From the NCBI GenBank assembly GCA_030690545.1, contig JAUYGN010000028.1, positions 1 through 64,000 on the forward strand: a stretch of 64,000 nucleotides of DNA, in the 5' to 3' direction. Made by a program: the position numbers and the translations under genes. How positions within the stretch are numbered: the stretch's first letter is position 1; every line of letters starts with the position of its first letter. Shown here piece after piece: positions 1 through 64,000 of the stretch. Source of the stretch: Solirubrobacteraceae bacterium. Lineage in GTDB: Bacteria; Actinomycetota; Thermoleophilia; Solirubrobacterales; Solirubrobacteraceae. The notes below the pieces were generated by a model that was not told where the DNA came from, did no database searches, and saw only the letters and a list, made by a program, of their open reading frames with translations.

Positions 1-383
1 CCGGCGCGGCGGCGGCCGCGGCGCTGCTCGTCGCGATCTACGCGTCGCTCGGCGGTGGCGGCTTCGGCCCGCGCCCGAGCGCCGATCCCTGCGCGCCGCG
101 CGCCCGTCCCGCGAACGTCGAGCGCACGCAGCGGGCCGCGCTCGCGACGCTCGACGGCACCGCCTGCAGGCTCGCGATCTCGCGCGAGGACCTGCTGCGC
201 GCGCTCGTCCAGCGCGAGCAGCCGGCGGGCGTCTCCGACGACGAGCTCGTCGATGCGTTCGGCGCCGGCGTCGATCGCGCGCGCGACGAGCGCTCGCTCG
301 GGGCGGTCGAGGCGGCGGCGCTGCGGGTCGGCCTGCGGGCGGGCGGGCTGCTGGGGATCCTCGGCCTCGTGCTGGGCGAGTAG
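1..383 (+). CDS. C-terminal part of an unrecognised membrane-associated protein (5' end outside window)
   Basis: An open frame enters from the left edge (first full codon at position 3) and ends at TAG 381-383, giving about 126 residues. It starts with an alanine/leucine-rich hydrophobic stretch (AALLVAIYASLGGGGFG), probably the end of a transmembrane helix. A short DPCAPR segment follows, then a helical region that could resemble a small regulatory or envelope domain. Proteins with a membrane helix followed by a DPC-x-R segment occur repeatedly in Solirubrobacterales as uncharacterised paralogues; that comparison is from memory. No catalytic motif is visible. The codon pattern, with G or C at nearly every third position, matches real genes here. 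Function unknown. Confidence 0.6.
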   Translation, partial: GAAAAAALLVAIYASLGGGGFGPRPSADPCAPRARPANVERTQRAALATLDGTACRLAISREDLLRALVQREQPAGVSDDELVDAFGAGVDRARDERSLGAVEAAALRVGLRAGGLLGILGLVLGE

Positions 384-461
384 ACGCCGCGGTGCGGATG
401 GTTCGCGCCGGGCGCGAATGATTCGACACACCGGGGACCCGTGGCGGACGGCTGGCCGAGG

Positions 462-659
462 TCAGCCGAGCGGGCTCTGCATCGGGCCGCCGTTGTGCCG
501 CGGAGGCTCCGCGGGCTGGCGCTGCTCGGTCGTGTCGGGCTTGATGCGCTGCGGCATGCCGCCGGGCAGCTTCAGCTTGACCTTGCGCCCGTCCTTCGTC
601 GTCAGCTCGCCCAGCTCGGGATGCTCGGGGTGAAGAGGCTCACCGGGGATGGCTGGCAT
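462..659 (-). CDS. Small hydrophilic hypothetical protein (65 aa)
   Basis: A 65-residue protein beginning MPAIPGEPLHPEHPELGELT, with a lysine-rich middle (KDGRKVKLKLPGG) and a Pro/Gln/Arg-rich tail ending in RHNGGPMQSPLG. It lies 9 bp downstream of the MBL-fold gene on the same strand and is probably cotranscribed with it. Glycine, lysine and proline use is less skewed to Ala/Arg than in shadow frames, which argues that it is real. There is no signal peptide, membrane segment or recognisable domain, and no function can be proposed. Confidence 0.5.
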   Translation of the reverse strand: MPAIPGEPLHPEHPELGELTTKDGRKVKLKLPGGMPQRIKPDTTEQRQPAEPPRHNGGPMQSPLG

Positions 660-668
660 GGGTACAGG

Positions 669-1688
669 CTAACGGGTCGTCCGAGCGCGCTCGCTGAGCG
701 ACCAGCGCTCGGGATCTCCTCCGTCGCGCAGGAGCACGCCGGCGAGCTCGAGGTGGCGCAGGTAGGACAGCGTCTCGGGCAGCCACCAGCCGGCCGTCAG
801 CAGGGTCAGCTCGGCGCCGTGCAGCAGCGGCACGACGTCGTAGGCGGTGATCGGGCCGTGCTCGGCGACGGCACGCCGGACGAGCGCCAATCGCTCCGCG
901 ACGAGCGTCCGATTGGCTTCGATGTGGGCGTGCACGTCGGCGAACGAGCGACCGTGGCCGGACAGGCAGAGGCGCGCGTCGAGTGCCTCGACGCGATCCA
1001 GCGAGGCCAGGAACTCACCGACCGGATCGGGCGTCCAGCCGTAGTCGAAGTACAGCGACACGCGACCGAGCAGGTGGTCGCCGGAGATCAGATGGCGCCG
1101 CTGGGGCTGGTGAAAGCAGACGTGCGACGGCGCATGGCCGGGCGTCTCGACGACCGCCCACGGCCCGAGATCGGTCTGCACCGTCATCCCTGCCGCCAGC
1201 GCCCGGTCGGGCTCGACGAAGCGCGCGACCCCGCTGCCGAGCGAGCGCGCGGTCGCCGACCATTCGCGCAGCGGCTCGACCGGCACCCCGCTCTGGCGTG
1301 CGATCTCGAGGCGTCGCGCGAGCAGTGCGTCGGGATCGTCGAGCCCCGCGCTCACGTGTGCGTAGGCGGGGTGCATCCACAGCTCGCAGCCGCTCGCGTC
1401 TACGACGCTCGCCGACTGGCCGTAGTGGTCGGCGTGCGCGTGCGTGCAGACGAGCAGCCGGACGTCGGGCAGCGCCAGCCCGACCTGCGCCATCGCGCGC
1501 TCCAGCTGGGCAAGCGAATCGGGCTCGTGCAGCCCGCAGTCGAACAGGACCACCCCGCCGCCCGCGGCGACCGCGTAGGCGTTGCAATGCGGCACGCCCG
1601 GCCACGGCAGCGGCAGGCGCAGCCGCCAGATGCCGGGCACCACCCGCTCGCCACGGCCGAGCTCGCGCCGCCTCGTCGTGGACGTCAT
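669..1688 (-). CDS. MBL-fold metallo-hydrolase with C-terminal winged helix (LACTB2-like)
   Basis: A metallo-beta-lactamase-fold hydrolase of 339 residues. The zinc motif THAHADH (H83, H85, D87, H88) is followed by ETPGHAPSHV and SGDHLLG, which supply further metal ligands, and by SGHG near residue 240. The last about 70 residues (GPITAYDVVPLL to YLRHLELAGVLLR) form a winged-helix-like domain as in LACTB2-type and related MBL proteins. The frame is open further upstream, but that extension reads like random Arg-rich shadow sequence. The ATG at 1688 (MTSTTRRREL) is therefore chosen. Substrate cannot be predicted; family members are hydrolases acting on thioesters or nucleic acids. Confidence 0.85.
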   Translation of the reverse strand: MTSTTRRRELGRGERVVPGIWRLRLPLPWPGVPHCNAYAVAAGGGVVLFDCGLHEPDSLAQLERAMAQVGLALPDVRLLVCTHAHADHYGQSASVVDASGCELWMHPAYAHVSAGLDDPDALLARRLEIARQSGVPVEPLREWSATARSLGSGVARFVEPDRALAAGMTVQTDLGPWAVVETPGHAPSHVCFHQPQRRHLISGDHLLGRVSLYFDYGWTPDPVGEFLASLDRVEALDARLCLSGHGRSFADVHAHIEANRTLVAERLALVRRAVAEHGPITAYDVVPLLHGAELTLLTAGWWLPETLSYLRHLELAGVLLRDGGDPERWSLSERARTTR

Positions 1689-1825
1689 GCAACGGACGAT
1701 ACGACCCGCGCGGTCGCTCGGCTCGCATCCGCCGCGCAGCCTGAGCCGAGACCGATCGCGTGCGCTCAGGGCGGCACCTCGATCGCGTTCGATGCTCAGC
1801 AACGTGCCATTCCGATACGACCATC

Positions 1826-1831
1826 TAGGGT
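1826..1831 (+). promoter_or_regulatory. -10 hexamer TAGGGT, leaderless-type
   Basis: TAGGGT ends 8 nt before the ATG at 1840, so the transcript would begin at or next to the start codon. The spacer GAGGCCGG also resembles a weak Shine-Dalgarno sequence, so this is one of the less certain examples. Confidence 0.4.
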
Positions 1832-1839
1832 GAGGCCGG

Positions 1840-2190
1840 ATGGGCAAGCGCAACCGGGCAGCGGGACGGATCTCGGCACCGAGCACGGACTACCGCGACG
1901 CGGACGGCAACGTCCTCACGCTGCGCGGCTCGATGACGCCGCTGACGCGCCGCAAGTACGCCGCGACGCTGCACGACCAGCGCAAGACGACCGACGACTC
2001 CTGGCATCGCGCGGTCGAGTTCCTCTTCGAGCGGCTCGCCGAGCGCTGGGAGGTCTCCGGCGTGCCGACCGAGGGACAGAAGGAGCTGCTCGCGCGCTAC
2101 CGGCTCGCCTCCACCGACGAGCGGCATTGGATTCGCGACGTCCTGCGCGAGCATCTCGCCGCGAACTTCCCCGACGTCGAGGCGCCGTAG
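1840..2190 (+). CDS. Conserved hypothetical protein (116 aa)
   Basis: A 116-residue, highly charged cytoplasmic protein starting MGKRNRAAGRISAPSTDY. It is helix-rich after residue 45, with WHRAVEFLFERLAERW and ERHWIRDVLREHLAANF as amphipathic segments. No catalytic signature, membrane segment or signal peptide is seen. It is divergent from the MBL-fold gene and lies 100 bp upstream of the aminotransferase on the same strand. The start is supported by the promoter-like hexamer just upstream. Function unknown. Confidence 0.7.
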   Translation: MGKRNRAAGRISAPSTDYRDADGNVLTLRGSMTPLTRRKYAATLHDQRKTTDDSWHRAVEFLFERLAERWEVSGVPTEGQKELLARYRLASTDERHWIRDVLREHLAANFPDVEAP

Positions 2191-2290
2191 TGACGGCCTC
2201 CGCCACGTGCGAGCGCGAGCGCGTGTCCCGACGCGCAATGATCTGCGCTATGACTCTCTCTTCGATCAACGCCTCAGCGGCCCGCTGTCG

Positions 2291-3493
2291 ATGACGACCG
2301 AGCTTGACGGCCCCGCTGCCACCGACATCCCGACGCGGCTGCTGCTCGGCTCCGGCCCGAGCCCCGTCCCGCCGCGCGTCCTGGCCGCGCTCGCCCAGCC
2401 GACGATCGGTCACATGGACCCCGCCTTCGCGGAGATCATGGGCGAGACGATCGCGCTCATGCGCGAGGCCTTCCAGACCGCGAACCTCGCGACGCTGCCG
2501 ATCTCGGGCACCGGCAGCGCCGGCATGGAGGCGCTCGTCGCCAACTTCGTCGATCCGGGCGATCGCGTCGTCTGCGGCGTCAACGGCCTGTTCGGCGTGC
2601 GGATGGCCGACGAGCTCGAGCGCGCCGGCGCCGACGTCGTCCGCGTCGAGGCCGACTGGGGGCGCGCGATCGCGCCCGAGCGGCTGATCGAGGCCGCCAC
2701 GGGCCCCCGCACGCACGCGATCGTCGTCGTCCACGGCGAGACGTCGACCGGCGTCGCACAGCCGCTCGACGGCCTCGCCGACGCCTGCCGCGAGCGTGAC
2801 GCGCTGCTGCTCGTCGACTGCGTCACGTCGCTCGGCGGCCATCCGCTCAGGATCGACGAGGCCGGCATCGACGCCGCGTTCTCGGGCACGCAGAAGTGCC
2901 TGAACTGCCCGCCCGGCCTGGCCCCGTTCACCGCCGGCGAGCGCGCGCTGGACAAGCTGCGCGCGCGCGAGCGCCGCGGGCCGTCGTGGTACTTCGACCT
3001 CGCGCTCGTGCTCGACTACTGGAATCCCGCGACGGGGTCCGGTGGCGCGTCGGCCGCCCGCACGTACCACCACACGGCGCCGATCAACATGATCTACGCG
3101 TTGCGCGAGGCGCTGCGGATCGCCGTCGGCGACGACTGGCTGCCGTCGGCGTGGGAGCGCCACCGCCGCGCGCACCACGCGCTGCGCGACGCGCTCGCCG
3201 TGTTCGGCTGCCAGCGCCTCGCGCCCGATGGCGAGCAGCTGCACCCGCTGCTCGCCGTCAGCCCGCCGGCGGACGTCGACGAGGCCGCGATCCGGCGCGG
3301 GCTGCTGCTCGATCACGGCATCGAGATCTCCGGTGGCCTGGGTCCGCTGGCGGGCCGGCTGTGGCGCGTCGGCGTGATGGGCGAGGGCGCCCGCCAGGAG
3401 CCGCAGGAGCGGTTCGTCGGCGCGCTCGCCGAGCTGCTCGGCGCCGACCCCGCCGAGCCGCTCGCCGCGCTCGCCGAGGGCTGGCGGGCGTAG
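2291..3493 (+). CDS. Class V PLP aminotransferase, alanine-glyoxylate/serine-pyruvate type
   Basis: A fold-type I PLP enzyme of 400 residues. The Schiff-base lysine is K202 in SGTQKCLNCPPGLA, a signature of the alanine-glyoxylate and serine-pyruvate aminotransferases. D176 in LLLVDCVTSLGG should contact the pyridine nitrogen, and GTGSAGMEA (72-80) binds the cofactor phosphate. HGETSTG (148-154) and YHHTAPINMIYALREAL complete the family pattern. It probably transfers an amino group from alanine or serine to glyoxylate in the cytosol. The frame stays open upstream to 2207, but homology starts at MTTELDGP (2291). It is followed 17 bp later by an aminopeptidase gene, probably in one operon. Confidence 0.9.
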   Translation: MTTELDGPAATDIPTRLLLGSGPSPVPPRVLAALAQPTIGHMDPAFAEIMGETIALMREAFQTANLATLPISGTGSAGMEALVANFVDPGDRVVCGVNGLFGVRMADELERAGADVVRVEADWGRAIAPERLIEAATGPRTHAIVVVHGETSTGVAQPLDGLADACRERDALLLVDCVTSLGGHPLRIDEAGIDAAFSGTQKCLNCPPGLAPFTAGERALDKLRARERRGPSWYFDLALVLDYWNPATGSGGASAARTYHHTAPINMIYALREALRIAVGDDWLPSAWERHRRAHHALRDALAVFGCQRLAPDGEQLHPLLAVSPPADVDEAAIRRGLLLDHGIEISGGLGPLAGRLWRVGVMGEGARQEPQERFVGALAELLGADPAEPLAALAEGWRA

Positions 3494-3510
3494 CCCGGGG
3501 CGCACGCGCG

Positions 3511-4593
3511 ATGTCCCTCGACGCGGCGGCGTTCGCCGACCTGCTGACCGGCTACTGCCTGGAGGTGCAGCCCGGCCAGGAGGTGCTCGTGCGCTCGACG
3601 ACGCTCGCCGCGCCGCTGCTGCTGGAGTGCCAGCGCGCGATCCTCGCCCGCGACGCCTGGCCGCTGCTGCGCGTCGAGCCGCCCGGTGCGACGGCGGCGT
3701 TTCACCGCCATGCGCGCGACCGCCAGCTCGACACGTATGCCGGCGTCGCCTTCGCGGAGGCCAAGAAGGCGCACGCGCAGCTGGCGATCCAGGCACCGGA
3801 GAACACGCGCGCCCTCGCCGGGATCGATCCCGAGCGGCTCGCCCGCGCGGCGCTCGCCCGCAAGCCGATCCGCGACCAGGTGATGCGCAAGCGCTGGTGC
3901 TCGACGCTGTGGCCGACGCAGGCCGGCGCGCAGCAGGCCGGCATGAGCCTCGCCGACTTCGAGGCCTTCGTGCAGCGCGCGCTGTTTCTCGACCAGGCCG
4001 ATCCGGTCCGCTCGTGGGCCGAGCTGCGCAGCTTCCAGGAGGTCCTCATCAACCGCCTCGCGCCGGCACGCGAGCTGCGCATCGAGTCCGCCGGGACCGA
4101 CCTCACGCTGACCGTCAAGGGCCGCACCTGGGTCAACTCCGACGGCAAGCGCAACATGCCCAGCGGGGAGGTCTTCACCGGACCGCACGAGGCGAGCGCG
4201 AACGGGCGCATCCGCTTCGGCGTGCCGTCCGCGCCGGCCGGCGTCGACGTCGCCGGCGTCGAGCTCGAGCTGCGCGACGGGCTCGTCGTCGCCGCGGCCG
4301 CCGAGCGCGGCGAGGACTACCTGCAGCGCGCGCTCGCCAGCGACGAGGGCGCGCGCCGCCTGGGCGAGGTCGGGATCGGCACGAACTTCGGCATCGACCG
4401 GCCGATCGGCGCGACGCTGTTCGACGAGAAGATCGGCGGCACGGTGCACCTCGCGCTCGGTCGCTCGTACCCGGAGACCGGCGGCAAGAACGAATCGGCG
4501 CTGCACTGGGACCTGATCTGCGACCTGCGCGCCGGCGGCCGGCTGACGGCAGACGGCGAGACCGTCATGCAGGACGGGCGCTTCGTGCTGTAG
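3511..4593 (+). CDS. M29-family metallo-aminopeptidase
   Basis: A 360-residue cytosolic aminopeptidase of the M29 (thermophilic aminopeptidase/AmpS) family, which uses two divalent metal ions to remove N-terminal residues. Visible family blocks are NMPSGEVFTGP with its metal-binding Glu, GTNFGIDRPIGATLFDEKIGGTVHLALG, and the His/Asp ligands in GGKNESALHWDLI near the C-terminus. Length matches the family (about 360-415). The ATG at 3511 lies 17 bp after the aminotransferase stop, so the pair may be cotranscribed in amino-acid turnover. No signal peptide. Confidence 0.9.
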   Translation: MSLDAAAFADLLTGYCLEVQPGQEVLVRSTTLAAPLLLECQRAILARDAWPLLRVEPPGATAAFHRHARDRQLDTYAGVAFAEAKKAHAQLAIQAPENTRALAGIDPERLARAALARKPIRDQVMRKRWCSTLWPTQAGAQQAGMSLADFEAFVQRALFLDQADPVRSWAELRSFQEVLINRLAPARELRIESAGTDLTLTVKGRTWVNSDGKRNMPSGEVFTGPHEASANGRIRFGVPSAPAGVDVAGVELELRDGLVVAAAAERGEDYLQRALASDEGARRLGEVGIGTNFGIDRPIGATLFDEKIGGTVHLALGRSYPETGGKNESALHWDLICDLRAGGRLTADGETVMQDGRFVL

Positions 4594-4660
4594 GTCGGGC
4601 GCCGCCGCACGCCAGGGCGCCAGGAATCTCGCGACTGCGCCCGGCGAGCGCGGCCCCGGC

Positions 4661-4666
4661 TACAGT
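4661..4666 (+). promoter_or_regulatory. -10 hexamer TACAGT, leaderless-type
   Basis: TACAGT ends 9 nt before ATG 4676. No Shine-Dalgarno sequence fits between it and the start codon, and no clear -35 is seen. Confidence 0.45.
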
Positions 4667-4675
4667 CCGGGGCCG

Positions 4676-6304
4676 ATGAGGCCTCTCGCCCTCCGCGCCG
4701 CGCTCGTAGCGCTGACGTTCCTCGCGGCCGTGCCGGTCGCTGCCGCCGCGTCGGCCGTGCGCCACGACGAGCGCCCGATGCTCCTGCCGGCGACGGAGGG
4801 TCCCGGCGCGGCCGCCGCGTCGGCCTCGTCGCAGCCGGCGACGTGGCTCGTGGCCGCCGAGCCCGGTCGCGCGCAGGCCGCCGCGACCGCCCGCCGCTTC
4901 GGCGCGCAGAAGCTGCGCACGGGCGTGGTCTACCGCGTCGCGACGGTGCGGGCGCGCGCGTTCGCCGCGGCCCTGCGCGCTGACGGCGCGCTGCGCTACG
5001 CCGAGCCCGACACCGCCATGAAGCACGCCAGCGCGCTCGACGCGCAGCCCGGCGGCTACGCGCGCGGGCTCGTCGTCGAGCCCGGGATCGCGCCTCCCGC
5101 GCCGGGCGCGGCGACGATCGCCGTCGTCGATCAGCAGGTCGACGTCACGCATCCCGATCTCGCCGGGCACACGACCGTGCTCAATCCCGGTCCGCTGCTC
5201 GGCCCGCACGGAACGATGGTCGCCTCCGCCGCGACGGGCGCGCTCAACGGCTCCGGCGTCTTCGGAATCTTCCCATCCAACCCGGTGCTGTCGGTCGGCC
5301 TGCCGCTGGACCTCCGCTGCTCGGATGCGGCCAACGCCGTCGTCGCCGCAGCCAACGCCCGCGCGCGGGTCATCAACCTGAGCTTCGGATCGCCACAGCC
5401 CTGCACGACGCTGTACGCGGCCGTGCAGATCGCGTTCGCCAGGGGCAGCCTCGTCGTCGCGGCCGCCGGCAACGAGTTCGCGGCCGGCAACCCCGTCATC
5501 TATCCCGCCGCCTATCCGCACGTGCTGTCGGTCGCGGCGCTGAACGCGGCGCTGCAGCCGTCGGCGTTCAGCAGCGAGAACGCCGCGATCGACGTCGCGG
5601 CGCCGGGTGTCGGCATCCCGCTCGCGATCCCCACCGTCTTCGACGACGACGGGGTCGCCGACGGCGTCACGCTCGGCAGCGGGACGAGCTTCGCCGCCCC
5701 GATCGTCTCCGGTGCCGCGGCCTGGCTGGCGACGGTGCGCCCCAACCTGCGCAACGGGCAGCTCGCCGACGTGCTGCGCCGCTCGGCGCGCGACATCGAC
5801 CCGCCGGGCTATGACCTCGGCAGCGGCTTCGGGCTGATCCAGATGGGCGCCGCGCTCGCCGCGCCGACGCCCGCGCTCGACCCGCTCGAGCCCAACGACG
5901 GGATCTCGTTCGTCGACGGCTCGGTCTTCACGAACCCCGACCGCTACGTCTGGACGGGCTCGGGCCGGCGGACGTTCAGCGCCACAGCCGACCGGCTGAA
6001 GGATCCGGTCGACGTCTACCGCATCCGCCTGCCCGCCCGCTCGCAGGCGCGGATCCGGCTGCGGCCGGCGTTCGGCAACCCGGACCTGTTCATCTACCGC
6101 TCCGACGCGCGGTCGATCGATCAGAGCTCGAGGATCCTCGCGCGCTCGCGCAAGGCCGCCGGTCAGACCGACGCCGTGACGGTTCGCAACACGGGCCGCA
6201 GCGCGCGCCGCTACTACGTCGCGATCCGCGTCGCCGCCAACCGCGGCGTCTCGCTGAGCACGTCCTACCGGCTCGAGTTCCAGCGCACGAAGTTCCGCCG
6301 CTGA
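4676..6304 (+). CDS. Secreted S8 family serine peptidase (subtilase)
   Basis: A 542-residue exported subtilisin-like protease. Residues 1-26 form a Sec signal peptide (hydrophobic core LALRAALVALTFLAAVPVAAAA). The catalytic triad is complete: D152 (VVDQQVDVTHPDL), H178 (GPHGTMVAS) and S338 (GSGTSFAAP), with oxyanion-hole N266 (AAAGNEF). Residues about 45-120 look like an inhibitor-type propeptide (ATWLVAAEPGRA to LRYAEPDTA). A C-terminal beta domain from about residue 400 (DPLEPNDG to NPDLFIYRSD) resembles bacterial pre-peptidase C-terminal domains. Expected to act outside the cell. The start is fixed by the signal peptide and the upstream hexamer. Confidence 0.93.
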   Translation: MRPLALRAALVALTFLAAVPVAAAASAVRHDERPMLLPATEGPGAAAASASSQPATWLVAAEPGRAQAAATARRFGAQKLRTGVVYRVATVRARAFAAALRADGALRYAEPDTAMKHASALDAQPGGYARGLVVEPGIAPPAPGAATIAVVDQQVDVTHPDLAGHTTVLNPGPLLGPHGTMVASAATGALNGSGVFGIFPSNPVLSVGLPLDLRCSDAANAVVAAANARARVINLSFGSPQPCTTLYAAVQIAFARGSLVVAAAGNEFAAGNPVIYPAAYPHVLSVAALNAALQPSAFSSENAAIDVAAPGVGIPLAIPTVFDDDGVADGVTLGSGTSFAAPIVSGAAAWLATVRPNLRNGQLADVLRRSARDIDPPGYDLGSGFGLIQMGAALAAPTPALDPLEPNDGISFVDGSVFTNPDRYVWTGSGRRTFSATADRLKDPVDVYRIRLPARSQARIRLRPAFGNPDLFIYRSDARSIDQSSRILARSRKAAGQTDAVTVRNTGRSARRYYVAIRVAANRGVSLSTSYRLEFQRTKFRR

Positions 6305-6350
6305 TCGCCGACCGATCGGCTCGGTAACAGGGACGACACGATCCGCGCAG

Positions 6351-6356
6351 TACGCT
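6351..6356 (+). promoter_or_regulatory. -10 hexamer TACGCT, leaderless-type
   Basis: TACGCT ends 6 nt before the GTG start of pyruvate kinase at 6363, which supports that GTG and implies a leaderless mRNA. Confidence 0.5.
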
Positions 6357-6362
6357 CGGAGC

Positions 6363-7772
6363 GTGCAGCGTCACACGAAGATCGTCGCGACGATCGGCCC
6401 GGCCTCGCGCGACCCCGAGACGCTCGCGCGGATGGTCGCTGCCGGCATGGACGTCGCGCGCCTGAACTTCTCGCACGGCACCGCCGAGCAGCACGCCGAG
6501 ACGGCCGGGCGCGTGCGCGAGGCATCCGGTCGCGTCGGGCGCCCGGTCGCGATCCTGCAGGACCTGCCCGGCCCGAAGCTGCGCATCGGCGCGCTCGAGG
6601 ACGATCACGTCGACCTCAAGCCCGGCGACCGGGTCGTCTTCGCCTGCGGCGAGGACGGTATCGGCACGGCATCGCGCATGGCCGTCGCACGGCCTGAGCT
6701 GATCGGCGCGATGACGCCGGGCGACGACCTCTACCTCGCCGACGGCAGCGTCCGGTTGCGCGTCGTCGCCGTGCGCGAGTCGACGCTCGAGCTCGAGACC
6801 GAGGTCGAGGTCGGCGGCGCCGTCGCGTCGCGCCAGGGCCTGAACATCCCCGGTCCGCTCGACGAGCTGCCGTCCGTGCCCGAGGAGGATCTCGTCCACC
6901 TCGCGGTCGGCGAGAAGATCGGCGTCGACCTCGTCGCGCTGTCGTTCGTGCGCGGCCCGCAGGACATCGCGTTCGTGCGCGAGCACACGCGGCTGCCGCT
7001 GATCGCGAAGATCGAGAAGCCGCAGGCCGTCGACCGCGCCGAGGAGATCATCCGCGCCGCCGACTGCGTGATGGTCGCCCGCGGCGACCTCGGCATCGAG
7101 CTGCCGATCGAGCGCGTGCCGATCGTGCAGAAGGAGCTGCTCGCCTGTGCCGGCCGGCTCGCGCGGCCATCGATCACGGCGACGCAGATGCTCGACTCGA
7201 TGGTCCACTCGCCGCGGCCGACACGAGCCGAGGTCGCCGACGTCGCCAACGCGATCCTCGACGGCACCGACGCGATCATGCTCTCTCAGGAGACGGCGAT
7301 CGGCGGCTACCCGGTCGAGTCGATCGCGATGATGGACTCGATCGCGCGGACGACCGAGAAGGCCGCGCCGTACCGGCGCTGGAACGAGAAGCGCGTGCAC
7401 CGTGACGCGCGCGATCCGTCGTACACGGTCGCCTACTCGGTCTGCATGGCCGCGCGCGAGCTCGAGCTCGACGCGATCGTCGTGCCGACGCTCTCCGGCC
7501 GCTCGGCGCGCCTCGTCTCGGCGCACCGCCCGACGGTGCCGATCTATGCGCTCTCGCCGGGCCGCGAGACGATTCGCCGCTGCGGCTTGATCTGGGGCGT
7601 CCGGGCGGAGTTCCTGCGCAAGCACTCGGTCACCGAGGAGCTGCTGCTCGACGCCTGTCGCCGCGTCGTCGAGCTCGGCTGGTGTCAGCCCGGCCAGCGC
7701 GTCGCCGTGACCGCGGGCCTGCCGAGCGGCGTGCCCGGCTCGACCTCGCTGTTTCAGGTCCAGCAGCTCTAG
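6363..7772 (+). CDS. pyk: Pyruvate kinase
   Basis: Catalyses phosphoenolpyruvate + ADP to pyruvate + ATP, the last step of glycolysis, in the cytosol. The 469-residue protein has the family length and motifs: N-terminal RHTKIVATIGPASRDP, substrate-binding RLNFSHG, the catalytic lysine in LIAKIEKPQAV, MVARGDLGIELP for Mg binding, and TATQMLDSMVHSPRPTRAE followed by DGTDAIMLSQETAIG. The C-terminal allosteric domain (DAIVVPTLSGRSARLVSAHRP) is present. The start is GTG 6363. A very stable inverted repeat (7804-7852) follows the gene. Confidence 0.97.
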   Translation: MQRHTKIVATIGPASRDPETLARMVAAGMDVARLNFSHGTAEQHAETAGRVREASGRVGRPVAILQDLPGPKLRIGALEDDHVDLKPGDRVVFACGEDGIGTASRMAVARPELIGAMTPGDDLYLADGSVRLRVVAVRESTLELETEVEVGGAVASRQGLNIPGPLDELPSVPEEDLVHLAVGEKIGVDLVALSFVRGPQDIAFVREHTRLPLIAKIEKPQAVDRAEEIIRAADCVMVARGDLGIELPIERVPIVQKELLACAGRLARPSITATQMLDSMVHSPRPTRAEVADVANAILDGTDAIMLSQETAIGGYPVESIAMMDSIARTTEKAAPYRRWNEKRVHRDARDPSYTVAYSVCMAARELELDAIVVPTLSGRSARLVSAHRPTVPIYALSPGRETIRRCGLIWGVRAEFLRKHSVTEELLLDACRRVVELGWCQPGQRVAVTAGLPSGVPGSTSLFQVQQL

Positions 7773-7803
7773 CTCGCTGCACGCGCTGCGGATCGTGGTC
7801 GGG

Positions 7804-7852
7804 GGGGTGTGGCCGGTCAGCCTCGCCGGCCGAGGCTGATCCGCCACACCCC
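7804..7852. terminator. 22-bp-stem inverted repeat between convergent genes
   Basis: The left arm 7804-7825 (GGGGTGTGGC then CGGTCAGCCTCG) pairs with 7831-7852 at 20 of 22 positions around a 5-nt loop CCGGC. It lies between the ends of pyk (+) and the TVP38-like gene (-). It has no U-tract on either strand, so it is a candidate bidirectional intrinsic terminator of the U-less actinobacterial kind, or an RNA-stabilising hairpin. Confidence 0.65.
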
Positions 7853-7866
7853 TGCGCGGGCGGCGG

Positions 7867-8535
7867 TCAGCCGACTCGTGAGGGCGCCTGGACCCGGCCG
7901 GCGACCCGCTCGCGGCGCACGAGCAGGATGCCGGTGAGCGCCATCAGGACGAGTGCGGCGATTGCGACGATCGCCTCGGGCGAGCCGAGGTCCTGCAGCG
8001 AGCCGCCGAGCGCCGCGTAGGCGAAGGCGCGCGGGGCGACCCCGAGTGCGGTCGCTGCCGCGAAGGCGAGCAGCGAGACGCGGGTCAACCCGGCGACGTA
8101 GTTGACGAGCGTGTAGGGGACGCCCGGCGCGATCCGCGCGTACAGCACGGCCCAGAAGCCGCGCCGCTCGATCCACTCCTGCACCGGCCGCAGCCGCCTG
8201 CCGGCGAGTGCCTCGACGGCGTCGTGCGCGACGAAGCGCGCGATGCAGAACGCGAGCACGCCGCCGAGCGTCGCCGACGCGATCGCGACCGGCGTGCCGA
8301 GCGCCGTGCCGAACAACAGCCCGCTCGCGCCCGCCAGCAGCGGGCCCGGGAACAGCGCGCAGGTCAGCAGGGCGCTGCAGAGGATGAACGCCGGGACCGC
8401 GGCCGTGCCGAGCGGGTCGATCGCGTCGCGCACCCGCTCGGAGGACAGGCCGCCGCTCGACGCGACGAGCAGGAAGACGCACGCGAGCGCCGTCGTCAGC
8501 GCCGCGACGCGCCAGCGGGCCGCGGCCCGCGTCAC
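7867..8535 (-). CDS. TVP38/TMEM64 family (VTT domain) integral membrane protein
   Basis: A 222-residue protein with about six hydrophobic segments. The VTT/SNARE-associated domain is recognisable from LFPGPLLAGASGLLFGTALG, FCIARFVAHDAVEAL, RRGFWAVLYARIAPGVPYTLVNY and the re-entrant glycine-rich loops. DedA/VTT proteins are membrane transporters or scramblases linked to lipid homeostasis. The start is GTG 8535 (VTRAAARWRV), which overlaps the stop of the ABC1 kinase gene as GTGA (8532-8535), so translation is probably coupled. The substrate is unknown. Confidence 0.85.
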   Translation of the reverse strand: MTRAAARWRVAALTTALACVFLLVASSGGLSSERVRDAIDPLGTAAVPAFILCSALLTCALFPGPLLAGASGLLFGTALGTPVAIASATLGGVLAFCIARFVAHDAVEALAGRRLRPVQEWIERRGFWAVLYARIAPGVPYTLVNYVAGLTRVSLLAFAAATALGVAPRAFAYAALGGSLQDLGSPEAIVAIAALVLMALTGILLVRRERVAGRVQAPSRVG

Positions 8536-9941
8536 GCGGCGCCGCGCAGCACCGCCGCGGGCGGGTGCGCGGCGTAGAACTCGGCTTCCTGGCGGCCGAG
8601 CTCGGTCACCGGCTCGTCGCCGTAGATCCACTCGCGGGCGATCCGGTGCCAGTTGCCGCGCGCGCGCAGCTGGCTCATGACGGCGAGCGTGAGCATCTCC
8701 AGGCGGCGGCCGAAGAGGTGATCGGGCGGCAGCGTCTCGTGGCGCATCTTCGCGAAGTGCGACGAGCGCGGGTCGGACATCTCGATCATCACCTCGGTCG
8801 CGATCTCCGGCGTCAGCGCGACCTCGCCGTCCTGCACGTACCACCAGGTCATGTCGTGGACCTGCTCGAGGATGTCCTCGGGCGTGTAGTAGTCGGGCTT
8901 GGCGATGAAGCCGCCGGCGACGAGGTGATCGATCATCGCCTGCCCGTCGCCGGTCGCCGCGAGCCGCTGGATCTCCAGCTCGAACTCGGCGATCGCGGCC
9001 GGGATGCGCTTGAACAGCCCGAAGTCCAGGAACGCCATCCGCCCGTCGTCGAGCAGCAGCGAGTTGCCGGGGTGCGGGTCGCCGGAGAACTGGTGGTGGC
9101 GGTACATGCAGCCGAAGTAGAAGCGGTAGACGATCTCGCCCAGGCGGTCGCGCTCGGCCTGCGGCAGCTGCTTGAGCTCCTCGAAGCCGCGACCTGAGAC
9201 GAACTCGCTGACGATGACCTTCTCGTGCGAGAGCTTCGTCACGACCTCGGGCACGAAGATGAACGGGTGGCCGCGAAAGATCCGCGCGAGCGTGCGCTGG
9301 TTCTGCGCCTCGAGCTCGTAGTCGAGCTCCTCGTCGATCCGCGAGCGGATCTCCTCCCCCATCGCCTTCGGATCGAGGCCGGGCGCGACCATCTTCATCA
9401 GCCGCAGGATGATGCCGAGGTTCTGCATGTCCGCGCGGACGGCCTGCGCGACGCCGGGGTACTGGACCTTGACGGCGACGTCGCGGCCGTCCTTCAGCCG
9501 CGCGCGGTAGACCTGCCCGATCGACGCCGCCGCGATCGGCACCGGGTCGAAGGTGTAGAAGACGTCCTCGATCGAGGCGTCGTACTCGCCCTCGATGACC
9601 TTCCTCATGTCCTTGAAGGCGACCTTCGGCGCGGCGTCGCGCAGCTCGGCGAGCTTGGCCTGGAACTCCTCTCGGTACTCCTGCGGGACGAGGCCGACGT
9701 CGAGGAACGACATCACCTGGCCGAGCTTCATCGCGGCGCCCTTCATCGTCCCCAGCGCGGCGACGATCTGCTCGGCCGTCTCGAGCTGGCGCTTGGCGAG
9801 CGCCTGCTCGCGGCCGGTGTCCGAGCGCGCGACGTTCGTCGCGCGCGTGCCCATCTGCTTGGCCGCCTGCGTGGCGGCGAGCTTGCCGACCTTCGACGAG
9901 CGGCTCAGCCGCGATGTCGGGATTGCGTCCTTCTTGGCCAT
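8532..9941 (-). CDS. ABC1/AarF (UbiB-type) atypical kinase
   Basis: A 469-residue UbiB/ADCK-family atypical kinase-like ATPase. The N-terminal KxGQ motif is present (MKLGQVMSF, K72 to Q75), followed by the family's alanine-rich nucleotide loop PIAAASIGQVYRA, the lysine of VAVKVQYP, the catalytic SGDPHPGNSLLL and the metal-binding FLDFGLF. Family members support isoprenoid-quinone metabolism or lipid handling at membranes. The start is ATG 9941 (MAKKDAIPTS); the upstream open frame is not conserved-looking. It is translationally coupled to the downstream VTT membrane protein, which suggests a joint membrane-lipid or quinone role (inference). Confidence 0.92.
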   Translation of the reverse strand: MAKKDAIPTSRLSRSSKVGKLAATQAAKQMGTRATNVARSDTGREQALAKRQLETAEQIVAALGTMKGAAMKLGQVMSFLDVGLVPQEYREEFQAKLAELRDAAPKVAFKDMRKVIEGEYDASIEDVFYTFDPVPIAAASIGQVYRARLKDGRDVAVKVQYPGVAQAVRADMQNLGIILRLMKMVAPGLDPKAMGEEIRSRIDEELDYELEAQNQRTLARIFRGHPFIFVPEVVTKLSHEKVIVSEFVSGRGFEELKQLPQAERDRLGEIVYRFYFGCMYRHHQFSGDPHPGNSLLLDDGRMAFLDFGLFKRIPAAIAEFELEIQRLAATGDGQAMIDHLVAGGFIAKPDYYTPEDILEQVHDMTWWYVQDGEVALTPEIATEVMIEMSDPRSSHFAKMRHETLPPDHLFGRRLEMLTLAVMSQLRARGNWHRIAREWIYGDEPVTELGRQEAEFYAAHPPAAVLRGAA

Positions 9942-9972
9942 CGGCGGCGTCGGTATGCGGGCGCGGAGCCCG

Positions 9973-10698
9973 CTAGCCGGCTTCGCGCTGCACGCGCGAG
10001 CCGGGCACGATGTCGTCGCGCCCATCGGGCCAGCGCACCCAGGCCTTGTGCCCGCCGTCGTAGTCGTCGCCCCAGACGACGAGCGTCGCGGGCTCGCCCT
10101 GGACCGTGACCGGCTCGTCGCCCTCGGGATCCAGCCCGCGCCAGACGCGGATGAAGGCGTTGTGCTCCCACTCGTCGCCGATCGTCGTCGGATCGGTGTG
10201 GCCGGGGTGGACCTCGGTCGCGTGATCGAGACCCATCAGCGTGTCCATGATCGACGCCTTGATGTCCGCATAGGACGTGCTGCCGGGCGCGCGCACGCCG
10301 CCGATCGAGTTCTTGAAGAGCGTGTCGCCGGTGAAGACGTGACCGGGGACCGTGAAGTTCAGCATCCCCGCCGTGTGGCCCGGCGTGTGGACCGCGTCGA
10401 CCGGCAGGTCGCCGATCTGCAGCGGCGCGAAGGGCTCTGCGTCGACGGGCTCGTCGGGGTGGGCGAGGATCACGACGTCCGGGTAGCGCTGCGTGACGGC
10501 GTCCAGATCACAGACGTGGTCGTGGTGGTGGTGGGTCAGCAGCAGATGGGTGACCGCGACGCCGTGGCGCTCGGCGGCCTGGAAGAGCGGGTCCATCGGG
10601 CCGCCTGCATCGACGAGGAAGCCGGGCGCTCCGGGGCCGCTCGCGACGAGGTACGTGTTCGTCAGGAAGCCGTCGGACATGGAGCGTTCGATGAGCAT
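9973..10698 (-). CDS. MBL-fold hydrolase, glyoxalase II-like
   Basis: A 241-residue metallo-beta-lactamase-fold protein. The metal motif THHHHDH contains HxHxDH (H56, H58, D60, H61). VHTPGHTAGMLNF supplies the next His, FTGDTLF the bridging Asp, and EVHPGHTDPTTIG the final His, so a two-metal site is complete. The pattern is that of hydroxyacylglutathione hydrolase-like or persulfide dioxygenase-like MBL proteins. About 60 residues after the last ligand form an extra beta-rich tail (VTVQGEPATLVVWGDDYDGG). The start ATG 10698 is supported by a -10 hexamer 7 nt upstream. It is divergent from a glyoxalase I gene only 24 bp away. Confidence 0.88.
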   Translation of the reverse strand: MLIERSMSDGFLTNTYLVASGPGAPGFLVDAGGPMDPLFQAAERHGVAVTHLLLTHHHHDHVCDLDAVTQRYPDVVILAHPDEPVDAEPFAPLQIGDLPVDAVHTPGHTAGMLNFTVPGHVFTGDTLFKNSIGGVRAPGSTSYADIKASIMDTLMGLDHATEVHPGHTDPTTIGDEWEHNAFIRVWRGLDPEGDEPVTVQGEPATLVVWGDDYDGGHKAWVRWPDGRDDIVPGSRVQREAG

Positions 10699-10705
10699 GA
10701 GGGTC

Positions 10706-10715
10706 AGGGTACTGT
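10706..10715. promoter_or_regulatory. Overlapping divergent -10 elements (TACCCT on minus, TACTGT on plus)
   Basis: On the minus strand TACCCT (10711-10706) ends 7 nt before ATG 10698. On the plus strand TACTGT (10710-10715) ends 7 nt before ATG 10723. The two hexamers share the central TA of a GTAC palindrome, so RNA polymerase could occupy only one direction at a time. Both transcripts would be leaderless. Confidence 0.6.
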
Positions 10716-10722
10716 GTGATCG

Positions 10723-11106
10723 ATGGCTGCAAAGGAGCTCATCCATACGTGCTACCGGATCGGCGACATCGACCGCTCGGTGGCCTTCTACGAGGCGCTC
10801 GGCTTCGAAGAGCGCGCTCGCAAGCCGATCCGCGACGAGGCGATCAACGTCTTCATGGGCCTGCCCGGAGACGGCGATCGGCTCGAGCTGACGTACAACC
10901 ACGGGGTGTCGGAGTACACGCACGGGACCGGCTACAACCACATCGCGCTGACCGTCTCGGACATGGACGAGACGCTGGCCGCGCTGGCCGAGCAGGGCAT
11001 CGAGCCCGAGAAGCCGCCCTACCGCGTCCGCGAGGGCGGCTCGCTGCTGTGCTTCGTGCGCGATCCGGACGATTACCGGATCGAGCTCATCGAGCGCCCC
11101 TCGTAG
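10723..11106 (+). CDS. Glyoxalase I-like VOC protein (lactoylglutathione lyase type)
   Basis: A 127-residue vicinal-oxygen-chelate protein of the GloA type. It isomerises the hemithioacetal of methylglyoxal and a low-molecular-weight thiol in the cytosol. Metal ligands follow the glyoxalase I spacing: H8 (ELIHTCYRIGD), Glu in RLELTYNHGV, His in GTGYNHIALTV and Glu in YRIELIERPS. The motifs RSVAFYEALGFE and DPDDYRIEL are typical. Many actinobacteria lack glutathione, so another thiol may be the cofactor (inference). It forms a divergent pair with the glyoxalase II-like gene; the 3' end overlaps the DUF559 remnant. Confidence 0.92.
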   Translation: MAAKELIHTCYRIGDIDRSVAFYEALGFEERARKPIRDEAINVFMGLPGDGDRLELTYNHGVSEYTHGTGYNHIALTVSDMDETLAALAEQGIEPEKPPYRVREGGSLLCFVRDPDDYRIELIERPS

Positions 11107-11532
11107 CGGGCGGCGCCGGGCGCGCCGGCGGACCCGGGTAGAGCAGGGGGCGTAGCGCGCCGGCGACGGCGGGCGCGTCGCGAAGGACCCGGCGGTAGGT
11201 GAAGCGCAGGACCCGGTAGCCGAGCACGACGTAGCGCGCATCCCGCGCGCGATCGCGCTCGAAGGCGGCGTGCGTGAGGTGCGTCTCGCGGCCGTCGGTC
11301 TCGGCGATCAGTCGCTGCTCGGGCCAGAGGAAGTCGACCTCCTCGCCTTCGACGACGTGGTTGACGAGCGGTCGCGGCAGCGCGTGCGCGTCGCACAGCG
11401 CGAGGAAGATCCGCTCGAGCTCGCTGCGGGTCGGCTCGTCGTCGCGGTAGAGGTCGATCGCCGCGGTGAGCGGTGCCGCGCCTGGATGGGTGGGTCGCGA
11501 GCCGTGGCGTGCAGCTCGCGTTCGGATGCGCC
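11087..11532 (-). pseudogene. 5'-truncated DUF559 endonuclease-like remnant
   Basis: An open minus frame runs from just after an in-frame TAG (11535-11533) to TGA 11089-11087 but contains no ATG, GTG or TTG until deep inside the domain. Its translation includes AAPLTAAIDLYRDDEPTRSE, VDFLWPEQRLIAETDGRETH and ERDRARDARYVVLGYRVLRF. These align with the C-terminal about 125 residues of the intact DUF559 protein at 43288-44283, including its GAALLRAV and VVEVDGRDVHTTRRAFEHDR segments. About 200 N-terminal residues are missing. The ppx start region occupies the place where the 5' half should be, so this looks like a remnant left by a deletion or rearrangement. Confidence 0.75.
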
Positions 11533-11534
11533 TC

Positions 11535-11571
11535 TAAGCTGCTGCCGATGACCGCACCGGCCGCGAGCTGA
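11535..11571 (+). promoter_or_regulatory. -10 hexamer TAAGCT and 7-codon leader ORF before ppx
   Basis: TAAGCT (11535-11540) ends 7 nt before ATG 11548, which opens a seven-codon frame (MTAPAAS) closed by TGA 11569-11571. The ppx GTG follows 11 nt later in another frame. The arrangement suggests a leaderless mini-ORF translated ahead of ppx, perhaps by termination-reinitiation. Confidence 0.4.
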
Positions 11572-11582
11572 GCACGAACGCC

Positions 11583-13145
11583 GTGGCGGAGCGCCGTACA
11601 GCGGTCATCGACATGGGCTCGAACTCCTTCCGGCTGGTCGTCTTCGCGGCCGCCGCGGGCTGGTGGAAGCGCACCGACGAGATCTACCTGCCGGTGCGCA
11701 TCGGCGAGGGCCTCGACGCCGCCGGCGAGCTCGGCAAGAAGCCGATGAAGCGCGCGCTGGAGGCCGCCGAGGTGTTCGCCCACTTCTGCGCCGCGACCGG
11801 GATCGCCGGCCAGGACGGGGACGGCGGCGGCGACGACGGCGGGAGGGACGTCATCCAGGCCGTCGCCACGAGCGCGATCCGCGATGCCACCAACCAGCGC
11901 GCGTTCCTCGACCGCGTGCGCGACGAGACGGGCCTGCAGGTCAGCGTCCTCAGCCGCGCGCAGGAGGCCTACTACGGCTACCTCGCCGCGGTCAACTCGA
12001 CGACCGTCGCCGACGGCGCGGTGCTCGATCTCGGCGGCGGCTCGCTGCAGCTCGTCGAGGTCGTCAGCCGCCATCCGGGCCGGCTCGGCTCGTGGCCGCT
12101 GGGCGCGGTGCGGATGACCGAGCACTTCCTCGCCGACGACGACCCGCCGTCGAAGAAGGCGCGCAAGGCGCTCCGGGCGCACATCCGCGAGACGCTCGCC
12201 GACGAGGCCGGCTGGCTGCCGCGCTCGGGCCGCAAGATCGTCGGGATCGGCGGCACGATGCGCAACCTGGCGGCGGCGATCCAGGCCGGCGCGGGCCGGC
12301 CGTCGGTCGGCGGCATCCAGGGCTTTGAGATCACGCGCGCGGCGCTCGGCGACCTGATCGAGCGGCTGGCCGACATGCCCGCGTCGCAGCGCGGCAACGT
12401 CAAGGGCATCAAGTACGCGCGCGCCGACCTCATCCTGGCAGGCGCGATCACCGTCCAGGCAGTGCTCGAGCACGGCGAGTTCGACGCGATCACCGTCACC
12501 GAGGCGGGTCTGCGCGAGGGCGTCTTCTTCAGCGCGCACCTCGACGGCGACCCGCCGCTGTTCGACGACGTGCGCCGCGCGAGCGTCGGCAACCTCGCCG
12601 CCCGCTATCAGGTCGGCCCCGCGCACACCGAGCACGTCGCGCGGCTGGCGCTCACCCTCTTCGACGAGCTCGCCGAGCACGGCCTGCATCCCGGCGACCG
12701 CTGGGAGCGCGAGCTGCTGTTCTCGGCCTGCGTGCTGCACGACATCGGCATGTCCGTCGACTACGACGACCACCACAAGCACTCGAGGTATCTCATTCTC
12801 AACGCCGGACTGCCGGGCTACGACCCGCGCGAGGTCGCGCTGATCGCGCAGGCCGCCCGCTATCACCGCAAGGGCATGCCGGAGTTCGGCGAGCTCGCGC
12901 CGCTCGCGCAGGACGGCGACCGCGAGCGGCTCGATCGCCTGGCGATCCTGCTGCGCCTCGCCGAGGACCTCGAGCGCAGCCGCGACCAGAGCGTCCGCGC
13001 GGCCCACGTCGCGGCCGACAACGGCACGATTCGCCTCGAGCTGGAGTCCGACGGCAGCGCGGCCGTCGAGCGCTGGGCGGTGCAGCGCGAGGTCGAGCTG
13101 TTCGAGCGCGCGTTCGCCCGTGAGCTCAAGGTGGAGACGACATGA
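11583..13145 (+). CDS. ppx: Ppx/GppA family exopolyphosphatase with C-terminal HD domain
   Basis: A 520-residue Ppx/GppA phosphatase, which releases phosphate from polyphosphate or from the pentaphosphate group of pppGpp. The N-terminal actin-like ATPase fold shows AVIDMGSNSFRLVVF (phosphate 1 motif), VATSAIRDATN, AVLDLGGGSLQLVEV and KIVGIGGTMRNLA. The C-terminal part is an HD-type domain (HTEHVARLALTLFDELA, VLHDIGMSVDYDDHHKHSRYLI). A glycine/aspartate-rich insertion (GQDGDGGGDDGGRD) lies near residue 80. The start is GTG 11583; no convincing Shine-Dalgarno sequence precedes it. The stop overlaps a 21-codon ORF by ATGA. Confidence 0.92.
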   Translation: MAERRTAVIDMGSNSFRLVVFAAAAGWWKRTDEIYLPVRIGEGLDAAGELGKKPMKRALEAAEVFAHFCAATGIAGQDGDGGGDDGGRDVIQAVATSAIRDATNQRAFLDRVRDETGLQVSVLSRAQEAYYGYLAAVNSTTVADGAVLDLGGGSLQLVEVVSRHPGRLGSWPLGAVRMTEHFLADDDPPSKKARKALRAHIRETLADEAGWLPRSGRKIVGIGGTMRNLAAAIQAGAGRPSVGGIQGFEITRAALGDLIERLADMPASQRGNVKGIKYARADLILAGAITVQAVLEHGEFDAITVTEAGLREGVFFSAHLDGDPPLFDDVRRASVGNLAARYQVGPAHTEHVARLALTLFDELAEHGLHPGDRWERELLFSACVLHDIGMSVDYDDHHKHSRYLILNAGLPGYDPREVALIAQAARYHRKGMPEFGELAPLAQDGDRERLDRLAILLRLAEDLERSRDQSVRAAHVAADNGTIRLELESDGSAAVERWAVQREVELFERAFARELKVETT

Positions 13146-13207
13146 CGCGGCCGCCCGCGACCGATCCGCGACCGCACGACGCAGACGAGCCGAGGGCGAC
13201 ACGATGA
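13142..13207 (+). CDS. 21-codon ORF bridging ppx and the DUF427 gene
   Basis: ATG 13142 overlaps the ppx stop as ATGA, and the ORF ends with TGA 13205-13207, overlapping the DUF427 start ATG 13204, again as ATGA. The peptide (MTRPPATDPRPHDADEPRAT plus R) is hydrophilic and probably not functional. It would hand ribosomes from ppx to the DUF427 gene. This is inferred from the exact double overlap. Confidence 0.4.
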   Translation: MTRPPATDPRPHDADEPRATR

Positions 13208-13989
13208 GCCTCACGCGGGGAAGCGGACCGCTCGGCGGCGTGCCGGCGCAGTCCAACTACACGATCCAGGCGCCGGCGCACCGGATCCTCTTCGAGGCCG
13301 ACGCGCGCCGCCTGCGCGCGTTCGTCGGCGACTCGCGCGTGCTCGACACGCGCCGCGCGCACCTCCTGCACGAGACGGGCATCCGGCCCGTCGCCTACGT
13401 GCCGCTCGAGGACTTCGACGAGAACCTGCTGCAGCGCACCGGCACGACGACGCACTGCCCGTTCAAGGGCGACGCGTCGTACTGGTCGCTGCGCGCCGGC
13501 GACGAGCTGCGCGAGGACGCCGTCTGGGGCTACGAGCAGCCGCTGCAGCAGGCGTCGTGGCTGAGCGGCTTCGCGGCGCTCGACCCGGCGCGGGCCGATC
13601 GCTGGCTCGTCGAGGACGAGCCCGTCGGAGGCGGCCTGCGCGACCCCTACCACCGCGTCGACGTCCACACGAGCTCACGGCCGGTGCGCGTGACCGCGGC
13701 CGGCGAGCTGATCGCGCAGAGCGCTCACCCGACGCTCGTCTTCGAGACGAGCATGCCCGTGTGCGCCTACCTGCCGCGCGGCGACGTCAAGGCCGGCCAC
13801 CTGCGCCCGAGCGACACGACGACGATCGACCCGTACATCGGCGACGCGATCTACTGGCACGTCCACGCGGGCGGCGAGACGCTGCTCGACGCGGCGCACA
13901 GCTACGAGCTGCCGCGCGCCGAGGCGATGAAGATCGCGGGGCTCGTCTGCTTCTCGGGCGATGGCGTGCAGGTGCAGCTCGACGTCTGA
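13204..13989 (+). CDS. Tandem-DUF427 protein
   Basis: A 261-residue cytosolic protein with two DUF427 repeats. The first covers about residues 20-115 (GDSRVLDTRRAHLLHETGI, TTHCPFKGDASYWSL, DAVWGYEQPL), the second about residues 155-260 (AGELIAQSAHPTLVFETSM, DTTTIDPYIGDAIYWHVHAG, AAHSYELPR). DUF427 is a small beta-barrel of unknown function common in actinobacteria and proteobacteria. The start ATG 13204 has GAGGG as a possible ribosome site and overlaps the upstream micro-ORF stop. It is probably cotranscribed with ppx. Confidence 0.88.
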   Translation: MSLTRGSGPLGGVPAQSNYTIQAPAHRILFEADARRLRAFVGDSRVLDTRRAHLLHETGIRPVAYVPLEDFDENLLQRTGTTTHCPFKGDASYWSLRAGDELREDAVWGYEQPLQQASWLSGFAALDPARADRWLVEDEPVGGGLRDPYHRVDVHTSSRPVRVTAAGELIAQSAHPTLVFETSMPVCAYLPRGDVKAGHLRPSDTTTIDPYIGDAIYWHVHAGGETLLDAAHSYELPRAEAMKIAGLVCFSGDGVQVQLDV

Positions 13990-14011
13990 GGTCCCGAGGT
14001 CCCGAGGTCCC
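13988..14011. repeat. Three tandem copies of GAGGTCCC
   Basis: Three perfect 8-bp units run from the stop codon of the DUF427 gene (the TGA is part of TGAGGTCCC) into the convergent intergenic region. It is a short tandem repeat, probably from slippage, with no evidence of a specific role. Confidence 0.7.
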
Positions 14012-14051
14012 GTCCGGCGACGGCCGCTCCGCCGAGCGCGGCCGGCCCGGG

Positions 14052-14384
14052 TCAGGCGCCGCGCTCGTCCTCGCGCGGTGAGCCGACGGGGACCGGTGCC
14101 GCCTGCGTCGAGACGGCGTCGACGACCTCGGCCTCCTCGGCCTCGAGCTGCTCGAGGTGATCGCCGTCGCACAGCACGCGGAAGTTGCCGGTCACGCCGC
14201 TGTCGGCATGGATCGTGATCCCGGGCAGGACCTCCTCGCCTTCGTCGAACCCGAGCCGCTCCATGTCGAAGTGGGCCAGGCCGATCCCGTGCGCGGTGTG
14301 CGTCGGGTTCTCGCGGTCGTGCGCGTTCAGGGCGATCTGGAAGGCGCGCAGGTTGGCGGCGATCTTCTCGGTCGGGGACGGCAT
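14052..14384 (-). CDS. Conserved hypothetical protein (110 aa)
   Basis: A small acidic cytosolic protein beginning MPSPTEKIAANLRAFQIALN. The middle (HGIGLAHFDMERLGFDEGEE) and the segment LPGITIHADSGVTGNFRVLCDGDH suggest a compact alpha/beta fold. No catalytic residues are recognisable. The C-terminus is acidic and low-complexity (EQLEAEEAEVVDAV). It is convergent with the DUF427 gene. Composition is far less Arg/Ala-skewed than shadow frames, supporting a real gene. Function unknown. Confidence 0.7.
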   Translation of the reverse strand: MPSPTEKIAANLRAFQIALNAHDRENPTHTAHGIGLAHFDMERLGFDEGEEVLPGITIHADSGVTGNFRVLCDGDHLEQLEAEEAEVVDAVSTQAAPVPVGSPREDERGA

Positions 14385-14460
14385 CGCTCGTCACAACGGT
14401 AGCGCCTCGGACCGCGATCGCAACCGCTTGCGACCCGTGGCGGCGTGTGGACCCGCGCCG

Positions 14461-14466
14461 TATTCT
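14461..14466 (+). promoter_or_regulatory. -10 hexamer TATTCT, leaderless-type
   Basis: TATTCT ends 7 nt before ATG 14474 and decides that start over an in-frame GTG at 14447, which lies upstream of the hexamer. Confidence 0.55.
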
Positions 14467-14473
14467 TGGGGCG

Positions 14474-15079
14474 ATGAGGGAGGTGCCGTGGTGGGTGTGG
14501 GTCTCGGCGACGCCGTTCGGGCTCGGCGCGTGGGCACCGATCGTTCCCGGCCGCGTCCAGCGGCGCTCGCGCTGGGTCGCGATGGGCGTGCTGTGGAGCG
14601 TCGTCGCGCTGGCCGGCTGGATCGCTGCGGTGGCCAACGACGGCGGCGCGGGCGGCGGCCTGCTGATCATCCTCGCCTGGGCCGGCGCGGTCGCGACGAC
14701 GCTCAGCATCAAGCAGACCTACCTGCGGGACGCGTCGTCGCCGTTCGTGCGCGAGCGCGAGGCGGCCGAGCGCAGGCTCGAGGAGCGCCGCGAGGCCCAG
14801 CGCCTGGCGGCGCAGCGACCCGAGCTGGCGCTCGAGCTCGGCGTCGGGCGCCCCGACCGTCCCGGCGCGCAGGCCGCCGGCCTCGTCGACGTCAACAACG
14901 CCTCGATCGGCGCGCTGCTGCAGCTGCCGGGCATCGACGACGCGCTGGCGACGCGCATCGTCGAGCTGCGCGCCGAGCTCAACGGCTTCCGCTCGGTGCA
15001 CGACCTCGGCGGGCTGCTCGACCTCGACGGGCACGCGATCGAGCGCCTCGACGATCGCGTCGTCTTCCTGCCGCGGTGA
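14474..15079 (+). CDS. Membrane protein with C-terminal helix-hairpin-helix (ComEA-like) domain
   Basis: A 201-residue protein with two or three N-terminal membrane segments (VWVSATPFGLGAWAPIV, VAMGVLWSVVALAGWIAAV, LLIILAWAGAVATTL). An Arg/Glu-rich coiled linker follows (REREAAERRLEERREAQRL), then a ComEA-type helix-hairpin-helix from about residue 135: LVDVNNASIGALLQLPGIDD, ATRIVELR, FRSVHDLGGL. Such domains bind DNA or act as protein modules in uptake and envelope proteins. Here the HhH domain would face the cytoplasm or exterior depending on topology, which cannot be resolved. The stop overlaps the GNAT start (GTGA). Confidence 0.85.
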   Translation: MREVPWWVWVSATPFGLGAWAPIVPGRVQRRSRWVAMGVLWSVVALAGWIAAVANDGGAGGGLLIILAWAGAVATTLSIKQTYLRDASSPFVREREAAERRLEERREAQRLAAQRPELALELGVGRPDRPGAQAAGLVDVNNASIGALLQLPGIDDALATRIVELRAELNGFRSVHDLGGLLDLDGHAIERLDDRVVFLPR

Positions 15080-15549
15080 GCGCCGCGCCGGACCGCGCGG
15101 TGCGCCGCGCCGATGCCGCCGACGCCGGGGCGATCGGCCGGCTGCTGCACGACTTCAACAGCGAGTACGACGAGCCGACGCCGGGCCCGGCCAAGCTCGC
15201 CGAGCGCGTGCGACAGCTGCTCGCCGGCGGCCAGACCGCGGTGCTGCTCGCCGGCGACGCACCGGACGGGCTCGCGCTGCTGCGCTTCCGCCCGGCGATC
15301 TGCAGCGACGGCCTGGAGTGCTACCTGGCCGAGCTCTACGTCGCGCCGCAGCGGCGCGGCCGCGGGCTCGGGCGGGCGCTGATGAACGCCGCGATCGAGC
15401 TGGCCCGGAGCGAGGGCGCCGACACCATGGACCTCGGCACCTCCGAGGACGACGTCGCCGCGCGCGGGCTCTACGAGAGCCTCGGCTTCAGCAACCGCGA
15501 GGGCGGGCCCGACGGTCCGCTCAGCCTCTACTACGAGCGCGAGCTGTGA
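15076..15549 (+). CDS. GNAT family N-acetyltransferase
   Basis: A 157-residue acetyl-CoA-dependent acetyltransferase. It has the GNAT core: RRADAADAGAIGRLLHDF at the N-terminus, the beta4 strand CYLAELYVAP, and the pyrophosphate-binding QRRGRGLGRALMNAA. Motif B follows with DLGTSEDDVAARGLYESLGF. The start is GTG 15076, overlapping the stop of the HhH gene, so translation is probably coupled. The substrate amine is unknown. Confidence 0.9.
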   Translation: MSAAPDRAVRRADAADAGAIGRLLHDFNSEYDEPTPGPAKLAERVRQLLAGGQTAVLLAGDAPDGLALLRFRPAICSDGLECYLAELYVAPQRRGRGLGRALMNAAIELARSEGADTMDLGTSEDDVAARGLYESLGFSNREGGPDGPLSLYYEREL

Positions 15550-15567
15550 CGGTCGCGCCACCCGGCC

Positions 15568-15637
15568 GCCCGGCGCGTCGAGTGGCGACCAGCAGTGCGT
15601 CAGGACAAGCTCGTCGCCACTCGACCTCGCGCCGGGC
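15568..15637. terminator. Long inverted repeat between convergent GNAT and flavoprotein genes
   Basis: A perfect 13-bp arm pair, GTCGAGTGGCGAC (15577-15589) and its complement (15613-15625), surrounds a 23-nt loop. After a 3-nt bulge on one side, nine more pairs follow (GCCCGGCGC at 15568-15576 with 15629-15637). There is no U-tract. It is a candidate bidirectional terminator or cruciform. Confidence 0.55.
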
Positions 15638-15644
15638 GCGCGGC

Positions 15645-17261
15645 CTACGTGTCGAGCAGCACCCCGGGGTTCATCAGCCCCGCCGGGTCGACGGCGGCCT
15701 TGGCGGCGCGCAGCGCCGTGGCGAAGACGTCGGGGCGCTGGCGGTCGTACCACGGCCGGTGGTCGCGGCCGACCGCGTGATGGTGGGTGATCGTGCCGCC
15801 GGCGGCGAGCACGGCGTCGCTGACGACGGCCTTGATCTGCGCCCACTGCGCGACCTCCTCGCCGCGGCGCGCCGGCGCCAGCACGGTGAAGTACGGTGCC
15901 GCTCCGTCGGGATAGACGTGCGAGACGCGGCAGGTGATCCGCCCGCCGTCGCCGATCGCCTCGGACGCCGCTGCCGTCACCGTGGCGTGCAGCGACGAGA
16001 ACCGCTCCCAGGTGACGGCCGTCTCGAAGGTCTCCGACAGGATCCCCATCGCGACGAACGCGTCGCGCAGGTAGGGCGCGCGGAAGAAGGCCGCCCGCCA
16101 GGCGCCGACGGCGTCGCCGCTGCCGGCCGGGTCGCCGGCGAAGCGCGGCCGCCGCACGGCGCCGTCGTCCCACTCGCCGCCGGCCTCGGCGCACAGGTGC
16201 AGCGCCCGATCGAGCAGCTCGCCGACCGGGACGATCGCCTCCGACGCGCCCTCGAAGCCGAGCACGAGCAAGGCCGCGGTGCCGTCGGCGGCGCCGGTCA
16301 TGCGCGCCTCCTCGGCATCGATCAGCCGGCAGTTGGAGGGACCCAGCCCCGACTGCGAGATCGCCCGCAGCGCGTCGACCCCGGCACCGAACGAGGAGAA
16401 GCGCACCGCGGCCAGCGAGTTGGCCCGCGGTCGCGGGCGCACGCGAACCCATGCCTCCGTGAGGACGCCGAGGATGCCCTCCGAGCCGAGCAGCATCCGG
16501 TCCGGTGAGACGCCGGCGCCCGATCGCGGCAGCCGCCGTGACTCCCAGGCGCCGGACGGCGTGACCGCGCGGACCGACTCGACGAGGTCGTCGATCTGCG
16601 TCTCGACCGTCGCGAAGTGCCCGGCCGCGCGCGTCGCGATCCAGCCGCCGAGCGTCGAGAGCTCGAAGGACTGCGGGTAGAAGCGCAGCGTCAGATCCAG
16701 CGCGCGCAGCTGCCTCGCCAGCACCGGACCGGTCGCGCCGGCCTGGATCAGCGCCGCGCGCGAGACGTCGTCGATCCGCAGCACGCGATCGAGCGCGCCG
16801 AGATCGAGCGACACGGCGCCGTCGAAGCGCGCCGGCACCTCGCACTGCACGCCGCCGCTGACGCTCGTGCCGCCGCCGTAGGGCACGACCGCGAGGTTCG
16901 CGCCCGCCGCCCACTCGAGCACCGCCTCGACGTCGCGCTCGCCGCGCGGGCGGGCGACGACGTCCGGCGGGAACCGGAACTCGCCGGCGAAGCCGCGCAC
17001 GACGTCGCCGTAGGACCTGCCCCAGGCGTGCGACGCGCGCGCGTGCGCGTCGTCGCAGCAGATCGCGCGCAGCGCCTCCGCCTGCGGCACCGCGACGCGC
17101 GGGGCGGGCAGCGACGCGTCGTCGAGCGCGACCGGCTCGCGCACGTCGCCGTCGCCGCTGATCCGCAGGTGCTCCTGCAGGCCGCCTGCGACCGCCCGCA
17201 GTTGCGCCACCGACCAGGCGTCGTCCTCATAGCCCCAGCCCCAGTGATTGCGCCTGCGCAT
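15645..17261 (-). CDS. FAD-linked oxidase, alkyldihydroxyacetonephosphate synthase-like
   Basis: A 538-residue VAO/PCMH-type flavoprotein. The N-terminal MRRRNHWGWGYED is characteristic of alkyl-DHAP synthase relatives. The FAD pyrophosphate loop is VVPYGGGTSVSGGVQCE, and SFELSTLGGWIATRAAGH and SEGILGVLTEAWVRVRP complete the FAD domain. The C-terminus carries GGTITHHHAVGRDHRPWY, matching the catalytic His-rich loop of that enzyme, and ends MNPGVLLD. Eukaryotic homologues exchange the acyl chain of acyl-DHAP for a fatty alcohol to make ether lipids; the bacterial reaction is unproven. The start ATG 17261 is supported by TATCTT 8 nt upstream. It is divergent from a glycosyltransferase gene. Confidence 0.85.
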   Translation of the reverse strand: MRRRNHWGWGYEDDAWSVAQLRAVAGGLQEHLRISGDGDVREPVALDDASLPAPRVAVPQAEALRAICCDDAHARASHAWGRSYGDVVRGFAGEFRFPPDVVARPRGERDVEAVLEWAAGANLAVVPYGGGTSVSGGVQCEVPARFDGAVSLDLGALDRVLRIDDVSRAALIQAGATGPVLARQLRALDLTLRFYPQSFELSTLGGWIATRAAGHFATVETQIDDLVESVRAVTPSGAWESRRLPRSGAGVSPDRMLLGSEGILGVLTEAWVRVRPRPRANSLAAVRFSSFGAGVDALRAISQSGLGPSNCRLIDAEEARMTGAADGTAALLVLGFEGASEAIVPVGELLDRALHLCAEAGGEWDDGAVRRPRFAGDPAGSGDAVGAWRAAFFRAPYLRDAFVAMGILSETFETAVTWERFSSLHATVTAAASEAIGDGGRITCRVSHVYPDGAAPYFTVLAPARRGEEVAQWAQIKAVVSDAVLAAGGTITHHHAVGRDHRPWYDRQRPDVFATALRAAKAAVDPAGLMNPGVLLDT

Positions 17262-17269
17262 CGTGCGCG

Positions 17270-17275
17270 AAGATA
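17270..17275 (-). promoter_or_regulatory. -10 hexamer TATCTT, leaderless-type (minus strand)
   Basis: Read on the minus strand, TATCTT ends 8 nt before ATG 17261. The adjoining GATATC palindrome also lies 9 nt upstream of ATG 17285 on the plus strand, so the 23-bp divergent gap may hold both promoters; the plus-strand element is weaker. Confidence 0.45.
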
Positions 17276-17284
17276 TCCCCAACG

Positions 17285-18385
17285 ATGCCGACCACCATCT
17301 CCGTCTTCACCGCCTCGATCGGCGCCGGGCACGACGTGCCCGCCAACGTCCTCGCCGGCGCACTGCGCGAGCGCGGCGCCACGGTCGACGTCGTCGACGG
17401 GCTCGAGGTCGCCGGTCCGCTCGCGCGCGCGACCATCGACCGCGCCTCGTCGCTGGACTCGGCGGTGGGCAGAGTCGCGTTCGAGGCGGCCTACCTCCTC
17501 GGCACGGGCCTTGCTCCGCTGCGGCGCGCCGGCTCGAAGCTCGTCGAGCGGGCGATGGGCGGTCGCCTGGAGGACCACCTGAGCGCCCATCCTGCCGACG
17601 TCGTCGTGTCGACCTATCCGCTCTGGAGCGAGCTGTTCGGGCGCATGCGCAGCGCCGGCACGCTGACGGCGCCCGCCGTCAGCGCGATCACCGACCTCGC
17701 CGCGTTGCGCTACTGGGCGCATCCCGGGATCGACCTGCACCTGCTCACGCATCCCGAGTCCGAGCCCGAGGTGCGCTGGATCGCCGGGCCGCACACGCGC
17801 GTCGAGGCCGTTCACGGGCTGACCGACCCGCGCTTCGGCGATCCGCCCGAGCGCCTTGCCGCGCGCGCCGAGCTCGAGCTGCCCTCGCGCGGCGCGCTCG
17901 TCGTCGTCTCCGGCGGCGGCTGGGGCGTCGGCGACCTGCGCGGAGCGACCGACACCGCGCTGCACTACGGCGCCAACACCGTCGTCGTGCTCGTCGGGTA
18001 CAACGACGGCGCGCGCGAGCAGATGCAGGCGGCCTACGGTGCCGACGACCGCGTCCAGGTCTGGGGCTTCACCGATCGCATGGTCACGCTGCTGTCGGCC
18101 GCCGACGTGCTGATCCACTCGACCGCCGGGCTGACCGTGCTCGAGGCGCTGATCTGCGACTGCCGGGTCATCTCCTACGGCTGGGCGCGCGGTCACATCC
18201 GCCCGAACAACACGGCCTACGAGCGCCTCGGGATGGTCTCCGTGGCGAAGAACCGCCCGCAGCTCGCGCACGCGCTCGTCCACGCGCTCGCCGCCCCGCC
18301 GGTCGGTCCGCAGCGTCGCGAGCTGCCGACGGCCGCCGAGCTCGTCCTCGGGCTCGTCGAGCCGGTGCCGATCCACGCCGCCTGA
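17285..18385 (+). CDS. Glycosyltransferase, MGDG synthase/diacylglycerol glucosyltransferase type
   Basis: A 366-residue GT-B enzyme of family GT28. The N-terminal half matches the monogalactosyldiacylglycerol synthase domain (FTASIGAGHDVPANVLAGAL, STYPLWSELFGRMR). The C-terminal half has the nucleotide-sugar-binding domain (VVVSGGGWGVGDLRGA, VQVWGFTDRMVTLLSAADVL, STAGLTVLEALICDCRVISY). It probably transfers a hexose from a nucleotide sugar to a lipid acceptor at the inner membrane face. The gene is divergent from an ether-lipid-synthase-like gene 23 bp away, which suggests glycolipid synthesis. Confidence 0.88.
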   Translation: MPTTISVFTASIGAGHDVPANVLAGALRERGATVDVVDGLEVAGPLARATIDRASSLDSAVGRVAFEAAYLLGTGLAPLRRAGSKLVERAMGGRLEDHLSAHPADVVVSTYPLWSELFGRMRSAGTLTAPAVSAITDLAALRYWAHPGIDLHLLTHPESEPEVRWIAGPHTRVEAVHGLTDPRFGDPPERLAARAELELPSRGALVVVSGGGWGVGDLRGATDTALHYGANTVVVLVGYNDGAREQMQAAYGADDRVQVWGFTDRMVTLLSAADVLIHSTAGLTVLEALICDCRVISYGWARGHIRPNNTAYERLGMVSVAKNRPQLAHALVHALAAPPVGPQRRELPTAAELVLGLVEPVPIHAA

Positions 18386-18448
18386 CGTCGCCCCGGCCGG
18401 CCGCCGTCGCCGGCGCGGCATGCGCGCTCGCCGGCCCGGCCCGCGAAC

Positions 18449-18454
18449 TATCGT
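18449..18454 (+). promoter_or_regulatory. -10 hexamer TATCGT, leaderless-type
   Basis: TATCGT ends 7 nt before ATG 18462, deciding this start over an in-frame upstream ATG at 18420. Confidence 0.55.
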
Positions 18455-18461
18455 TGCGGTG

Positions 18462-19118
18462 ATGCAGCAGCCGGCCATCCTCGCTCGCGGCCACTGGCCC
18501 GCCGAGCGTGTGCGCGCACGCTGGCACGCCGAGCGCTACGTGGCCCCCGAGCCGATGGACGAGGCCGCGGACGCCGCGATCGCGGCCCTGCGCGAGCGCG
18601 GCTCGCCGAGCCACGACGGGCTCTCCGGTCGCCTCGTCACGCACGCCGAGCAGGGCGACGAGCTGACGATCGAGCTGCAGCCGGCGCGCTGGGCGCTGCG
18701 CCTCGTCGAGGGCGACGCGTCGCACTCGATGGCTGCGCTGACCGTCACGCGCGCCGCCGACGGGCGCTGGCTCGCCGGTCGCCGAGCGCCCTGGCTGTCG
18801 TCCTGGCCCGGTCGCTGGGCACTCGGCGCCGGCGGCGCCGTCGACGTCGGCGAGAGTCCGGCGCACACGCTCGCGCGCGAGCTGGACGAGGAATGGGCGG
18901 TGCAGCCCGAGCGCCTGACCGTCGAGGCGCTCGTGCGCCTGCCGCACCAGCTCGTCATGGTCGTCGGCCTGGCCTGGCTGCCCGACGGCGCGGAGATCGA
19001 GATGGACGCCGAGCACGACGCCTACGCCTGGTGGCCGGCCGACGTCGCCGCATGGCCCGCGGAGGCCGACGAGCCGCTGCGCCGGATGGCGACGCTGCTC
19101 GCCGCCCACGGCCGATGA
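18462..19118 (+). CDS. Nudix hydrolase
   Basis: A 218-residue protein with a Nudix box in its second half: GAVDVGESPAHTLARELDEE followed by WAV. This fits GX5EX7REUXEE with the usual final Gly replaced by Ala. It should bind Mg and hydrolyse a nucleoside diphosphate linked to another moiety. The N-terminal about 90 residues (HWPAERVRARWHAERYVAPE onward) are not recognised. The stop overlaps the next start (ATGA), so expression of the small membrane protein is coupled. Confidence 0.8.
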   Translation: MQQPAILARGHWPAERVRARWHAERYVAPEPMDEAADAAIAALRERGSPSHDGLSGRLVTHAEQGDELTIELQPARWALRLVEGDASHSMAALTVTRAADGRWLAGRRAPWLSSWPGRWALGAGGAVDVGESPAHTLARELDEEWAVQPERLTVEALVRLPHQLVMVVGLAWLPDGAEIEMDAEHDAYAWWPADVAAWPAEADEPLRRMATLLAAHGR

Positions 19119-19432
19119 CCCGCCTGCTGACCTTCGAGCGCCTGAAATGGGCCTCGTTCGCGCATTCCGCGGCGTACACCGGGCTGCTGATCACGATCTT
19201 CACGGGCCCCGACGGGCTGAAGACCGTGCTCGGCTGGGCGCACGGCATCGGCTGGATCGCGATGTCGCTGGCCTGCATCGTCGCGCTGCGGCTGCGGGTC
19301 ATCAACCTGCGCCTGGCGGCGGCCGTGGCCGTGCTCGGTGGCGTCGGCCCGTTCATCGGCTCGGCGGAGTTCGTGCGCCAGCACCGTCGCGGCGCCGGCA
19401 CCCCGGTCCGCCAGACGTCCACGAGCGCGTAG
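19115..19432 (+). CDS. Small membrane protein, DUF3817-like
   Basis: A 105-residue protein with three predicted membrane helices (FAHSAAYTGLLITIFTG, HGIGWIAMSLACIVALRL, LAAAVAVLGGVGPFIGSAEF). The in-membrane HG near the second helix and the final GPFIGSAEF resemble DUF3817 proteins, which are three- to four-helix membrane proteins of unknown function. The start ATG 19115 overlaps the Nudix stop. The C-terminal tail is short and basic. Confidence 0.75.
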   Translation: MTRLLTFERLKWASFAHSAAYTGLLITIFTGPDGLKTVLGWAHGIGWIAMSLACIVALRLRVINLRLAAAVAVLGGVGPFIGSAEFVRQHRRGAGTPVRQTSTSA

Positions 19433-19436
19433 GGAG

Positions 19437-19463
19437 GGATACTCCACCGTCTAGAGTGGGAGG
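19437..19463 (+). promoter_or_regulatory. Promoter and ribosome site region of kgd
   Basis: GATACT (19437-19442) could act as -10 with a start near 19450. GGGAGG (19458-19463) is a good Shine-Dalgarno sequence 6 nt before ATG 19470. A second hexamer TAGAGT (19452-19457) would place the RNA start after that site. This is a leadered gene, in contrast to most of its neighbours. Confidence 0.4.
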
Positions 19464-19469
19464 TCTCGG

Positions 19470-22400
19470 ATGGCCGTGGACACGACAGTTCAGGTGACGC
19501 TTCCCGCGATGGGCGAGTCGGTCCGCGAAGGGACCGTCCTCGAATGGCACAAGCAGGAGGGCGACACGGTGCAGGCCGACGAGACGATCGTCGACGTGTC
19601 GACCGACAAGGTCGACGCCGAGGTTCCCGCGCCGGCCTCCGGGACGCTCGCGACGATCCTCGTCGGCGAGGGTGAGACCGTCGCCGTCGGCAGCGTGCTC
19701 GCCGAGATCGCGCCCGGCGACGGCACGGTGTCCTCGCAGCCGGCCGAGCCGACCGAACCGGCCCCCGGGACCGCGCCTGGCGACGGTGCCGAGCTCGACG
19801 AGCCGATCGATCCGACCGCTCGGCGCGCCGAGCCGGCCGACCAGCCCGCCGAGCCGGCGGCGGGCCCCGGCCGCGATGACGACGGCGCACCTGCCTCGCC
19901 CGTCGCTCGCCGCGTCGCCGCGGCCGAGGGGATCGACATCGCGGCCGTGCAGGGCAGCGGTCCGGCGGGGCGGATCACGAAGGCCGACGTGCTCGCGGCC
20001 AAGACGGCCTCGGCCGCCAACGCCGCCCCGGTCGGCTCGGCTCCGTCTCCCCCGACGGGCGCCACCGCGCTGAAGGGCGGCGCGGCGATGCTCGCCCGCT
20101 ACATGGAGACCTCGCTGGAGGTCCCGACGGCGACGTCGCTGCGCACGATCACGGTCACGGCGATGACCGGCCGCCGCGCGGAGCTCAAGGCGGCGGGCCA
20201 CAAGATCTCCTTCACCCACCTGATCGCCTACGCGATCGCGCGCGCGGCGACCGAGCAGATGCCGGTGATGACCCACCACTTCGCCGAGATCGACGGCAAG
20301 CCGCATCGCATCGACGACGGCGCCGTGCACCTCGGGATCGCCGTCGACGTCGAGCGCAAGGACGGCAGTCGCACGCTGATGGTCCCGGTCATCCGCGACG
20401 CCGGTCGTCTGACGTTCCCCGAGTTCCTTGACGCGTTCGGCAACCTGATCGCCCGCGCCCGCGAGAACAAGCTCAGTGCCGACGACCTGGTCGGCGCGAA
20501 CGTCTCGCTGACGAACCCCGGCGCGATCGGCACGATCGCCTCGGTTCCGCGGCTGATGGCCGGCCAGGGCACGATCGTCGCGACGGGCGCGATCGGCTAC
20601 CCCGCCGGGCTCGAGGCGGTCGGCAAGATGATCGGCGCCGAGAAGGTCATGACGATGACCTCGACCTACGACCATCGCGTCATCCAGGGAGCCGAGTCCG
20701 GGCGCTTCCTGAAGGTCGTCGAAGAGTACCTGCAGGGCGAGCACGGCTTCTACGAGCAGCTCTTCCACGAGCTCGGCTCGCAGCTCGGGCCGTCGCCGTC
20801 GCCGCCTGCCCCTGTCGCCGCAGCCGTCGCCGCCCGTGACGCGGCCAGCGGCGAAGAGCAGCCGTCCGCCCCACCGCCGGCCGGCGAGCCCGACGACGAG
20901 CTGCTGCGCGCCGTGCAGGCCGCCGTCTCGCTGCTGCGAGCGCACCGCACGCACGGCCACCTGGCGGCGCGGCTGGACCCGCTCGGCCGCGAGCCCGAGG
21001 GCGATCCGGCGCTCGATCCCGAGCCGCTCGGGCTGACGCCGCAGCTGATGGCCCGCATCCCGGCGCAGATCCTGCGGATCGACGTCCCCGGTGCGACGCT
21101 CGCCGACGCGCTGCCGCACCTGCGCGAGACCTACTGCGGCACGATCGCCTACGAGATCGAGCACATCGCCTCGCATCGCCAGCGCACCTGGCTGCGCGCG
21201 AAGATCGAGTCCGGCGAGTTCCGCGCGCCGCTCAGCGCCGACGAGCAGAAGGCGCTGCTCAAGCGCCTGATCGAGGTCGACGCGCTCGAGCGCTTCATGC
21301 ACAAGGCCTACCTCGGCCAGAAGCAGTTCTCGATCGAGGGCCTGGACATGACCGTGCCGATGCTCGACGAGCTGATCCAGCTGTGCGCGGCGCACGGCGG
21401 GCGCGAGGTCGTGCTCGGGATGGCGCACCGCGGCCGGCTCAACGTCCTCGCGCACAACCTCGGCCGCCCGTACGACACGATCTTCGCCGAGTTCGAGGGC
21501 GCCTCGACGCTGGAGGCGGTCACGACGATCCCGCAGGGCGGCACCGGCGACGTGAAGTACCACCACGGCGCGCAGGGCTCCTACCAGCTGCCCGACGGCT
21601 CCTCGATCCTCGTCAACCTCGAGTCCAACCCGTCGCACCTGGAGTACGTCGGGCCGGTCGTCACCGGCGCGACGCGCGCGGCGCAGACGACGCGGATCGG
21701 TCCGCACGCGCGCCGCGACATCGACTCCGCCGTGCCGATCGTGCTGCACGGCGATGCCGCGCTCCCGGCGCAGGGCGTCGTGCCCGAGACGCTCAACCTG
21801 CAGGCGCTCGACGGCTACTCGGTCGGCGGCACGCTGCACCTCGTGCAGAACAACCAGGTCGGCTTCACGACCGATCCCGACGACGCCCGCTCGACGCGCT
21901 GGGCGTCGGACGTCGCGAAGGGCTTCGACGTGCCGATCATCCACGTCAACGCCGATGACGTCGCCGCCTGCCTCGCCGCGGTGCGGCTGGCGTTCGCGTT
22001 CCGCCGCGCGTTCGGCCACGACGTCATGATCGACCTGATCGGCTACCGCCGCTTCGGCCACAACGAGGCCGACGAGCCCGCCTACACGCAGCCCGAGCAG
22101 GCCGCGCGAATTCGCCGCCACAAGCGCGTCGCCGAGATCTGGGCCGAGCAGCTCGTCGCCCAGAACGTCGTCACGACGCGCGACGTGCAGCGCCAGAAGG
22201 ACGAGGTCTGGGGCGAGCTCACGCGCCTGCATCAGCAGCTCAAGGCACAGATCGAGCGGGCCGCCGAGGTCGGCGAGGTCGACCAGCCGACGGGCGAGTA
22301 CACGCTTGACCGCTCGCCGTCGCCGGAGGTCAAGACCGCCGTCAGCGCGACGCGCCTGGAGGTGCTCAACGACGAGCTGCTGCGGATCCCCGACGGCTTC

Positions 22401-23537
22401 ACCGTGCACCCCAAGCTCGTCAAGCAGCTCGACCGCCGCCGCGAGGCGATCGGGCCCGACGGCGGGATCGACTGGGCGCACGCCGAGTCGCTGGCGTTCG
22501 CCTCGCTGCTGACGGAGGGCACGCCGATCCGCCTGACCGGCCAGGACGTCGAGCGCGGCACGTTCTCCCAGCGTCATGCCGTGCTGCACGACGCGAAGAC
22601 CGGTCAGACGATCTGCCCGATCCAGTCGCTGCCGGGCGCGCTGGCGCCCTTTGAGCTGCACAACTCGCCCTTGAGCGAGGTCGCCTGCCTGGGCTTCGAG
22701 TACGGCTACAGCGCCGAGGCGCCCGAGACGCTCGTCCTGTGGGAGGCGCAGTTCGGCGACTTCGTCAACTGCGCGCAGGTGATCGTCGACCAGTTCATCG
22801 TCTCAGGCCTGGCGAAGTGGGGCCAGACGTCGCGCCTCGCGCTGCTGCTTCCGCACGGCTACGAGGGCTCCGGTCCGGAGCACTCCAGCGGGCGCCTGGA
22901 GCGCTTCCTGACGCTGGCGGCGGAGGGCAACATCCGCGTCGCGAACGTCACGACCCCCGCGCAGTACTTCCATCTCATCCGCCGCCAGGCGCGGATCGCC
23001 AAGCAGCGCCCGCTGATCCTGATGACGCCGAAGTCGCTGCTGCGCCTGCCGCAGGCGACGAACCGCATCGCGCATCTCAGCGAGGGGAAGTTCTTCCCGG
23101 TCCTGGCCGAGCCGCGCGTTCCCGTCGAGAAGGTCACGCGGCTCGTGCTGTGCACCGGGAAGATCTACTACGACCTCGTCGGCCATCCGCGGCGCGGCGA
23201 GGTGCCCGGCGTCGCCGTCGGCCGCGTCGAGCTGCTGTACCCCTTCCCGCAGGGACAGATCCTCGAGCTGATCGAGTCCTACCCCAACCTGCGCGAAGTC
23301 GTCTGGGCGCAGGAGGAGCCGCGCAACATGGGCGCGCGCTCGCACATGTTCCCGCGCCTCATGCAGATCCTTCCCGAGGAGCTGAAGTTCGGCTACATCG
23401 GTCGGCCCGAGCGCGCGTCGCCGGGCGAGGGCTACCCGGCCGCCCATCTCGCCGAGCAGTCGCGGATCGTCGAGACGGCGCTCGACCTGTCGGTCCCGGT
23501 CTCGCTGTATCCCGTCAAGACGCCGGGCGAGCGCTAG
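19470..23537 (+). CDS. kgd: Fused 2-oxoglutarate dehydrogenase E1 / dihydrolipoyl succinyltransferase E2 with its own lipoyl domain
   Basis: A single 1355-residue polypeptide carrying four modules. Residues 3-80 are a lipoyl domain with lysine K47 in DKVDAEV. Residues about 143-178 are a peripheral-subunit (E3)-binding domain (ASPVARRVAAAEGIDI, GPAGRITKADVLAA). Residues about 205-430 are the E2 acyltransferase core, with the active-site region STYDHRVIQGAESG (H402). Residues about 475-1355 are the thiamine-diphosphate E1 (MAHRGRLNVLAHNLGRPYDT, GDAALPAQGVVPETLNL, IGYRRFGHNEADEPAYTQPE). It converts 2-oxoglutarate to succinyl-CoA in the TCA cycle together with a separate E3. Mycobacterial Kgd (about 1230 aa) lacks the lipoyl and E3-binding domains, so this is a fuller fusion. 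Linkers at 85-140 and 440-475 are Pro/Ala-rich. Confidence 0.96.
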   Translation: MAVDTTVQVTLPAMGESVREGTVLEWHKQEGDTVQADETIVDVSTDKVDAEVPAPASGTLATILVGEGETVAVGSVLAEIAPGDGTVSSQPAEPTEPAPGTAPGDGAELDEPIDPTARRAEPADQPAEPAAGPGRDDDGAPASPVARRVAAAEGIDIAAVQGSGPAGRITKADVLAAKTASAANAAPVGSAPSPPTGATALKGGAAMLARYMETSLEVPTATSLRTITVTAMTGRRAELKAAGHKISFTHLIAYAIARAATEQMPVMTHHFAEIDGKPHRIDDGAVHLGIAVDVERKDGSRTLMVPVIRDAGRLTFPEFLDAFGNLIARARENKLSADDLVGANVSLTNPGAIGTIASVPRLMAGQGTIVATGAIGYPAGLEAVGKMIGAEKVMTMTSTYDHRVIQGAESGRFLKVVEEYLQGEHGFYEQLFHELGSQLGPSPSPPAPVAAAVAARDAASGEEQPSAPPPAGEPDDELLRAVQAAVSLLRAHRTHGHLAARLDPLGREPEGDPALDPEPLGLTPQLMARIPAQILRIDVPGATLADALPHLRETYCGTIAYEIEHIASHRQRTWLRAKIESGEFRAPLSADEQKALLKRLIEVDALERFMHKAYLGQKQFSIEGLDMTVPMLDELIQLCAAHGGREVVLGMAHRGRLNVLAHNLGRPYDTIFAEFEGASTLEAVTTIPQGGTGDVKYHHGAQGSYQLPDGSSILVNLESNPSHLEYVGPVVTGATRAAQTTRIGPHARRDIDSAVPIVLHGDAALPAQGVVPETLNLQALDGYSVGGTLHLVQNNQVGFTTDPDDARSTRWASDVAKGFDVPIIHVNADDVAACLAAVRLAFAFRRAFGHDVMIDLIGYRRFGHNEADEPAYTQPEQAARIRRHKRVAEIWAEQLVAQNVVTTRDVQRQKDEVWGELTRLHQQLKAQIERAAEVGEVDQPTGEYTLDRSPSPEVKTAVSATRLEVLNDELLRIPDGFTVHPKLVKQLDRRREAIGPDGGIDWAHAESLAFASLLTEGTPIRLTGQDVERGTFSQRHAVLHDAKTGQTICPIQSLPGALAPFELHNSPLSEVACLGFEYGYSAEAPETLVLWEAQFGDFVNCAQVIVDQFIVSGLAKWGQTSRLALLLPHGYEGSGPEHSSGRLERFLTLAAEGNIRVANVTTPAQYFHLIRRQARIAKQRPLILMTPKSLLRLPQATNRIAHLSEGKFFPVLAEPRVPVEKVTRLVLCTGKIYYDLVGHPRRGEVPGVAVGRVELLYPFPQGQILELIESYPNLREVVWAQEEPRNMGARSHMFPRLMQILPEELKFGYIGRPERASPGEGYPAAHLAEQSRIVETALDLSVPVSLYPVKTPGER

Positions 23538-23629
23538 TGTCGTGAGTCAGAAGTTCGCATGCATCTGACGGCGCCGGACCGCGTCTGCCGGTACTAGGAA
23601 CGCTGAGCTCGACCGGCGGCAGCGGCGGG

Positions 23630-25585
23630 CTACGCGCCCCCCGCTCGCTCGCGCGCGAACCGCGCGAACCAGTCCAGCGCAGCGGGGTTGGCCAGCGAGC
23701 CGCGGCTCGCTGCGAGCTCGGGCTCCAGGCCGCCGAGGATCCGCTTGACGGGCACCTCGAGCAGCTTGCCCGACAGCGTGCGCGGGACCTCGGCGACGGC
23801 GTAGACGTCGTCGGGCACGTGGCGCGGCGAGCAGTCCGCGCGCACCCGGCGGGCGATCGCGCCGCGCAGGTCGGCGGCGAGCTCGTGCCCGTCGTCGCGC
23901 AGCACGACGAACAGCGCCAGCCAGCCGTCGACGTCGACGACGAGCGCGTCGACGACCTCGTCGAGCGCCAGCACCGCGCGGTAGATCTCGCTCGTGCCGA
24001 TCCGCACGCCGCCGCGGTTGATCGTCGCGTCGCTGCGCCCGGAGATGACCGCCGTCCCGCGCGACGTGATCTCGATCCAGTCGCCGTGGCGCCAGACGCC
24101 GGGGTACGTCGCGAAGTACGCCTCGTGCAGCCGCGCGCCGTCGGCGTCGTTCCAGAACGACAGCGGCATCGACGGCATCGGCTGCGTGATGACGAGCTCG
24201 CCGACCTCGTCGACGAGCGGCCGTCCGTCCGGGTCGAAGGACTGCACGTCGCAGCCCAGCGAGCGCGCCTGCAGCTCGCCCTCGACGACGGGCAGCAGCG
24301 CCACGCCGCCGACGAACGCCGTGCAGACGTCGGTCCCGCCGCTCGTCGAGAACAGCCAGACGTCCGGTCCGAGCTCGTCGTAGATCCAGCGAAAGCCCTC
24401 CGGTGCCAGTGGCGAGCCGGTCGAGCCGACGCTGCGCAGCGCGCTCAGGTCGCGCCGCCCACCCTCGCCTTCGCCGACTCGCAGGGGCGCCACGCCGGCC
24501 GTCACGCAGCCCGCGATGTACGCCGCGCTCGTGCCGAAGCAGGTCACGCCGGCGTCGGCCGCGAGCTGCCACAGGCGGTCGGGCGTCGGCGTTGCCGGGC
24601 TGCCGTCGTAGAGCACGATCGAGGCCGGCGTCAGCAGCACCCCGACGAGGAAGTTCCACATCATCCAGCCCGTCGTCGTGAACCAGAACACCCGATCGCC
24701 GGGCCGCGCGTCGAGGTGCAGGTTCTGGTGCTTGAGCTGCTCGAGCAGGATCCCGCCGTGACCGTGGACGATCGCCTTCGGCAGGCCGGTCGTGCCGCTC
24801 GAGTACAGCACCCACAGCGGATGGTCGAAGGCGACCGGCTCGAGCACGAGCTGCGCGGCATCGACCGCGCCGAGGAAGCCGTCCGGCCAGCCGGCGCCGT
24901 CGAGCTGGCCGAACGTGACGAGCGTGCCGCCGACCTGCGCGTGGATCTGCTGTACGGCGGCGCCGCGGTCGAAGTCGCGCCCGCCGTAGCGGTAGCCGTC
25001 GACGGCGAGCAGGACCTTCGGCTCGATCTGCGCGAAGCGGTCGATCACCGAGCGCGCGCCGAAGTCCGGCGAGCACGACGACCAGACCGCGCCCAGCCCG
25101 GCGGTCGCCAGGAACGCCGCGACCGTCTCGGGGATGTTCGGCAGGTACGCGGCGACACGGTCGCCGCGGCCGACGCCGAGCGTCCGCAGCCCGGCTTGGA
25201 TGCGCGCTGCCAGCGCGCGCAGCTGCCCCCACGTCATCTCCTCCGGCGCGCGCAGCTCCGATGCGTGGCGGATCGCCACGGCATCGTCGTCGCGGCCACG
25301 AAAGATGTGCTCGGGATAGGACAGCGTCGCGCCTGCAAACCACCGTGCGCCGGGCATCGCCGCGCCGTCGAGGACCGTCTCGGGCGGCCTGTCGAAGCGG
25401 ACCGCGAAGTACTCCGCGATCGACGACCAGAAGCCCTCCACGTCGCCGACCGACCACCGCCACAGCTCGTCGTAGGCCGCGCAATCGACGCCGTGACACG
25501 CCGCCAGCCAGTCCATGTAGGACCGCAGGCGCGTGTCCCGCGCGAAGGCCGCGCCGGGCTCCCACAGCTTGCGGCCGGCGTCCAC
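23630..25585 (-). CDS. Acetoacetyl-CoA synthetase (acetoacetate-CoA ligase)
   Basis: A 651-residue ANL-superfamily ligase that activates acetoacetate with ATP and CoA. The adenylate-forming motifs are present: LYSSGTTGLPKAIVHGHGG (P-loop-like), SAAYIAGC, LFSTSGGTDVCTAF, WRHGDWIEIT, INRGGVRIGTSEIYR and the C-terminal catalytic lysine in PRTLSGKLLEVPVKRIL. The acetoacetyl-specific N-terminal extension (ARWFAGATLSYPEHIFRG) distinguishes it from acetyl-CoA synthetase. The start is GTG 25585, with TAGGCT 6 nt upstream. It is convergent with kgd, 92 bp apart. Confidence 0.93.
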   Translation of the reverse strand: MDAGRKLWEPGAAFARDTRLRSYMDWLAACHGVDCAAYDELWRWSVGDVEGFWSSIAEYFAVRFDRPPETVLDGAAMPGARWFAGATLSYPEHIFRGRDDDAVAIRHASELRAPEEMTWGQLRALAARIQAGLRTLGVGRGDRVAAYLPNIPETVAAFLATAGLGAVWSSCSPDFGARSVIDRFAQIEPKVLLAVDGYRYGGRDFDRGAAVQQIHAQVGGTLVTFGQLDGAGWPDGFLGAVDAAQLVLEPVAFDHPLWVLYSSGTTGLPKAIVHGHGGILLEQLKHQNLHLDARPGDRVFWFTTTGWMMWNFLVGVLLTPASIVLYDGSPATPTPDRLWQLAADAGVTCFGTSAAYIAGCVTAGVAPLRVGEGEGGRRDLSALRSVGSTGSPLAPEGFRWIYDELGPDVWLFSTSGGTDVCTAFVGGVALLPVVEGELQARSLGCDVQSFDPDGRPLVDEVGELVITQPMPSMPLSFWNDADGARLHEAYFATYPGVWRHGDWIEITSRGTAVISGRSDATINRGGVRIGTSEIYRAVLALDEVVDALVVDVDGWLALFVVLRDDGHELAADLRGAIARRVRADCSPRHVPDDVYAVAEVPRTLSGKLLEVPVKRILGGLEPELAASRGSLANPAALDWFARFARERAGGA

Positions 25586-25591
25586 GCCGCA

Positions 25592-25597
25592 AGCCTA
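25592..25597 (-). promoter_or_regulatory. -10 hexamer TAGGCT, leaderless-type (minus strand)
   Basis: Read on the minus strand, TAGGCT ends 6 nt before the GTG start at 25585. Confidence 0.5.
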
Positions 25598-25605
25598 CGT
25601 CGCGA

Positions 25606-26139
25606 TCAGCCGGTGGGGACCTTGGCCTCGATCTCGACGGCGACGTCGTCCTTGACCTTCAGCGCGCCCATCATCGCCGAGAACTGCTTGATCTGGAAGT
25701 CGCTCTGGCTGAGCGTCGCGCTGCCGCTGACGGTGCCGTCGGCGCCGACGCTCAGCGGGATCGAGACCTGCGAGCTGCCGCCGGCGATCGAGAGGGTGCC
25801 CTTGACGAGCAGCTGGCTGCCGTTGTCCTCGACGCTCGTCGACTCGAAGCTGATCGGCGAGGAGCCGAGCACCTTGCCGGCGATGCTCTTCTTGATGTCG
25901 CCCCTGTCCTTGTCGCTGAGCGGCTTGGCGCCGCCGCTGCCCTCGAGCACCTCCAGCGACGAGGCATCGGCGGTCAGCTTGACCGACGGGCTGTCGCCGC
26001 CCTCGACCGTGCCCTCCCAGCTGCCGACGCCGATCACGAGGTCGTGGCCCATCTTCGCCGCGGCGCCTTCTCTGCCGGTCTTGACCTTCAGCGACCCGTT
26101 GCCGGGCCCGATGGTGTGCGTACCTGCCTGAATTGACAT
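25606..26139 (-). CDS. YceI family lipid-binding-type protein
   Basis: A 177-residue protein of the YceI family, a lipocalin-like beta-barrel that binds isoprenoid or other amphiphilic ligands. The sequence runs from HTIGPGNGSLKVKTGREG, through KMGHDLVIGVGSWEGTVEGG and KLTADASSLEVLEG, to FQIKQFSAMMGALKVKDDVA, which closes the barrel. There is no signal peptide (N-terminus MSIQAGTHTIG), so this copy appears cytosolic, unlike E. coli YceI. The start is fixed by TACATT 7 nt upstream of ATG 26139. Confidence 0.85.
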   Translation of the reverse strand: MSIQAGTHTIGPGNGSLKVKTGREGAAAKMGHDLVIGVGSWEGTVEGGDSPSVKLTADASSLEVLEGSGGAKPLSDKDRGDIKKSIAGKVLGSSPISFESTSVEDNGSQLLVKGTLSIAGGSSQVSIPLSVGADGTVSGSATLSQSDFQIKQFSAMMGALKVKDDVAVEIEAKVPTG

Positions 26140-26146
26140 AACCCTG

Positions 26147-26152
26147 AATGTA
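26147..26152 (-). promoter_or_regulatory. -10 hexamer TACATT, leaderless-type (minus strand)
   Basis: On the minus strand TACATT ends 7 nt before ATG 26139. The frame is open far upstream, and this hexamer is what fixes the YceI start. Confidence 0.55.
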
Positions 26153-26184
26153 CCCGCGTGGGCCCCGCGCACGCGGCGCGTCGT

Positions 26185-26190
26185 TAGCCT
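26185..26190 (+). promoter_or_regulatory. -10 hexamer TAGCCT, leaderless-type
   Basis: TAGCCT ends 9 nt before ATG 26200 of the YjbQ gene. Confidence 0.5.
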
Positions 26191-26199
26191 GCGAGGCCG

Positions 26200-26619
26200 A
26201 TGGCCTGGACGCAGCGCGACATCACGCTCAAGCCGCGCCCGCGCGGCGTGCATCTCGTGACCGCCGAGATCGCCGACGCGCTGCCCGAGCTCGCGCAGCT
26301 GCGGGTCGGCCTCGCGCACCTCTTCATCCGCCATACGTCGGCGTCGCTGACGCTCAACGAGAACGCCTCCCCCGATGTGCGCCGCGACTTCGAGTCGTGG
26401 TTCGGCGCGGCCGTCCCGGAGGACTTCGCCTGGACGCACACGCTCGAGGGGTCCGACGACATGCCCGCGCACATCAAGGCCGCGCTGATGGGCTCCACGC
26501 TGAGCCTGCCGATCGCCGGCGGGCGGCTGGCACTCGGGACCTGGCAGGGGATCTATCTCTGCGAGCACCGCGACCGCGGCGGACCGCGCTCGCTGACCGC
26601 GACGCTGCACGGCGAGTAG
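26200..26619 (+). CDS. yjbQ: YjbQ family (UPF0047) protein, secondary thiamine-phosphate synthase type
   Basis: A 139-residue cytosolic protein of the YjbQ/UPF0047 family. Hallmarks are LFIRHTSASLTLNENASPDV, the central DDMPAHIKAALMGSTLSLPI with its metal-binding His, and LALGTWQGIYLCEHRD near the end. E. coli YjbQ has weak thiamine-phosphate synthase activity, but the family's true role is unsettled. Length is standard. It is divergent from the YceI gene (60 bp) and convergent with the YeiH operon across a hairpin. Confidence 0.92.
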   Translation: MAWTQRDITLKPRPRGVHLVTAEIADALPELAQLRVGLAHLFIRHTSASLTLNENASPDVRRDFESWFGAAVPEDFAWTHTLEGSDDMPAHIKAALMGSTLSLPIAGGRLALGTWQGIYLCEHRDRGGPRSLTATLHGE

Positions 26620-26638
26620 CGTGCTCGTCGCTCGCCGG

Positions 26639-26665
26639 CCGCTCCCCTCGCCGGTTGGGGAGCGG
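26639..26665. terminator. 9-bp perfect stem between convergent yjbQ and YeiH genes
   Basis: CCGCTCCCC (26639-26647) pairs perfectly with GGGGAGCGG (26657-26665) across a 9-nt loop. It has no U-tract. It is a candidate bidirectional terminator. Confidence 0.6.
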
Positions 26666-26668
26666 TCG

Positions 26669-27832
26669 TCAGACGGCGAAGCCGGCGAACAGGATCGACG
26701 CGAGGAGGAGGCCGAGCAGCAGGTTGAAGGCAGCCGCGCCGCCGAACACGGCGATCGGCCGCCAGCCGGCCTCGCGCACCGCCTTGATCTGGAACTCGAG
26801 CCCGATGCTCACGAAGGCGAGGGCCAAGAACCAGGTGCGGTAGTCGTTGACGACGCCGATCGTCGCCTTGGCGGCGTCGGGGTCGGAGGCGACCTCGAGG
26901 AACCACGTGCCGATCAACGAGGCGGCGATGAACCCGAGCACGAACTTCGGGAACCGATCCCACAGCTGGATCCACACCGACGGCTGCCGGGGAACGTCCG
27001 CCGGCGCTCCGTCGGCCGCCTGCCGGCGCTCGACGCGCAGCGTGAAGTACGCCGTAAGCGCGACCGCGACCACGCCCATCAGGACGTTCTGGGAGGCCTT
27101 GACGATGGTGGCGATCTGGAGCGACTCCTCGCCGACGATCGCGCCGCTCGCGGCGACCGCCGCGGTCGTGTCGATGTTGCCGCCGATCCATGCCCCGGCG
27201 ACCGCGTTCGACAGGCCGAGGACGTCGACCAGCCACGGCAGCAGAAAGATCGACGGCAGCGCGAACAGGATCACCAGGCTCGCCGTGTAGGCGATCTGCT
27301 CGCGCGTGGCCCGGACCGCGCCGGCGGCGGCGATCGCCGCGCTGACGCCGCAGATCGACACCGCCGAGGCGAGCAGCGCCCGCAGCTTGTCGTCCAGGCC
27401 GAGGCGTCCCCCGAGCCACCAGGCGAACAGGAACACCGCCGTGACGAGGATCACGGCCTGGGCGATCGCCGGTCCGGCGGCTCTCACGATCACCGAGATG
27501 TTGATCGACGCCCCGAGCAGGACGAGGCCGGTCTTGATGAAGAACTCGGTGCGAAACGCGGGCGACAGCCGGTCGCGGACGCCGAGCTTGCCGATGACGA
27601 AGCTGCCGGCCAGGCCGAGGGCGATCGCGTACACCGGATACTCGACGGCCCCGACGAAGTCGCTGTCGCCGAACCAGCCGGACGCATGCTCCTCCAGGTA
27701 GCGCGTCAGCCAGGCGAGGGCGAGCACGAGCAGCAGGCCGACGCCGATCCAGGCCGCGCCGAGCGGGCGCTTGTCCAGCTCGGCGCCCTCGGATGCGCGG
27801 GCAGCGGGGGAAAGAGCCTCACCGGAGGACAT
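26669..27832 (-). CDS. YeiH/UPF0324 family putative sulfate/sulfite exporter
   Basis: A 387-residue polytopic membrane protein with about ten helices. Family motifs are YAIALGLAGSFVIGKLG, FFIKTGLVLLGASINISVI, SICGVSAAIAAAGAVRA, NAVAGAWIGGNIDTTAAVAA and VSIGLEFQIKAVREAGWRP. YeiH proteins are annotated as putative sulfate or sulfite exporters on limited evidence. The start is ATG 27832 (MSSGEALSPAA). It shares one base with the stop of the upstream 46-codon gene (TGATG), so the two are translationally coupled. An AT-rich palindromic operator lies upstream of that small gene. Confidence 0.88.
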   Translation of the reverse strand: MSSGEALSPAARASEGAELDKRPLGAAWIGVGLLLVLALAWLTRYLEEHASGWFGDSDFVGAVEYPVYAIALGLAGSFVIGKLGVRDRLSPAFRTEFFIKTGLVLLGASINISVIVRAAGPAIAQAVILVTAVFLFAWWLGGRLGLDDKLRALLASAVSICGVSAAIAAAGAVRATREQIAYTASLVILFALPSIFLLPWLVDVLGLSNAVAGAWIGGNIDTTAAVAASGAIVGEESLQIATIVKASQNVLMGVVAVALTAYFTLRVERRQAADGAPADVPRQPSVWIQLWDRFPKFVLGFIAASLIGTWFLEVASDPDAAKATIGVVNDYRTWFLALAFVSIGLEFQIKAVREAGWRPIAVFGGAAAFNLLLGLLLASILFAGFAV

Positions 27833-27972
27833 CAGGGCACCCACGCGTTGACGATGACCTCGGCGAGGATCAGCAGCAGCAGCGCCAGCCCGACGACCAG
27901 CGATGCCCAGTCCTCGTCGACCTTCCAGCCGCGTCGGGCGTTCTGCGGTGCGTTCGGATCTGCGTCGCTCAT
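27832..27972 (-). CDS. 46-residue single-helix membrane protein coupled to YeiH
   Basis: Begins ATG 27972 after GAGGAGG (5 nt spacing), one of the strongest ribosome sites in the window, and ends at TGA 27834-27832. The sequence is hydrophilic (MSDADPNAPQNARRGWKVDE), then DWASLVVGLALLLLILAEVI as one membrane helix, then VNAWVP. Longer YeiH relatives carry an N-terminal EDWW-x-x-x-x-GL helix (from memory), so this looks like that segment encoded separately. The stop overlaps the transporter start. It is probably a structural or regulatory partner of the transporter. Confidence 0.75.
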   Translation of the reverse strand: MSDADPNAPQNARRGWKVDEDWASLVVGLALLLLILAEVIVNAWVP

Positions 27973-28016
27973 GCGTCCTCCTCGGCCGGCGAAGGCCGAC
28001 CCCAAGGTATTTCCAC

Positions 28017-28043
28017 TAATTTAGATCGACTTTATCTAGATTA
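28017..28043. promoter_or_regulatory. AT-rich palindromic operator upstream of the YeiH operon
   Basis: TAATTTAGAT (28017-28026) and ATCTAGATTA (28034-28043) are inverted repeats matching at 9 of 10 positions, with a 7-nt spacer. The 27-bp site is very AT-rich in an otherwise very GC-rich context. It lies 45 bp upstream of the small-gene start and in front of the transporter operon, fitting a dimeric repressor or activator site. Confidence 0.6.
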
Positions 28044-28164
28044 CGTCGGGCGGTCAACCCGACCCGAACCCTTGGAAGCCATCCGGGAGGGCGGGCGCGG
28101 TTCGCTCGGGCCGCGGACTCGACATACCCGTCGCGGGGTCCGGGCGCAGGTGCTCCTCGGCGCG

Positions 28165-28971
28165 CTACCGCCGCCGCGCCGCGGCGTAGCGCTCGGCGCG
28201 AAACTCGCGGATGTCGTCGGGCACCTCGCGCGAGGGCACGCCCGGCACCGGCGCCAGCAGCTCGGGCTGCAGCACCGACTCGACGACGGTCTCGCCACCC
28301 TCGCCGGCGACGCGCTGCACGCGGTAGGCGTGCGTGCCGGGCTTGGAGGCGACGACGCGCACGAGCGCCGTGTCCTCGAACAGCAGGCCGACGCCATCGT
28401 CGGCGCCATAGCCGCCGGGGATCGCGCCGCGCGCGACCGCGTCGAGAAAGGCGGGCCGGCGGATCGGGTCGCCGTCGTAGTGCACCGACAGGCTGCCGGG
28501 TAGGAAGCCCAGCGCGGGCGCCGGCTCGGGGCGACCCGTCGAGCGCGTGATGCCGTGCTGAAACCAGCACATCCCGCCGGCGCTGAGCCCGGCGAGCAGG
28601 ACGCCGGTCTCCCACGCCTCGCGCAGGATCACGTCGAGCCCGTGCTCGCGCCAGATCGCGAGCAGGTTGCGCATCGAGCCGCCGCCGACATAGACGGCGT
28701 CCTGGCCGAGGATCAGCCGGCGCAGATCGGCCGGCTCCTGCTCGAGGCGAAAGAGCGACAGGTGGTGCGCGCGGCAGGCGCGCTCGCCGAACGTCGTCCT
28801 GAACGCGGCGATCTGCGCGTTGGGGTCGCCGCTGGCGGTCGGCAGGAAGAGGATCCGCGGCTCGCGGCCGCCGGCCAGCGTGAGGATGAAGTCGTCGAGC
28901 GCCGTGTTGCGCTGTTCGGAGGTGAAGCCTCCTCCTCCCATGGCGAAGATCCTGCGCGTCGTCGAGGCCAC
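28165..28971 (-). CDS. S51 peptidase E-like serine peptidase (copy 1)
   Basis: A 268-residue cytosolic peptidase of the S51 family, related to alpha-aspartyl dipeptidase (peptidase E). The nucleophile is S130 in LAGLSAGGMCWFQ. DAVYVGGGSMRNLLAIW, LGFLPGSLSVHYDGDP (catalytic His) and the N-terminal MGGGGFTSEQRNTALDDF are family blocks. It lies 6 bp after a second S51 gene on the same strand; the two differ considerably, so the duplication is old. The C-terminus is longer by about 20 residues and basic. Confidence 0.9.
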   Translation of the reverse strand: MASTTRRIFAMGGGGFTSEQRNTALDDFILTLAGGREPRILFLPTASGDPNAQIAAFRTTFGERACRAHHLSLFRLEQEPADLRRLILGQDAVYVGGGSMRNLLAIWREHGLDVILREAWETGVLLAGLSAGGMCWFQHGITRSTGRPEPAPALGFLPGSLSVHYDGDPIRRPAFLDAVARGAIPGGYGADDGVGLLFEDTALVRVVASKPGTHAYRVQRVAGEGGETVVESVLQPELLAPVPGVPSREVPDDIREFRAERYAAARRR

Positions 28972-28977
28972 GAGCGG

Positions 28978-29718
28978 CTACGCGGCGGACAGCGTCCGCG
29001 ATCCGCCCAGCCAGCGGACCTCCAGCGCCACTTCGGACATCTCGCCGCCGACCTCTTCGCACCAGTAGGCCGACGCGTTCGGGCGCGATGAGACGACGCT
29101 CGCCAGCGACTCGCCGCGGAAGTGCAGTGCCGCTCCGTCGCCGGCCGCGTAGCCGGGCGCCATGCCTTCTCGCAGGAAGCGCCGGTAGGACTCGCGCCGC
29201 GCTGGCTCGCCGTCGTAGTGCACGCAGTTCGAGTATGGCAGCAGGCCGAGACCGGGCATCCGCTGCGGCGGGCCGTGGAAGGCCGTGACGGCCTCGCTGA
29301 ACCAGCACAGCGAGCCGGCGCTCAGGCCGCAGAGCACGATTCCGCGCCGCCAGCACTCGCGCAGGACGTCGTCGAGGCCGTGCGCGCGCCAGACGCCGAG
29401 CAGCGAGACGATGCTGCCGCCGCCGACGTAGATCAGGTCTTGGTCGAGCAGGTGCTCGGCGAGGTCGCAGCCGAGGCCCGCCCCCTTGTCGCGGCGAAAC
29501 AACGAGATGTGCGACGGCTGGCAGCGAGCGGGCGGGAAGGCGCGGTAGAAGCGCACGATGTAGTGGTCGGCGTCGCCCGACGCGGACGGCAGGAAGCAGA
29601 CCTTCGGGTGCTCCACGCCGGTCAGCCCGAGCACGTAGTCGTCGAGCAGCGCGTTGCCCGCCTCCATCGAGAATCCGCCTCCCCCGAATGCGACGATCTG
29701 GGGCGGGAGACGGTCCAT
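28978..29718 (-). CDS. S51 peptidase E-like serine peptidase (copy 2)
   Basis: A 246-residue S51 peptidase with nucleophile S133 (LCGLSAGSLCWFSE), the VGGGSIVSLLGVW segment and the GLLPYSNCVHYDGEP His motif. The N-terminal IVAFGGGGFSMEAGNALLDD matches its neighbour. It is first in a two-gene operon. The start ATG 29718 has TATCCT ending 6 nt upstream, which overlaps a 13-bp palindrome. The tandem pair may cleave different aspartyl peptides or cyanophycin-type dipeptides (inference). Confidence 0.9.
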   Translation of the reverse strand: MDRLPPQIVAFGGGGFSMEAGNALLDDYVLGLTGVEHPKVCFLPSASGDADHYIVRFYRAFPPARCQPSHISLFRRDKGAGLGCDLAEHLLDQDLIYVGGGSIVSLLGVWRAHGLDDVLRECWRRGIVLCGLSAGSLCWFSEAVTAFHGPPQRMPGLGLLPYSNCVHYDGEPARRESYRRFLREGMAPGYAAGDGAALHFRGESLASVVSSRPNASAYWCEEVGGEMSEVALEVRWLGGSRTLSAA

Positions 29719-29724
29719 TCACCG

Positions 29725-29740
29725 AGGATATGCCGCATAT
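29725..29740 (-). promoter_or_regulatory. -10 hexamer TATCCT overlapping an ATATGC-C-GCATAT palindrome
   Basis: On the minus strand TATCCT (29730-29725) ends 6 nt before ATG 29718, giving a leaderless message. The palindrome ATATGC, C, GCATAT (29728-29740) overlaps the hexamer and is a candidate repressor site. Confidence 0.5.
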
Positions 29741-29879
29741 TGGCGATCCGCTGAGATTTGCGCGCTGGGGCCAAACGGATGTGGACCGCGTGTACAACCA
29801 CGGCACGTCGCGGTCTGTCTGCGGCTCGCCGCGCGTCGGCCCCGGTGGCGAGCGTCGCTGCGCCAGCCCGTGGTGATCG

Positions 29880-30563
29880 CTACGCGGCGAACAGCGTCAG
29901 ATCGGGCTCGCGCTCGCCGCGCAGGACCGCCAGGTCGACCTCGACGCAGGTCAGTCCGCGCGCCTCGGCGAGGACCCGGGCCTGCGGCTTGAACGACTGC
30001 GCCGCGAGGATGCCGCGACAGGCCGCCATCGCCGGGTCGAGCCGGATCCGCTCGAGGTAGCGCGACAGCTGCTCGACGGCGTCGATCGTCGCGATCCGCT
30101 TGATCTCGACGGCGATCCAGTCGTCGGCGGGGTCCCGGCACATGAGGTCGACCGGGCCGATGTCGGTCGGCCACTCGCGGCGCACGAGCCGGAAGCCCTC
30201 GCCGCAGAACTGCGGCGCGGCGGCGAGCGCCTCCTGCAGGTCGCGCTCGACGCCGTCCTTCTCGAGCGCGGCTGCTTCACCCATGTCGTGATGGACGTCG
30301 GAGACGACCTCGGCGATCTCGATCTCGAGGCGATCCTCGCTCGCGCCGGCGCGCTTGCGCACGACGATCCGCGCCGGCGGGTCGCCCTCCTCCTCGATCA
30401 CCGTCGGGGCCGTCATCCAGTTGCTCGGCTTGTAGCCGCCGCTGTCGGCATGGACCATGAACGAGCCGTCGGCCTTGACCATCAGCAGGCGCAGCGCCTC
30501 GGGCAGCACGGCGTTCAGGCGGCCACTGTAGCGGACCTCGCAGCGGGCGACGATCAGGCGCAT
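29880..30563 (-). CDS. nucS: Endonuclease NucS (EndoMS), mismatch-specific
   Basis: A 227-residue NucS. In actinobacteria lacking MutS/MutL this enzyme cuts both strands at mismatches and provides mismatch repair. The N-terminal domain begins MRLIVARCEVRYSGRLNAVL. The C-terminal RecB-like nuclease site is intact: D139 in DIGPVDLMCRD, E153 and K155 in WIAVEIKRIA. The extreme C-terminus DLTLF is a sliding-clamp-binding-type motif, as in characterised NucS proteins. The start ATG 30563 is supported by TACGGT 8 nt upstream. Longer upstream frames are shadows. Confidence 0.95.
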   Translation of the reverse strand: MRLIVARCEVRYSGRLNAVLPEALRLLMVKADGSFMVHADSGGYKPSNWMTAPTVIEEEGDPPARIVVRKRAGASEDRLEIEIAEVVSDVHHDMGEAAALEKDGVERDLQEALAAAPQFCGEGFRLVRREWPTDIGPVDLMCRDPADDWIAVEIKRIATIDAVEQLSRYLERIRLDPAMAACRGILAAQSFKPQARVLAEARGLTCVEVDLAVLRGEREPDLTLFAA

Positions 30564-30571
30564 GGTTCGGG

Positions 30572-30577
30572 ACCGTA
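30572..30577 (-). promoter_or_regulatory. -10 hexamer TACGGT, leaderless-type (minus strand)
   Basis: On the minus strand TACGGT ends 8 nt before the nucS ATG at 30563. Confidence 0.5.
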
Positions 30578-30638
30578 CCGGCCGCCGCGGACCGATGGCG
30601 TCGCATGTCGCGTGCCGCCCAAGGGTACGAGCACGGCC

Positions 30639-31133
30639 ATGACCGCTACGACGACCGATCATCTCGAGACCTACCTGCAGGATCACCGCGCCGGCGCCGA
30701 GGCGGGCAGCGCGCTCGCCCGCCGGCTCGCCGACGAGAACGTCGGCACCCCCCACGAGGACTTCCTCGTGAGCCTCGCGCAGGAGGTCGAGCAGGACGTC
30801 GACGTGCTCGAGGGCATCATGGAGCGCTTCGGCGTGTCCAAGTCGATCCTCAAGACGACCGGCGCGAAGCTCGGCGAGCGGATCGGGCGGCTGACGCCCA
30901 ACGATCAGCTGACCGGCTATTCGCCGCTCAGCCGGGTGCTCGAGATCGAGGGCCTGCGCGCCGGCATCCAGGGCAAGCTCGGCCTGTGGGACTCGCTCGC
31001 CGAGCTCGCCGCACACGACGACCGCCTCGACGCCGACGAGGTCACCGGTCTGCAGGAGAAGGCCGAGCGCCAGCTCGAAGGCCTGCGCAAGCACGAGCGG
31101 ATCGCCGCGCGCGAGGCGTTCGTCGACGGCTGA
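30639..31133 (+). CDS. Helical hypothetical protein (164 aa)
   Basis: A 164-residue acidic all-helical protein, MTATTTDHLETYLQDHRAGA onward. It has four likely long helices, including EDFLVSLAQEVEQDVDVLEG, LEIEGLRAGIQGKLGLWDSL and EVTGLQEKAERQLEGLRKHE, consistent with a four-helix bundle. Ferritin-like metal ligands (ExxH) are not clearly present. There is no signal or membrane segment. It is divergent from nucS with a 75-bp gap. Similar short helical proteins are common in Thermoleophilia (from memory); the function is unknown. Confidence 0.8.
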   Translation: MTATTTDHLETYLQDHRAGAEAGSALARRLADENVGTPHEDFLVSLAQEVEQDVDVLEGIMERFGVSKSILKTTGAKLGERIGRLTPNDQLTGYSPLSRVLEIEGLRAGIQGKLGLWDSLAELAAHDDRLDADEVTGLQEKAERQLEGLRKHERIAAREAFVDG

Positions 31134-31212
31134 GCACGGCCGGCGCTCGTGCGAGGGCGCTGGCAGCTTCCGGCCCGGCCGGCGTCCCTGTGCGGACAGG
31201 GCCGCCGCGCGC

Positions 31213-32457
31213 CTACGCCGCCGGCAGGACCCGCGGCAGCTCGTCGCGCAGCCGCGCGACGAGCTCGGCGACCTCGGCGTCGGCGCCGAGCCGCAGCGCC
31301 CGGTCGCAGGCGTCGATCGCGTCGCTGATGCGATCGGTGCGCGCGAGCGCGTGGGCGTAGCGCGACCACGCGACGGCGCTCTCGCCGTCGATCAGCGTCG
31401 CCTGCTCGCAGGCCGTCAGCTCGGCGCCGAGATCGCCGGCGAGGTGGTAGGCGAGCGCGAGGTCGAGGAGCCCGTCGACGGATGGCACGAGCTCGCGGGC
31501 GCGCTCGAGCGCGGCGATGGCGCCCGCGCGATCCATCAGGCGCAGCCGCAGGCGCCCGAGCCGCTCCCAGGCGTCGGCGTCGCCGGTGCCGCGGTCGACC
31601 GCGCGCTCGGCGGCCTCGGCCGCGAGGTCGATCGCGCCCATGTCCTCGTAGATGCGCGCCGCGAAGCGATGCGGCGCCGGGCGATCGTCCTCGTTGCGCG
31701 CCCAGTCGCGCACTGACCGGCCGGCGGCGTTGAGGTCGCCCGCCTGCCAGAACGCGAGCGTCAGCAGCCGCAGCACGGTCGTGTTCGTCATGTCGGCGTC
31801 GCGCGCGTAGATCAGTCGCTGGGCGGCGAGCGCGTGGTTGCCCTCGAACGTCGCGTGCTGCGCGGCCGCCATGAAGCGCTCGACGCGGTCGGCGGCCTCG
31901 TCGGGCTTGGAGAAGTCGACGAACTGCAACGTTCCGGCGGGCACGGTCCGCACGCCGATGTTGAAGCGCACGCGCGCCCACTGCTGGACGTCGTCGCCGC
32001 TGCCGGTGAAGTAGATCCCGGCCACGCTGCCGACGCCCCACTCCGGATAGGCGACGCAGCGCGCGTAGCGGTGCACGACCGAGTGGTCGGGGACCTGTGA
32101 GGCGAACGGGTCGTTGGCCTCGCGGTCGGCGGCGTGGGCGCGCGCGCGCTGCTGGGCCTCGTAGGCGCGGCGGCCGTCCTCGGCGCGTGCCTCGCGGGCG
32201 GCCGCCGCGCTGACCTTGACGGCGTTGCGCGACACCTTCCCGCCGCGCGAGCCCTCGGCGAGGCGCTCGAGCTGGTCGGCCGCCTCGTTGATCGCCTTGA
32301 GGTGGCGCTCGTGCTCGAAGCGCTTGCCCGGCGGCGCGATGTCGGGGTGCCAGACCTTCGCCTGCCGGCGCCGCGCGAGCTGCACCTCGCGCTTGTCGAA
32401 CGGCGGCTGCAGCTCCAGCAGGAGCAGCGATTGCTCGATGTCGAGGACGCCGGCCAC
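31213..32457 (-). CDS. J-domain / PcrA-type Tudor / TPR protein
   Basis: A 414-residue cytosolic protein. Residues 1-65 form a J-like domain with HPD at 37-39 (QAKVWHPDIAPPGKRF), the Hsp70-stimulating motif. A basic-acidic linker follows. Residues about 132-182 (CVAYPEWGVGSVAGIYFTGS then GDDVQQWARVRFNIGVRTVP) match the Tudor-like C-terminal domain of PcrA/UvrD helicases. The remainder (195-400) is TPR-like (AWERLGRLRLRLMDRAGAIA, AVAWSRYAHALARTDRISDA). The start GTG 32457 is preferred over GTG 32466 because TACTCT ends 10 nt before it but only 1 nt before the other. Confidence 0.85.
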   Translation of the reverse strand: MAGVLDIEQSLLLLELQPPFDKREVQLARRRQAKVWHPDIAPPGKRFEHERHLKAINEAADQLERLAEGSRGGKVSRNAVKVSAAAAREARAEDGRRAYEAQQRARAHAADREANDPFASQVPDHSVVHRYARCVAYPEWGVGSVAGIYFTGSGDDVQQWARVRFNIGVRTVPAGTLQFVDFSKPDEAADRVERFMAAAQHATFEGNHALAAQRLIYARDADMTNTTVLRLLTLAFWQAGDLNAAGRSVRDWARNEDDRPAPHRFAARIYEDMGAIDLAAEAAERAVDRGTGDADAWERLGRLRLRLMDRAGAIAALERARELVPSVDGLLDLALAYHLAGDLGAELTACEQATLIDGESAVAWSRYAHALARTDRISDAIDACDRALRLGADAEVAELVARLRDELPRVLPAA

Positions 32458-32467
32458 GGAACCCACC

Positions 32468-32473
32468 AGAGTA
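32468..32473 (-). promoter_or_regulatory. -10 hexamer TACTCT deciding the J-domain gene start
   Basis: On the minus strand TACTCT ends 10 nt before GTG 32457. The alternative GTG at 32466 would be 1 nt from the hexamer and so outside the transcript. Confidence 0.45.
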
Positions 32474-32526
32474 CCGCCGCAGGCCGGCTGTCCGCGACGT
32501 CGCGAGCCGGTGCGAGCGCGCCGGCG

Positions 32527-33354
32527 CTACGTGATCAGCTTGCGCTCCAGCGCCCGGATCGCCAGGCGCCACAGCACCACGCCGAACAGCACGAGCGCTC
32601 CGAGATGCGCGACGTCGGCCCAGCCCTCCCAGCCGAACGCGGCGTGGCGGACGAGCTCGACGGTGTGGTGCAGCGGGTTGAGGTTGCCGAGGACCTGGAC
32701 CCACTGCGGCAGCCCGCTGAGCGGGAAGAACGTGCCGGCGGTGAGGAACGTCGGCGTGATGACCGTGCTCGTGACGTAGTTGAAGTTGTCGATCGAGTTC
32801 AGCAGGCCGGCGATCATGATCCCGAAGCAGGCCCAGCCGAAGCCGCTGACGAAGGCGATCGCGGGGACGACGAGCATGTCGATGCGCGGCTCGAGGCCGA
32901 ACGCCATCGCGACGAGCAGCGGCACGCAGCCGTACGTCCCGGCGCGGATCGACATCCACAGCGCCTCGCCGGTGACGATCTCCTCGGTATCGACCGGCGC
33001 GGCGAGGATCGCGTCGTAGGTGTGCTGGAACGAGTACTTGACGAACGTTCCGAACATCGCCGGGAAGACCGACGCGAACAGCACCGCGGTGGCGACGACG
33101 CCGGTCCCGACGAAGTCGACGTAGTCATAGCCGGCGACCTGCGAGACGAGCGAGCCGAAGCCGAATCCGAACGCCAGCAGGTAGATCGCCGGCTCGACGG
33201 TCGACGAGAAGCTCGTCGCGCGCCAGTAGGAGCCGAAGTTCGTGATCTCGCGAACGAGGACGCCGCGGATCGCCGATGCCTCGAGCCGGCCGATGCGCCC
33301 GCGCCCGCGCGGGCGCGGCAGGCCGGTCGCTATGACGTCGGCCGCGCGTCCCAT
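32527..33354 (-). CDS. ABC-2 type exporter permease
   Basis: A 275-residue permease with six membrane helices, DrrB/NodJ-like. Recognisable blocks are SYWRATSFSSTVEPAIYLLA, FGTFVKYSFQHTYDAILAAP, FLTAGTFFPLSGLPQWVQVL and LGNLNPLHHTVELVRHAAFG, the ABC-2 signature region. It pairs with the upstream ATPase; the start ATG 33354 shares a base with the ATPase stop (TGATG). The N-terminus has an Arg-rich cytoplasmic stretch (PRPRGRGRIGRLEASAIRG). The substrate is unknown; drugs, lipids or polysaccharides are typical for the family. Confidence 0.9.
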   Translation of the reverse strand: MGRAADVIATGLPRPRGRGRIGRLEASAIRGVLVREITNFGSYWRATSFSSTVEPAIYLLAFGFGFGSLVSQVAGYDYVDFVGTGVVATAVLFASVFPAMFGTFVKYSFQHTYDAILAAPVDTEEIVTGEALWMSIRAGTYGCVPLLVAMAFGLEPRIDMLVVPAIAFVSGFGWACFGIMIAGLLNSIDNFNYVTSTVITPTFLTAGTFFPLSGLPQWVQVLGNLNPLHHTVELVRHAAFGWEGWADVAHLGALVLFGVVLWRLAIRALERKLIT

Positions 33355-34250
33355 CAGGTCACCTCCTCGCCGGTCAGCAGGACGAAGACGTCCTCGAGGT
33401 TCGCGGTCCGGCGCACGCCCTCGGGCAGGTTGCCGTTGCGCTGCTCGACGCCCATCAGGGCGACGCTCGTGCCGGTGCGGCGTGTCCGTATTCCTGCGGT
33501 TGCGGCCTCCCGCTCGGCTTCGAGCAGCCGCGCGGGCGGTCCGTAGACCTCGAGCACCTCGCGGCCGGCGTGCTGGGCGACGAGCTGCGCCGGGGGTCCG
33601 GTCGCGACCGCCTTGCCCGCGGCCATGATCGTCACGCTGTCGGCGAGTCGCTCGGCCTCCTCGATGTAGTGCGTCGACATGAGGATCGAGGTGCCCTCGC
33701 TGCGCAGCGCGTCGATCAGCGCCCACAGCTCCTGGCGCACCTGCGGGTCGAGGCCGACCGTCGGCTCGTCGAGCAGCAGCAGCCGCGGCTGGTGCACGAG
33801 GCCACGCGCGATCAGCAGCCGCCGCCGCATCCCGCCCGACAGCTCGTCGACCTTCGAGCCGCGCCGGTCGGTCAGCTTCGCGATCTGAAGCGCCCGCTCG
33901 ATCGCGGGGCCGCGCTCGGCGCGCTCGAGTCGGTACAGGTGCGCGAAGACGCGCAGGTTCTGCTCGACGGTCAGCGTCGTGTCGAGGTTGTCGAGCTGCG
34001 GTACGACGCCCATCTCGGCGCGCGCGATCTTCGAGGCGCCGGGCAGCGCGTGGCCGAGCACGTCGATCGTCCCGGCGTCGGCGATCACCTGCGCGGTCAG
34101 CATCTTCATCGTCGTCGACTTGCCGGCGCCGTTGGGCCCGAGCAGCCCGATGCAGCTGCCCTCGGGCACCTCGAGGTCGAGCCCGTCGACGGCCACGATC
34201 TCGCCGAAGCGCTTGACGACCGAACGCAGGTGGATTGCAGGATCTGGCAT
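33354..34250 (-). CDS. ABC exporter ATP-binding protein (NodI/DrrA-like)
   Basis: A 298-residue ATPase subunit. Walker A is GLLGPNGAGKSTTMKML, the Q-loop VVPQLDNLDTTLTVEQN, the signature DELSGGMRRRLLIARGL, Walker [15 protein letters not shown], and the H-loop STHYIEEAE. The C-terminal about 70 residues (VLEVYGPPARLLEAEREAAT onward) are the NodI/DrrA-type extension. The start ATG 34250 (MPDPAIHLRS) is chosen because TAGCCT ends 7 nt upstream; the in-frame ATG 34268 would lie outside the transcript. It forms an exporter with the overlapping permease. Confidence 0.93.
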   Translation of the reverse strand: MPDPAIHLRSVVKRFGEIVAVDGLDLEVPEGSCIGLLGPNGAGKSTTMKMLTAQVIADAGTIDVLGHALPGASKIARAEMGVVPQLDNLDTTLTVEQNLRVFAHLYRLERAERGPAIERALQIAKLTDRRGSKVDELSGGMRRRLLIARGLVHQPRLLLLDEPTVGLDPQVRQELWALIDALRSEGTSILMSTHYIEEAERLADSVTIMAAGKAVATGPPAQLVAQHAGREVLEVYGPPARLLEAEREAATAGIRTRRTGTSVALMGVEQRNGNLPEGVRRTANLEDVFVLLTGEEVT

Positions 34251-34257
34251 CGGGTGA

Positions 34258-34263
34258 AGGCTA
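34258..34263 (-). promoter_or_regulatory. -10 hexamer TAGCCT deciding the ABC ATPase start
   Basis: On the minus strand TAGCCT ends 7 nt before ATG 34250, inside the longer open frame that begins at 34268. Confidence 0.55.
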
Positions 34264-34343
34264 GTCACGCGTTCTACGACCGCCGCGCGGACTCGAACTC
34301 ATCGCGCAGCGCAGGAACGGGCCCGCTGGGCGCGGCTCCAGAG

Positions 34344-34392
34344 GGGGTCGTCGAGTCAGCGTCCAAATGGGGGACGCTGACGCGACGACCCC
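34344..34392 (+). repeat. 49-bp palindromic repeat, copy A
   Basis: The left arm 34344-34364 starts GGGGTCGTCGAGTCAGCGTC and pairs with 34372-34392 at 20 of 21 positions around the loop AAATGGG. The element matches 44230-44278 (opposite strand) at 42 of 49 positions. It sits between the ABC ATPase start and the VOC gene. It has no coding role and no U-tract. Confidence 0.75.
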
Positions 34393-34495
34393 GCGATCGG
34401 ACCGCATTTGGAACGGGTATTGAGGACAGCAACTGGACGCAATGGTGGATAGGGTCACGCTGATCCTGCGGCGACCCGAAAGGACAGCGATCACG

Positions 34496-34864
34496 ATGGA
34501 CTGGAAGCTCGAGCTGGTGTCCGTGCCCGTCTCCGACGTGGACCGCGCGAAGGCGTTCTACGAGCAGATCGGCTTCATCGCCGATCACGACCACCAGGTC
34601 ACCGACGACCTGCGCTTCGTTCAGCTGACCCCACCCGGCTCGGGCTGCTCGATCGCGATCGGCACCGGGCTGACCGACTCGTCGCCCGGCTCGCTGGACG
34701 GGCTGCAGCTCGTCGTCGCCGACATCGAGGCCGCGCGGGTGCAGCTGCTGGACCGCGGGGTCGAGGTCGGCGAGGTGGAGGACTTCCCGTGGGGGCGGTT
34801 CGTCTCATTCGGCGATCCCGACGGCAACGCCTGGAGCGTGCAGCAGCTTCCCGACTACGACTAG
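34496..34864 (+). CDS. VOC superfamily protein (glyoxalase/bleomycin-resistance fold)
   Basis: A 122-residue single-module VOC protein. The order of motifs is typical of the large actinobacterial glyoxalase-like group: SVPVSDVDRAKAFYEQIGF, FVQLTPPGSGCSIAIGTGL, LDGLQLVVADIEAARVQLLD, GRFVSFGDPDGNAWSVQQL. The start ATG 34496 has AAAGGA about 10 nt upstream, and TAGGGT (34450-34455) could be its -10, so this gene has a normal leader. The substrate is unknown. Confidence 0.88.
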   Translation: MDWKLELVSVPVSDVDRAKAFYEQIGFIADHDHQVTDDLRFVQLTPPGSGCSIAIGTGLTDSSPGSLDGLQLVVADIEAARVQLLDRGVEVGEVEDFPWGRFVSFGDPDGNAWSVQQLPDYD

Positions 34865-34894
34865 CGCAACGGCCGGCCGCCGTCGAGCGCGAGC

Positions 34895-34900
34895 TACTCT
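34895..34900 (+). promoter_or_regulatory. -10 hexamer TACTCT, leaderless-type
   Basis: TACTCT ends 9 nt before the ettA ATG at 34910. Confidence 0.5.
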
Positions 34901-34909
34901 CAGTCGACC

Positions 34910-36565
<1,656 letters not shown>

Positions 36566-36590
36566 CGCTCCGCCGCTCGCGAACATCGCC

Positions 36591-37436
36591 GTGTCCGACG
36601 TCGTCATCACCGAGTTCACCGATCCTGCCTGCCCGTGGGCGTACTCCGCCGAGCCCTTCCGGCGCCGCCTGATGTGGCTCTACGGCGACGCGATCGAGTG
36701 GCGCCTGCGCATGATCGTCCTCGCCGAGGACCCGCAGGAGTACGTCGACAAGGGCCTCACGATCGAGATGCTGGCGGCGGGCGCCGCGATGATCGCGCGC
36801 GACCACGGCATGCCGATCGACACCTCGCCGCGCTCGCGGATGGCCGCGACGGCGCCGGCCTGCCGCGCGGTCGTCGCGGCCCGGCTGCACGCGCCCGCCG
36901 CCGAGCGGCCGATCCTGCGGGCCTTTCGCCTGCGCGCGATGCGCGGCGAGCTGCTCGACGAGCCGAGCACCGTGCGCGGCGCGGCAGGCGACGCGGGCCT
37001 GGATCCCGACGAGGTGCAGCGCTGGAGCGCGGGGGAGGACGTCGAGCGGGCGATGCGCGAGGACATGCACGCCGCGCGCCACCCGACGCCCGCTGCGCTC
37101 GCGCTCGACGACCGGCTCGCCTCGTGGTCGGGTGGGCGGCGCTACACGTGCCCGTCCTACGAGATCGTCCGCACGTCGGACGGGGCGAGCCTCACCGTGC
37201 CGGGCTTTCAGCCGTTCGCCGCCTACGACGTCGCGCTCGCCAACCTGCTGCCGAGCGCCGACCGGCGAGCGCTGCCGTCCTCGGCGCTCGAGGTGCTCGA
37301 GTGGGCCGGCGAGCCGCTCGCCACGCGCGAGGTGGCGGTCGTCCGCGACGTCGACCACGCCACGGCGCGCGAGCAGCTCGGCCGCGTCGCCGACGAGGAG
37401 CACGTCGGGTCCGACGGGCTCTGGTCGCCGAAGTAG
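36591..37436 (+). CDS. DsbA/FrnE-like thioredoxin-fold protein
   Basis: A 281-residue cytosolic protein of the DsbA family. The N-terminal EFTDPACPWAYSAEPFRRRL has a single cysteine at the CxxC position (CPWA), as in FrnE-like and 2-hydroxychromene-isomerase-like members, so it is not a classical disulfide oxidase. A helical insertion follows (MLAAGAAMIARDHGMPIDTS). Its last about 80 residues (GFQPFAAYDVALANLLPSAD) resemble the closing part of the fold plus an extra tail. The start is GTG 36591, 25 bp after ettA, probably in the same operon. Confidence 0.8.
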   Translation: MSDVVITEFTDPACPWAYSAEPFRRRLMWLYGDAIEWRLRMIVLAEDPQEYVDKGLTIEMLAAGAAMIARDHGMPIDTSPRSRMAATAPACRAVVAARLHAPAAERPILRAFRLRAMRGELLDEPSTVRGAAGDAGLDPDEVQRWSAGEDVERAMREDMHAARHPTPAALALDDRLASWSGGRRYTCPSYEIVRTSDGASLTVPGFQPFAAYDVALANLLPSADRRALPSSALEVLEWAGEPLATREVAVVRDVDHATAREQLGRVADEEHVGSDGLWSPK

Positions 37437-37526
37437 CTCGTCGCGGCTTCGCCGATCGAGCGCCGAGGTGCGAGGTTCGGCAGCTCACGTTCCGCAACTC
37501 GCGCCGCGACGCGCACGCGGTCGTTC

Positions 37527-39128
37527 TCAGCGCGGCAGGACGATGCTCGTCGCCCGCCGCGCGGTCAGCCGCGTCGCGCGGCCGCGGCGCTCGATCACGC
37601 GCACGACGACGCCGTAGCGTCCCGCCCGCGTACCGGCCGGCGGGCGCCAGTCGAGCGTGAACGGGCGCGCCGCGCGCCGCTTGAACTGCCGTGACGACCA
37701 CTGCTTGCGCGCCGCCCGGCGCACCTTCGCGCCCGGACGCCGGACCTCGACGACGACCGTTGCGGTCGCCGCGGTCGTGCTCGTGACGCGCGCGCGGACG
37801 CGGACGACCCGCCCGCGGCGCGTGGTGGTCGCGCGCACCATGAAGCGCGCCCACGTCGACGGCGGCGCGGCGTTGGCGGCGCTCGTCGCGCGCAGCCCGG
37901 GGCGCGCGGCGTACTGCGCGACGAGCGCCTTGAAGAGGCCGCCGTCGTCGTCGGCGCTCAGCGACAGGCCGACGTTGCCGTTGACCGGCGCCGGGTTCGT
38001 GATCCCGTCGCCGACGGCGTCGCAGGCGCACGTCGTGCCGGCGACCGCGTTGCCGAACAGGAACGCGACGATGCCGGCATCGCGGTAGCGCGTCATCACG
38101 GCGCGCGAGGGATCGAGCAGCGTCTCGACGCGGTTGTCCTGGTAGTGGCCGTAGGTGTTGTTCATCGCGCGCATGCGCGTGTTGCCGAGCGGGATCTGCC
38201 ACATGACGCCGGGCCGGGCGAGCGCGCTCGTGATGCGCCCCACGTAGCGCACGTTGCGCAGGAAGTCGTCGGCGTCCCACCAGCCCAGCCGGCCCTCGCC
38301 GTCGACGTGCTCGCGGTAGCCGGCGTCGCGGTCGGCGAACTCGAAGAACAGCAGGTCGAAGCTCGCGCGGAGGCTGCGGTAGAAGGCGACCGAGCGCGCC
38401 GCGAGGGCGTCGACCTCCTCGTCGGGCGGGTCGCTGTGGGAGATGTCGACGCCGGTGCCCCAGACGCTGACGTGGTAGCCGAGCCGGACGTTCGGCGCGT
38501 AGCGGTCGCGCAGGCGCACGACCGCCTGGGCGAAGCCGGCGACGTCGTCGGGCAGGCCGGCGAGCTCGGGCAGGCCGGTCGCCGCGACGTGCGCCGGCAC
38601 GAGCCGCGCGTCGTCGCCGGGCGCGCTGCGCTGCGCGTAGCCCCAGGCGTCGGGCTCGACGTGCAGCACGATCGGATCGACGCCGGTCGCCGCGGCGCGC
38701 ACGAAGAACGTGCGCAGGTCCTGGAAGTACGCCGTCATCGTCGGACGCGAGCCGAGGTTGACGGTCGTCTGCAGGCGCTCGTCGCGCTGCGCGTTGCCGG
38801 GCGCGGACTGCAGCAGCATGTAGTACGAGAAGGCGCTGAGAAAGCCTTGGGCCTGCGCGTCCGCGACGTACTCGCCGACGAACGCGCCGTTGCCGCCGGC
38901 GAACGTCTGCCAGCCGAGACCCGTGTTCGCGCCGCCCGACAGGTAGTGGTAGCGCAGCCCGAGCGGAGTCTGCGCGCGCAGCGCGGCCGCGCCGTGCTCG
39001 GGGTCGTGCATCCCGAGCAGGACGGTGCCCGGCCAGCCGCGCGGGGGCTGGGCGCCGCCGGCGCTCGCCGGCGGCAGCAGAGCGACCAGGGCGGTCGCCG
39101 CGAGGAGGGCGCGCCGGCTCAGGCTCAG
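37527..39128 (-). CDS. Exported TIM-barrel, glycoside-hydrolase-like protein with C-terminal beta domain (start uncertain)
   Basis: About 533 residues. A Tat- or Sec-type signal (SRRALLAATALVALLPPASA) precedes a domain reading MHDPEHGAAAL, YYMLLQSAPGNAQRDERL, PIVLHVEPDAWGYAQRSAPG, RLGYHVSVWGTGVDISHSDP and FFEFADRDAGYREHVDGEGR. The acidic residues at strand ends suggest a glycoside-hydrolase-like barrel. The C-terminal about 120 residues form an Arg-rich immunoglobulin-like domain. No ATG, GTG or TTG precedes the signal peptide in frame. CTG 39128, overlapping the stop of a 22-codon upstream ORF, is proposed; the first in-frame ATG (39011) would lose the signal. The gene is convergent with the DsbA-like gene. 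Confidence 0.7.
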   Translation of the reverse strand: MSLSRRALLAATALVALLPPASAGGAQPPRGWPGTVLLGMHDPEHGAAALRAQTPLGLRYHYLSGGANTGLGWQTFAGGNGAFVGEYVADAQAQGFLSAFSYYMLLQSAPGNAQRDERLQTTVNLGSRPTMTAYFQDLRTFFVRAAATGVDPIVLHVEPDAWGYAQRSAPGDDARLVPAHVAATGLPELAGLPDDVAGFAQAVVRLRDRYAPNVRLGYHVSVWGTGVDISHSDPPDEEVDALAARSVAFYRSLRASFDLLFFEFADRDAGYREHVDGEGRLGWWDADDFLRNVRYVGRITSALARPGVMWQIPLGNTRMRAMNNTYGHYQDNRVETLLDPSRAVMTRYRDAGIVAFLFGNAVAGTTCACDAVGDGITNPAPVNGNVGLSLSADDDGGLFKALVAQYAARPGLRATSAANAAPPSTWARFMVRATTTRRGRVVRVRARVTSTTAATATVVVEVRRPGAKVRRAARKQWSSRQFKRRAARPFTLDWRPPAGTRAGRYGVVVRVIERRGRATRLTARRATSIVLPR

Positions 39129-39193
39129 GACCCGAGGACGAGCTTGGCGATCCGCGCGTGCGAGCCGCGCCCGACGGTGAACATTCGCGTCAT
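39125..39193 (-). CDS. 22-codon ORF overlapping the exported protein's presumed CTG start
   Basis: ATG 39193 opens a frame encoding MTRMFTVGRGSHARIAKLVL then GS, ending at TGA 39127-39125. That stop overlaps the presumed CTG start (39128-39126) of the exported protein as CTGA. It may be a leader ORF that delivers ribosomes to a non-standard start, or the true N-terminus separated by a frameshift. Confidence 0.35.
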   Translation of the reverse strand: MTRMFTVGRGSHARIAKLVLGS

Positions 39194-39232
39194 GCCGTGC
39201 TCCCCGGATGCCCGATCACCTGTACGGGCGGT

Positions 39233-39694
39233 CTACCGCGGCCGCACCTCGAGCTGGCCGATCAGCGCCCCGTTGCCGTGCAGCTCGATCTCGAAGATGC
39301 CCTCGGCCGTCGCGTCGAACGAGAAGCGCGCGCGGCCACCGGGCGCGAGGTCGCGGTACAGGTCGTAGCCGTGCAGGTGGATCTCGTCGGAGGTGTCCGT
39401 CGTGGTGACCTCGATCCGGGCGCGGTCGCCGCGGCGCACGCGGATCCGCTGGACGCCGCCGGCGGGCTCACCTCCGGTCACGCGGATCCGCTCGAAGGTC
39501 GGCGCGGGCGGCGGCGGTGGGGCCGCGGGAGCGGTCGTCGTTCCCGTGCCGGTCGTCGTGGTGGCGGGAGCCGCCGTCGTCGGGGTGGTCGCGGTGGTCG
39601 AGTCCTCGTCGGCGGACGGCGACAGCAGCACGAACGCGACGGCGATCGCGACGACCGCCGCCACCAGGACTCCGATGCGGGCGGGGCCGCTCAT
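39233..39694 (-). CDS. Membrane-anchored cupredoxin-like protein
   Basis: A 153-residue protein with an N-terminal anchor (IGVLVAAVVAIAVAFVLL) and a Thr/Pro/Ala-rich wall-spanning linker (TTATTPTTAAPATTTTGTGT). A beta-sandwich domain follows from about residue 65, resembling the EfeO/cupredoxin_1 type: RIRVRRGDRARIEVTTTDTS, EIHLHGYDLYRDLAPGG, GIFEIELHGNGALIGQLEVR. Two His-containing loops (HLHGY, ELHGN) are present, but the Cys and Met of blue-copper sites are absent, so type 1 copper is unlikely. The start overlaps the HAD gene stop (ATGA). Confidence 0.8.
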   Translation of the reverse strand: MSGPARIGVLVAAVVAIAVAFVLLSPSADEDSTTATTPTTAAPATTTTGTGTTTAPAAPPPPPAPTFERIRVTGGEPAGGVQRIRVRRGDRARIEVTTTDTSDEIHLHGYDLYRDLAPGGRARFSFDATAEGIFEIELHGNGALIGQLEVRPR

Positions 39695-40404
39695 GCGGGC
39701 AGGATAGTTGCGTCGGCGAGCCAACGCTCCAGCACCGCGCCGAGGTCGGCTGCGTCGCGTGCGACGGCGTCGGCCTCGGTCAGCTCGCCGGGGCCGTGGG
39801 GTCCGGTCGCGATCGCGACCACGCGCACCCCGTCGGCGCGCGCGCAGGCGATGTCGCGCGGGGTGTCGCCGATCACGGCGGTCCGCTGCCGCGGCCATGG
39901 CTCGGCGCCTTCGCCGGCGGCCCGGCGGCGCGCGATCGCCGGCAGCATCGCGCGATCCTCGTGGTCAGAGCCGAAGCCGCCGACCCCGCGGGCGAAGTGC
40001 CCGCCGATGCCGGCGGCGCGCAGCTTCATGCGCGCGATCGGCTCGTAGTTTCCGGTCACGAGCGCGAGCATGGCGTCCTCGCGCGCGGCGAGTCGCTCGA
40101 GCAGCTCGGGCATGCCCGGCGCGACGTGCGCCGAGAGGTCGTCGGGGCAGAGCCGGCCGTAGGCCTCGCAGGCGGCGATCCGCACGTCGTCGGCGCGCGC
40201 GTCGATCGCCGCCGCCTCGACGCCGGCCTGGACGAGCAGGCTGCGCGCGATGTCGGCGTCGGTCCGGCCGGCGACCTGGGAGCCCTGGCGCTCGGCCGGG
40301 TCGGTCACGCCGTGCACGACGAGCAGCGCCTCGTGGATCGCGTCGCGGTGGGCGTCGGCGGCGCGCAGCAGCAGCGTCCCGTCGATGTCGAACAGCAGCA
40401 GCAT
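39691..40404 (-). CDS. HAD-superfamily hydrolase (phosphoglycolate phosphatase-like)
   Basis: A 237-residue HAD phosphatase. Motif I is LLLFDIDGTLL (nucleophile D6, general acid D8), motif II ALVTGNYEPI, motif III lysine near RMKLRAAG, and motif IV AVIGDTPRDIACARADG. A helical C1 cap (residues about 15-95) resembles Gph/PGMB-like enzymes. It lies 28 bp downstream of the M42 peptidase gene, and its stop overlaps the cupredoxin-like gene start. The substrate is unknown. Confidence 0.9.
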   Translation of the reverse strand: MLLLFDIDGTLLLRAADAHRDAIHEALLVVHGVTDPAERQGSQVAGRTDADIARSLLVQAGVEAAAIDARADDVRIAACEAYGRLCPDDLSAHVAPGMPELLERLAAREDAMLALVTGNYEPIARMKLRAAGIGGHFARGVGGFGSDHEDRAMLPAIARRRAAGEGAEPWPRQRTAVIGDTPRDIACARADGVRVVAIATGPHGPGELTEADAVARDAADLGAVLERWLADATILPA

Positions 40405-40432
40405 CGTCGCGGCGGCCCGATCGCCGAACCCG

Positions 40433-41506
40433 CTAGGCCCGCGCGAACGAGGTCTCGGCGTGCAGCGACTGCGCGAATGCGGCGATCAGCTTCGCGCAGG
40501 CGTGCACGTCGTCGAGCTGGACCATCTCGACGGAGGAGTGCATGTAGCGCAGGACGACCGAGACGCCGCCCGTCGGGATGCCCGCGCGGGAGATGTGCAG
40601 CGCGTCGGCGTCGGTGCCCGTCGAGCGCGCCGAGGCGGCGATCGTGAACGGGATCTGCTCGCGCTCGGCGGCGTCGTGCAGCAGCTCGAAGACAGCCGGG
40701 TTGGGGATCGATCCGCGCTCGATGACCGGGCCGGAGCCGAACACGTGCTTGCCGATCTCGTTGACGTCGACGCCGGGGGAGCCGGTCTCGTGCGTGACGT
40801 CGACGACGATCGCGACGTCGGGCCGCAGGGCGAACGCCGACGTGCGCGCGCCGCCGAACGTGATCTCCTCCTGCACGACGCCGAGCGCCGCGACGTCGCC
40901 GGGAGCGCCGCCCGCCTCGGCGACGAGCCGTGCCGCCTCGAGCGCGATGAACGCACCGAGCCGGTTGTCCATCGAGCGCGAGACGACGCGGTCGTTGCGC
41001 AGCTCCAGCGGCTCGCCGGCGATCACCGCGACGTCGCCGATGCGCACGAGCCCGCGCGCCTCGTCGCCGTCCTTGGCGCCGATGTCGATGTGCAGGTCGC
41101 GCAGCTTGGGCACCTTCTCGCGCTCCTCCTCGCGCAGCAGGTGGATCGCCTTGCGTCCGGCGACGCCCGCGACGACGCCGTCGCGGGTGCCGATCTCGAC
41201 GCGCTGGCCGACGAGGATCAGCGGGTCCCAGCCGCCGACGCCCTGAAAGCGCAGGAAGCCGTCGTCGTCGATGTGCGTGACGATCAGGCCGATCTCGTCG
41301 ATGTGGCCGACGATCGCAAGGAACGGCGCGGGGTGCGCGGGGTCGGATGTTCCTGCGACGCGCGCCGCGACCGAGCCCATCACGTCGATCTCGACGTCGT
41401 CGGTGAACGCGCGGCCGGCGCGCGCGAAGACGGCGGCGGGGGCCGTCTCGTAGCCCGACGGGCCGGCGGCGGTGAGCAGTTCGCGCAGGAGGTCGGGCAG
41501 CGGCAC
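40433..41506 (-). CDS. M42 family metallopeptidase (deblocking/glutamyl aminopeptidase type)
   Basis: A 357-residue di-metal aminopeptidase, family M42, expected to form large tetrahedral dodecamers in the cytosol. Metal ligands and catalytic residues are in LAIVGHIDEIGLIV (HxD), SRSMDNRLGAF (bridging Asp), GVVQEEITFGGARTSAF (catalytic EE), VVDVTHETGSPG and VVLRYMHSSVEM (final His). The PDZ-like insertion (GVVAGVAGRKAIHLLREEER) is typical of the family. The start GTG 41506 has TAGCCT 7 nt upstream. It heads a three-gene operon with HAD and cupredoxin-like genes. Confidence 0.92.
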   Translation of the reverse strand: MPLPDLLRELLTAAGPSGYETAPAAVFARAGRAFTDDVEIDVMGSVAARVAGTSDPAHPAPFLAIVGHIDEIGLIVTHIDDDGFLRFQGVGGWDPLILVGQRVEIGTRDGVVAGVAGRKAIHLLREEEREKVPKLRDLHIDIGAKDGDEARGLVRIGDVAVIAGEPLELRNDRVVSRSMDNRLGAFIALEAARLVAEAGGAPGDVAALGVVQEEITFGGARTSAFALRPDVAIVVDVTHETGSPGVDVNEIGKHVFGSGPVIERGSIPNPAVFELLHDAAEREQIPFTIAASARSTGTDADALHISRAGIPTGGVSVVLRYMHSSVEMVQLDDVHACAKLIAAFAQSLHAETSFARA

Positions 41507-41513
41507 GAGGCTG

Positions 41514-41519
41514 AGGCTA
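41514..41519 (-). promoter_or_regulatory. -10 hexamer TAGCCT, leaderless-type (minus strand)
   Basis: On the minus strand TAGCCT ends 7 nt before the M42 GTG at 41506. Confidence 0.5.
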
Positions 41520-41556
41520 TCGACGTACCGGCGACGAGCTTCGGTGCTCGCGCGCG

Positions 41557-42756
41557 ATGTCTGATGAGGTACCAGCTGTCATGACCTTGCAGAGAACCGC
41601 GATCGGCCCGCTGCAGCGACCGTGGACCTCGCGCTGGATGGCGCTGCTGCTGATGACGCGCCTGTTCGGTGCGGCGGTCGCGGTGCTGCTGCTCGTCGTG
41701 CACCGCGTGACGGCGCACGACGGGGCGCTGATCATCGCCGTGCTCGCGTTCACCGCGGTCTCGCTGGCGGCGTTCACGCTCGCGCCGCGCCTGCAGCTGT
41801 CGCCTGCTGCCTGGTTCGTCGACAGCCTCGCGGTGCTCGCGCTCGTCACCGCGTCGGAGGACTGGCGCAGCCCCTTCTACGTGCTCATGCTGACGGCGCT
41901 GATCCTGCCGGCGACGGGCCTGCCGTTTCGTCGCGCGCTCGCCTGGGGCGTGACGTTCATGCTCGGATACCTCGGGGTCGCCGTCTACGCCGAGCTCGAC
42001 ACGGAGGCGCTCGAGAACTCGATTCGCCTCGAGACGATCGCGACGCATCTCATGGTTCCGCTCGTCGTCACGCTCGCGCTCGCCTACGCCGCCGACGTGC
42101 TCGAGCGCCTGCGCGACGAGCGGCTGCGCTCCGAGCGGCTGGCCGTCGAGAGCGAGCGCCAGCGGATCGCCTGGGAGCTGCACGACTCGGCCAAGCAGCG
42201 CGTCCATGCCGCCCACCTCGTGCTCAGCGCCCTGCACGGTCAGATCGACGGAGCCCAGGCCGAGCTCGTCTCGCATGCGCTCGGCGAGCTGCGCGCCGCG
42301 GGCGCCGACATGGACACGAGCGTCGCCGAGCTGCGCACCCCATTGGAAGGGCGCTCCGTGCAACGGCTGCTGCGCGAGCGCGCCGCGCAGCTGGCCCCGG
42401 CCAGCGACGCGGAGATCGTCGTCCGCGGCACGGTCGGCGAGTTGCCGGCGCACGTCGCGGCGCACGCCTACCGGATCGGCGCCGAGGCGCTGACGAACGC
42501 CGTGCGCCACGGCGACGCCGCGCACATCGAGGTCCTGCTGTCGCGCAACGGAGCGAACGCGACGATCGAGGTCTGCGACGATGGTCGCGGCCTGCCGGCG
42601 ATTCGCCGCCCGGGCTCCAACGGCCTGCGCTCGATGCGCGCCCGCGCCGAGACGATCGGCGCCGCGCTGTCGATCGGCCAGGGGGCCGACGGGCGCGGTA
42701 CGCGCGTTCATCTCAGGCTTGCAACCGATCCCCGCGAAGGGAACGAGAGGCCATGA
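41557..42756 (+). CDS. Sensor histidine kinase, NarX/DesK type (HisKA_3)
   Basis: A 399-residue membrane kinase. Residues 28-180 hold about five or six hydrophobic helices with little extracytoplasmic sequence, suggesting sensing within or at the membrane. The dimerisation/phosphoacceptor region is ERQRIAWELHDSAKQRVHAA (H209). The HATPase domain has RIGAEALTNAVRHGDAAHIE (N box), EVCDDGRGLPA (G1) and GLRSMRARAETIGAALSI. The start is ATG 41557; ATG 41581 is an alternative. The stop overlaps the response regulator start (ATGA). It is divergent from the M42 gene by 50 bp. Confidence 0.92.
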   Translation: MSDEVPAVMTLQRTAIGPLQRPWTSRWMALLLMTRLFGAAVAVLLLVVHRVTAHDGALIIAVLAFTAVSLAAFTLAPRLQLSPAAWFVDSLAVLALVTASEDWRSPFYVLMLTALILPATGLPFRRALAWGVTFMLGYLGVAVYAELDTEALENSIRLETIATHLMVPLVVTLALAYAADVLERLRDERLRSERLAVESERQRIAWELHDSAKQRVHAAHLVLSALHGQIDGAQAELVSHALGELRAAGADMDTSVAELRTPLEGRSVQRLLRERAAQLAPASDAEIVVRGTVGELPAHVAAHAYRIGAEALTNAVRHGDAAHIEVLLSRNGANATIEVCDDGRGLPAIRRPGSNGLRSMRARAETIGAALSIGQGADGRGTRVHLRLATDPREGNERP

Positions 42757-43334
42757 TCCGCATCCTCATCGTCGACGACCACCCGGCGCTGCGCGCCGGC
42801 CTGACCGCCGTGCTCCGCGCCGAGCCGGGCATGGTCCCGCTCGACGCCGCCGCGTCGGTCCATGACCTCTGGCCGGCGCTGCACCGCACGAAGCCCGACG
42901 TCGTCGTGCTCGACTACCACCTGCCCGAGCACGACGGGCTCGTCGTCTGTCGCCGCATCAAGCGCGAGCTGCTGGCCCCCGCGGTCCTGCTGTACTCGGC
43001 CTACGCCGACGCGTCGCTGACGATCCCCGCGCTGCTGGCGGGCGTCGACGGGCTCGTCAGCAAGGCGGCTCCCGCCAACGAGCTGTACGACGCGATCCGC
43101 CGCGTCAGCCGCGGCGAGCGCGTCCTGCCGCCGATCTCGCGCGAGCTGCTCGACCAGGCCGGAGCGAAGCTCAGCGCCGACGACCTACCGATCCTCGGCA
43201 TGACGCTCGACAGCACGCCGCTCACCGAGATGGCCCAGACGCTGGGGCTCGAGCCGACCGATATCGCCCGCCGGATCGACCGCATGATCAAGCGCCTGAA
43301 GGTGGAGATCCCGGTGCCTCGCGGCGCGCGCTGA
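42753..43334 (+). CDS. Response regulator with divergent NarL-like output domain
   Basis: A 193-residue regulator coupled to the preceding kinase. The receiver is complete: RILIVDDHPALRAGL, D54 in VVVLDYHLPEHDGL, and the conserved Lys in LVSKAAPANEL. The output region (LPILGMTLDSTPLTEMAQTL to RMIKRLKVEIPV) has the helix pattern of a sigma-region-4/LuxR-type helix-turn-helix but departs from the usual LuxR consensus. It is probably DNA-binding. The last 47 nt overlap the convergent DUF559 gene. Confidence 0.88.
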   Translation: MIRILIVDDHPALRAGLTAVLRAEPGMVPLDAAASVHDLWPALHRTKPDVVVLDYHLPEHDGLVVCRRIKRELLAPAVLLYSAYADASLTIPALLAGVDGLVSKAAPANELYDAIRRVSRGERVLPPISRELLDQAGAKLSADDLPILGMTLDSTPLTEMAQTLGLEPTDIARRIDRMIKRLKVEIPVPRGAR

Positions 43335-44283
43335 GCAACCCGCGCAGCGTCGTGGCCACGTAGGCGCGATCGAACGTCACCTGGCGCCAGGTGAAGCGCA
43401 CGACGCGCCAGCCGAGCAGCATGAGCCGCTGGTCGCGCCGCCGGTCGTGCTCGAAGGCGCGGCGCGTCGTATGCACGTCGCGCCCGTCGACCTCGACGAC
43501 GAGCCGCTGCCCGTGCCAGACGAAGTCGCCCTCCGCGCCGCCGCCGTCCGGGTAGGGGATCCAGGCGTTGACGGCGTCCGGCGCGACGCCCTCGGCGCGG
43601 CCGATCGCGAGGAACAGCTCTTCGAGCTCGTTGCGCGTCAGCGTGCTGCCGGCCCGGTGGTCGGCCAGGACCGCGCGCAGCAGCGCCGCGCCGCGGCGTC
43701 CGTCGGCGCGCTGCAGGACGTCGCCGATCGCGCTCACGTCGAGCACCCGCAGCTCGGCGGCGCGGTCGAGCGCCCGCTCGACCTCGCGCTGCGTGGCGTC
43801 CTCGGCGATATCGAGCAGCGTCCGCGCGAGCGTCGTGCAGGGGATGCCGTCGACCTCCTCGACGTCGCGCTTGGCGAGCGTCGCGCCGCAGTGCACGCGA
43901 ATGCCGTCGGCGCGCCGGTGTCCTGGCGAGCCTGGGGTCGTCACGTCGATCCAGCCGCGGCCGCGCAGGCGCAGCTCGCGCAGGAACGCCGCCGCGCGAT
44001 GCGACGCCGCGCTGCCCGGACGACACGCGAGGGTTGCGGCCGCGATGCGGCCCTTGCGGGTCAGCAACGCCGGTGGCACGAGTGCCACCACGCCCGTATG
44101 CACGCGGTGCAGCCGGCCGACGGCGACACGGCTGCGAACAGCGCTCGCCGACAGCCCAAGCTCGACGATCTGCCGCACCGCGACGACCGCGTGCTGACGC
44201 CGGGCGCGGTCGGCGATCCGCTGGTCGAGGGGGTCTTCGCCTGCGCGTCCACCATTTGGACGCTGATTCGAAGACCCCGCCAT
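43288..44283 (-). CDS. AbiEi-like / DUF559 endonuclease-domain protein
   Basis: A 331-residue protein. Residues about 20-90 (DQRIADRARRQHAVVAVRQI, LHRVHTGVVALVPPALL) match the winged-helix N-terminus of AbiEi-type type IV antitoxins. The middle (VEEVDGIPCTTLARTLLDIA) is the AbiEi_4-like part. Residues about 215-325 are a DUF559 domain of the PD-(D/E)XK nuclease fold (GDFVWHGQRLVVEVDGRDVH, LLGWRVVRFTWRQVTFDRAY). No AbiEii-type toxin lies next to it. Residues 2-17 are encoded by the palindromic repeat at 44230-44278, so the true start is uncertain. Confidence 0.82.
   Translation of the reverse strand: MAGSSNQRPNGGRAGEDPLDQRIADRARRQHAVVAVRQIVELGLSASAVRSRVAVGRLHRVHTGVVALVPPALLTRKGRIAAATLACRPGSAASHRAAAFLRELRLRGRGWIDVTTPGSPGHRRADGIRVHCGATLAKRDVEEVDGIPCTTLARTLLDIAEDATQREVERALDRAAELRVLDVSAIGDVLQRADGRRGAALLRAVLADHRAGSTLTRNELEELFLAIGRAEGVAPDAVNAWIPYPDGGGAEGDFVWHGQRLVVEVDGRDVHTTRRAFEHDRRRDQRLMLLGWRVVRFTWRQVTFDRAYVATTLRGLLSARREAPGSPPSGA
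44230..44278 (-). repeat. 49-bp palindromic repeat, copy B
   Basis: On the minus strand it starts GGGGTCTTCGAATCAGCGTC and matches copy A (34344-34392) at 42 of 49 positions. The outer arms (10 bp) and inner arms (6 bp) pair, with a 5-bp mismatched middle. The element lies 5 bp inside the predicted start codon of the DUF559 gene. Confidence 0.75.
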
Positions 44284-44399
44284 GGCCAGCGATGCTCGCG
44301 CCGAGCGTGTGACGGAACAACGCGCGTTCGTGTCAACTCAGGCGTGGAGGTGTGACGAAAGGCCGGCGTCCCACCCGTGGCGCGGAGGCGTGTCGGACG

Positions 44400-47243
<2,844 letters not shown>

Positions 47244-47362
47244 GCGGCAGATCTCCGGAGGGGCGGGGCGGGGCGGTCGGGGTGAAGCGATGATCCCAGC
47301 ACGAGCGGGGAACGAATCCATGAGTGTGGCAGCCCGGGCGCGACGGACGTGGTGAGGACGCG

Positions 47363-47440
47363 ATGAGCGAGTCCGTCTGGGACTATCCGCGACCGTCGGC
47401 GCTCGTGCCGTGCCACGTGCGTCTCGGGAGGCCCTTGCGG
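47363..47440 (+). pseudogene. N-terminal remnant of a DUF427 gene
   Basis: ATG 47363 opens a frame reading [23 protein letters not shown]427 proteins commonly begin with [10 protein letters not shown]-type sequence (from memory). After about 20-25 residues the similarity stops and the frame continues as shadow sequence over the AAA regulator. GAGGA lies upstream as a ribosome site. It lies in the 246-bp region between acn and the regulator and is best read as a truncated gene; it may still be translated. Confidence 0.5.
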
Positions 47441-47448
47441 ACGGTCAC

Positions 47449-47484
47449 TACTCTGTCGGGCGGGAGGCACACGGGTGCAAGGGG
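47449..47484 (+). promoter_or_regulatory. -10 hexamer TACTCT and ribosome site AAGGGG for the first AAA regulator
   Basis: TACTCT (47449-47454) predicts an RNA start near 47461, giving a leader of about 29 nt. AAGGGG (47479-47484) lies 5 nt before ATG 47490 and decides that start over an in-frame upstream start at 47475. Confidence 0.45.
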
Positions 47485-47489
47485 CAGGC

Positions 47490-50400
47490 ATGATCGACCG
47501 CCACGGGCCGAGCCTGGTTGGGCGCGAGCGCGAGCTCGCGCAGCTCCACACGGCGCTCGAGGACGCGCTCGCCGGCCGCGGCGGCCTCGTCCTGCTGACG
47601 GGCGAGCCGGGCATCGGCAAGACGGCGCTCGCGCGCGAGTTCGTCGAGCACGCGGCGGCGCGTGACGCGGCCTGGGCGTGGGGCACGTGCTGGGACGGCG
47701 GCGGCGCACCTGCCTACTGGCCGTGGGTGCAGATCGGACGCACCGTCGGCCGGCGCGTCGACCTCGCGCTGCTGCGCGACGCGCTCGGCGCGGCCGCGCC
47801 ATGGATCGCCGGCCTGCTGCCCGAGCTGGGCGACGCGCTCGGCCCGCCCGCACAGCCGTCGGAGCTTGACTCCGACCAGGCGCGCTTCCGGCTGTTCGAC
47901 GCGCTCGCGACGCTGCTTGCCGCCGCCGCCGAGCAGCGCCCGCTCGTCGTCGTCCTCGACGACATGCACTGGGCCGACGCCTCGTCGCTGCTGGCGCTGG
48001 AGTTCGTCGCGCGGGCGCTGCCCGACGCCCCGCTGCTCGTGATCGCCGCCTACCGGCATGCCGAGGCACACGCGCGCCCGGAGCTCGCGTCGGCGCTCGG
48101 CGGCCTGGCGAGAGCGGCCACGCGGCTGCCGCTGGAGGGACTCGATCGCGACGACGTCGGCCTGCTGGCGGCGGCGCGAGCGCGTGGCTTGGGCGGCGAG
48201 GAGCCGGAGGCGATCGCACCGCAGCTCGTCGCCGCCGTGCACCGGGCGACCGGCGGGAACCCGTTCTTCGTCGACGAGATCGTGCAGCTGCTGGCACGGC
48301 AGGGGCGCCTGAGCGACGGCGCCGCCGCGGATCGCACGCTGCCGCTGCCCGACGGCGTGCGCGACGCGATTCGCCGCCGCCTCGCTCCACTGGAGCCGTC
48401 GGTGCTCGACGCGCTCTGCGCGGCCGCCGTGATCGGTGGCGAGTTTCGCCTCGGGACGCTCGCCGGCGTGCTCGACGAGCCGCCGGCGACGGTGCTGGGC
48501 TGGCTGGAGCTGCCCCTGCGCAGCGGGATCCTCAGCGCGGCGCGCGATCCCGGCAGCTTCACCTTCGCCCACGCGCTCGTCCGTCACACGCTGCTGGAGG
48601 GCCTCGCCACGACCCGTCGCGCGCAGCTGCACCGGGCCGTCGCCGAGACGCTCGAGCAGATCCACGGCGACGATCTCGAGCCGCACCTGTCGCAGATCGC
48701 CCACCACTACCTGCAGTCCGCGACCACGGGCACCGCCGAGCAGGCGGTGCGGTACGCCGCCCGCGCGGCACAGCGCGCGGTCGGCCAGTTCGCCTACGAG
48801 GAGGCGATGCGGCTGTACGAGCGCGCGATCGACGTCGCCGCTGCGCTGCCCGCCGACGAGCCGCGCACCTGGCAGCTGTGGCAGGGGCTGGGCGAGGCGC
48901 GCATGCGTGCCGGCGAGATCGACGGCGCGCTGAGCGCGCTGCGCGCCGCGGGCGAGTACGCCCGTCGTCTCGACGATCCCGAGCGTCTCGCGCAGACCGC
49001 GCTGGCCAGCACGCTTGGCGCGTTCTCGCCCGGGCTCGTCGAGCCCGAGCTCGTGACGACGATCGAGGAGGCGCTTGGTCGCCTCGACGCGATGACGCCC
49101 GGCGAACCGCTGCGGCAGGCGACCGTCGACGGGCTGCGCTGCCGCCTGCGCGTACAGCTCGCCCTTGCCCTGTACTGGTCGCCGCAGCGCGAGCGCCGCG
49201 AGCAGCTCGTCGACGAGGCGCTGGAGCTCGCGCGCGCGATCTACACCGGCGAGGCGGCGCGCGACTCGCAGGCCCATCGCACGCTGGCCGACCGCACGCT
49301 GGCCTTCGCGCTCGCGCAGGGCTTCGTCGCGGTCTGGGGTCCGGACACCGTGACGCGCGGGCTGCCGATCTCGCTCGAAGCGCTCGAGCTGTGCGAGCGC
49401 TCCAACGACGCGGAGCTGGGCATGCAGGTGCGCCTGTGGCGCATCAGCCTGCTGCTCGAGCTCGACGACCCGGTGCGCGCCGACGACGAGATCGAGGCCT
49501 TCGGGGCGGCCGCCCGCCGGCTCGGCCAGCCGCGCATGCTCGTCCATGACCCGCTACACCGCGCGATGGCCGCCCAGCTGCGCGGCGACTTCGCCGCGGC
49601 CGAGCGCTACACCGCCGAGGCGGTCGACCGCTCGCGCGGGATCCCGGGATCGATCGCGCCGATCATCGCCGACGCGCAGACCTTTCTCGTGCGCCGCACG
49701 CAGGGTCGTCATCTTGACCTCGAGCCGCTCGTGCGCCGCAACGCCGATCGCCTGCCCGCGATGCGGCGCTGGCGCTGTGGTCTCGCGCTCGTGCTCGCCG
49801 AGCTCGGACGCGAGGACGAGGCGCGCCGTGAGCTCGAGCGGCTCGCGGCCGCCGACTTCGCCGACATCCCGCGCGACGCGCTCTGGCTCGTCGCGATGTC
49901 CCTGCTCGCAGAGCTGTGCACGGTGCTCGGCGACGTTCCGCGGGCGCGGCGCCTCTACGAGCTGCTGGCGCCGTACGAGGGCCGCAACGTCGTGTCGATG
50001 GGGGCGGCCTACCTGGGTCCCGTCGCCCGCTATCTCGGTCAGCTGGCGATGACGACCGGGGAGGACGAGCGGGCGCTCGGCCATCTCGAGACCGCGCGCT
50101 CGGCGGCCGAGCGGATGGGCGCGCGCCCGACGGTCGTGCTGACGGCGCTCGACGCGGCCGAGGTGCTCGCGCGCCGCGCCGCGCCCGGCGATGCGCGGCG
50201 CGGGCGGGAGCTCGTGCACGGCGTCGCGCAGGACGCCGTGCGGATGCGAATGGACGGCGCGGCGAAGCGGGCCGACGCGCTGCTCGCGCGTCTCGAGGAG
50301 GCGACGTCCCCCGGTCGCCTGCACGCGCCGCGAGCCGAGCTGCGCCGCGAGCAGGATGTCTGGCTGCTGGACTACGACGGGCGCAGCCTGTGCCTGCAGG

Positions 50401-50840
50401 ACGCCAAGGGCCTGCACCACCTCGCGACGCTGCTCGAGCGTCCCGGCGACGCGATCTCCGCCGTCGCGCTGGCGAACGCCGTCGCCGGCGGGCAAGGTGA
50501 CCGGACCGCCGCGACGCTCGCCCGGCATCGCGCGCGCGCCGGGGACCTGCGCGAGGAGCTTGCGGAGGCGCAGGCGTTCAACGACCCCGAGCGCATCTCG
50601 CGCGTGCGCGAGCAGCTCGAGGAGCTCGCCGTCGACGTTGCCGCGCTGGACGGCGCGACGAGCGCCGCCGGCGAGCGGGCGCGCGTCAACGTCACGCGGG
50701 CGCTCAAGGCGGCGGTGCGGCGGATCGCCGAGCACGAGCCGGAGCTCGGCCACCTGCTGCGCGGCGCGGTCCGCACGGGCGCGTCATGCGCCTATGAGCC
50801 GGATCCCGGTGTGACGCTGCGCTGGGAGGTTTCCCGCTAG
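47490..50840 (+). CDS. Giant AAA/TPR regulatory ATPase (STAND-like), copy 1
   Basis: A 1116-residue cytosolic protein. Residues 8-200 are an AAA_16-type ATPase: SLVGRERELAQLHTALEDAL, Walker A GEPGIGKT (38-45), Walker B LVVVLDDMHWAD. The arm includes VHRATGGNPFFVDEIVQLLA and LPDGVRDAIRRRLAPLEPSV. Residues about 380-930 are TPR-like repeats. The C-terminus has no LuxR helix-turn-helix. It carries instead the module VWLLDYDGRSLCLQDAKGLH, a short coiled coil, and ERARVNVTRALKAAVRRIAE ending in CAYEPDP, common in actinobacterial relatives. It is followed by a homologue and a cyclase. The role is likely signal-responsive regulation. Confidence 0.88.
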   Translation: MIDRHGPSLVGRERELAQLHTALEDALAGRGGLVLLTGEPGIGKTALAREFVEHAAARDAAWAWGTCWDGGGAPAYWPWVQIGRTVGRRVDLALLRDALGAAAPWIAGLLPELGDALGPPAQPSELDSDQARFRLFDALATLLAAAAEQRPLVVVLDDMHWADASSLLALEFVARALPDAPLLVIAAYRHAEAHARPELASALGGLARAATRLPLEGLDRDDVGLLAAARARGLGGEEPEAIAPQLVAAVHRATGGNPFFVDEIVQLLARQGRLSDGAAADRTLPLPDGVRDAIRRRLAPLEPSVLDALCAAAVIGGEFRLGTLAGVLDEPPATVLGWLELPLRSGILSAARDPGSFTFAHALVRHTLLEGLATTRRAQLHRAVAETLEQIHGDDLEPHLSQIAHHYLQSATTGTAEQAVRYAARAAQRAVGQFAYEEAMRLYERAIDVAAALPADEPRTWQLWQGLGEARMRAGEIDGALSALRAAGEYARRLDDPERLAQTALASTLGAFSPGLVEPELVTTIEEALGRLDAMTPGEPLRQATVDGLRCRLRVQLALALYWSPQRERREQLVDEALELARAIYTGEAARDSQAHRTLADRTLAFALAQGFVAVWGPDTVTRGLPISLEALELCERSNDAELGMQVRLWRISLLLELDDPVRADDEIEAFGAAARRLGQPRMLVHDPLHRAMAAQLRGDFAAAERYTAEAVDRSRGIPGSIAPIIADAQTFLVRRTQGRHLDLEPLVRRNADRLPAMRRWRCGLALVLAELGREDEARRELERLAAADFADIPRDALWLVAMSLLAELCTVLGDVPRARRLYELLAPYEGRNVVSMGAAYLGPVARYLGQLAMTTGEDERALGHLETARSAAERMGARPTVVLTALDAAEVLARRAAPGDARRGRELVHGVAQDAVRMRMDGAAKRADALLARLEEATSPGRLHAPRAELRREQDVWLLDYDGRSLCLQDAKGLHHLATLLERPGDAISAVALANAVAGGQGDRTAATLARHRARAGDLREELAEAQAFNDPERISRVREQLEELAVDVAALDGATSAAGERARVNVTRALKAAVRRIAEHEPELGHLLRGAVRTGASCAYEPDPGVTLRWEVSR

Positions 50841-50843
50841 CCG

Positions 50844-50863
50844 GATCCGCGCACGTGCGGATC
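50844..50863. terminator. 7-bp stem hairpin after AAA regulator 1
   Basis: GATCCGC, loop GCACGT, GCGGATC, starting 3 bp after the stop of the first AAA gene. No U-tract; weak evidence for termination. Confidence 0.35.
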
Positions 50864-50918
50864 GCGACCAATCGGTAAGGTCAGGCCTCCTATCGGGGGA
50901 GCGCTGTCCAATCCAACG

Positions 50919-53900
50919 GTGATGACTGACCAACGGTCGTCAGGCGAAGGTCCGCTGGTCGGACGCGTCCGCGAGCTTCGCGAGCTGTGCGACGCGTTCG
51001 ACGATGCCTGCCGCGGGCGCGGCGGCGTGCACCTCGTGCTGGGCGATCCGGGCGTCGGCAAGACGCGGCTGGCGGGCGCCCTGGCGGAGTATGCCGCGAG
51101 CAATGGGGCGCGCGTGATCTGGACGCGTGGCTGGGGGCGCGCCGCGCCGGCGTACTGGCCCTGGGTGGAGGTCGTACGCGGCCTCGCGCAGGAGCTCGAC
51201 GGCGAGACGCTGCGCCGCGAGCTCGGTGCGGCCGCCGACGAGCTGCTGCGGCTGGCCCCGGAGATCGCCGAGCGGCTGCCGGCCGCCAGGCTCCCGGGGC
51301 CCAATCACGACGACCCCGACATTGCGCGCTTCGCGCTCTTCGACGCGCTCGTCGCGCTGCTGCGCGCGCGCAGCGCGAGCGGCCCGGTCGTGATCCTGAT
51401 CGACGACCTGCAGGCCGTCGACGAGGGCTCGCTCGTCGCGCTGGACTTCGTCTCGCGGATGCTGCGCGACGCGGCCGTGCTGCTCGTCGTGACGATGCAC
51501 CAGCGCGTGCCCGAACGCACCTGGGAGGCCCAGCTGGCGCTGCAGAACATCGTCCGCGCCGGGCGCCGCCTCGTGCTCGGCGGACTCGCGCGCGAGGACG
51601 TCGGGAGGCTGATCGAGCAGACCAGCGGCGTTGCGCCAGCGCGCGCACTCGTCGACGCTGTCCATGGCGTCACCGAGGGCAACCCGTTCTTCGCGCGCGA
51701 GGTGCTCGCGTTGCTGCTCGCCGACGGACGGCTGGAGGACCCGCCCGACCGGCTGCCGTTGCCCGACGGCGTGCGCGAGACGATCCGCCGGCGTCTGGAG
51801 CCGCTGGTCGAGGCGCATCTCCAGACACTCGAGCTGGCCGCGATCGTCGGACGCTCGTTCGACCTCGCCACGCTCGAGCACGCGTCGCCGCTGGCGCGCG
51901 ACGGCGTCCTGGCCGCGCTGGACGCCGCCGCCGCGCTGGGTCTGGTCGTGGCCGAACCGGGGACGATCGGCCAGTACCGCTTCGGCCACGGACTGATCGG
52001 CGACACGCTTGTCGCCGGGATGACGGCCGCCGCCCGCATGGGCACCCATCGGGTCGTCGGCGAAGCGCTCGAGCACGTCTACCGCGGTGCGATCGACGCG
52101 CACCTGCCCGAGCTCGCCCATCAGTTCCTGTCGGCGTCGATGCGCGGCGACATCGGCAAGGCCGTCGACTATGCCGAGCGCGCCGCCCAGCGCGCGCTCG
52201 ACACGCTCGCCTTCGAGCAGGCCGCCGAGCTGTTCAGCCGCGCCCTCGAGGCCCACGAGCGGATGGACCCCGACGTGCAGCGCCGCGCCGGTCTGCTGCT
52301 CGGGCTCGGCACGGCACAGTCGCGGGCGGGCCGTCCGGCGGCTCGTGCGACGTTCGAGCTGGCGGTCGCCGCCGCCCGCGCGATCGCCGCCGACGAGATC
52401 TTCGCTCGTGCCGCGCTGGGCTTCGCCCCGTTCGCGCTGACGGCGGGACACGTCGACGATGCCCATGTCGCCCTGCTCGTCGAGGCGCTCGAGCGGATCG
52501 GCGACAGCGACGATCTCATGCGCGTGCGTCTGCTCGGCTCGCTGGCGGTCGCGCTGTACTGGTCGGACGCTGCCGAGCGTCGTGCGAAGCTCGCGGCCGA
52601 GGCGTTGCGGATCGCGCGGCGGTCGGGCGACGCCACGACGCTGGCGATCGCGCTGAGCTCGGCGCAGCTGGCGACCTGCGGGCCGGACGCCACCGAGCGT
52701 GGCCGCGAGTGGTTGCGCGAGCTGTTCGAGCTCAGCGACGCCGCCGGCGAGACGCTGATGTCGCTGGCCGCGCGCAGCCGTCACATCGACGTGCTGCTCG
52801 AGCTCGACGACATCGCCGGTGCGGACATGGCGATCGAGACGCTCGAGCGCCTCGCGCGCGAGGCGCGCGACCCGCGCGCTGCCGCGTTCGTCCCGCTGCA
52901 CCGGGCTCGCCGTGCCGCGCTGCAGGCGCGGTTCGCGGAAGCTCAGCGCCTGATGGACGACGTCGCGCCGCTCGCCGGCGAGTTGCCGGACTCGACCGTG
53001 CCGATCACCGTCCATTCTCAGGGGGTCGTGCTGACCTGGCTGCAGCACGGCCCGCGCGATATCGGCGATATCGCGCGCGTCTTCGCGGCCAACGCACCGG
53101 CGATGCCGTGCTGGCGAGCAGCGCTCGCGGCCGGCCTCGCCGACGCCGGCCGCCACGAGGAGGCCCTGCTGGAGTTCGACCGGCTCGCCGCCGACGACTT
53201 CGCGGCGCTGCCGCGCGACAACCTCTGGCTCGCCGCGATGGCACTCCTCACCGAGGCGGTCGCCGCGCTGGATCTGCGCGATCGGGCACGCGAGCTGCAG
53301 GCCAAGCTCGCGCCGTTCGCCGGCCGTAACGTCGTGCTGCCGACGGTCGCCTTCCTCGGTCCGGTCGAGATGTGGCTCGGCATCCTCGCGCGGGTCGCCG
53401 GCTCCGACGCCGAGGCACTCGAGCAGCTCGCCGCGGCCCGCGTTCGCGCGACGCGCGACGGTGCTCGGGCGAGCGCGATGCGGATCGACGTCGAGGAGGC
53501 CGCGGTGCTCGTGCGCGACGGTGGCGCGGTTGCCCACGCGCGTGCCGAGCAGCTGCTGGAGGACGTCGCCGGCAGCTGCGACGAGCTCGGCCTCGTCTGG
53601 ATCGGTCAGCGTGCGCTGGCGTTGCGCGAGGAGCTGACCGCCGTCGCCGGACCGGGCCTGCCGAGCCGCACGCCGGCCCCGGCCGCCCCGGCCAGCCCGG
53701 CGGACGAGGCCACGCTGTGCCGGGTCGGTGACGTCTGGACGATCACCTGCCGCGGGCGCACGACGCACCTCAAGGACGGCCGCGGCGTGCGCCTGCTCGC
53801 GCTGCTGCTCGAGCGCCCGGGCAGCGAGGTCTATAGCCTCGATCTCGTCGCGGCGGTCGACGGCGCGGCACCGGTCGGCCCCGTCGTCGAGCGTTCCGGT

Positions 53901-54311
53901 GGGCAGGAGACGGCTGGTCGCTTCGGCGTCCAGGGCGGTGCCGGGCCTGCGCTCGACACGAAGGCCAAGGAGGAGTACCGCGGCCGCATCGCCGCGCTGG
54001 AGCGCCAGCTCGCCAAGGCCGAGTCGCGTCGTGACGAGGAGCGGGCCCGGCGGGCTCGCGCCGAGCTCGAGTTCGTGGGTCGCGAGCTGTCCAACGCGGT
54101 CGGGATCGGCGGCCGCGACCGGCAGACGGGATCACACGCCGAACGCGCGCGCATCAACGTCACGCGCGCGCTCCGCTCGACGCTCAAGCGGATCGCCGGC
54201 TACGACGCACGGCTCGGGGCCGAGCTCGACCAAGGCGTGCGGACCGGGACCTTCTGCGTCTACGAGCCCGATCCGCTGCGCCCGTTGCGCTGGACCGTCA
54301 CGCGGCCCTGA
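50919..54311 (+). CDS. Giant AAA/TPR regulatory ATPase (STAND-like), copy 2
   Basis: A 1130-residue homologue of the preceding protein with the same order of parts. Walker A is GDPGVGKT (42-49) and Walker B VVILIDDLQAVDEGS, in which the usual HWAD after the acidic pair is replaced by QAVD. VHGVTEGNPFFAREVLALLL and LPDGVRETIRRRLEPLVEAH follow, then TPR-like repeats (about 370-900). The C-terminal module is longer than in copy 1: VWTITCRGRTTHLKDGRGVR, a real coiled coil (RGRIAALERQLAKAESRRDE), then ERARINVTRALRSTLKRIAG and FCVYEPDPLRP. The 78-bp gap to copy 1 may hold its own promoter (TAAGGT at 50876-50881). ATG 50922 is an equal start. Confidence 0.88.
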   Translation: MMTDQRSSGEGPLVGRVRELRELCDAFDDACRGRGGVHLVLGDPGVGKTRLAGALAEYAASNGARVIWTRGWGRAAPAYWPWVEVVRGLAQELDGETLRRELGAAADELLRLAPEIAERLPAARLPGPNHDDPDIARFALFDALVALLRARSASGPVVILIDDLQAVDEGSLVALDFVSRMLRDAAVLLVVTMHQRVPERTWEAQLALQNIVRAGRRLVLGGLAREDVGRLIEQTSGVAPARALVDAVHGVTEGNPFFAREVLALLLADGRLEDPPDRLPLPDGVRETIRRRLEPLVEAHLQTLELAAIVGRSFDLATLEHASPLARDGVLAALDAAAALGLVVAEPGTIGQYRFGHGLIGDTLVAGMTAAARMGTHRVVGEALEHVYRGAIDAHLPELAHQFLSASMRGDIGKAVDYAERAAQRALDTLAFEQAAELFSRALEAHERMDPDVQRRAGLLLGLGTAQSRAGRPAARATFELAVAAARAIAADEIFARAALGFAPFALTAGHVDDAHVALLVEALERIGDSDDLMRVRLLGSLAVALYWSDAAERRAKLAAEALRIARRSGDATTLAIALSSAQLATCGPDATERGREWLRELFELSDAAGETLMSLAARSRHIDVLLELDDIAGADMAIETLERLAREARDPRAAAFVPLHRARRAALQARFAEAQRLMDDVAPLAGELPDSTVPITVHSQGVVLTWLQHGPRDIGDIARVFAANAPAMPCWRAALAAGLADAGRHEEALLEFDRLAADDFAALPRDNLWLAAMALLTEAVAALDLRDRARELQAKLAPFAGRNVVLPTVAFLGPVEMWLGILARVAGSDAEALEQLAAARVRATRDGARASAMRIDVEEAAVLVRDGGAVAHARAEQLLEDVAGSCDELGLVWIGQRALALREELTAVAGPGLPSRTPAPAAPASPADEATLCRVGDVWTITCRGRTTHLKDGRGVRLLALLLERPGSEVYSLDLVAAVDGAAPVGPVVERSGGQETAGRFGVQGGAGPALDTKAKEEYRGRIAALERQLAKAESRRDEERARRARAELEFVGRELSNAVGIGGRDRQTGSHAERARINVTRALRSTLKRIAGYDARLGAELDQGVRTGTFCVYEPDPLRPLRWTVTRP

Positions 54312-54394
54312 CGCACATCGTTCGGCGATGCCGAACGGGCGGCCGGCGCACCGGCTGCACGTCGTTCATGCCAGCCTCACGCCCAAGGAGGCAG

Positions 54395-54889
54395 ATGGAC
54401 GCCAAGCGTGAGCACACCTTCCTCTTCGCCGACCTCGTCGGCTTCACGGCCTTCACCGAGCGCGTCGGCGACGATGCCGCGGCGGACGTGGCCGTCGCGT
54501 TTCAGGCCAAGGCCGGACTGATGGCGGCACGCTACGGCTGCGACGTCGTCAAGAACCTCGGCGACGCCGTCATGATCCACAGCGACGACGCCGCGCTGCT
54601 CGTCGCGCTGGCGCTGCGACTGCGGCGCGAGCTCGAGGACGAGGTCTGGTGCCCGTCACTGCGGATCGGCGTGCACTCCGGCAGCGCCGTGCGGCGTGGC
54701 GCCGACTGGTACGGCGCGACCGTCAACGTCGCCGCGCGCGTCGCCGATGCTGCCGGCTCCGGCGAGATCCTGCTGAGCCTGCGCACGCGCGAGCTGATCT
54801 CCCGGGCGGGGGTCAGGATCGCCGAACGCGGCGCGCGGAGCTTCAAGAACGTGACTGCATCGCACGCGGTCTTCGCGGCGGCGGCCTGA
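54395..54889 (+). CDS. Stand-alone class III adenylate/guanylate cyclase catalytic domain
   Basis: A 164-residue protein consisting only of the cyclase domain. Metal-binding D13 (FLFADLVGFTAF) and D57 (KNLGDAVMIHSDD) are present, as are the purine-contact K53 and the transition-state N111 and R115 (WYGATVNVAARVADAA). It should be catalytically competent as a homodimer. AAGGAGG is a perfect Shine-Dalgarno match but ends only 3 nt before ATG 54395, an unusually short spacing. In many actinobacterial proteins this domain is fused in front of an AAA/TPR module like the two upstream, so the cluster looks like a split version. Confidence 0.92.
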   Translation: MDAKREHTFLFADLVGFTAFTERVGDDAAADVAVAFQAKAGLMAARYGCDVVKNLGDAVMIHSDDAALLVALALRLRRELEDEVWCPSLRIGVHSGSAVRRGADWYGATVNVAARVADAAGSGEILLSLRTRELISRAGVRIAERGARSFKNVTASHAVFAAAA

Positions 54890-54911
54890 CGGGAGTGGCC
54901 CCGAACGCAGA

Positions 54912-54939
54912 AAGGGCGCCACGGGGAAGAGGCGCCCTT
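54912..54939. terminator. 9-bp perfect stem after the cyclase gene
   Basis: AAGGGCGCC (54912-54920) and GGCGCCCTT (54931-54939) enclose a 10-nt loop, 22 bp after the cyclase stop. The right arm ends in TT followed by CCTGCTT, a poor U-tract. This is the best terminator candidate for the AAA/cyclase cluster. Confidence 0.65.
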
Positions 54940-54955
54940 CCTGCTTGGCGGTGCG

Positions 54956-55071
54956 TGAGGCTCCGCCAATCGATCTGTCTGGAGCCTCAGCTGATTCGGG
55001 TCGGCCTATCCGTGCCTATCGTCACGACATCGGCGTTAGGGCCGAACGAACGGTGTTCAATCGCAATGAAC
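54956..55071. other. Hairpin-rich, lower-GC convergent intergenic segment
   Basis: TGAGGCTCC (54956-54964) pairs with GGAGCCTCA (54981-54989), and GTTCA (55055-55059) with TGAAC (55067-55071). The 226-bp gap between the cyclase and the ferritin-like gene is noticeably richer in A and T than its surroundings. No ORF of note; a small RNA is possible but unproven. Confidence 0.4.
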
Positions 55072-55115
55072 AGATGAGTGTTTACGCGCCTACTAGGCCG
55101 TTCTCGACTGCTGGG

Positions 55116-55931
55116 TCAGCGGATCGTGATCGTGTTCACATCCGGATCGGACGGCGTGCGCGCGGCGACTTCGGCGTACGTGAACGCCGTCCCGGGCTTT
55201 GAGCCAGCCTTGCCGAAGCCGAATCCGGCCGATTCGAGCACCGCGACCGCGTCGAGGATCCTGAAGAAGCCGGCGGAGCCTGTGGTCGGCAGGCCGGTCG
55301 TCTCCTCGCGCTGCCCGAACTTCGCGTACACGCGGTCGTTGCCGAGCTTGCCGAGCGACTGCAGCGCCAGCGCGCGGTGGACGGCCTCGGTCGCCATGAT
55401 CTCCGCCGAGTAGCGCGCGAACTGGGAGCCCATCAGGTTGCCCTGGCGCGCGAAGACGGTCGTCGCGAGCAGATAGGCGTTGATGAACACCTGATCGCCG
55501 ACGACGAGCGTCGTGAGCAGCGCCTCAGGCGAGGAGAAGACCTCGTCGGGCACGTGGATCGTCGTCGTCGCGGGCGTGCCACCGACGGTGCTCGAGGTCA
55601 GCAGCTCGTAGTGGTTCTTCTCCTGCTGGGCCGCCGCGCGGACGTTGCGCAGGGTGACGGCATCCATCTGGCCGCCGAGCCGCTCGGCGCCGACCGTGTT
55701 GACGATCGTCGCGAGCACCTCCGCCGTGGCGGCGACCGTCGTGATGTTCTCGACCGAGTTGGCCGAGTCGGTCCTGATCTGCGAGAACGCGTCCTGCGAG
55801 GCGTAGCCGAGCAGACCCATCGAGCCCAGCGCGGCCGCGGTCGTCTTGACGAGCGTGCGGCGCGTGCTCGCCGACTCATGGGCGTTCTGACGGTCGATCG
55901 TTTCGAACAGCAGGTTGTTGACGTCGGACAT
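55116..55931 (-). CDS. Tat-exported ferritin-like domain protein
   Basis: A 271-residue protein. After a short N-terminal segment (MSDVNNLLFETIDRQNAHES) it has a clear twin-arginine signal, STRRTLVKTTAAALGSMGLL, so it is exported folded. The mature part is helical: VAATAEVLATIVNTVGAERL, VRAAAQQEKNHYELLTSSTV (with ExxxHxE-like residues) and FARYSAEIMATEAVHRALAL. The E-H pairs fit a ferritin-like four-helix bundle related to desiccation-associated proteins. The start ATG 55931 has GGAACGGAG 6 nt upstream. It is divergent from the RTX gene by 200 bp. Confidence 0.85.
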   Translation of the reverse strand: MSDVNNLLFETIDRQNAHESASTRRTLVKTTAAALGSMGLLGYASQDAFSQIRTDSANSVENITTVAATAEVLATIVNTVGAERLGGQMDAVTLRNVRAAAQQEKNHYELLTSSTVGGTPATTTIHVPDEVFSSPEALLTTLVVGDQVFINAYLLATTVFARQGNLMGSQFARYSAEIMATEAVHRALALQSLGKLGNDRVYAKFGQREETTGLPTTGSAGFFRILDAVAVLESAGFGFGKAGSKPGTAFTYAEVAARTPSDPDVNTITIR

Positions 55932-56131
55932 GCGGGCTCCGTTCCGGCGCAATCCGGTGCCCCGGGCGCGCTCATGGGGGGTGGCGGTCCGTGGGGGCCG
56001 CTCTACCTGAGAGCGCAGGGAACATGGCCAGCGGATCAGCAGCGGGCGCGCAGCCGCTCGCCGGGGTGAGAACTCGATGAGAGCGCCACTTGGGGTAGCG
56101 CGCCACCGTCCTGCTGCGTCAGCATGTGCCG

Positions 56132-56704
56132 ATGCATCCGCGCTCCGTGCTTGTCGTGCTCGCGATCGCGATTCTTGCGGGCGCTGCGACGGCGATCGCG
56201 GCGCCGGTGCTGAGAGGCACGAACGGCCCCGACAAGCTCGTCGGGACGAATGGACCCGACAGGATCTACGGGCGCGACGGCGACGACGAGCTGCGCGGCG
56301 GGGGTGGCAACGACCAGCTCTACGGCGGCCGCGGCAACGACACGCTCTACGGTGGCCGCGGCAACGACCGGCTGTACGGCGGTGCCGGCGACGACACGCT
56401 CATCGGCGGCCCCGGCAACGACCGGCTGTACGGCGGCGCGGGCGACGACACGCTCGTCGGCGACGCCGGCAACGACACGCTCGTCGGCGGTCCCGGCAAC
56501 GACACGCTGCTCGGTGGCGCCGGCAACGACAAGATCGACGCCCGCGGCGGAGCGGACGTCGTCTTCGGCGGCGACGGCAACGACACGATCCAGGCGATCG
56601 ACGGCGTGCGCGACCGGATCAACTGTGGCAGGGGGTACGACCGCGTGTTCGCCGATCGGATCGACACGGTCGCGCGTGACTGCGAGGTCGTCAAGCGTGG
56701 ATGA
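56132..56704 (+). CDS. Secreted RTX-type calcium-binding repeat protein
   Basis: A 190-residue exported protein. Residues 1-25 form a signal peptide ([20 protein letters not shown]). About 13 glycine/aspartate-rich nonapeptides of GGxGxDxLx type follow ([20 protein letters not shown], then [20 protein letters not shown]), which should fold as a Ca-binding parallel beta-roll outside the cell. The last about 35 residues ([20 protein letters not shown], ending DCEVVKRG) contain two Cys and cap the roll. GTG 56126 is an alternative start. The 3' end overlaps the response regulator start by 8 nt. Confidence 0.88.
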
Positions 56705-57386
56705 CGGGCCCGTCGGGCCCGTCGTGCTGCTCGTCGACGACGACGCCGCGATCCGGCGCGCCGTCGGCGCCGGCCTGGAGCTGGAGGGGTTTCGCGTCGT
56801 GCGCGCATCGGGCGGGCGGGCAGCGCTGGCGGCGGTGCAGTCGGTCGCCCCGGCGGTGATCCTGCTCGACCTCTCGATGCCGGACCTCGATGGCCTGGAG
56901 GTCCTGCGCCAGCTGCGCGCGCGCGGCGACGACGTCCCGGTCTGCGTGCTGTCGGCGCGCGACGACGTCGACGAGCGCGTGCGCGGCCTGCAGGCGGGCG
57001 CCGACGACTACGTCGTCAAGCCGTTCGCGCTCGAGGAGGTCACCGCGCGGCTGCACGCCCTGCTGCGCCGCCGCCCGACGCCGCCCGACGCCGTGCTGAC
57101 CGTCGGCGACCTGACGCTCGACTCGCGTTCGCACCTCGCGCGCCGCGGTGAGCGCGAGCTCGGGCTGACGCGGCGCGAGTTCGAGCTGCTGCGCCTGTTC
57201 ATGAGCCATCCCGGCGAGGTCATCGACCGTGCGCGCCTGCACGACGAGGTGTGGGGCTACTCGTTCGATCCCGGCACCAACATCGCCGACGTCTTCGTCG
57301 GCTACCTGCGCCGCAAGCTCGAGGCCGGTGGCGAGGTGCGCGTGCTGCAGACCGTGCGCGGCGTCGGCTTCATCCTGCAGGTCTGA
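56697..57386 (+). CDS. OmpR/PhoB-family response regulator
   Basis: A 229-residue transcription regulator, MprA/PrrA-like. The receiver has [20 protein letters not shown], phosphoacceptor D58 ([16 protein letters not shown]), [20 protein letters not shown] and the Lys in [13 protein letters not shown]. The winged-helix output is [40 protein letters not shown] and TVRGVGFIL. The start GTG 56697 lies inside the RTX gene (8-nt overlap), so the two are co-translated. The cognate kinase follows after 12 bp. Confidence 0.93.
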
Positions 57387-57398
57387 TTCGCTGCTGGC

Positions 57399-58757
57399 GT
57401 GCGCAGCCTTCGAGGTCGTCTCACCCTCGGCATCACGATCGTCCTCGCGGGCGTGCTGGCCGGCGCCGGGATCGTCGTCGCCCGCTACGTCGACCGCTCC
57501 GAGCGCGCAGCGCTCGACGATCGGCTCGTGCGAACCGTCGAGCTGTCGCGCGAGACGGCGCTTGCGGCGGTCGAGCAGGAGCTGCCGCCCGGTGACCAGC
57601 GCCTGGACAACGTCCTGTCGGCGACGGGCATCTCGCTGCGCCTGCTGCTCGACGGGCGCGAGCTGCCGGCGTTCGGACGGCCACCTCCGCCGGGGCGGCC
57701 CGCGCAGCGCGACGGGCTGCAGACGTTCGAGGTCGGCGACGAGCGCTACCGCTCGTATGCGATCACGCTCGATGCGCTCGGAGGGCTGGCGCGATTGGAG
57801 GTCACGACGTCGCTCGAGCCAACGGAGCGCAGGCTGTCAGATCTCAACCGGCGCCTGCTGGCGTTCGGGCTCGGGGCACTGCTCATCGCTGGGCTCGGCG
57901 TCTGGTTGAGCGCCGAGCTGCTGCTGCGCCCGCTGCGCCGCCTGCGCGCCGCGACCGCGGGGATCGCCGGGACCGAGGATCTCGATCGTCGCGTGCCCGG
58001 CGACGACGGGCCGGCCGAGCTGCGCTCGCTGGCCGCGAGCTTCAACGAGATGCTCGCCCGTCTGGGTCGATCGGCGGCCGATCGCGAGCGCGCGCTGGCC
58101 GCGACGCGGCGCTTCACCACCGACGCCGGGCACGAGCTGCGCACGCCGCTGACGAGCGTGCTGGCGAACCTGTCGGCGCTCAGCCGCCACCCCGAGATGC
58201 CCGAGCGTCAACGCGCGGAGATGGTCGCCGACGCGCTGTCGGAGAACCGCCGCCTCGTCGCCCTGCTGGACGGGCTGCAGGGGCTCGCGCGCGGCGACTC
58301 GACGCCGCTGCAGCGCACCGACGTCGAGCTGACCGATCTCGTCGGCGTCGCACTCGCCGCCGCGCGCTCGCGCCATCCGGGCGTGACCTGGTCCTGCGCG
58401 CTGCCCGCGGAGTCGGTGTACGTGCGCGGCTGGGCCCCGGGGCTACGGATCCTCGTCGACAATCTCATCGTCAACGCCGCGCGCCACGGTGGCGGCACGG
58501 TCGGCGTGACGCTGTCGGCCGACGGACCGGCGTTGTCGATCGACGACGACGGCGACGGCGTCGAGCTGGCCGAACACGAGCGGATCTTCGAGCCGTTCGT
58601 GCGCGCCGAGGGTACGACGGTGCCGGGCTCGGGTCTGGGGCTGGCGCTCGTCGATCAGCAGGTACGCGCACACGACGCGACGATCTCGGTCGGCGAGTCG
58701 CCGCTCGGCGGCGCGCGCTTCACGGTTCGCTTCGGGCCGCGGTCGCCGTCCTCGTAG
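57399..58757 (+). CDS. EnvZ/MprB-type sensor histidine kinase
   Basis: A 452-residue kinase. Transmembrane helix 1 (LTLGITIVLAGVLAGAGIVV) and helix 2 (AFGLGALLIAGLGVWLSAEL) flank an extracytoplasmic domain of about 120 residues (DRLVRTVELSRETALAAVEQ to ARLEVTTSLEPTERRLSDLN). HAMP follows (LRPLRRLRAATAGIAG). The H box is TTDAGHELRTPLTSVLANLS (H245). The N box (LRILVDNLIVNAARHGG), DDDGDGVELAEHERIFEPF and GSGLGLALVDQQVRAHD complete the ATPase. The start is GTG 57399. It pairs with the upstream regulator. Confidence 0.93.
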   Translation: MRSLRGRLTLGITIVLAGVLAGAGIVVARYVDRSERAALDDRLVRTVELSRETALAAVEQELPPGDQRLDNVLSATGISLRLLLDGRELPAFGRPPPPGRPAQRDGLQTFEVGDERYRSYAITLDALGGLARLEVTTSLEPTERRLSDLNRRLLAFGLGALLIAGLGVWLSAELLLRPLRRLRAATAGIAGTEDLDRRVPGDDGPAELRSLAASFNEMLARLGRSAADRERALAATRRFTTDAGHELRTPLTSVLANLSALSRHPEMPERQRAEMVADALSENRRLVALLDGLQGLARGDSTPLQRTDVELTDLVGVALAAARSRHPGVTWSCALPAESVYVRGWAPGLRILVDNLIVNAARHGGGTVGVTLSADGPALSIDDDGDGVELAEHERIFEPFVRAEGTTVPGSGLGLALVDQQVRAHDATISVGESPLGGARFTVRFGPRSPSS

Positions 58758-58836
58758 GCCCGGCTGCCCCGTCGCCCGGTGCGCGCGGTGCGATCCTCGG
58801 CGCCGCGGGATCCTGCGTCTCGGCGAGGCCATCGCT

Positions 58837-58842
58837 TAGCCT
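58837..58842 (+). promoter_or_regulatory. -10 hexamer TAGCCT, leaderless-type
   Basis: TAGCCT ends 9 nt before the GTG start of the PASTA lipoprotein at 58852. Confidence 0.5.
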
Positions 58843-58851
58843 CATCCGACC

Positions 58852-59406
58852 GTGCACTCGCTGTCTCTGCTTGGCTGCCTTGCGGTGGCCGCCGCCCTGC
58901 TCGCCGGCTGCGGTGGCGGCGACTCCCCGCCGGCGCCACTCGCCGAGCGCGTGCAACTCGAGGTCAGCGCACCCGCCGACGGCGCGACGATCCGCGGCGG
59001 GACGGTCGACGTGCGCGGCCAGGTCAGCCCGCGCGCCAGCGAGGTGACGGTGCTCGGTCGTCCGGCGCTCGTGACGGAGGGCAGCTTCACCGCCGTCGTG
59101 CCGCTGGAGCCGGGTGCCAACGTGATCGACGTGATCGCCGCCGCGCCGCGTCGCCGGCCGGCGCTCGCCGCGCTGCGCGTGACGCGCGACATCCTCGTGT
59201 CGGTGCCCGATCTCGCGGGGCTCGCCGAGGACGAGCTCGAGGAGCGCCTCGAGCCGCTCGGCCTGCGCCCCGACGTCGAGCGCGGCGGCGGGCTGTTCGA
59301 CGCGCTGCGGCCGGGCGAGCGCGTCGTCTGCGAGCAGGAGCCGGAGCCCGGGACGCGGGTTCGCCGCGGTGGGGTGGTCGACGTCGTCGTCGCCAGGCGC
59401 TGCTGA
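58852..59406 (+). CDS. Lipoprotein with immunoglobulin-like and PASTA domains
   Basis: A 184-residue exported lipoprotein. Its signal peptide ends in the lipobox LLAGC (cysteine 20). Residues about 35-110 form a beta-sandwich like bacterial presecretory/Ig-type repeats (SAPADGATIRGGTVDVRGQV, EGSFTAVVPLEPGANVIDVI). Residues about 118-183 are a PASTA domain (VPDLAGLAEDELEERLEPLG, then ERVVCEQEPEPGTRVRRGGV), which in other proteins binds muropeptides or peptidoglycan. The start GTG 58852 is supported by TAGCCT 9 nt upstream. It is convergent with the Ser/Thr kinase gene. Confidence 0.88.
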   Translation: MHSLSLLGCLAVAAALLAGCGGGDSPPAPLAERVQLEVSAPADGATIRGGTVDVRGQVSPRASEVTVLGRPALVTEGSFTAVVPLEPGANVIDVIAAAPRRRPALAALRVTRDILVSVPDLAGLAEDELEERLEPLGLRPDVERGGGLFDALRPGERVVCEQEPEPGTRVRRGGVVDVVVARRC

Positions 59407-59443
59407 GTGCGTGAGGCCGCGTGGACGTCACGAGGCGCGTGGC

Positions 59444-59482
59444 GGTGCGCTTTTCAACCGCTCAGCGGTTGAAAAGCACACC
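59444..59482. terminator. 39-bp near-perfect palindrome between lipoprotein and kinase genes
   Basis: GCTTTTCAACCGCT pairs perfectly with AGCGGTTGAAAAGC across one base. Extended arms give 18 of 19 pairs, from 59444 to 59482. The inner TTTT/AAAA runs on both strands make it the most terminator-like of the convergent repeats. It should act in both directions. Confidence 0.7.
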
Positions 59483-59509
59483 GCGAGCGTCCGCGACGTC
59501 GCCAGCTGC

Positions 59510-61012
59510 TCAACTGCGCGGCGTGACGGCGATCAGGGCGATCCGCGTGCGGCCGCGGTCGCGCACGACGCCGAGCACGATCTTCCCCTCGATCGAGGAG
59601 CGCCCGGCGCGGCGGACGCGGTAGTCGCCGGCGGCGCGTCCGGCGCGGCCACCGCGCACGTCGAGGTTCTCGAGCTCGTAGCTCTGCGTCGCGTTCGCGC
59701 GAAACTGGCTCTCGTACTGGGTCACGACCGCGTCGCGTCCCGTGACCGTGCCATCGGGCAGCACGCGCGTGACGTCGCTCGTCAGCAGCCGGCCGAGCGC
59801 GGCACCGTCCTCGGTCTCGTAGGCCTCGGCGAAGGCCTCGGCGACCGCGCGCACCTCGCCGACGGCGAGCGGCGCCGTCTCCGCGGCGGCGGCGTTCTGC
59901 TCGTCGCCGGACAGCAGCATGATCGCGGCCGTCGTCGCGATCCCGGCGAGCGGCAGGCCGAGCGCCGCGGCGAGCGCGCGGCGGTTGAGCTTGCGCCGGC
60001 GTCGGGTGGCGGGCCGCTTGAGTTGCGCCGGCGGCCGTGCGATCGAGGTGGGGGCGGTCGGCGTCCGCGGTGCGCTGGCATGGGCTCGCGGCGCCGGTTC
60101 GATCGGTGCGATCACGGCGGTCGGCGCCGAGGGCGCGACGGGAGCGGCCGGCCCGACCGCGACGGTCCGCTCGGTCTCGGTGACCGGTTCGCCGCGCGCC
60201 GCTCCCAGGGCTGCGCGACCGAGGTCGCCGGCCGACGGGTAGCGGTCGCCGGGCGCCTTGGCGAGCGCGCGCGCGATGACGCGGTCGAACTGCGGCTCGG
60301 CGCCGGCGGCGGACGGTTGCGCAGGCGCGTCGCGCAGGTGCGCGAGCAGCGTGGCGGGGACGGTCCCGCGCGGGAACGGCGGTGCCCCGGTCAGCGCCGC
60401 GTAGAGCACGCAGCCCAGCGAGTAGACGTCGGCGCGCGCGTCGACGGACTCGCCGCCGAGCTGCTCGGGCGAGGCGAAGTCGACGGTGCCGATCCAGCTG
60501 CCGCTGTCGGTCAGCGGGTCCTGCGGGTCGAGCGAGCGCATCAGCCCGAAGTCGCTCAGGTAGGCGTGGTCGTCGACCGCCAGCAGCACGTTGGCGGGCT
60601 TGACGTCGCGATGCACGAGGCCGGCGGCGTGCGCCGCGTCGAGCGCTCCGGCGACCTGCGAGACGATCGCCGCCGCGCGCCCGGCCGGCAGTCGGCCGGC
60701 GCTCTTGATCAGGGCGTGCAGGTCGCTGCCGGGCACGTAGCGCATCGCGATGTACAGCGCGCCGCGGTCCTCGCCGGCCGCGTAGACGGGCACGACGTTG
60801 GGATGGTCGATCGCCGCCGCCATCCGCGACTCGCGCGTGAAGCGCTCGCGAAACTCCGGGTCGCCGGCGCGATCGGCGCTGATGACCTTCAGCGCGACGG
60901 GCCGCTGCAGGTCCAGCTGGACGGCGCGGTAGACGACGCCCATCCCGCCGCGGGCGATGACGCCCTCGACGCGACAGCCGCCGAGCAGGTCGCCTGGCGC
61001 CAGATCGGCCAT
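59510..61012 (-). CDS. Transmembrane Ser/Thr protein kinase with extracellular NTF2-like domain
   Basis: A 500-residue Hanks-type kinase. Nucleotide loop RGGMGVVYRA, K42 (VALKVISA), HRDVKPANVLL (D136, K138), DFG (D154), GTVDFASPEQ and DVYSLGCVLYALTG-type subdomain IX are all present, so the kinase should be active. A Pro/Ala-rich juxtamembrane region (280-345) leads to one helix (about 346-368). Residues about 380-500 form a SnoaL/NTF2-like domain (VRAVAEAFAEAYETEDGAAL, TVTGRDAVVTQYESQFRANA) outside, in place of PASTA repeats. The start ATG 61012 follows GGGGTG; ATG 61027 is an alternative. Confidence 0.92.
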   Translation of the reverse strand: MADLAPGDLLGGCRVEGVIARGGMGVVYRAVQLDLQRPVALKVISADRAGDPEFRERFTRESRMAAAIDHPNVVPVYAAGEDRGALYIAMRYVPGSDLHALIKSAGRLPAGRAAAIVSQVAGALDAAHAAGLVHRDVKPANVLLAVDDHAYLSDFGLMRSLDPQDPLTDSGSWIGTVDFASPEQLGGESVDARADVYSLGCVLYAALTGAPPFPRGTVPATLLAHLRDAPAQPSAAGAEPQFDRVIARALAKAPGDRYPSAGDLGRAALGAARGEPVTETERTVAVGPAAPVAPSAPTAVIAPIEPAPRAHASAPRTPTAPTSIARPPAQLKRPATRRRRKLNRRALAAALGLPLAGIATTAAIMLLSGDEQNAAAAETAPLAVGEVRAVAEAFAEAYETEDGAALGRLLTSDVTRVLPDGTVTGRDAVVTQYESQFRANATQSYELENLDVRGGRAGRAAGDYRVRRAGRSSIEGKIVLGVVRDRGRTRIALIAVTPRS

Positions 61013-61108
61013 CACCCCATTGTGCATCGTCGCGGAACCCGCCCGGCTCAGCCCGCTGAACGATGTTCGCCGCTTTCTTACGCACAAGGGGGTACCGGAG
61101 ACCTTGCG

Positions 61109-61330
61109 ATGCGGACCGCGACCACCATCACAGCCGCCAAGATGAAGTCCGATCTGCGCTCGCTCTACGTCGAGCGGACGCTCGCCGAGCTCGAAGGCCT
61201 CGACGCCGATGACGGCTACATGGCCGACCTGCTCGCCGACATCGCCTCGCTGCGCCACGCCTACGCAGGCGCGGTCGTGACCGAGATCGCCGTCCTGCGC
61301 GCGCAGCTCGACGGCGCACCGCAGGGCTGA
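61109..61330 (+). CDS. Small helical hypothetical protein (73 aa)
   Basis: A 73-residue protein, MRTATTITAAKMKSDLRSLY onward, predicted as two or three helices with an acidic middle (GLDADDGYMADLLADIASLR). There is no membrane or signal segment. GGAG at about 61096 lies roughly 9 nt before the start. It is divergent from the kinase gene, about 96 bp apart, and might share its control region. Function unknown. Confidence 0.7.
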   Translation: MRTATTITAAKMKSDLRSLYVERTLAELEGLDADDGYMADLLADIASLRHAYAGAVVTEIAVLRAQLDGAPQG

Positions 61331-61335
61331 CCGCT

Positions 61336-61364
61336 CGCACGCTCCCGCCTCGGGAGCGCGTGCG
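61336..61364. terminator. Hairpin after the 73-residue gene
   Basis: GCTCCCG (61341-61347) pairs with CGGGAGC (61351-61357) over a 3-nt loop, and CGCAC (61336-61340) with GTGCG (61360-61364) beyond a 2-nt bulge. It starts 5 bp after the stop. No U-tract. Confidence 0.5.
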
Positions 61365-61446
61365 ACGTCGGACACCGCGTTTCGCTGGTCGACAGCGAAG
61401 GACCCGAATCAGGTCAGTGAGCTTGCATCGCGGTATCCGGGCGAGG

Positions 61447-61452
61447 TAGGTT
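61447..61452 (+). promoter_or_regulatory. -10 hexamer TAGGTT, leaderless-type
   Basis: TAGGTT ends 8 nt before GTG 61461 and supports this GTG as start of the large exported protein. Confidence 0.5.
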
Positions 61453-61460
61453 CGCGCTCG

Positions 61461-64000
61461 GTGCGCCAGAGCCTCGCGATCCTCGCCGCCGCCGCGGTCA
61501 TCTTCGGCCTCGGAGGTTCCGCGGCGACCGCGATCCCGCCGGCCGGCGAGCAGGCGCAGGCAGGCAGCGCCGCGAGCTCCTCCTCCTCGAAGCGCCCGCT
61601 GCGCGCGCGGGGCGTCTACCGCACGCCGGGCTACTCCGGCATCCGCCGGGTGCCGCGCACGGGGCCCGCGCCGCCCCCGCCGTCGGTCGCGCTCAGCGCC
61701 AACGGCTGGAAGCCGGACGTGCTCGTCGATCCGGCCGGGACCGCGCACGTCGTCTGGGTCGAGGACTACGACGCCAGCGGCGCGAACAACGTCAACGACC
61801 TGCTGCGCTACTGCCGGCTTCCGCGCGGCGCCTCGACCTGCACGAATCCGTCGACGACGCCGTTCGAGCCGTCGCTGACGCCGACCGAGGACTACGCCGG
61901 GCCGCGGATCCTCCAGATCGGCGACGGGCTCGTCGTGCTGACGACGCGCTTCCCGGAGGTTCGTCAGCACCCGGACGGCGCGACGAGCGCGACGACGCTG
62001 TACGCCTACACGTCGACCGACGGCGGTACGACGTGGAGCGCGCCGGCGATCGTCGGCAACCAGGCGGCCTCGGGGAACGCGCTCGTCTGGGGCGGCGCGG
62101 CTCCGCGGATCTCGGTCATCAGCGACACGCAGACCGCCGGGACCGTGGTCCAGACGGTCACGCCCGGGGCCTACACGCGCGGCGGCGCGCTGCTCGGTCC
62201 CGGCGACGAGGCCTACTCGGGACGGCTCGCGCTCGACGGCGAGCTGCCGGTGGCCGCGTTCTCGGACCTCGCCGGCAACGGCATCGTGCGCAAGCTCGTC
62301 CCGGGTGGCGATCCGCAGAGTCCGGCGAGCTGGACGCGGGCGGTGATCCCCGATGCCGAGGTCGTGCGGATCGCCGGCGGTCCGGCCGGCGTCGTCCTCA
62401 TGTCGCGCCCGCGAGCCGGCGGCCCGTACCTCGCGCGTCGCGTCGCCGACGGCGTGCCCGGAGCCGCGACGCCGCTGCCGCTGCCGCCGAACCGCACCGG
62501 CTCGATCGCCGACCTCGACCAGGATCCGGCCGGCGGGCTGGACGCCGTCTATCGCGACAGCATCGGCTCGTCGCTGTGGCGGTCGCGCTCGCAGGACGGC
62601 GGGCGGACGTGGGGGAGCGCGCAGCTGCTGGCGCTCGCGGCGACGAGCGGCGGGGGGATCGACGGCCCGCGCGTCGCGGCGGCCGCCGACGGCGGTGGCG
62701 TCGCCGTGTATCGCAGGGACTCCACGCGGCTGACGTCGGGGACGATCGGCCTCTCGGCGTTCGGCACGCTCGCGCCCACCGGCCTGCCGGGCATCGGCGG
62801 CCTCGCCGGCGGCGGTACGCCGGGCGCGATCGCCGGCTGCGACCGGGCGTCGGTCGGCGCGCTGCGGGCGGTGCCGCTGCAGGGATGCTTCCTGCCGAGC
62901 GTCGATCCGCAGTATCCGGGCGCGGTCGTCAGCCAGGGCGACGTCGATCTCAACGGACTCATCGTGCGGCCCGACCCCGGCGTGCGGATCGTGCTCGATC
63001 CGCGCCGCAAGCGGATCGACACGACCGGCAAGGTGCGCGTCATCCTGCGCGGCGCCGGGATCGAGCTGACGCTGCTGCACGACAAGCTCTCGATGCAGCT
63101 TCCCGCCGTCGGCGCGGGCGCGACGCTGTTCGACTTCCAGCCGGGCAGGATCAACCTCGCCGGCTTCCCGATCGCCGGGCGCATCCAGGTGCAGCTGACC
63201 GCGACCGGCGTGCGCATCCCCCTGTCGCTCGCGCTGCCGGGCGCGTTCGGCGGCATCTCGGGGTCCGCGACGGTGCTCGCCGACAGCGGCCGCGGAGTGC
63301 GGCTGGACTCGTTGCAGCTCAAGCTGGCGCGAGCCCCGCTCGGGCCGCTGGAGGTCCGCGACCTGCTGATCTCCTACACGGGCTCGACGGAGACGTGGCG
63401 CGGCAAGGCGACGCTCGGCCTGCCGCCCCAGCCCGGCGGCGCCTCGCTCGGCGCGGACGTCACCTTCGTCAGGGGCCGCTTCCAGATGGGGAGCTTCGCG
63501 CTGCGCCCGCCGTTCCCCGGCATCGCGCTCGGCCCGAACGTCTACTTCACCGAGCTGCGCGGCGGCTTCGGCCTGGACCCGATCCGGATCGGCGTCGGGG
63601 CGAGCTTCGGGGCGTTCCCGATCGCGCCGCCGAGGACGTACACGGTCGGCGTCGACGGGGACGCGACGCTGACGGTGGCGGGCGGGACCGTCCAGCTCGG
63701 GTTCACCGGGAGGGGAAACCTCGCCGGGCTGCAGATCGCCGAGACCGTCATCCGCGCGACGACCGAGGGCTACGCCGACCTGACGGCGAACTTCGCCATC
63801 GACCTCGAGATCGTCGCGATCGACGGCTCCCTGCAGGCCTTCCTCGACGGCCCGCGCAAGCAGTTCGGCGCCACGGCGAGCACGCGGGTCCGCGTCGCGG
63901 GGGCACCGCTCGTCGGCCAGCGCGCGGCGATCTCCAACAAGGGCATCGGCGTCTGCTACACGTTCCTCGGCGCCGGCGTCTACGCCGGATACGCCTTCGG
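61461..64000 (+). CDS. Large exported beta-rich protein (3' end outside window)
   Basis: At least 846 residues, open to the right edge. The signal peptide is RQSLAILAAAAVIFGLGGSA. Residues about 75-470 read as beta-propeller or sialidase-like repeats (SDGGTTWS-type box in YTSTDGGTTWSAPAIVG and SRSQDGGRTWGSAQLL, two Asp-box-like units). From about residue 480 the sequence changes to long beta segments rich in Gly, Leu and Ile (DLNGLIVRPDPGVRIVLDPR, LTLLHDKLSMQLPAVGAGAT, ELRGGFGLDPIRIGVGASFG) without cysteine-rich or catalytic motifs, reminiscent of repetitive beta-helix surface proteins. The start is GTG 61461 with TAGGTT upstream. Function unknown; probably cell-surface or secreted. Confidence 0.8.
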   Translation, partial: MRQSLAILAAAAVIFGLGGSAATAIPPAGEQAQAGSAASSSSSKRPLRARGVYRTPGYSGIRRVPRTGPAPPPPSVALSANGWKPDVLVDPAGTAHVVWVEDYDASGANNVNDLLRYCRLPRGASTCTNPSTTPFEPSLTPTEDYAGPRILQIGDGLVVLTTRFPEVRQHPDGATSATTLYAYTSTDGGTTWSAPAIVGNQAASGNALVWGGAAPRISVISDTQTAGTVVQTVTPGAYTRGGALLGPGDEAYSGRLALDGELPVAAFSDLAGNGIVRKLVPGGDPQSPASWTRAVIPDAEVVRIAGGPAGVVLMSRPRAGGPYLARRVADGVPGAATPLPLPPNRTGSIADLDQDPAGGLDAVYRDSIGSSLWRSRSQDGGRTWGSAQLLALAATSGGGIDGPRVAAAADGGGVAVYRRDSTRLTSGTIGLSAFGTLAPTGLPGIGGLAGGGTPGAIAGCDRASVGALRAVPLQGCFLPSVDPQYPGAVVSQGDVDLNGLIVRPDPGVRIVLDPRRKRIDTTGKVRVILRGAGIELTLLHDKLSMQLPAVGAGATLFDFQPGRINLAGFPIAGRIQVQLTATGVRIPLSLALPGAFGGISGSATVLADSGRGVRLDSLQLKLARAPLGPLEVRDLLISYTGSTETWRGKATLGLPPQPGGASLGADVTFVRGRFQMGSFALRPPFPGIALGPNVYFTELRGGFGLDPIRIGVGASFGAFPIAPPRTYTVGVDGDATLTVAGGTVQLGFTGRGNLAGLQIAETVIRATTEGYADLTANFAIDLEIVAIDGSLQAFLDGPRKQFGATASTRVRVAGAPLVGQRAAISNKGIGVCYTFLGAGVYAGYAF

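What the first reader, a model, noticed from the sequence alone, without database searches (positions are those of the whole stretch)
10698..10723. Overlapping divergent -10 elements in a 24-bp gap between glyoxalase II-like and glyoxalase I genes
TACCCT (minus) and TACTGT (plus) share the TA of one GTAC, each 7 nt from its own start codon. Both genes would be leaderless, and RNA polymerase binding in one direction must exclude the other. The two encoded enzyme types act in sequence on methylglyoxal adducts, so mutually exclusive firing from one site could balance their output.
Basis: partly seen in the sequence, partly recalled or inferred. Interest (0 to 1): 0.6.

Follow-up and report, generated by a model that had tools for sequence, protein, structure and literature searches.

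The report
Shared promoter between two leaderless genes
Two neighbouring genes that point away from each other share one tiny promoter core that very probably starts both messages at, or within a base or two of, their start codons; the arrangement is kept across a family of actinobacteria, but promoters of this two-way kind are already known.

Summary
In the 24-bp gap 10699-10722 lie a minus TACCCT and a plus TACTGT, each 7 nt from its start codon, sharing the TA at 10710-10711. It is not chance: in 878 kb of the same genome TANNNT peaks 6-10 nt before start codons (140 of 756 starts; background about 1-2 per position), so leaderless promoters are general here. The divergent pair is kept across the family (Solirubrobacteraceae, inferred). 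All six same-genus genomes that carry the MBL gene keep both hexamers; five keep the exact 24-bp gap. Of 69 tight pairs in 15 genera, 48 carry a -10 for both genes and 27 (6 genera) share the TA; shuffled gaps give 0.18 and 0.07. About ten others use the TANNNTA overlap; 19 have separate -10s. This is a bidirectional promoter of the published shared -10 kind in a leaderless setting. Mutual exclusion of polymerases is plausible by geometry. Balancing of the two enzymes is unsupported: the overlap is often absent in relatives, and published bidirectional promoters at basal strength do not compete. The enzymes are glyoxalase I-like and II-like, below curated GloA/GloB cut-offs. No transcript data exist here.

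The parts
9973..10698 (-). MBL-fold hydrolase gene (glyoxalase II-like), start ATG at 10698
   Evidence: PF00753 1.6e-15; GloB model 64 bits, below its cut-off of 200.8; THHHHDH at residues 55-61; start codon position kept as ATG/GTG in all 90 relatives read
10706..10711 (-). -10 element TACCCT for the MBL gene, 7 nt before its ATG
   Evidence: kept as TACCCT or TACTCT in 6 of 6 same-genus genomes; TANNNT at 6-7 nt in 67 of 90 family loci
10710..10715 (+). -10 element TACTGT for the VOC gene, 7 nt before its ATG
   Evidence: kept as TACTGT or TACTCT in 6 of 6 same-genus genomes, in G001 before a displaced small ORF
10710..10711 (.). TA base pairs shared by both -10 elements (positions -12/-11 of each), centre of GTAC
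   Evidence: invariant in the genus; shared-TA geometry in 27 of 69 tight pairs, 6 genera
10699..10722 (.). 24-bp intergenic gap = bidirectional promoter core and both discriminators
   Evidence: length exactly 24 in 5 of 6 same-genus genomes
10723..11106 (+). VOC-superfamily gene, glyoxalase I-like
   Evidence: PF00903 9e-20; GloA model 89.9 bits, below its cut-off of 165; four metal-ligand positions H8, E55, H73, E121 present

Best explanation
A bidirectional core promoter. RNA polymerase can melt the same GTAC-centred stretch in either orientation; sigma reads TACTGT to the right or TACCCT to the left. Each message starts at, or within 1-2 nt of, its start codon (predicted start sites 23-25 bp apart), so both genes are leaderless and one promoter core sets both 5' ends. 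Shown: position, conservation, and the genome-wide leaderless signal. Inferred: actual initiation, the start sites, and that two polymerases cannot sit there together. Most likely the arrangement gives simple low-level expression of two neighbouring enzymes from a compact gap, not a switch.
For: Direct reading. TANNNT peak 6-10 nt before starts in 878 kb of the same genome. Family: MBL -10 in 53, VOC -10 in 64, both in 48 and shared TA in 27 of 69 tight pairs; shuffled gaps give means of 1.6, 1.9, 0.18 and 0.07. Spacing histogram at the fixed MBL start: 22 at 6 nt and 45 at 7 nt of 90, near zero at most other spacings, with a minor peak of 10 at 11 nt. In the genus 8 of 10 core positions are invariant against 4 of 14 flanking (Fisher p 0.036). 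Across genera the letters change (TACCCT/TACTGT, TAGCCT/TACGCT, TACCGT/TACTCT) but the TANNNT positions stay, as expected of -10 boxes and not of an operator. MBL starts are only ATG/GTG, the codons that work leaderless in mycobacteria (PMC4633059). Published bidirectional promoters have start sites 18, 10 or 23 bp apart (PMC12825309) and are defined as 7-25 bp apart (PMC10268837).
Against: No RNA data. No -35 box is recognisable. The hexamers match only the TANNNT minimum. VOC starts were chosen with a preference for TANNNT in the family count, which inflates the VOC, both and shared-TA figures somewhat; the MBL figures are free of this. 16 of 69 pairs lack a strict MBL -10.
Confidence: 0.85

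Rival explanations
1. One reading: mutually exclusive firing from one site is selected because it balances glyoxalase I-like and II-like output.
For: Steric exclusion is expected when -10 elements overlap (PMC12825309); the gene pair and the small gap are kept across genera.
Against: 19 pairs have separate -10s and about 10 use another overlap; the shared-TA state changes at least 7 times on the VOC tree (short protein). Basal bidirectional promoters tested in E. coli did not compete. Exclusion lowers each output in proportion to the other's strength; it does not fix a ratio (inference). A shared substrate pathway is not shown.
Confidence: 0.1
2. Two leaderless promoters that each serve their own gene and came to overlap only because the gap is short; the sharing of TA is neutral geometry with no function of its own. 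(This is compatible with the best explanation; it is a rival to any claim that overlap is selected.)
For: Gap length varies from 18 to 75 bp in relatives and both genes stay leaderless at all lengths; given a gap of 24 and 7-nt spacers the overlap is forced; one such pair in 95 is not far from the 0.3% expected.
Against: 27 of 69 pairs in 6 genera share exactly the TA and some ten more share TANNNTA; the exact 24-bp gap and core are kept in the genus while flanks diverge. But this is also expected if each -10 is kept for its own gene.
Confidence: 0.5
3. The conserved AG-GTACT-TGTG block is an operator for a regulator, not a promoter.
For: Pseudo-palindromic around GTAC; TGTG at the end of and after the plus hexamer is invariant in the genus; the motif is unique in the genome at up to 2 mismatches, as a dedicated site might be.
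Against: Other genera keep TANNNT at 6-7 nt with quite different letters; the position relative to start codons matches the genome-wide -10 peak; a regulator's site would often recur elsewhere.
Confidence: 0.05

Closest known systems
Bidirectional promoters with shared -10 elements (Warman et al. 2021, as described in PMC10268837 and PMC12825309)
   Same: Overlapping -10 elements on opposite strands; predicted start sites 23-25 bp apart, close to the published 23-bp configuration; drives two mRNAs
   Different: Both products predicted leaderless, so the promoter also fixes both translation starts; high-GC actinobacterium; only the TANNNT minimum and no visible -35; not yet shown to initiate
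Leaderless genes of Actinobacteria with TANNNT about 12 bp before the start codon (PMC3160421, PMC3898074, PMC4633059)
   Same: TANNNT at 6-8 nt, ATG/GTG start, no Shine-Dalgarno; about 18% of starts here, like the published actinobacterial average of 19.2%
   Different: Two such genes back to back on one core
Glyoxalase I (GloA) and glyoxalase II (GloB)
   Same: VOC fold with the H/E/H/E metal-ligand positions; MBL fold with THHHHDH
   Different: Both score below curated GloA/GloB cut-offs; no GloB C-terminal domain hit; substrate and thiol unknown

Membership tests
Bidirectional promoter (shared -10, Warman/Grainger definition) | -10 elements on opposite strands overlap in a defined register | tested here: met
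   Shared TA; same register in 27 of 69 relatives
Bidirectional promoter (shared -10, Warman/Grainger definition) | Divergent transcription start sites 7-25 bp apart | not testable with these tools
   Predicted 23-25 bp from the -10 positions; no RNA data
Bidirectional promoter (shared -10, Warman/Grainger definition) | Transcription in both directions from the fragment | not testable with these tools
   Needs in vitro transcription or a reporter
Leaderless gene (actinobacterial) | TANNNT 6-8 nt before an ATG/GTG start | tested here: met
   Both genes; genome-wide peak
Leaderless gene (actinobacterial) | No Shine-Dalgarno sequence at working distance | tested here: met
   Read directly: no purine-rich box 5-12 nt before either ATG
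Leaderless gene (actinobacterial) | mRNA 5' end at the start codon | not testable with these tools
   No transcript data
GloB hydroxyacylglutathione hydrolase | Score above the curated family cut-off | tested here: not met
   TIGR03413 64.4 bits against 200.8
GloA lactoylglutathione lyase | Score above the curated family cut-off | tested here: not met
   NF050074 89.9 against 165; TIGR00068 76.6 against 120
GloA lactoylglutathione lyase | Four metal ligands H, E, H, E | tested here: met
   H8, E55, H73, E121 align with H/E/H/E of a solved lactoylglutathione lyase; that these are the ligands is general knowledge of the family

The most novel reading that the evidence does not exclude
A single bidirectional core promoter sets both transcription starts and both translation starts, so polymerase orientation chooses which of two leaderless enzymes is made, with polymerase exclusion used as a conserved expression or noise control; across one bacterial family the same orthologous pair has moved repeatedly between the 23-bp, 18-bp and separate geometries, making it a natural series for testing what overlap does.
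Probability: 0.12. Interest if true: 0.6.

Novelty: new member of a known kind. Interest (0 to 1): 0.33.

Why it matters
It is a clean sequence example of a bidirectional promoter between two leaderless genes, and relatives supply dozens of variants of the same gene pair with overlapping and separate -10 elements. That set would let polymerase competition at shared promoters be tested in a natural series. In itself it follows from two known facts: leaderless genes are common in actinobacteria, and -10 elements are nearly symmetrical.

Tried and rejected
A -35-requiring sigma-70 scan found nothing in 9600-11800; by eye the best is TTTGCA for the minus promoter at 16 nt, inside VOC codons, not kept in two of the genus members, so no claim. 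An RNA family at the site: none. An operator reading: the motif is unique in the genome and changes between genera except at TANNNT. The Warman 2021 paper is not held; its definitions are taken from two later papers that describe it. Papers joining leaderless genes with bidirectional promoters: one hit, on an archaeon, not read further.

Full report
OBSERVATION. The gap between the two start codons reads, on the plus strand, CAT gagggtcAGGGTACTGTgtgatcg ATG (10696-10725). Every detail of the finding holds: 24 bp, TACCCT on the minus strand, TACTGT on the plus strand, a shared TA at 10710-10711, and a 7-nt spacer on each side. Starts are well fixed: the VOC frame has a stop at 10717-10719, and the MBL start stands at the same aligned position as ATG or GTG in all 90 family loci read.

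WHERE IT IS. The window is contig C120 of a 3.53-Mb, 149-contig assembly; the 878 kb sampled are 71% GC.

IS IT MORE THAN CHANCE. I called 773 genes in 878 kb of the same genome and counted TANNNT by distance from the start codon. Counts at spacings 6, 7, 8, 9 and 10 were 25, 42, 26, 32 and 15 of 756; nearly all others were 0-3. So about 18% of starts carry a -10 element at leaderless or near-leaderless distance, and the commonest spacing is the 7 nt seen here. This agrees with a published actinobacterial mean of 19.2% leaderless genes (PMC3160421). Among 95 divergent pairs in the sample, 7 have gaps of 15-35 bp and this is the only one with two strict TANNNT in shared-TA register. Two strict boxes at 7 nt each would be expected in about 0.3% of pairs from the leaderless rate alone, and 4e-6 from background.

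CONSERVATION. Seven genomes of the genus are held; six carry the MBL gene. Five keep a gap of exactly 24 bp with both hexamers at 7 nt (TACCCT or TACTCT; TACTGT or TACTCT); the sixth, G001, keeps both hexamers but the VOC start is displaced by an insertion. In the six, 8 of 10 core positions are invariant against 4 of 14 flanking positions (p 0.036). Family-wide, 69 loci in 15 genera have the divergent pair with a gap of 10-80 bp: 53 have a strict -10 for MBL, 64 for VOC, 48 both, and 27 in six genera share the TA. Shuffling the letters of each gap gave means of 1.6, 1.9, 0.18 and 0.07 (largest of 1000: 7, 8, 2 and 1). VOC starts were chosen with a preference for a -10, so the VOC, both and shared-TA figures are somewhat generous; the MBL starts are fixed and give 67 of 90 at exactly 6 or 7 nt.

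VARIANTS. Besides shared TA, some relatives use TANNNTA (for example TACGCTA in G009), the commonest published register; asking only for A(-11) and T(-7), about ten do; 19 have two separate -10s. One genus (g9) holds shared-TA, 18-class and other forms. On a tree of the VOC proteins the shared-TA state needs 12 changes, at least 7 forced by well-supported branches; the protein is short, so this is a rough count. Both genes thus tend to stay leaderless and close, while the register of overlap moves.

MECHANISM. Best reading: a bidirectional promoter in which polymerase binds in either orientation. Published work gives preferred start-site distances of 18, 10 and 23 bp, with small variation because the -10 to start-site distance varies (PMC12825309); the configuration here predicts 23 bp at optimal spacing or 25 bp if both start at the A of ATG. 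Steric exclusion of two polymerases is stated as established for such promoters. Whether it matters is another question: five tested E. coli promoters at basal strength showed no effect of one direction on the other, and competition appeared only when one direction was made strong. The promoter here has no visible -35, which suggests, but does not show, low strength. The claim that exclusion balances two enzymes is therefore weak. It is also not specific to the shared TA, since polymerase footprints would clash for any gap in this range (inference).

THE GENES. P0001 is a VOC protein with best PDB relatives named lactoylglutathione lyase (1.8e-35) and the four expected metal positions, but below the curated glyoxalase I cut-offs; P0002 is an MBL-fold hydrolase related to hydroxyacylglutathione hydrolases, below the GloB cut-off. 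Calling them glyoxalase I-like and II-like is fair; sequential action on one adduct is unproven.

A SIDE FINDING. In five relatives the promoter is followed by a small ORF with a GGGGGC-TTC-GCCCCC hairpin encoding RGLRPLT before the VOC gene, and the same small ORF stands before rpoC in two other genomes. It is not in this window's genome and I did not find what it does; it is listed under things noticed in passing.

VERDICT. Observation confirmed; promoter reading supported at about 0.85 by sequence alone; regulatory balancing at about 0.1. A well-conserved example of a known kind.

Noticed in passing
L011/L146 (G001), L023/L149 (G018), L024/L098 (G013), L104/L200 (G141), L020 (G015): just downstream of the promoter region: In five relatives the VOC gene is preceded by a small ORF that begins with a near copy of the VOC start codons, then a hairpin AAGGGGGC-TTC-GCCCCCTT encoding RGLRPLT (e.g. 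MELIPRGLRPLTPDLRWCSAV, MASELILRGLRPLTSSHRSSYPPRVT), and in most cases runs into the VOC start codon (ATGA overlap in L200). It lies in five separate places on the VOC tree and is absent from this window's genome. It looks like a leader peptide or attenuator; unexplained.
   Followed up: partly
L147/L155 7149-7226 (G115, VAWK01000001.1) and L206 (G122): rpoB-rpoC junction: The same small ORF and hairpin sits between rpoB and rpoC (MIDITRGLRPLTSSGLTPSQKVSRP and MIVRGLRPLTAFGLTPSQRNVERGLQND), again overlapping the rpoC start; in G115 it copies the rpoC start MIDI. Shared motif RGLRPLT..GLTPSQ. Matches to the DNA motif were found only in this family among 399 genomes of the class.
   Followed up: partly
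window 17259-17287: A second tight divergent pair, 23-bp gap cgtgcgcgaagatatccccaacg, with a strict -10 on the minus side only.
   Followed up: no
L159 8148 (G000:C17), gap ctgcgttgtcacactattgggg: Another 22-bp divergent gap in the same genome with overlapping TAGTGT (minus) and CACTAT (plus), a different overlap register.
   Followed up: no
window 10716-10718, GTG after the plus hexamer: GTG following the plus -10 is invariant in the genus although it is outside both hexamers; may be a discriminator preference.
   Followed up: no
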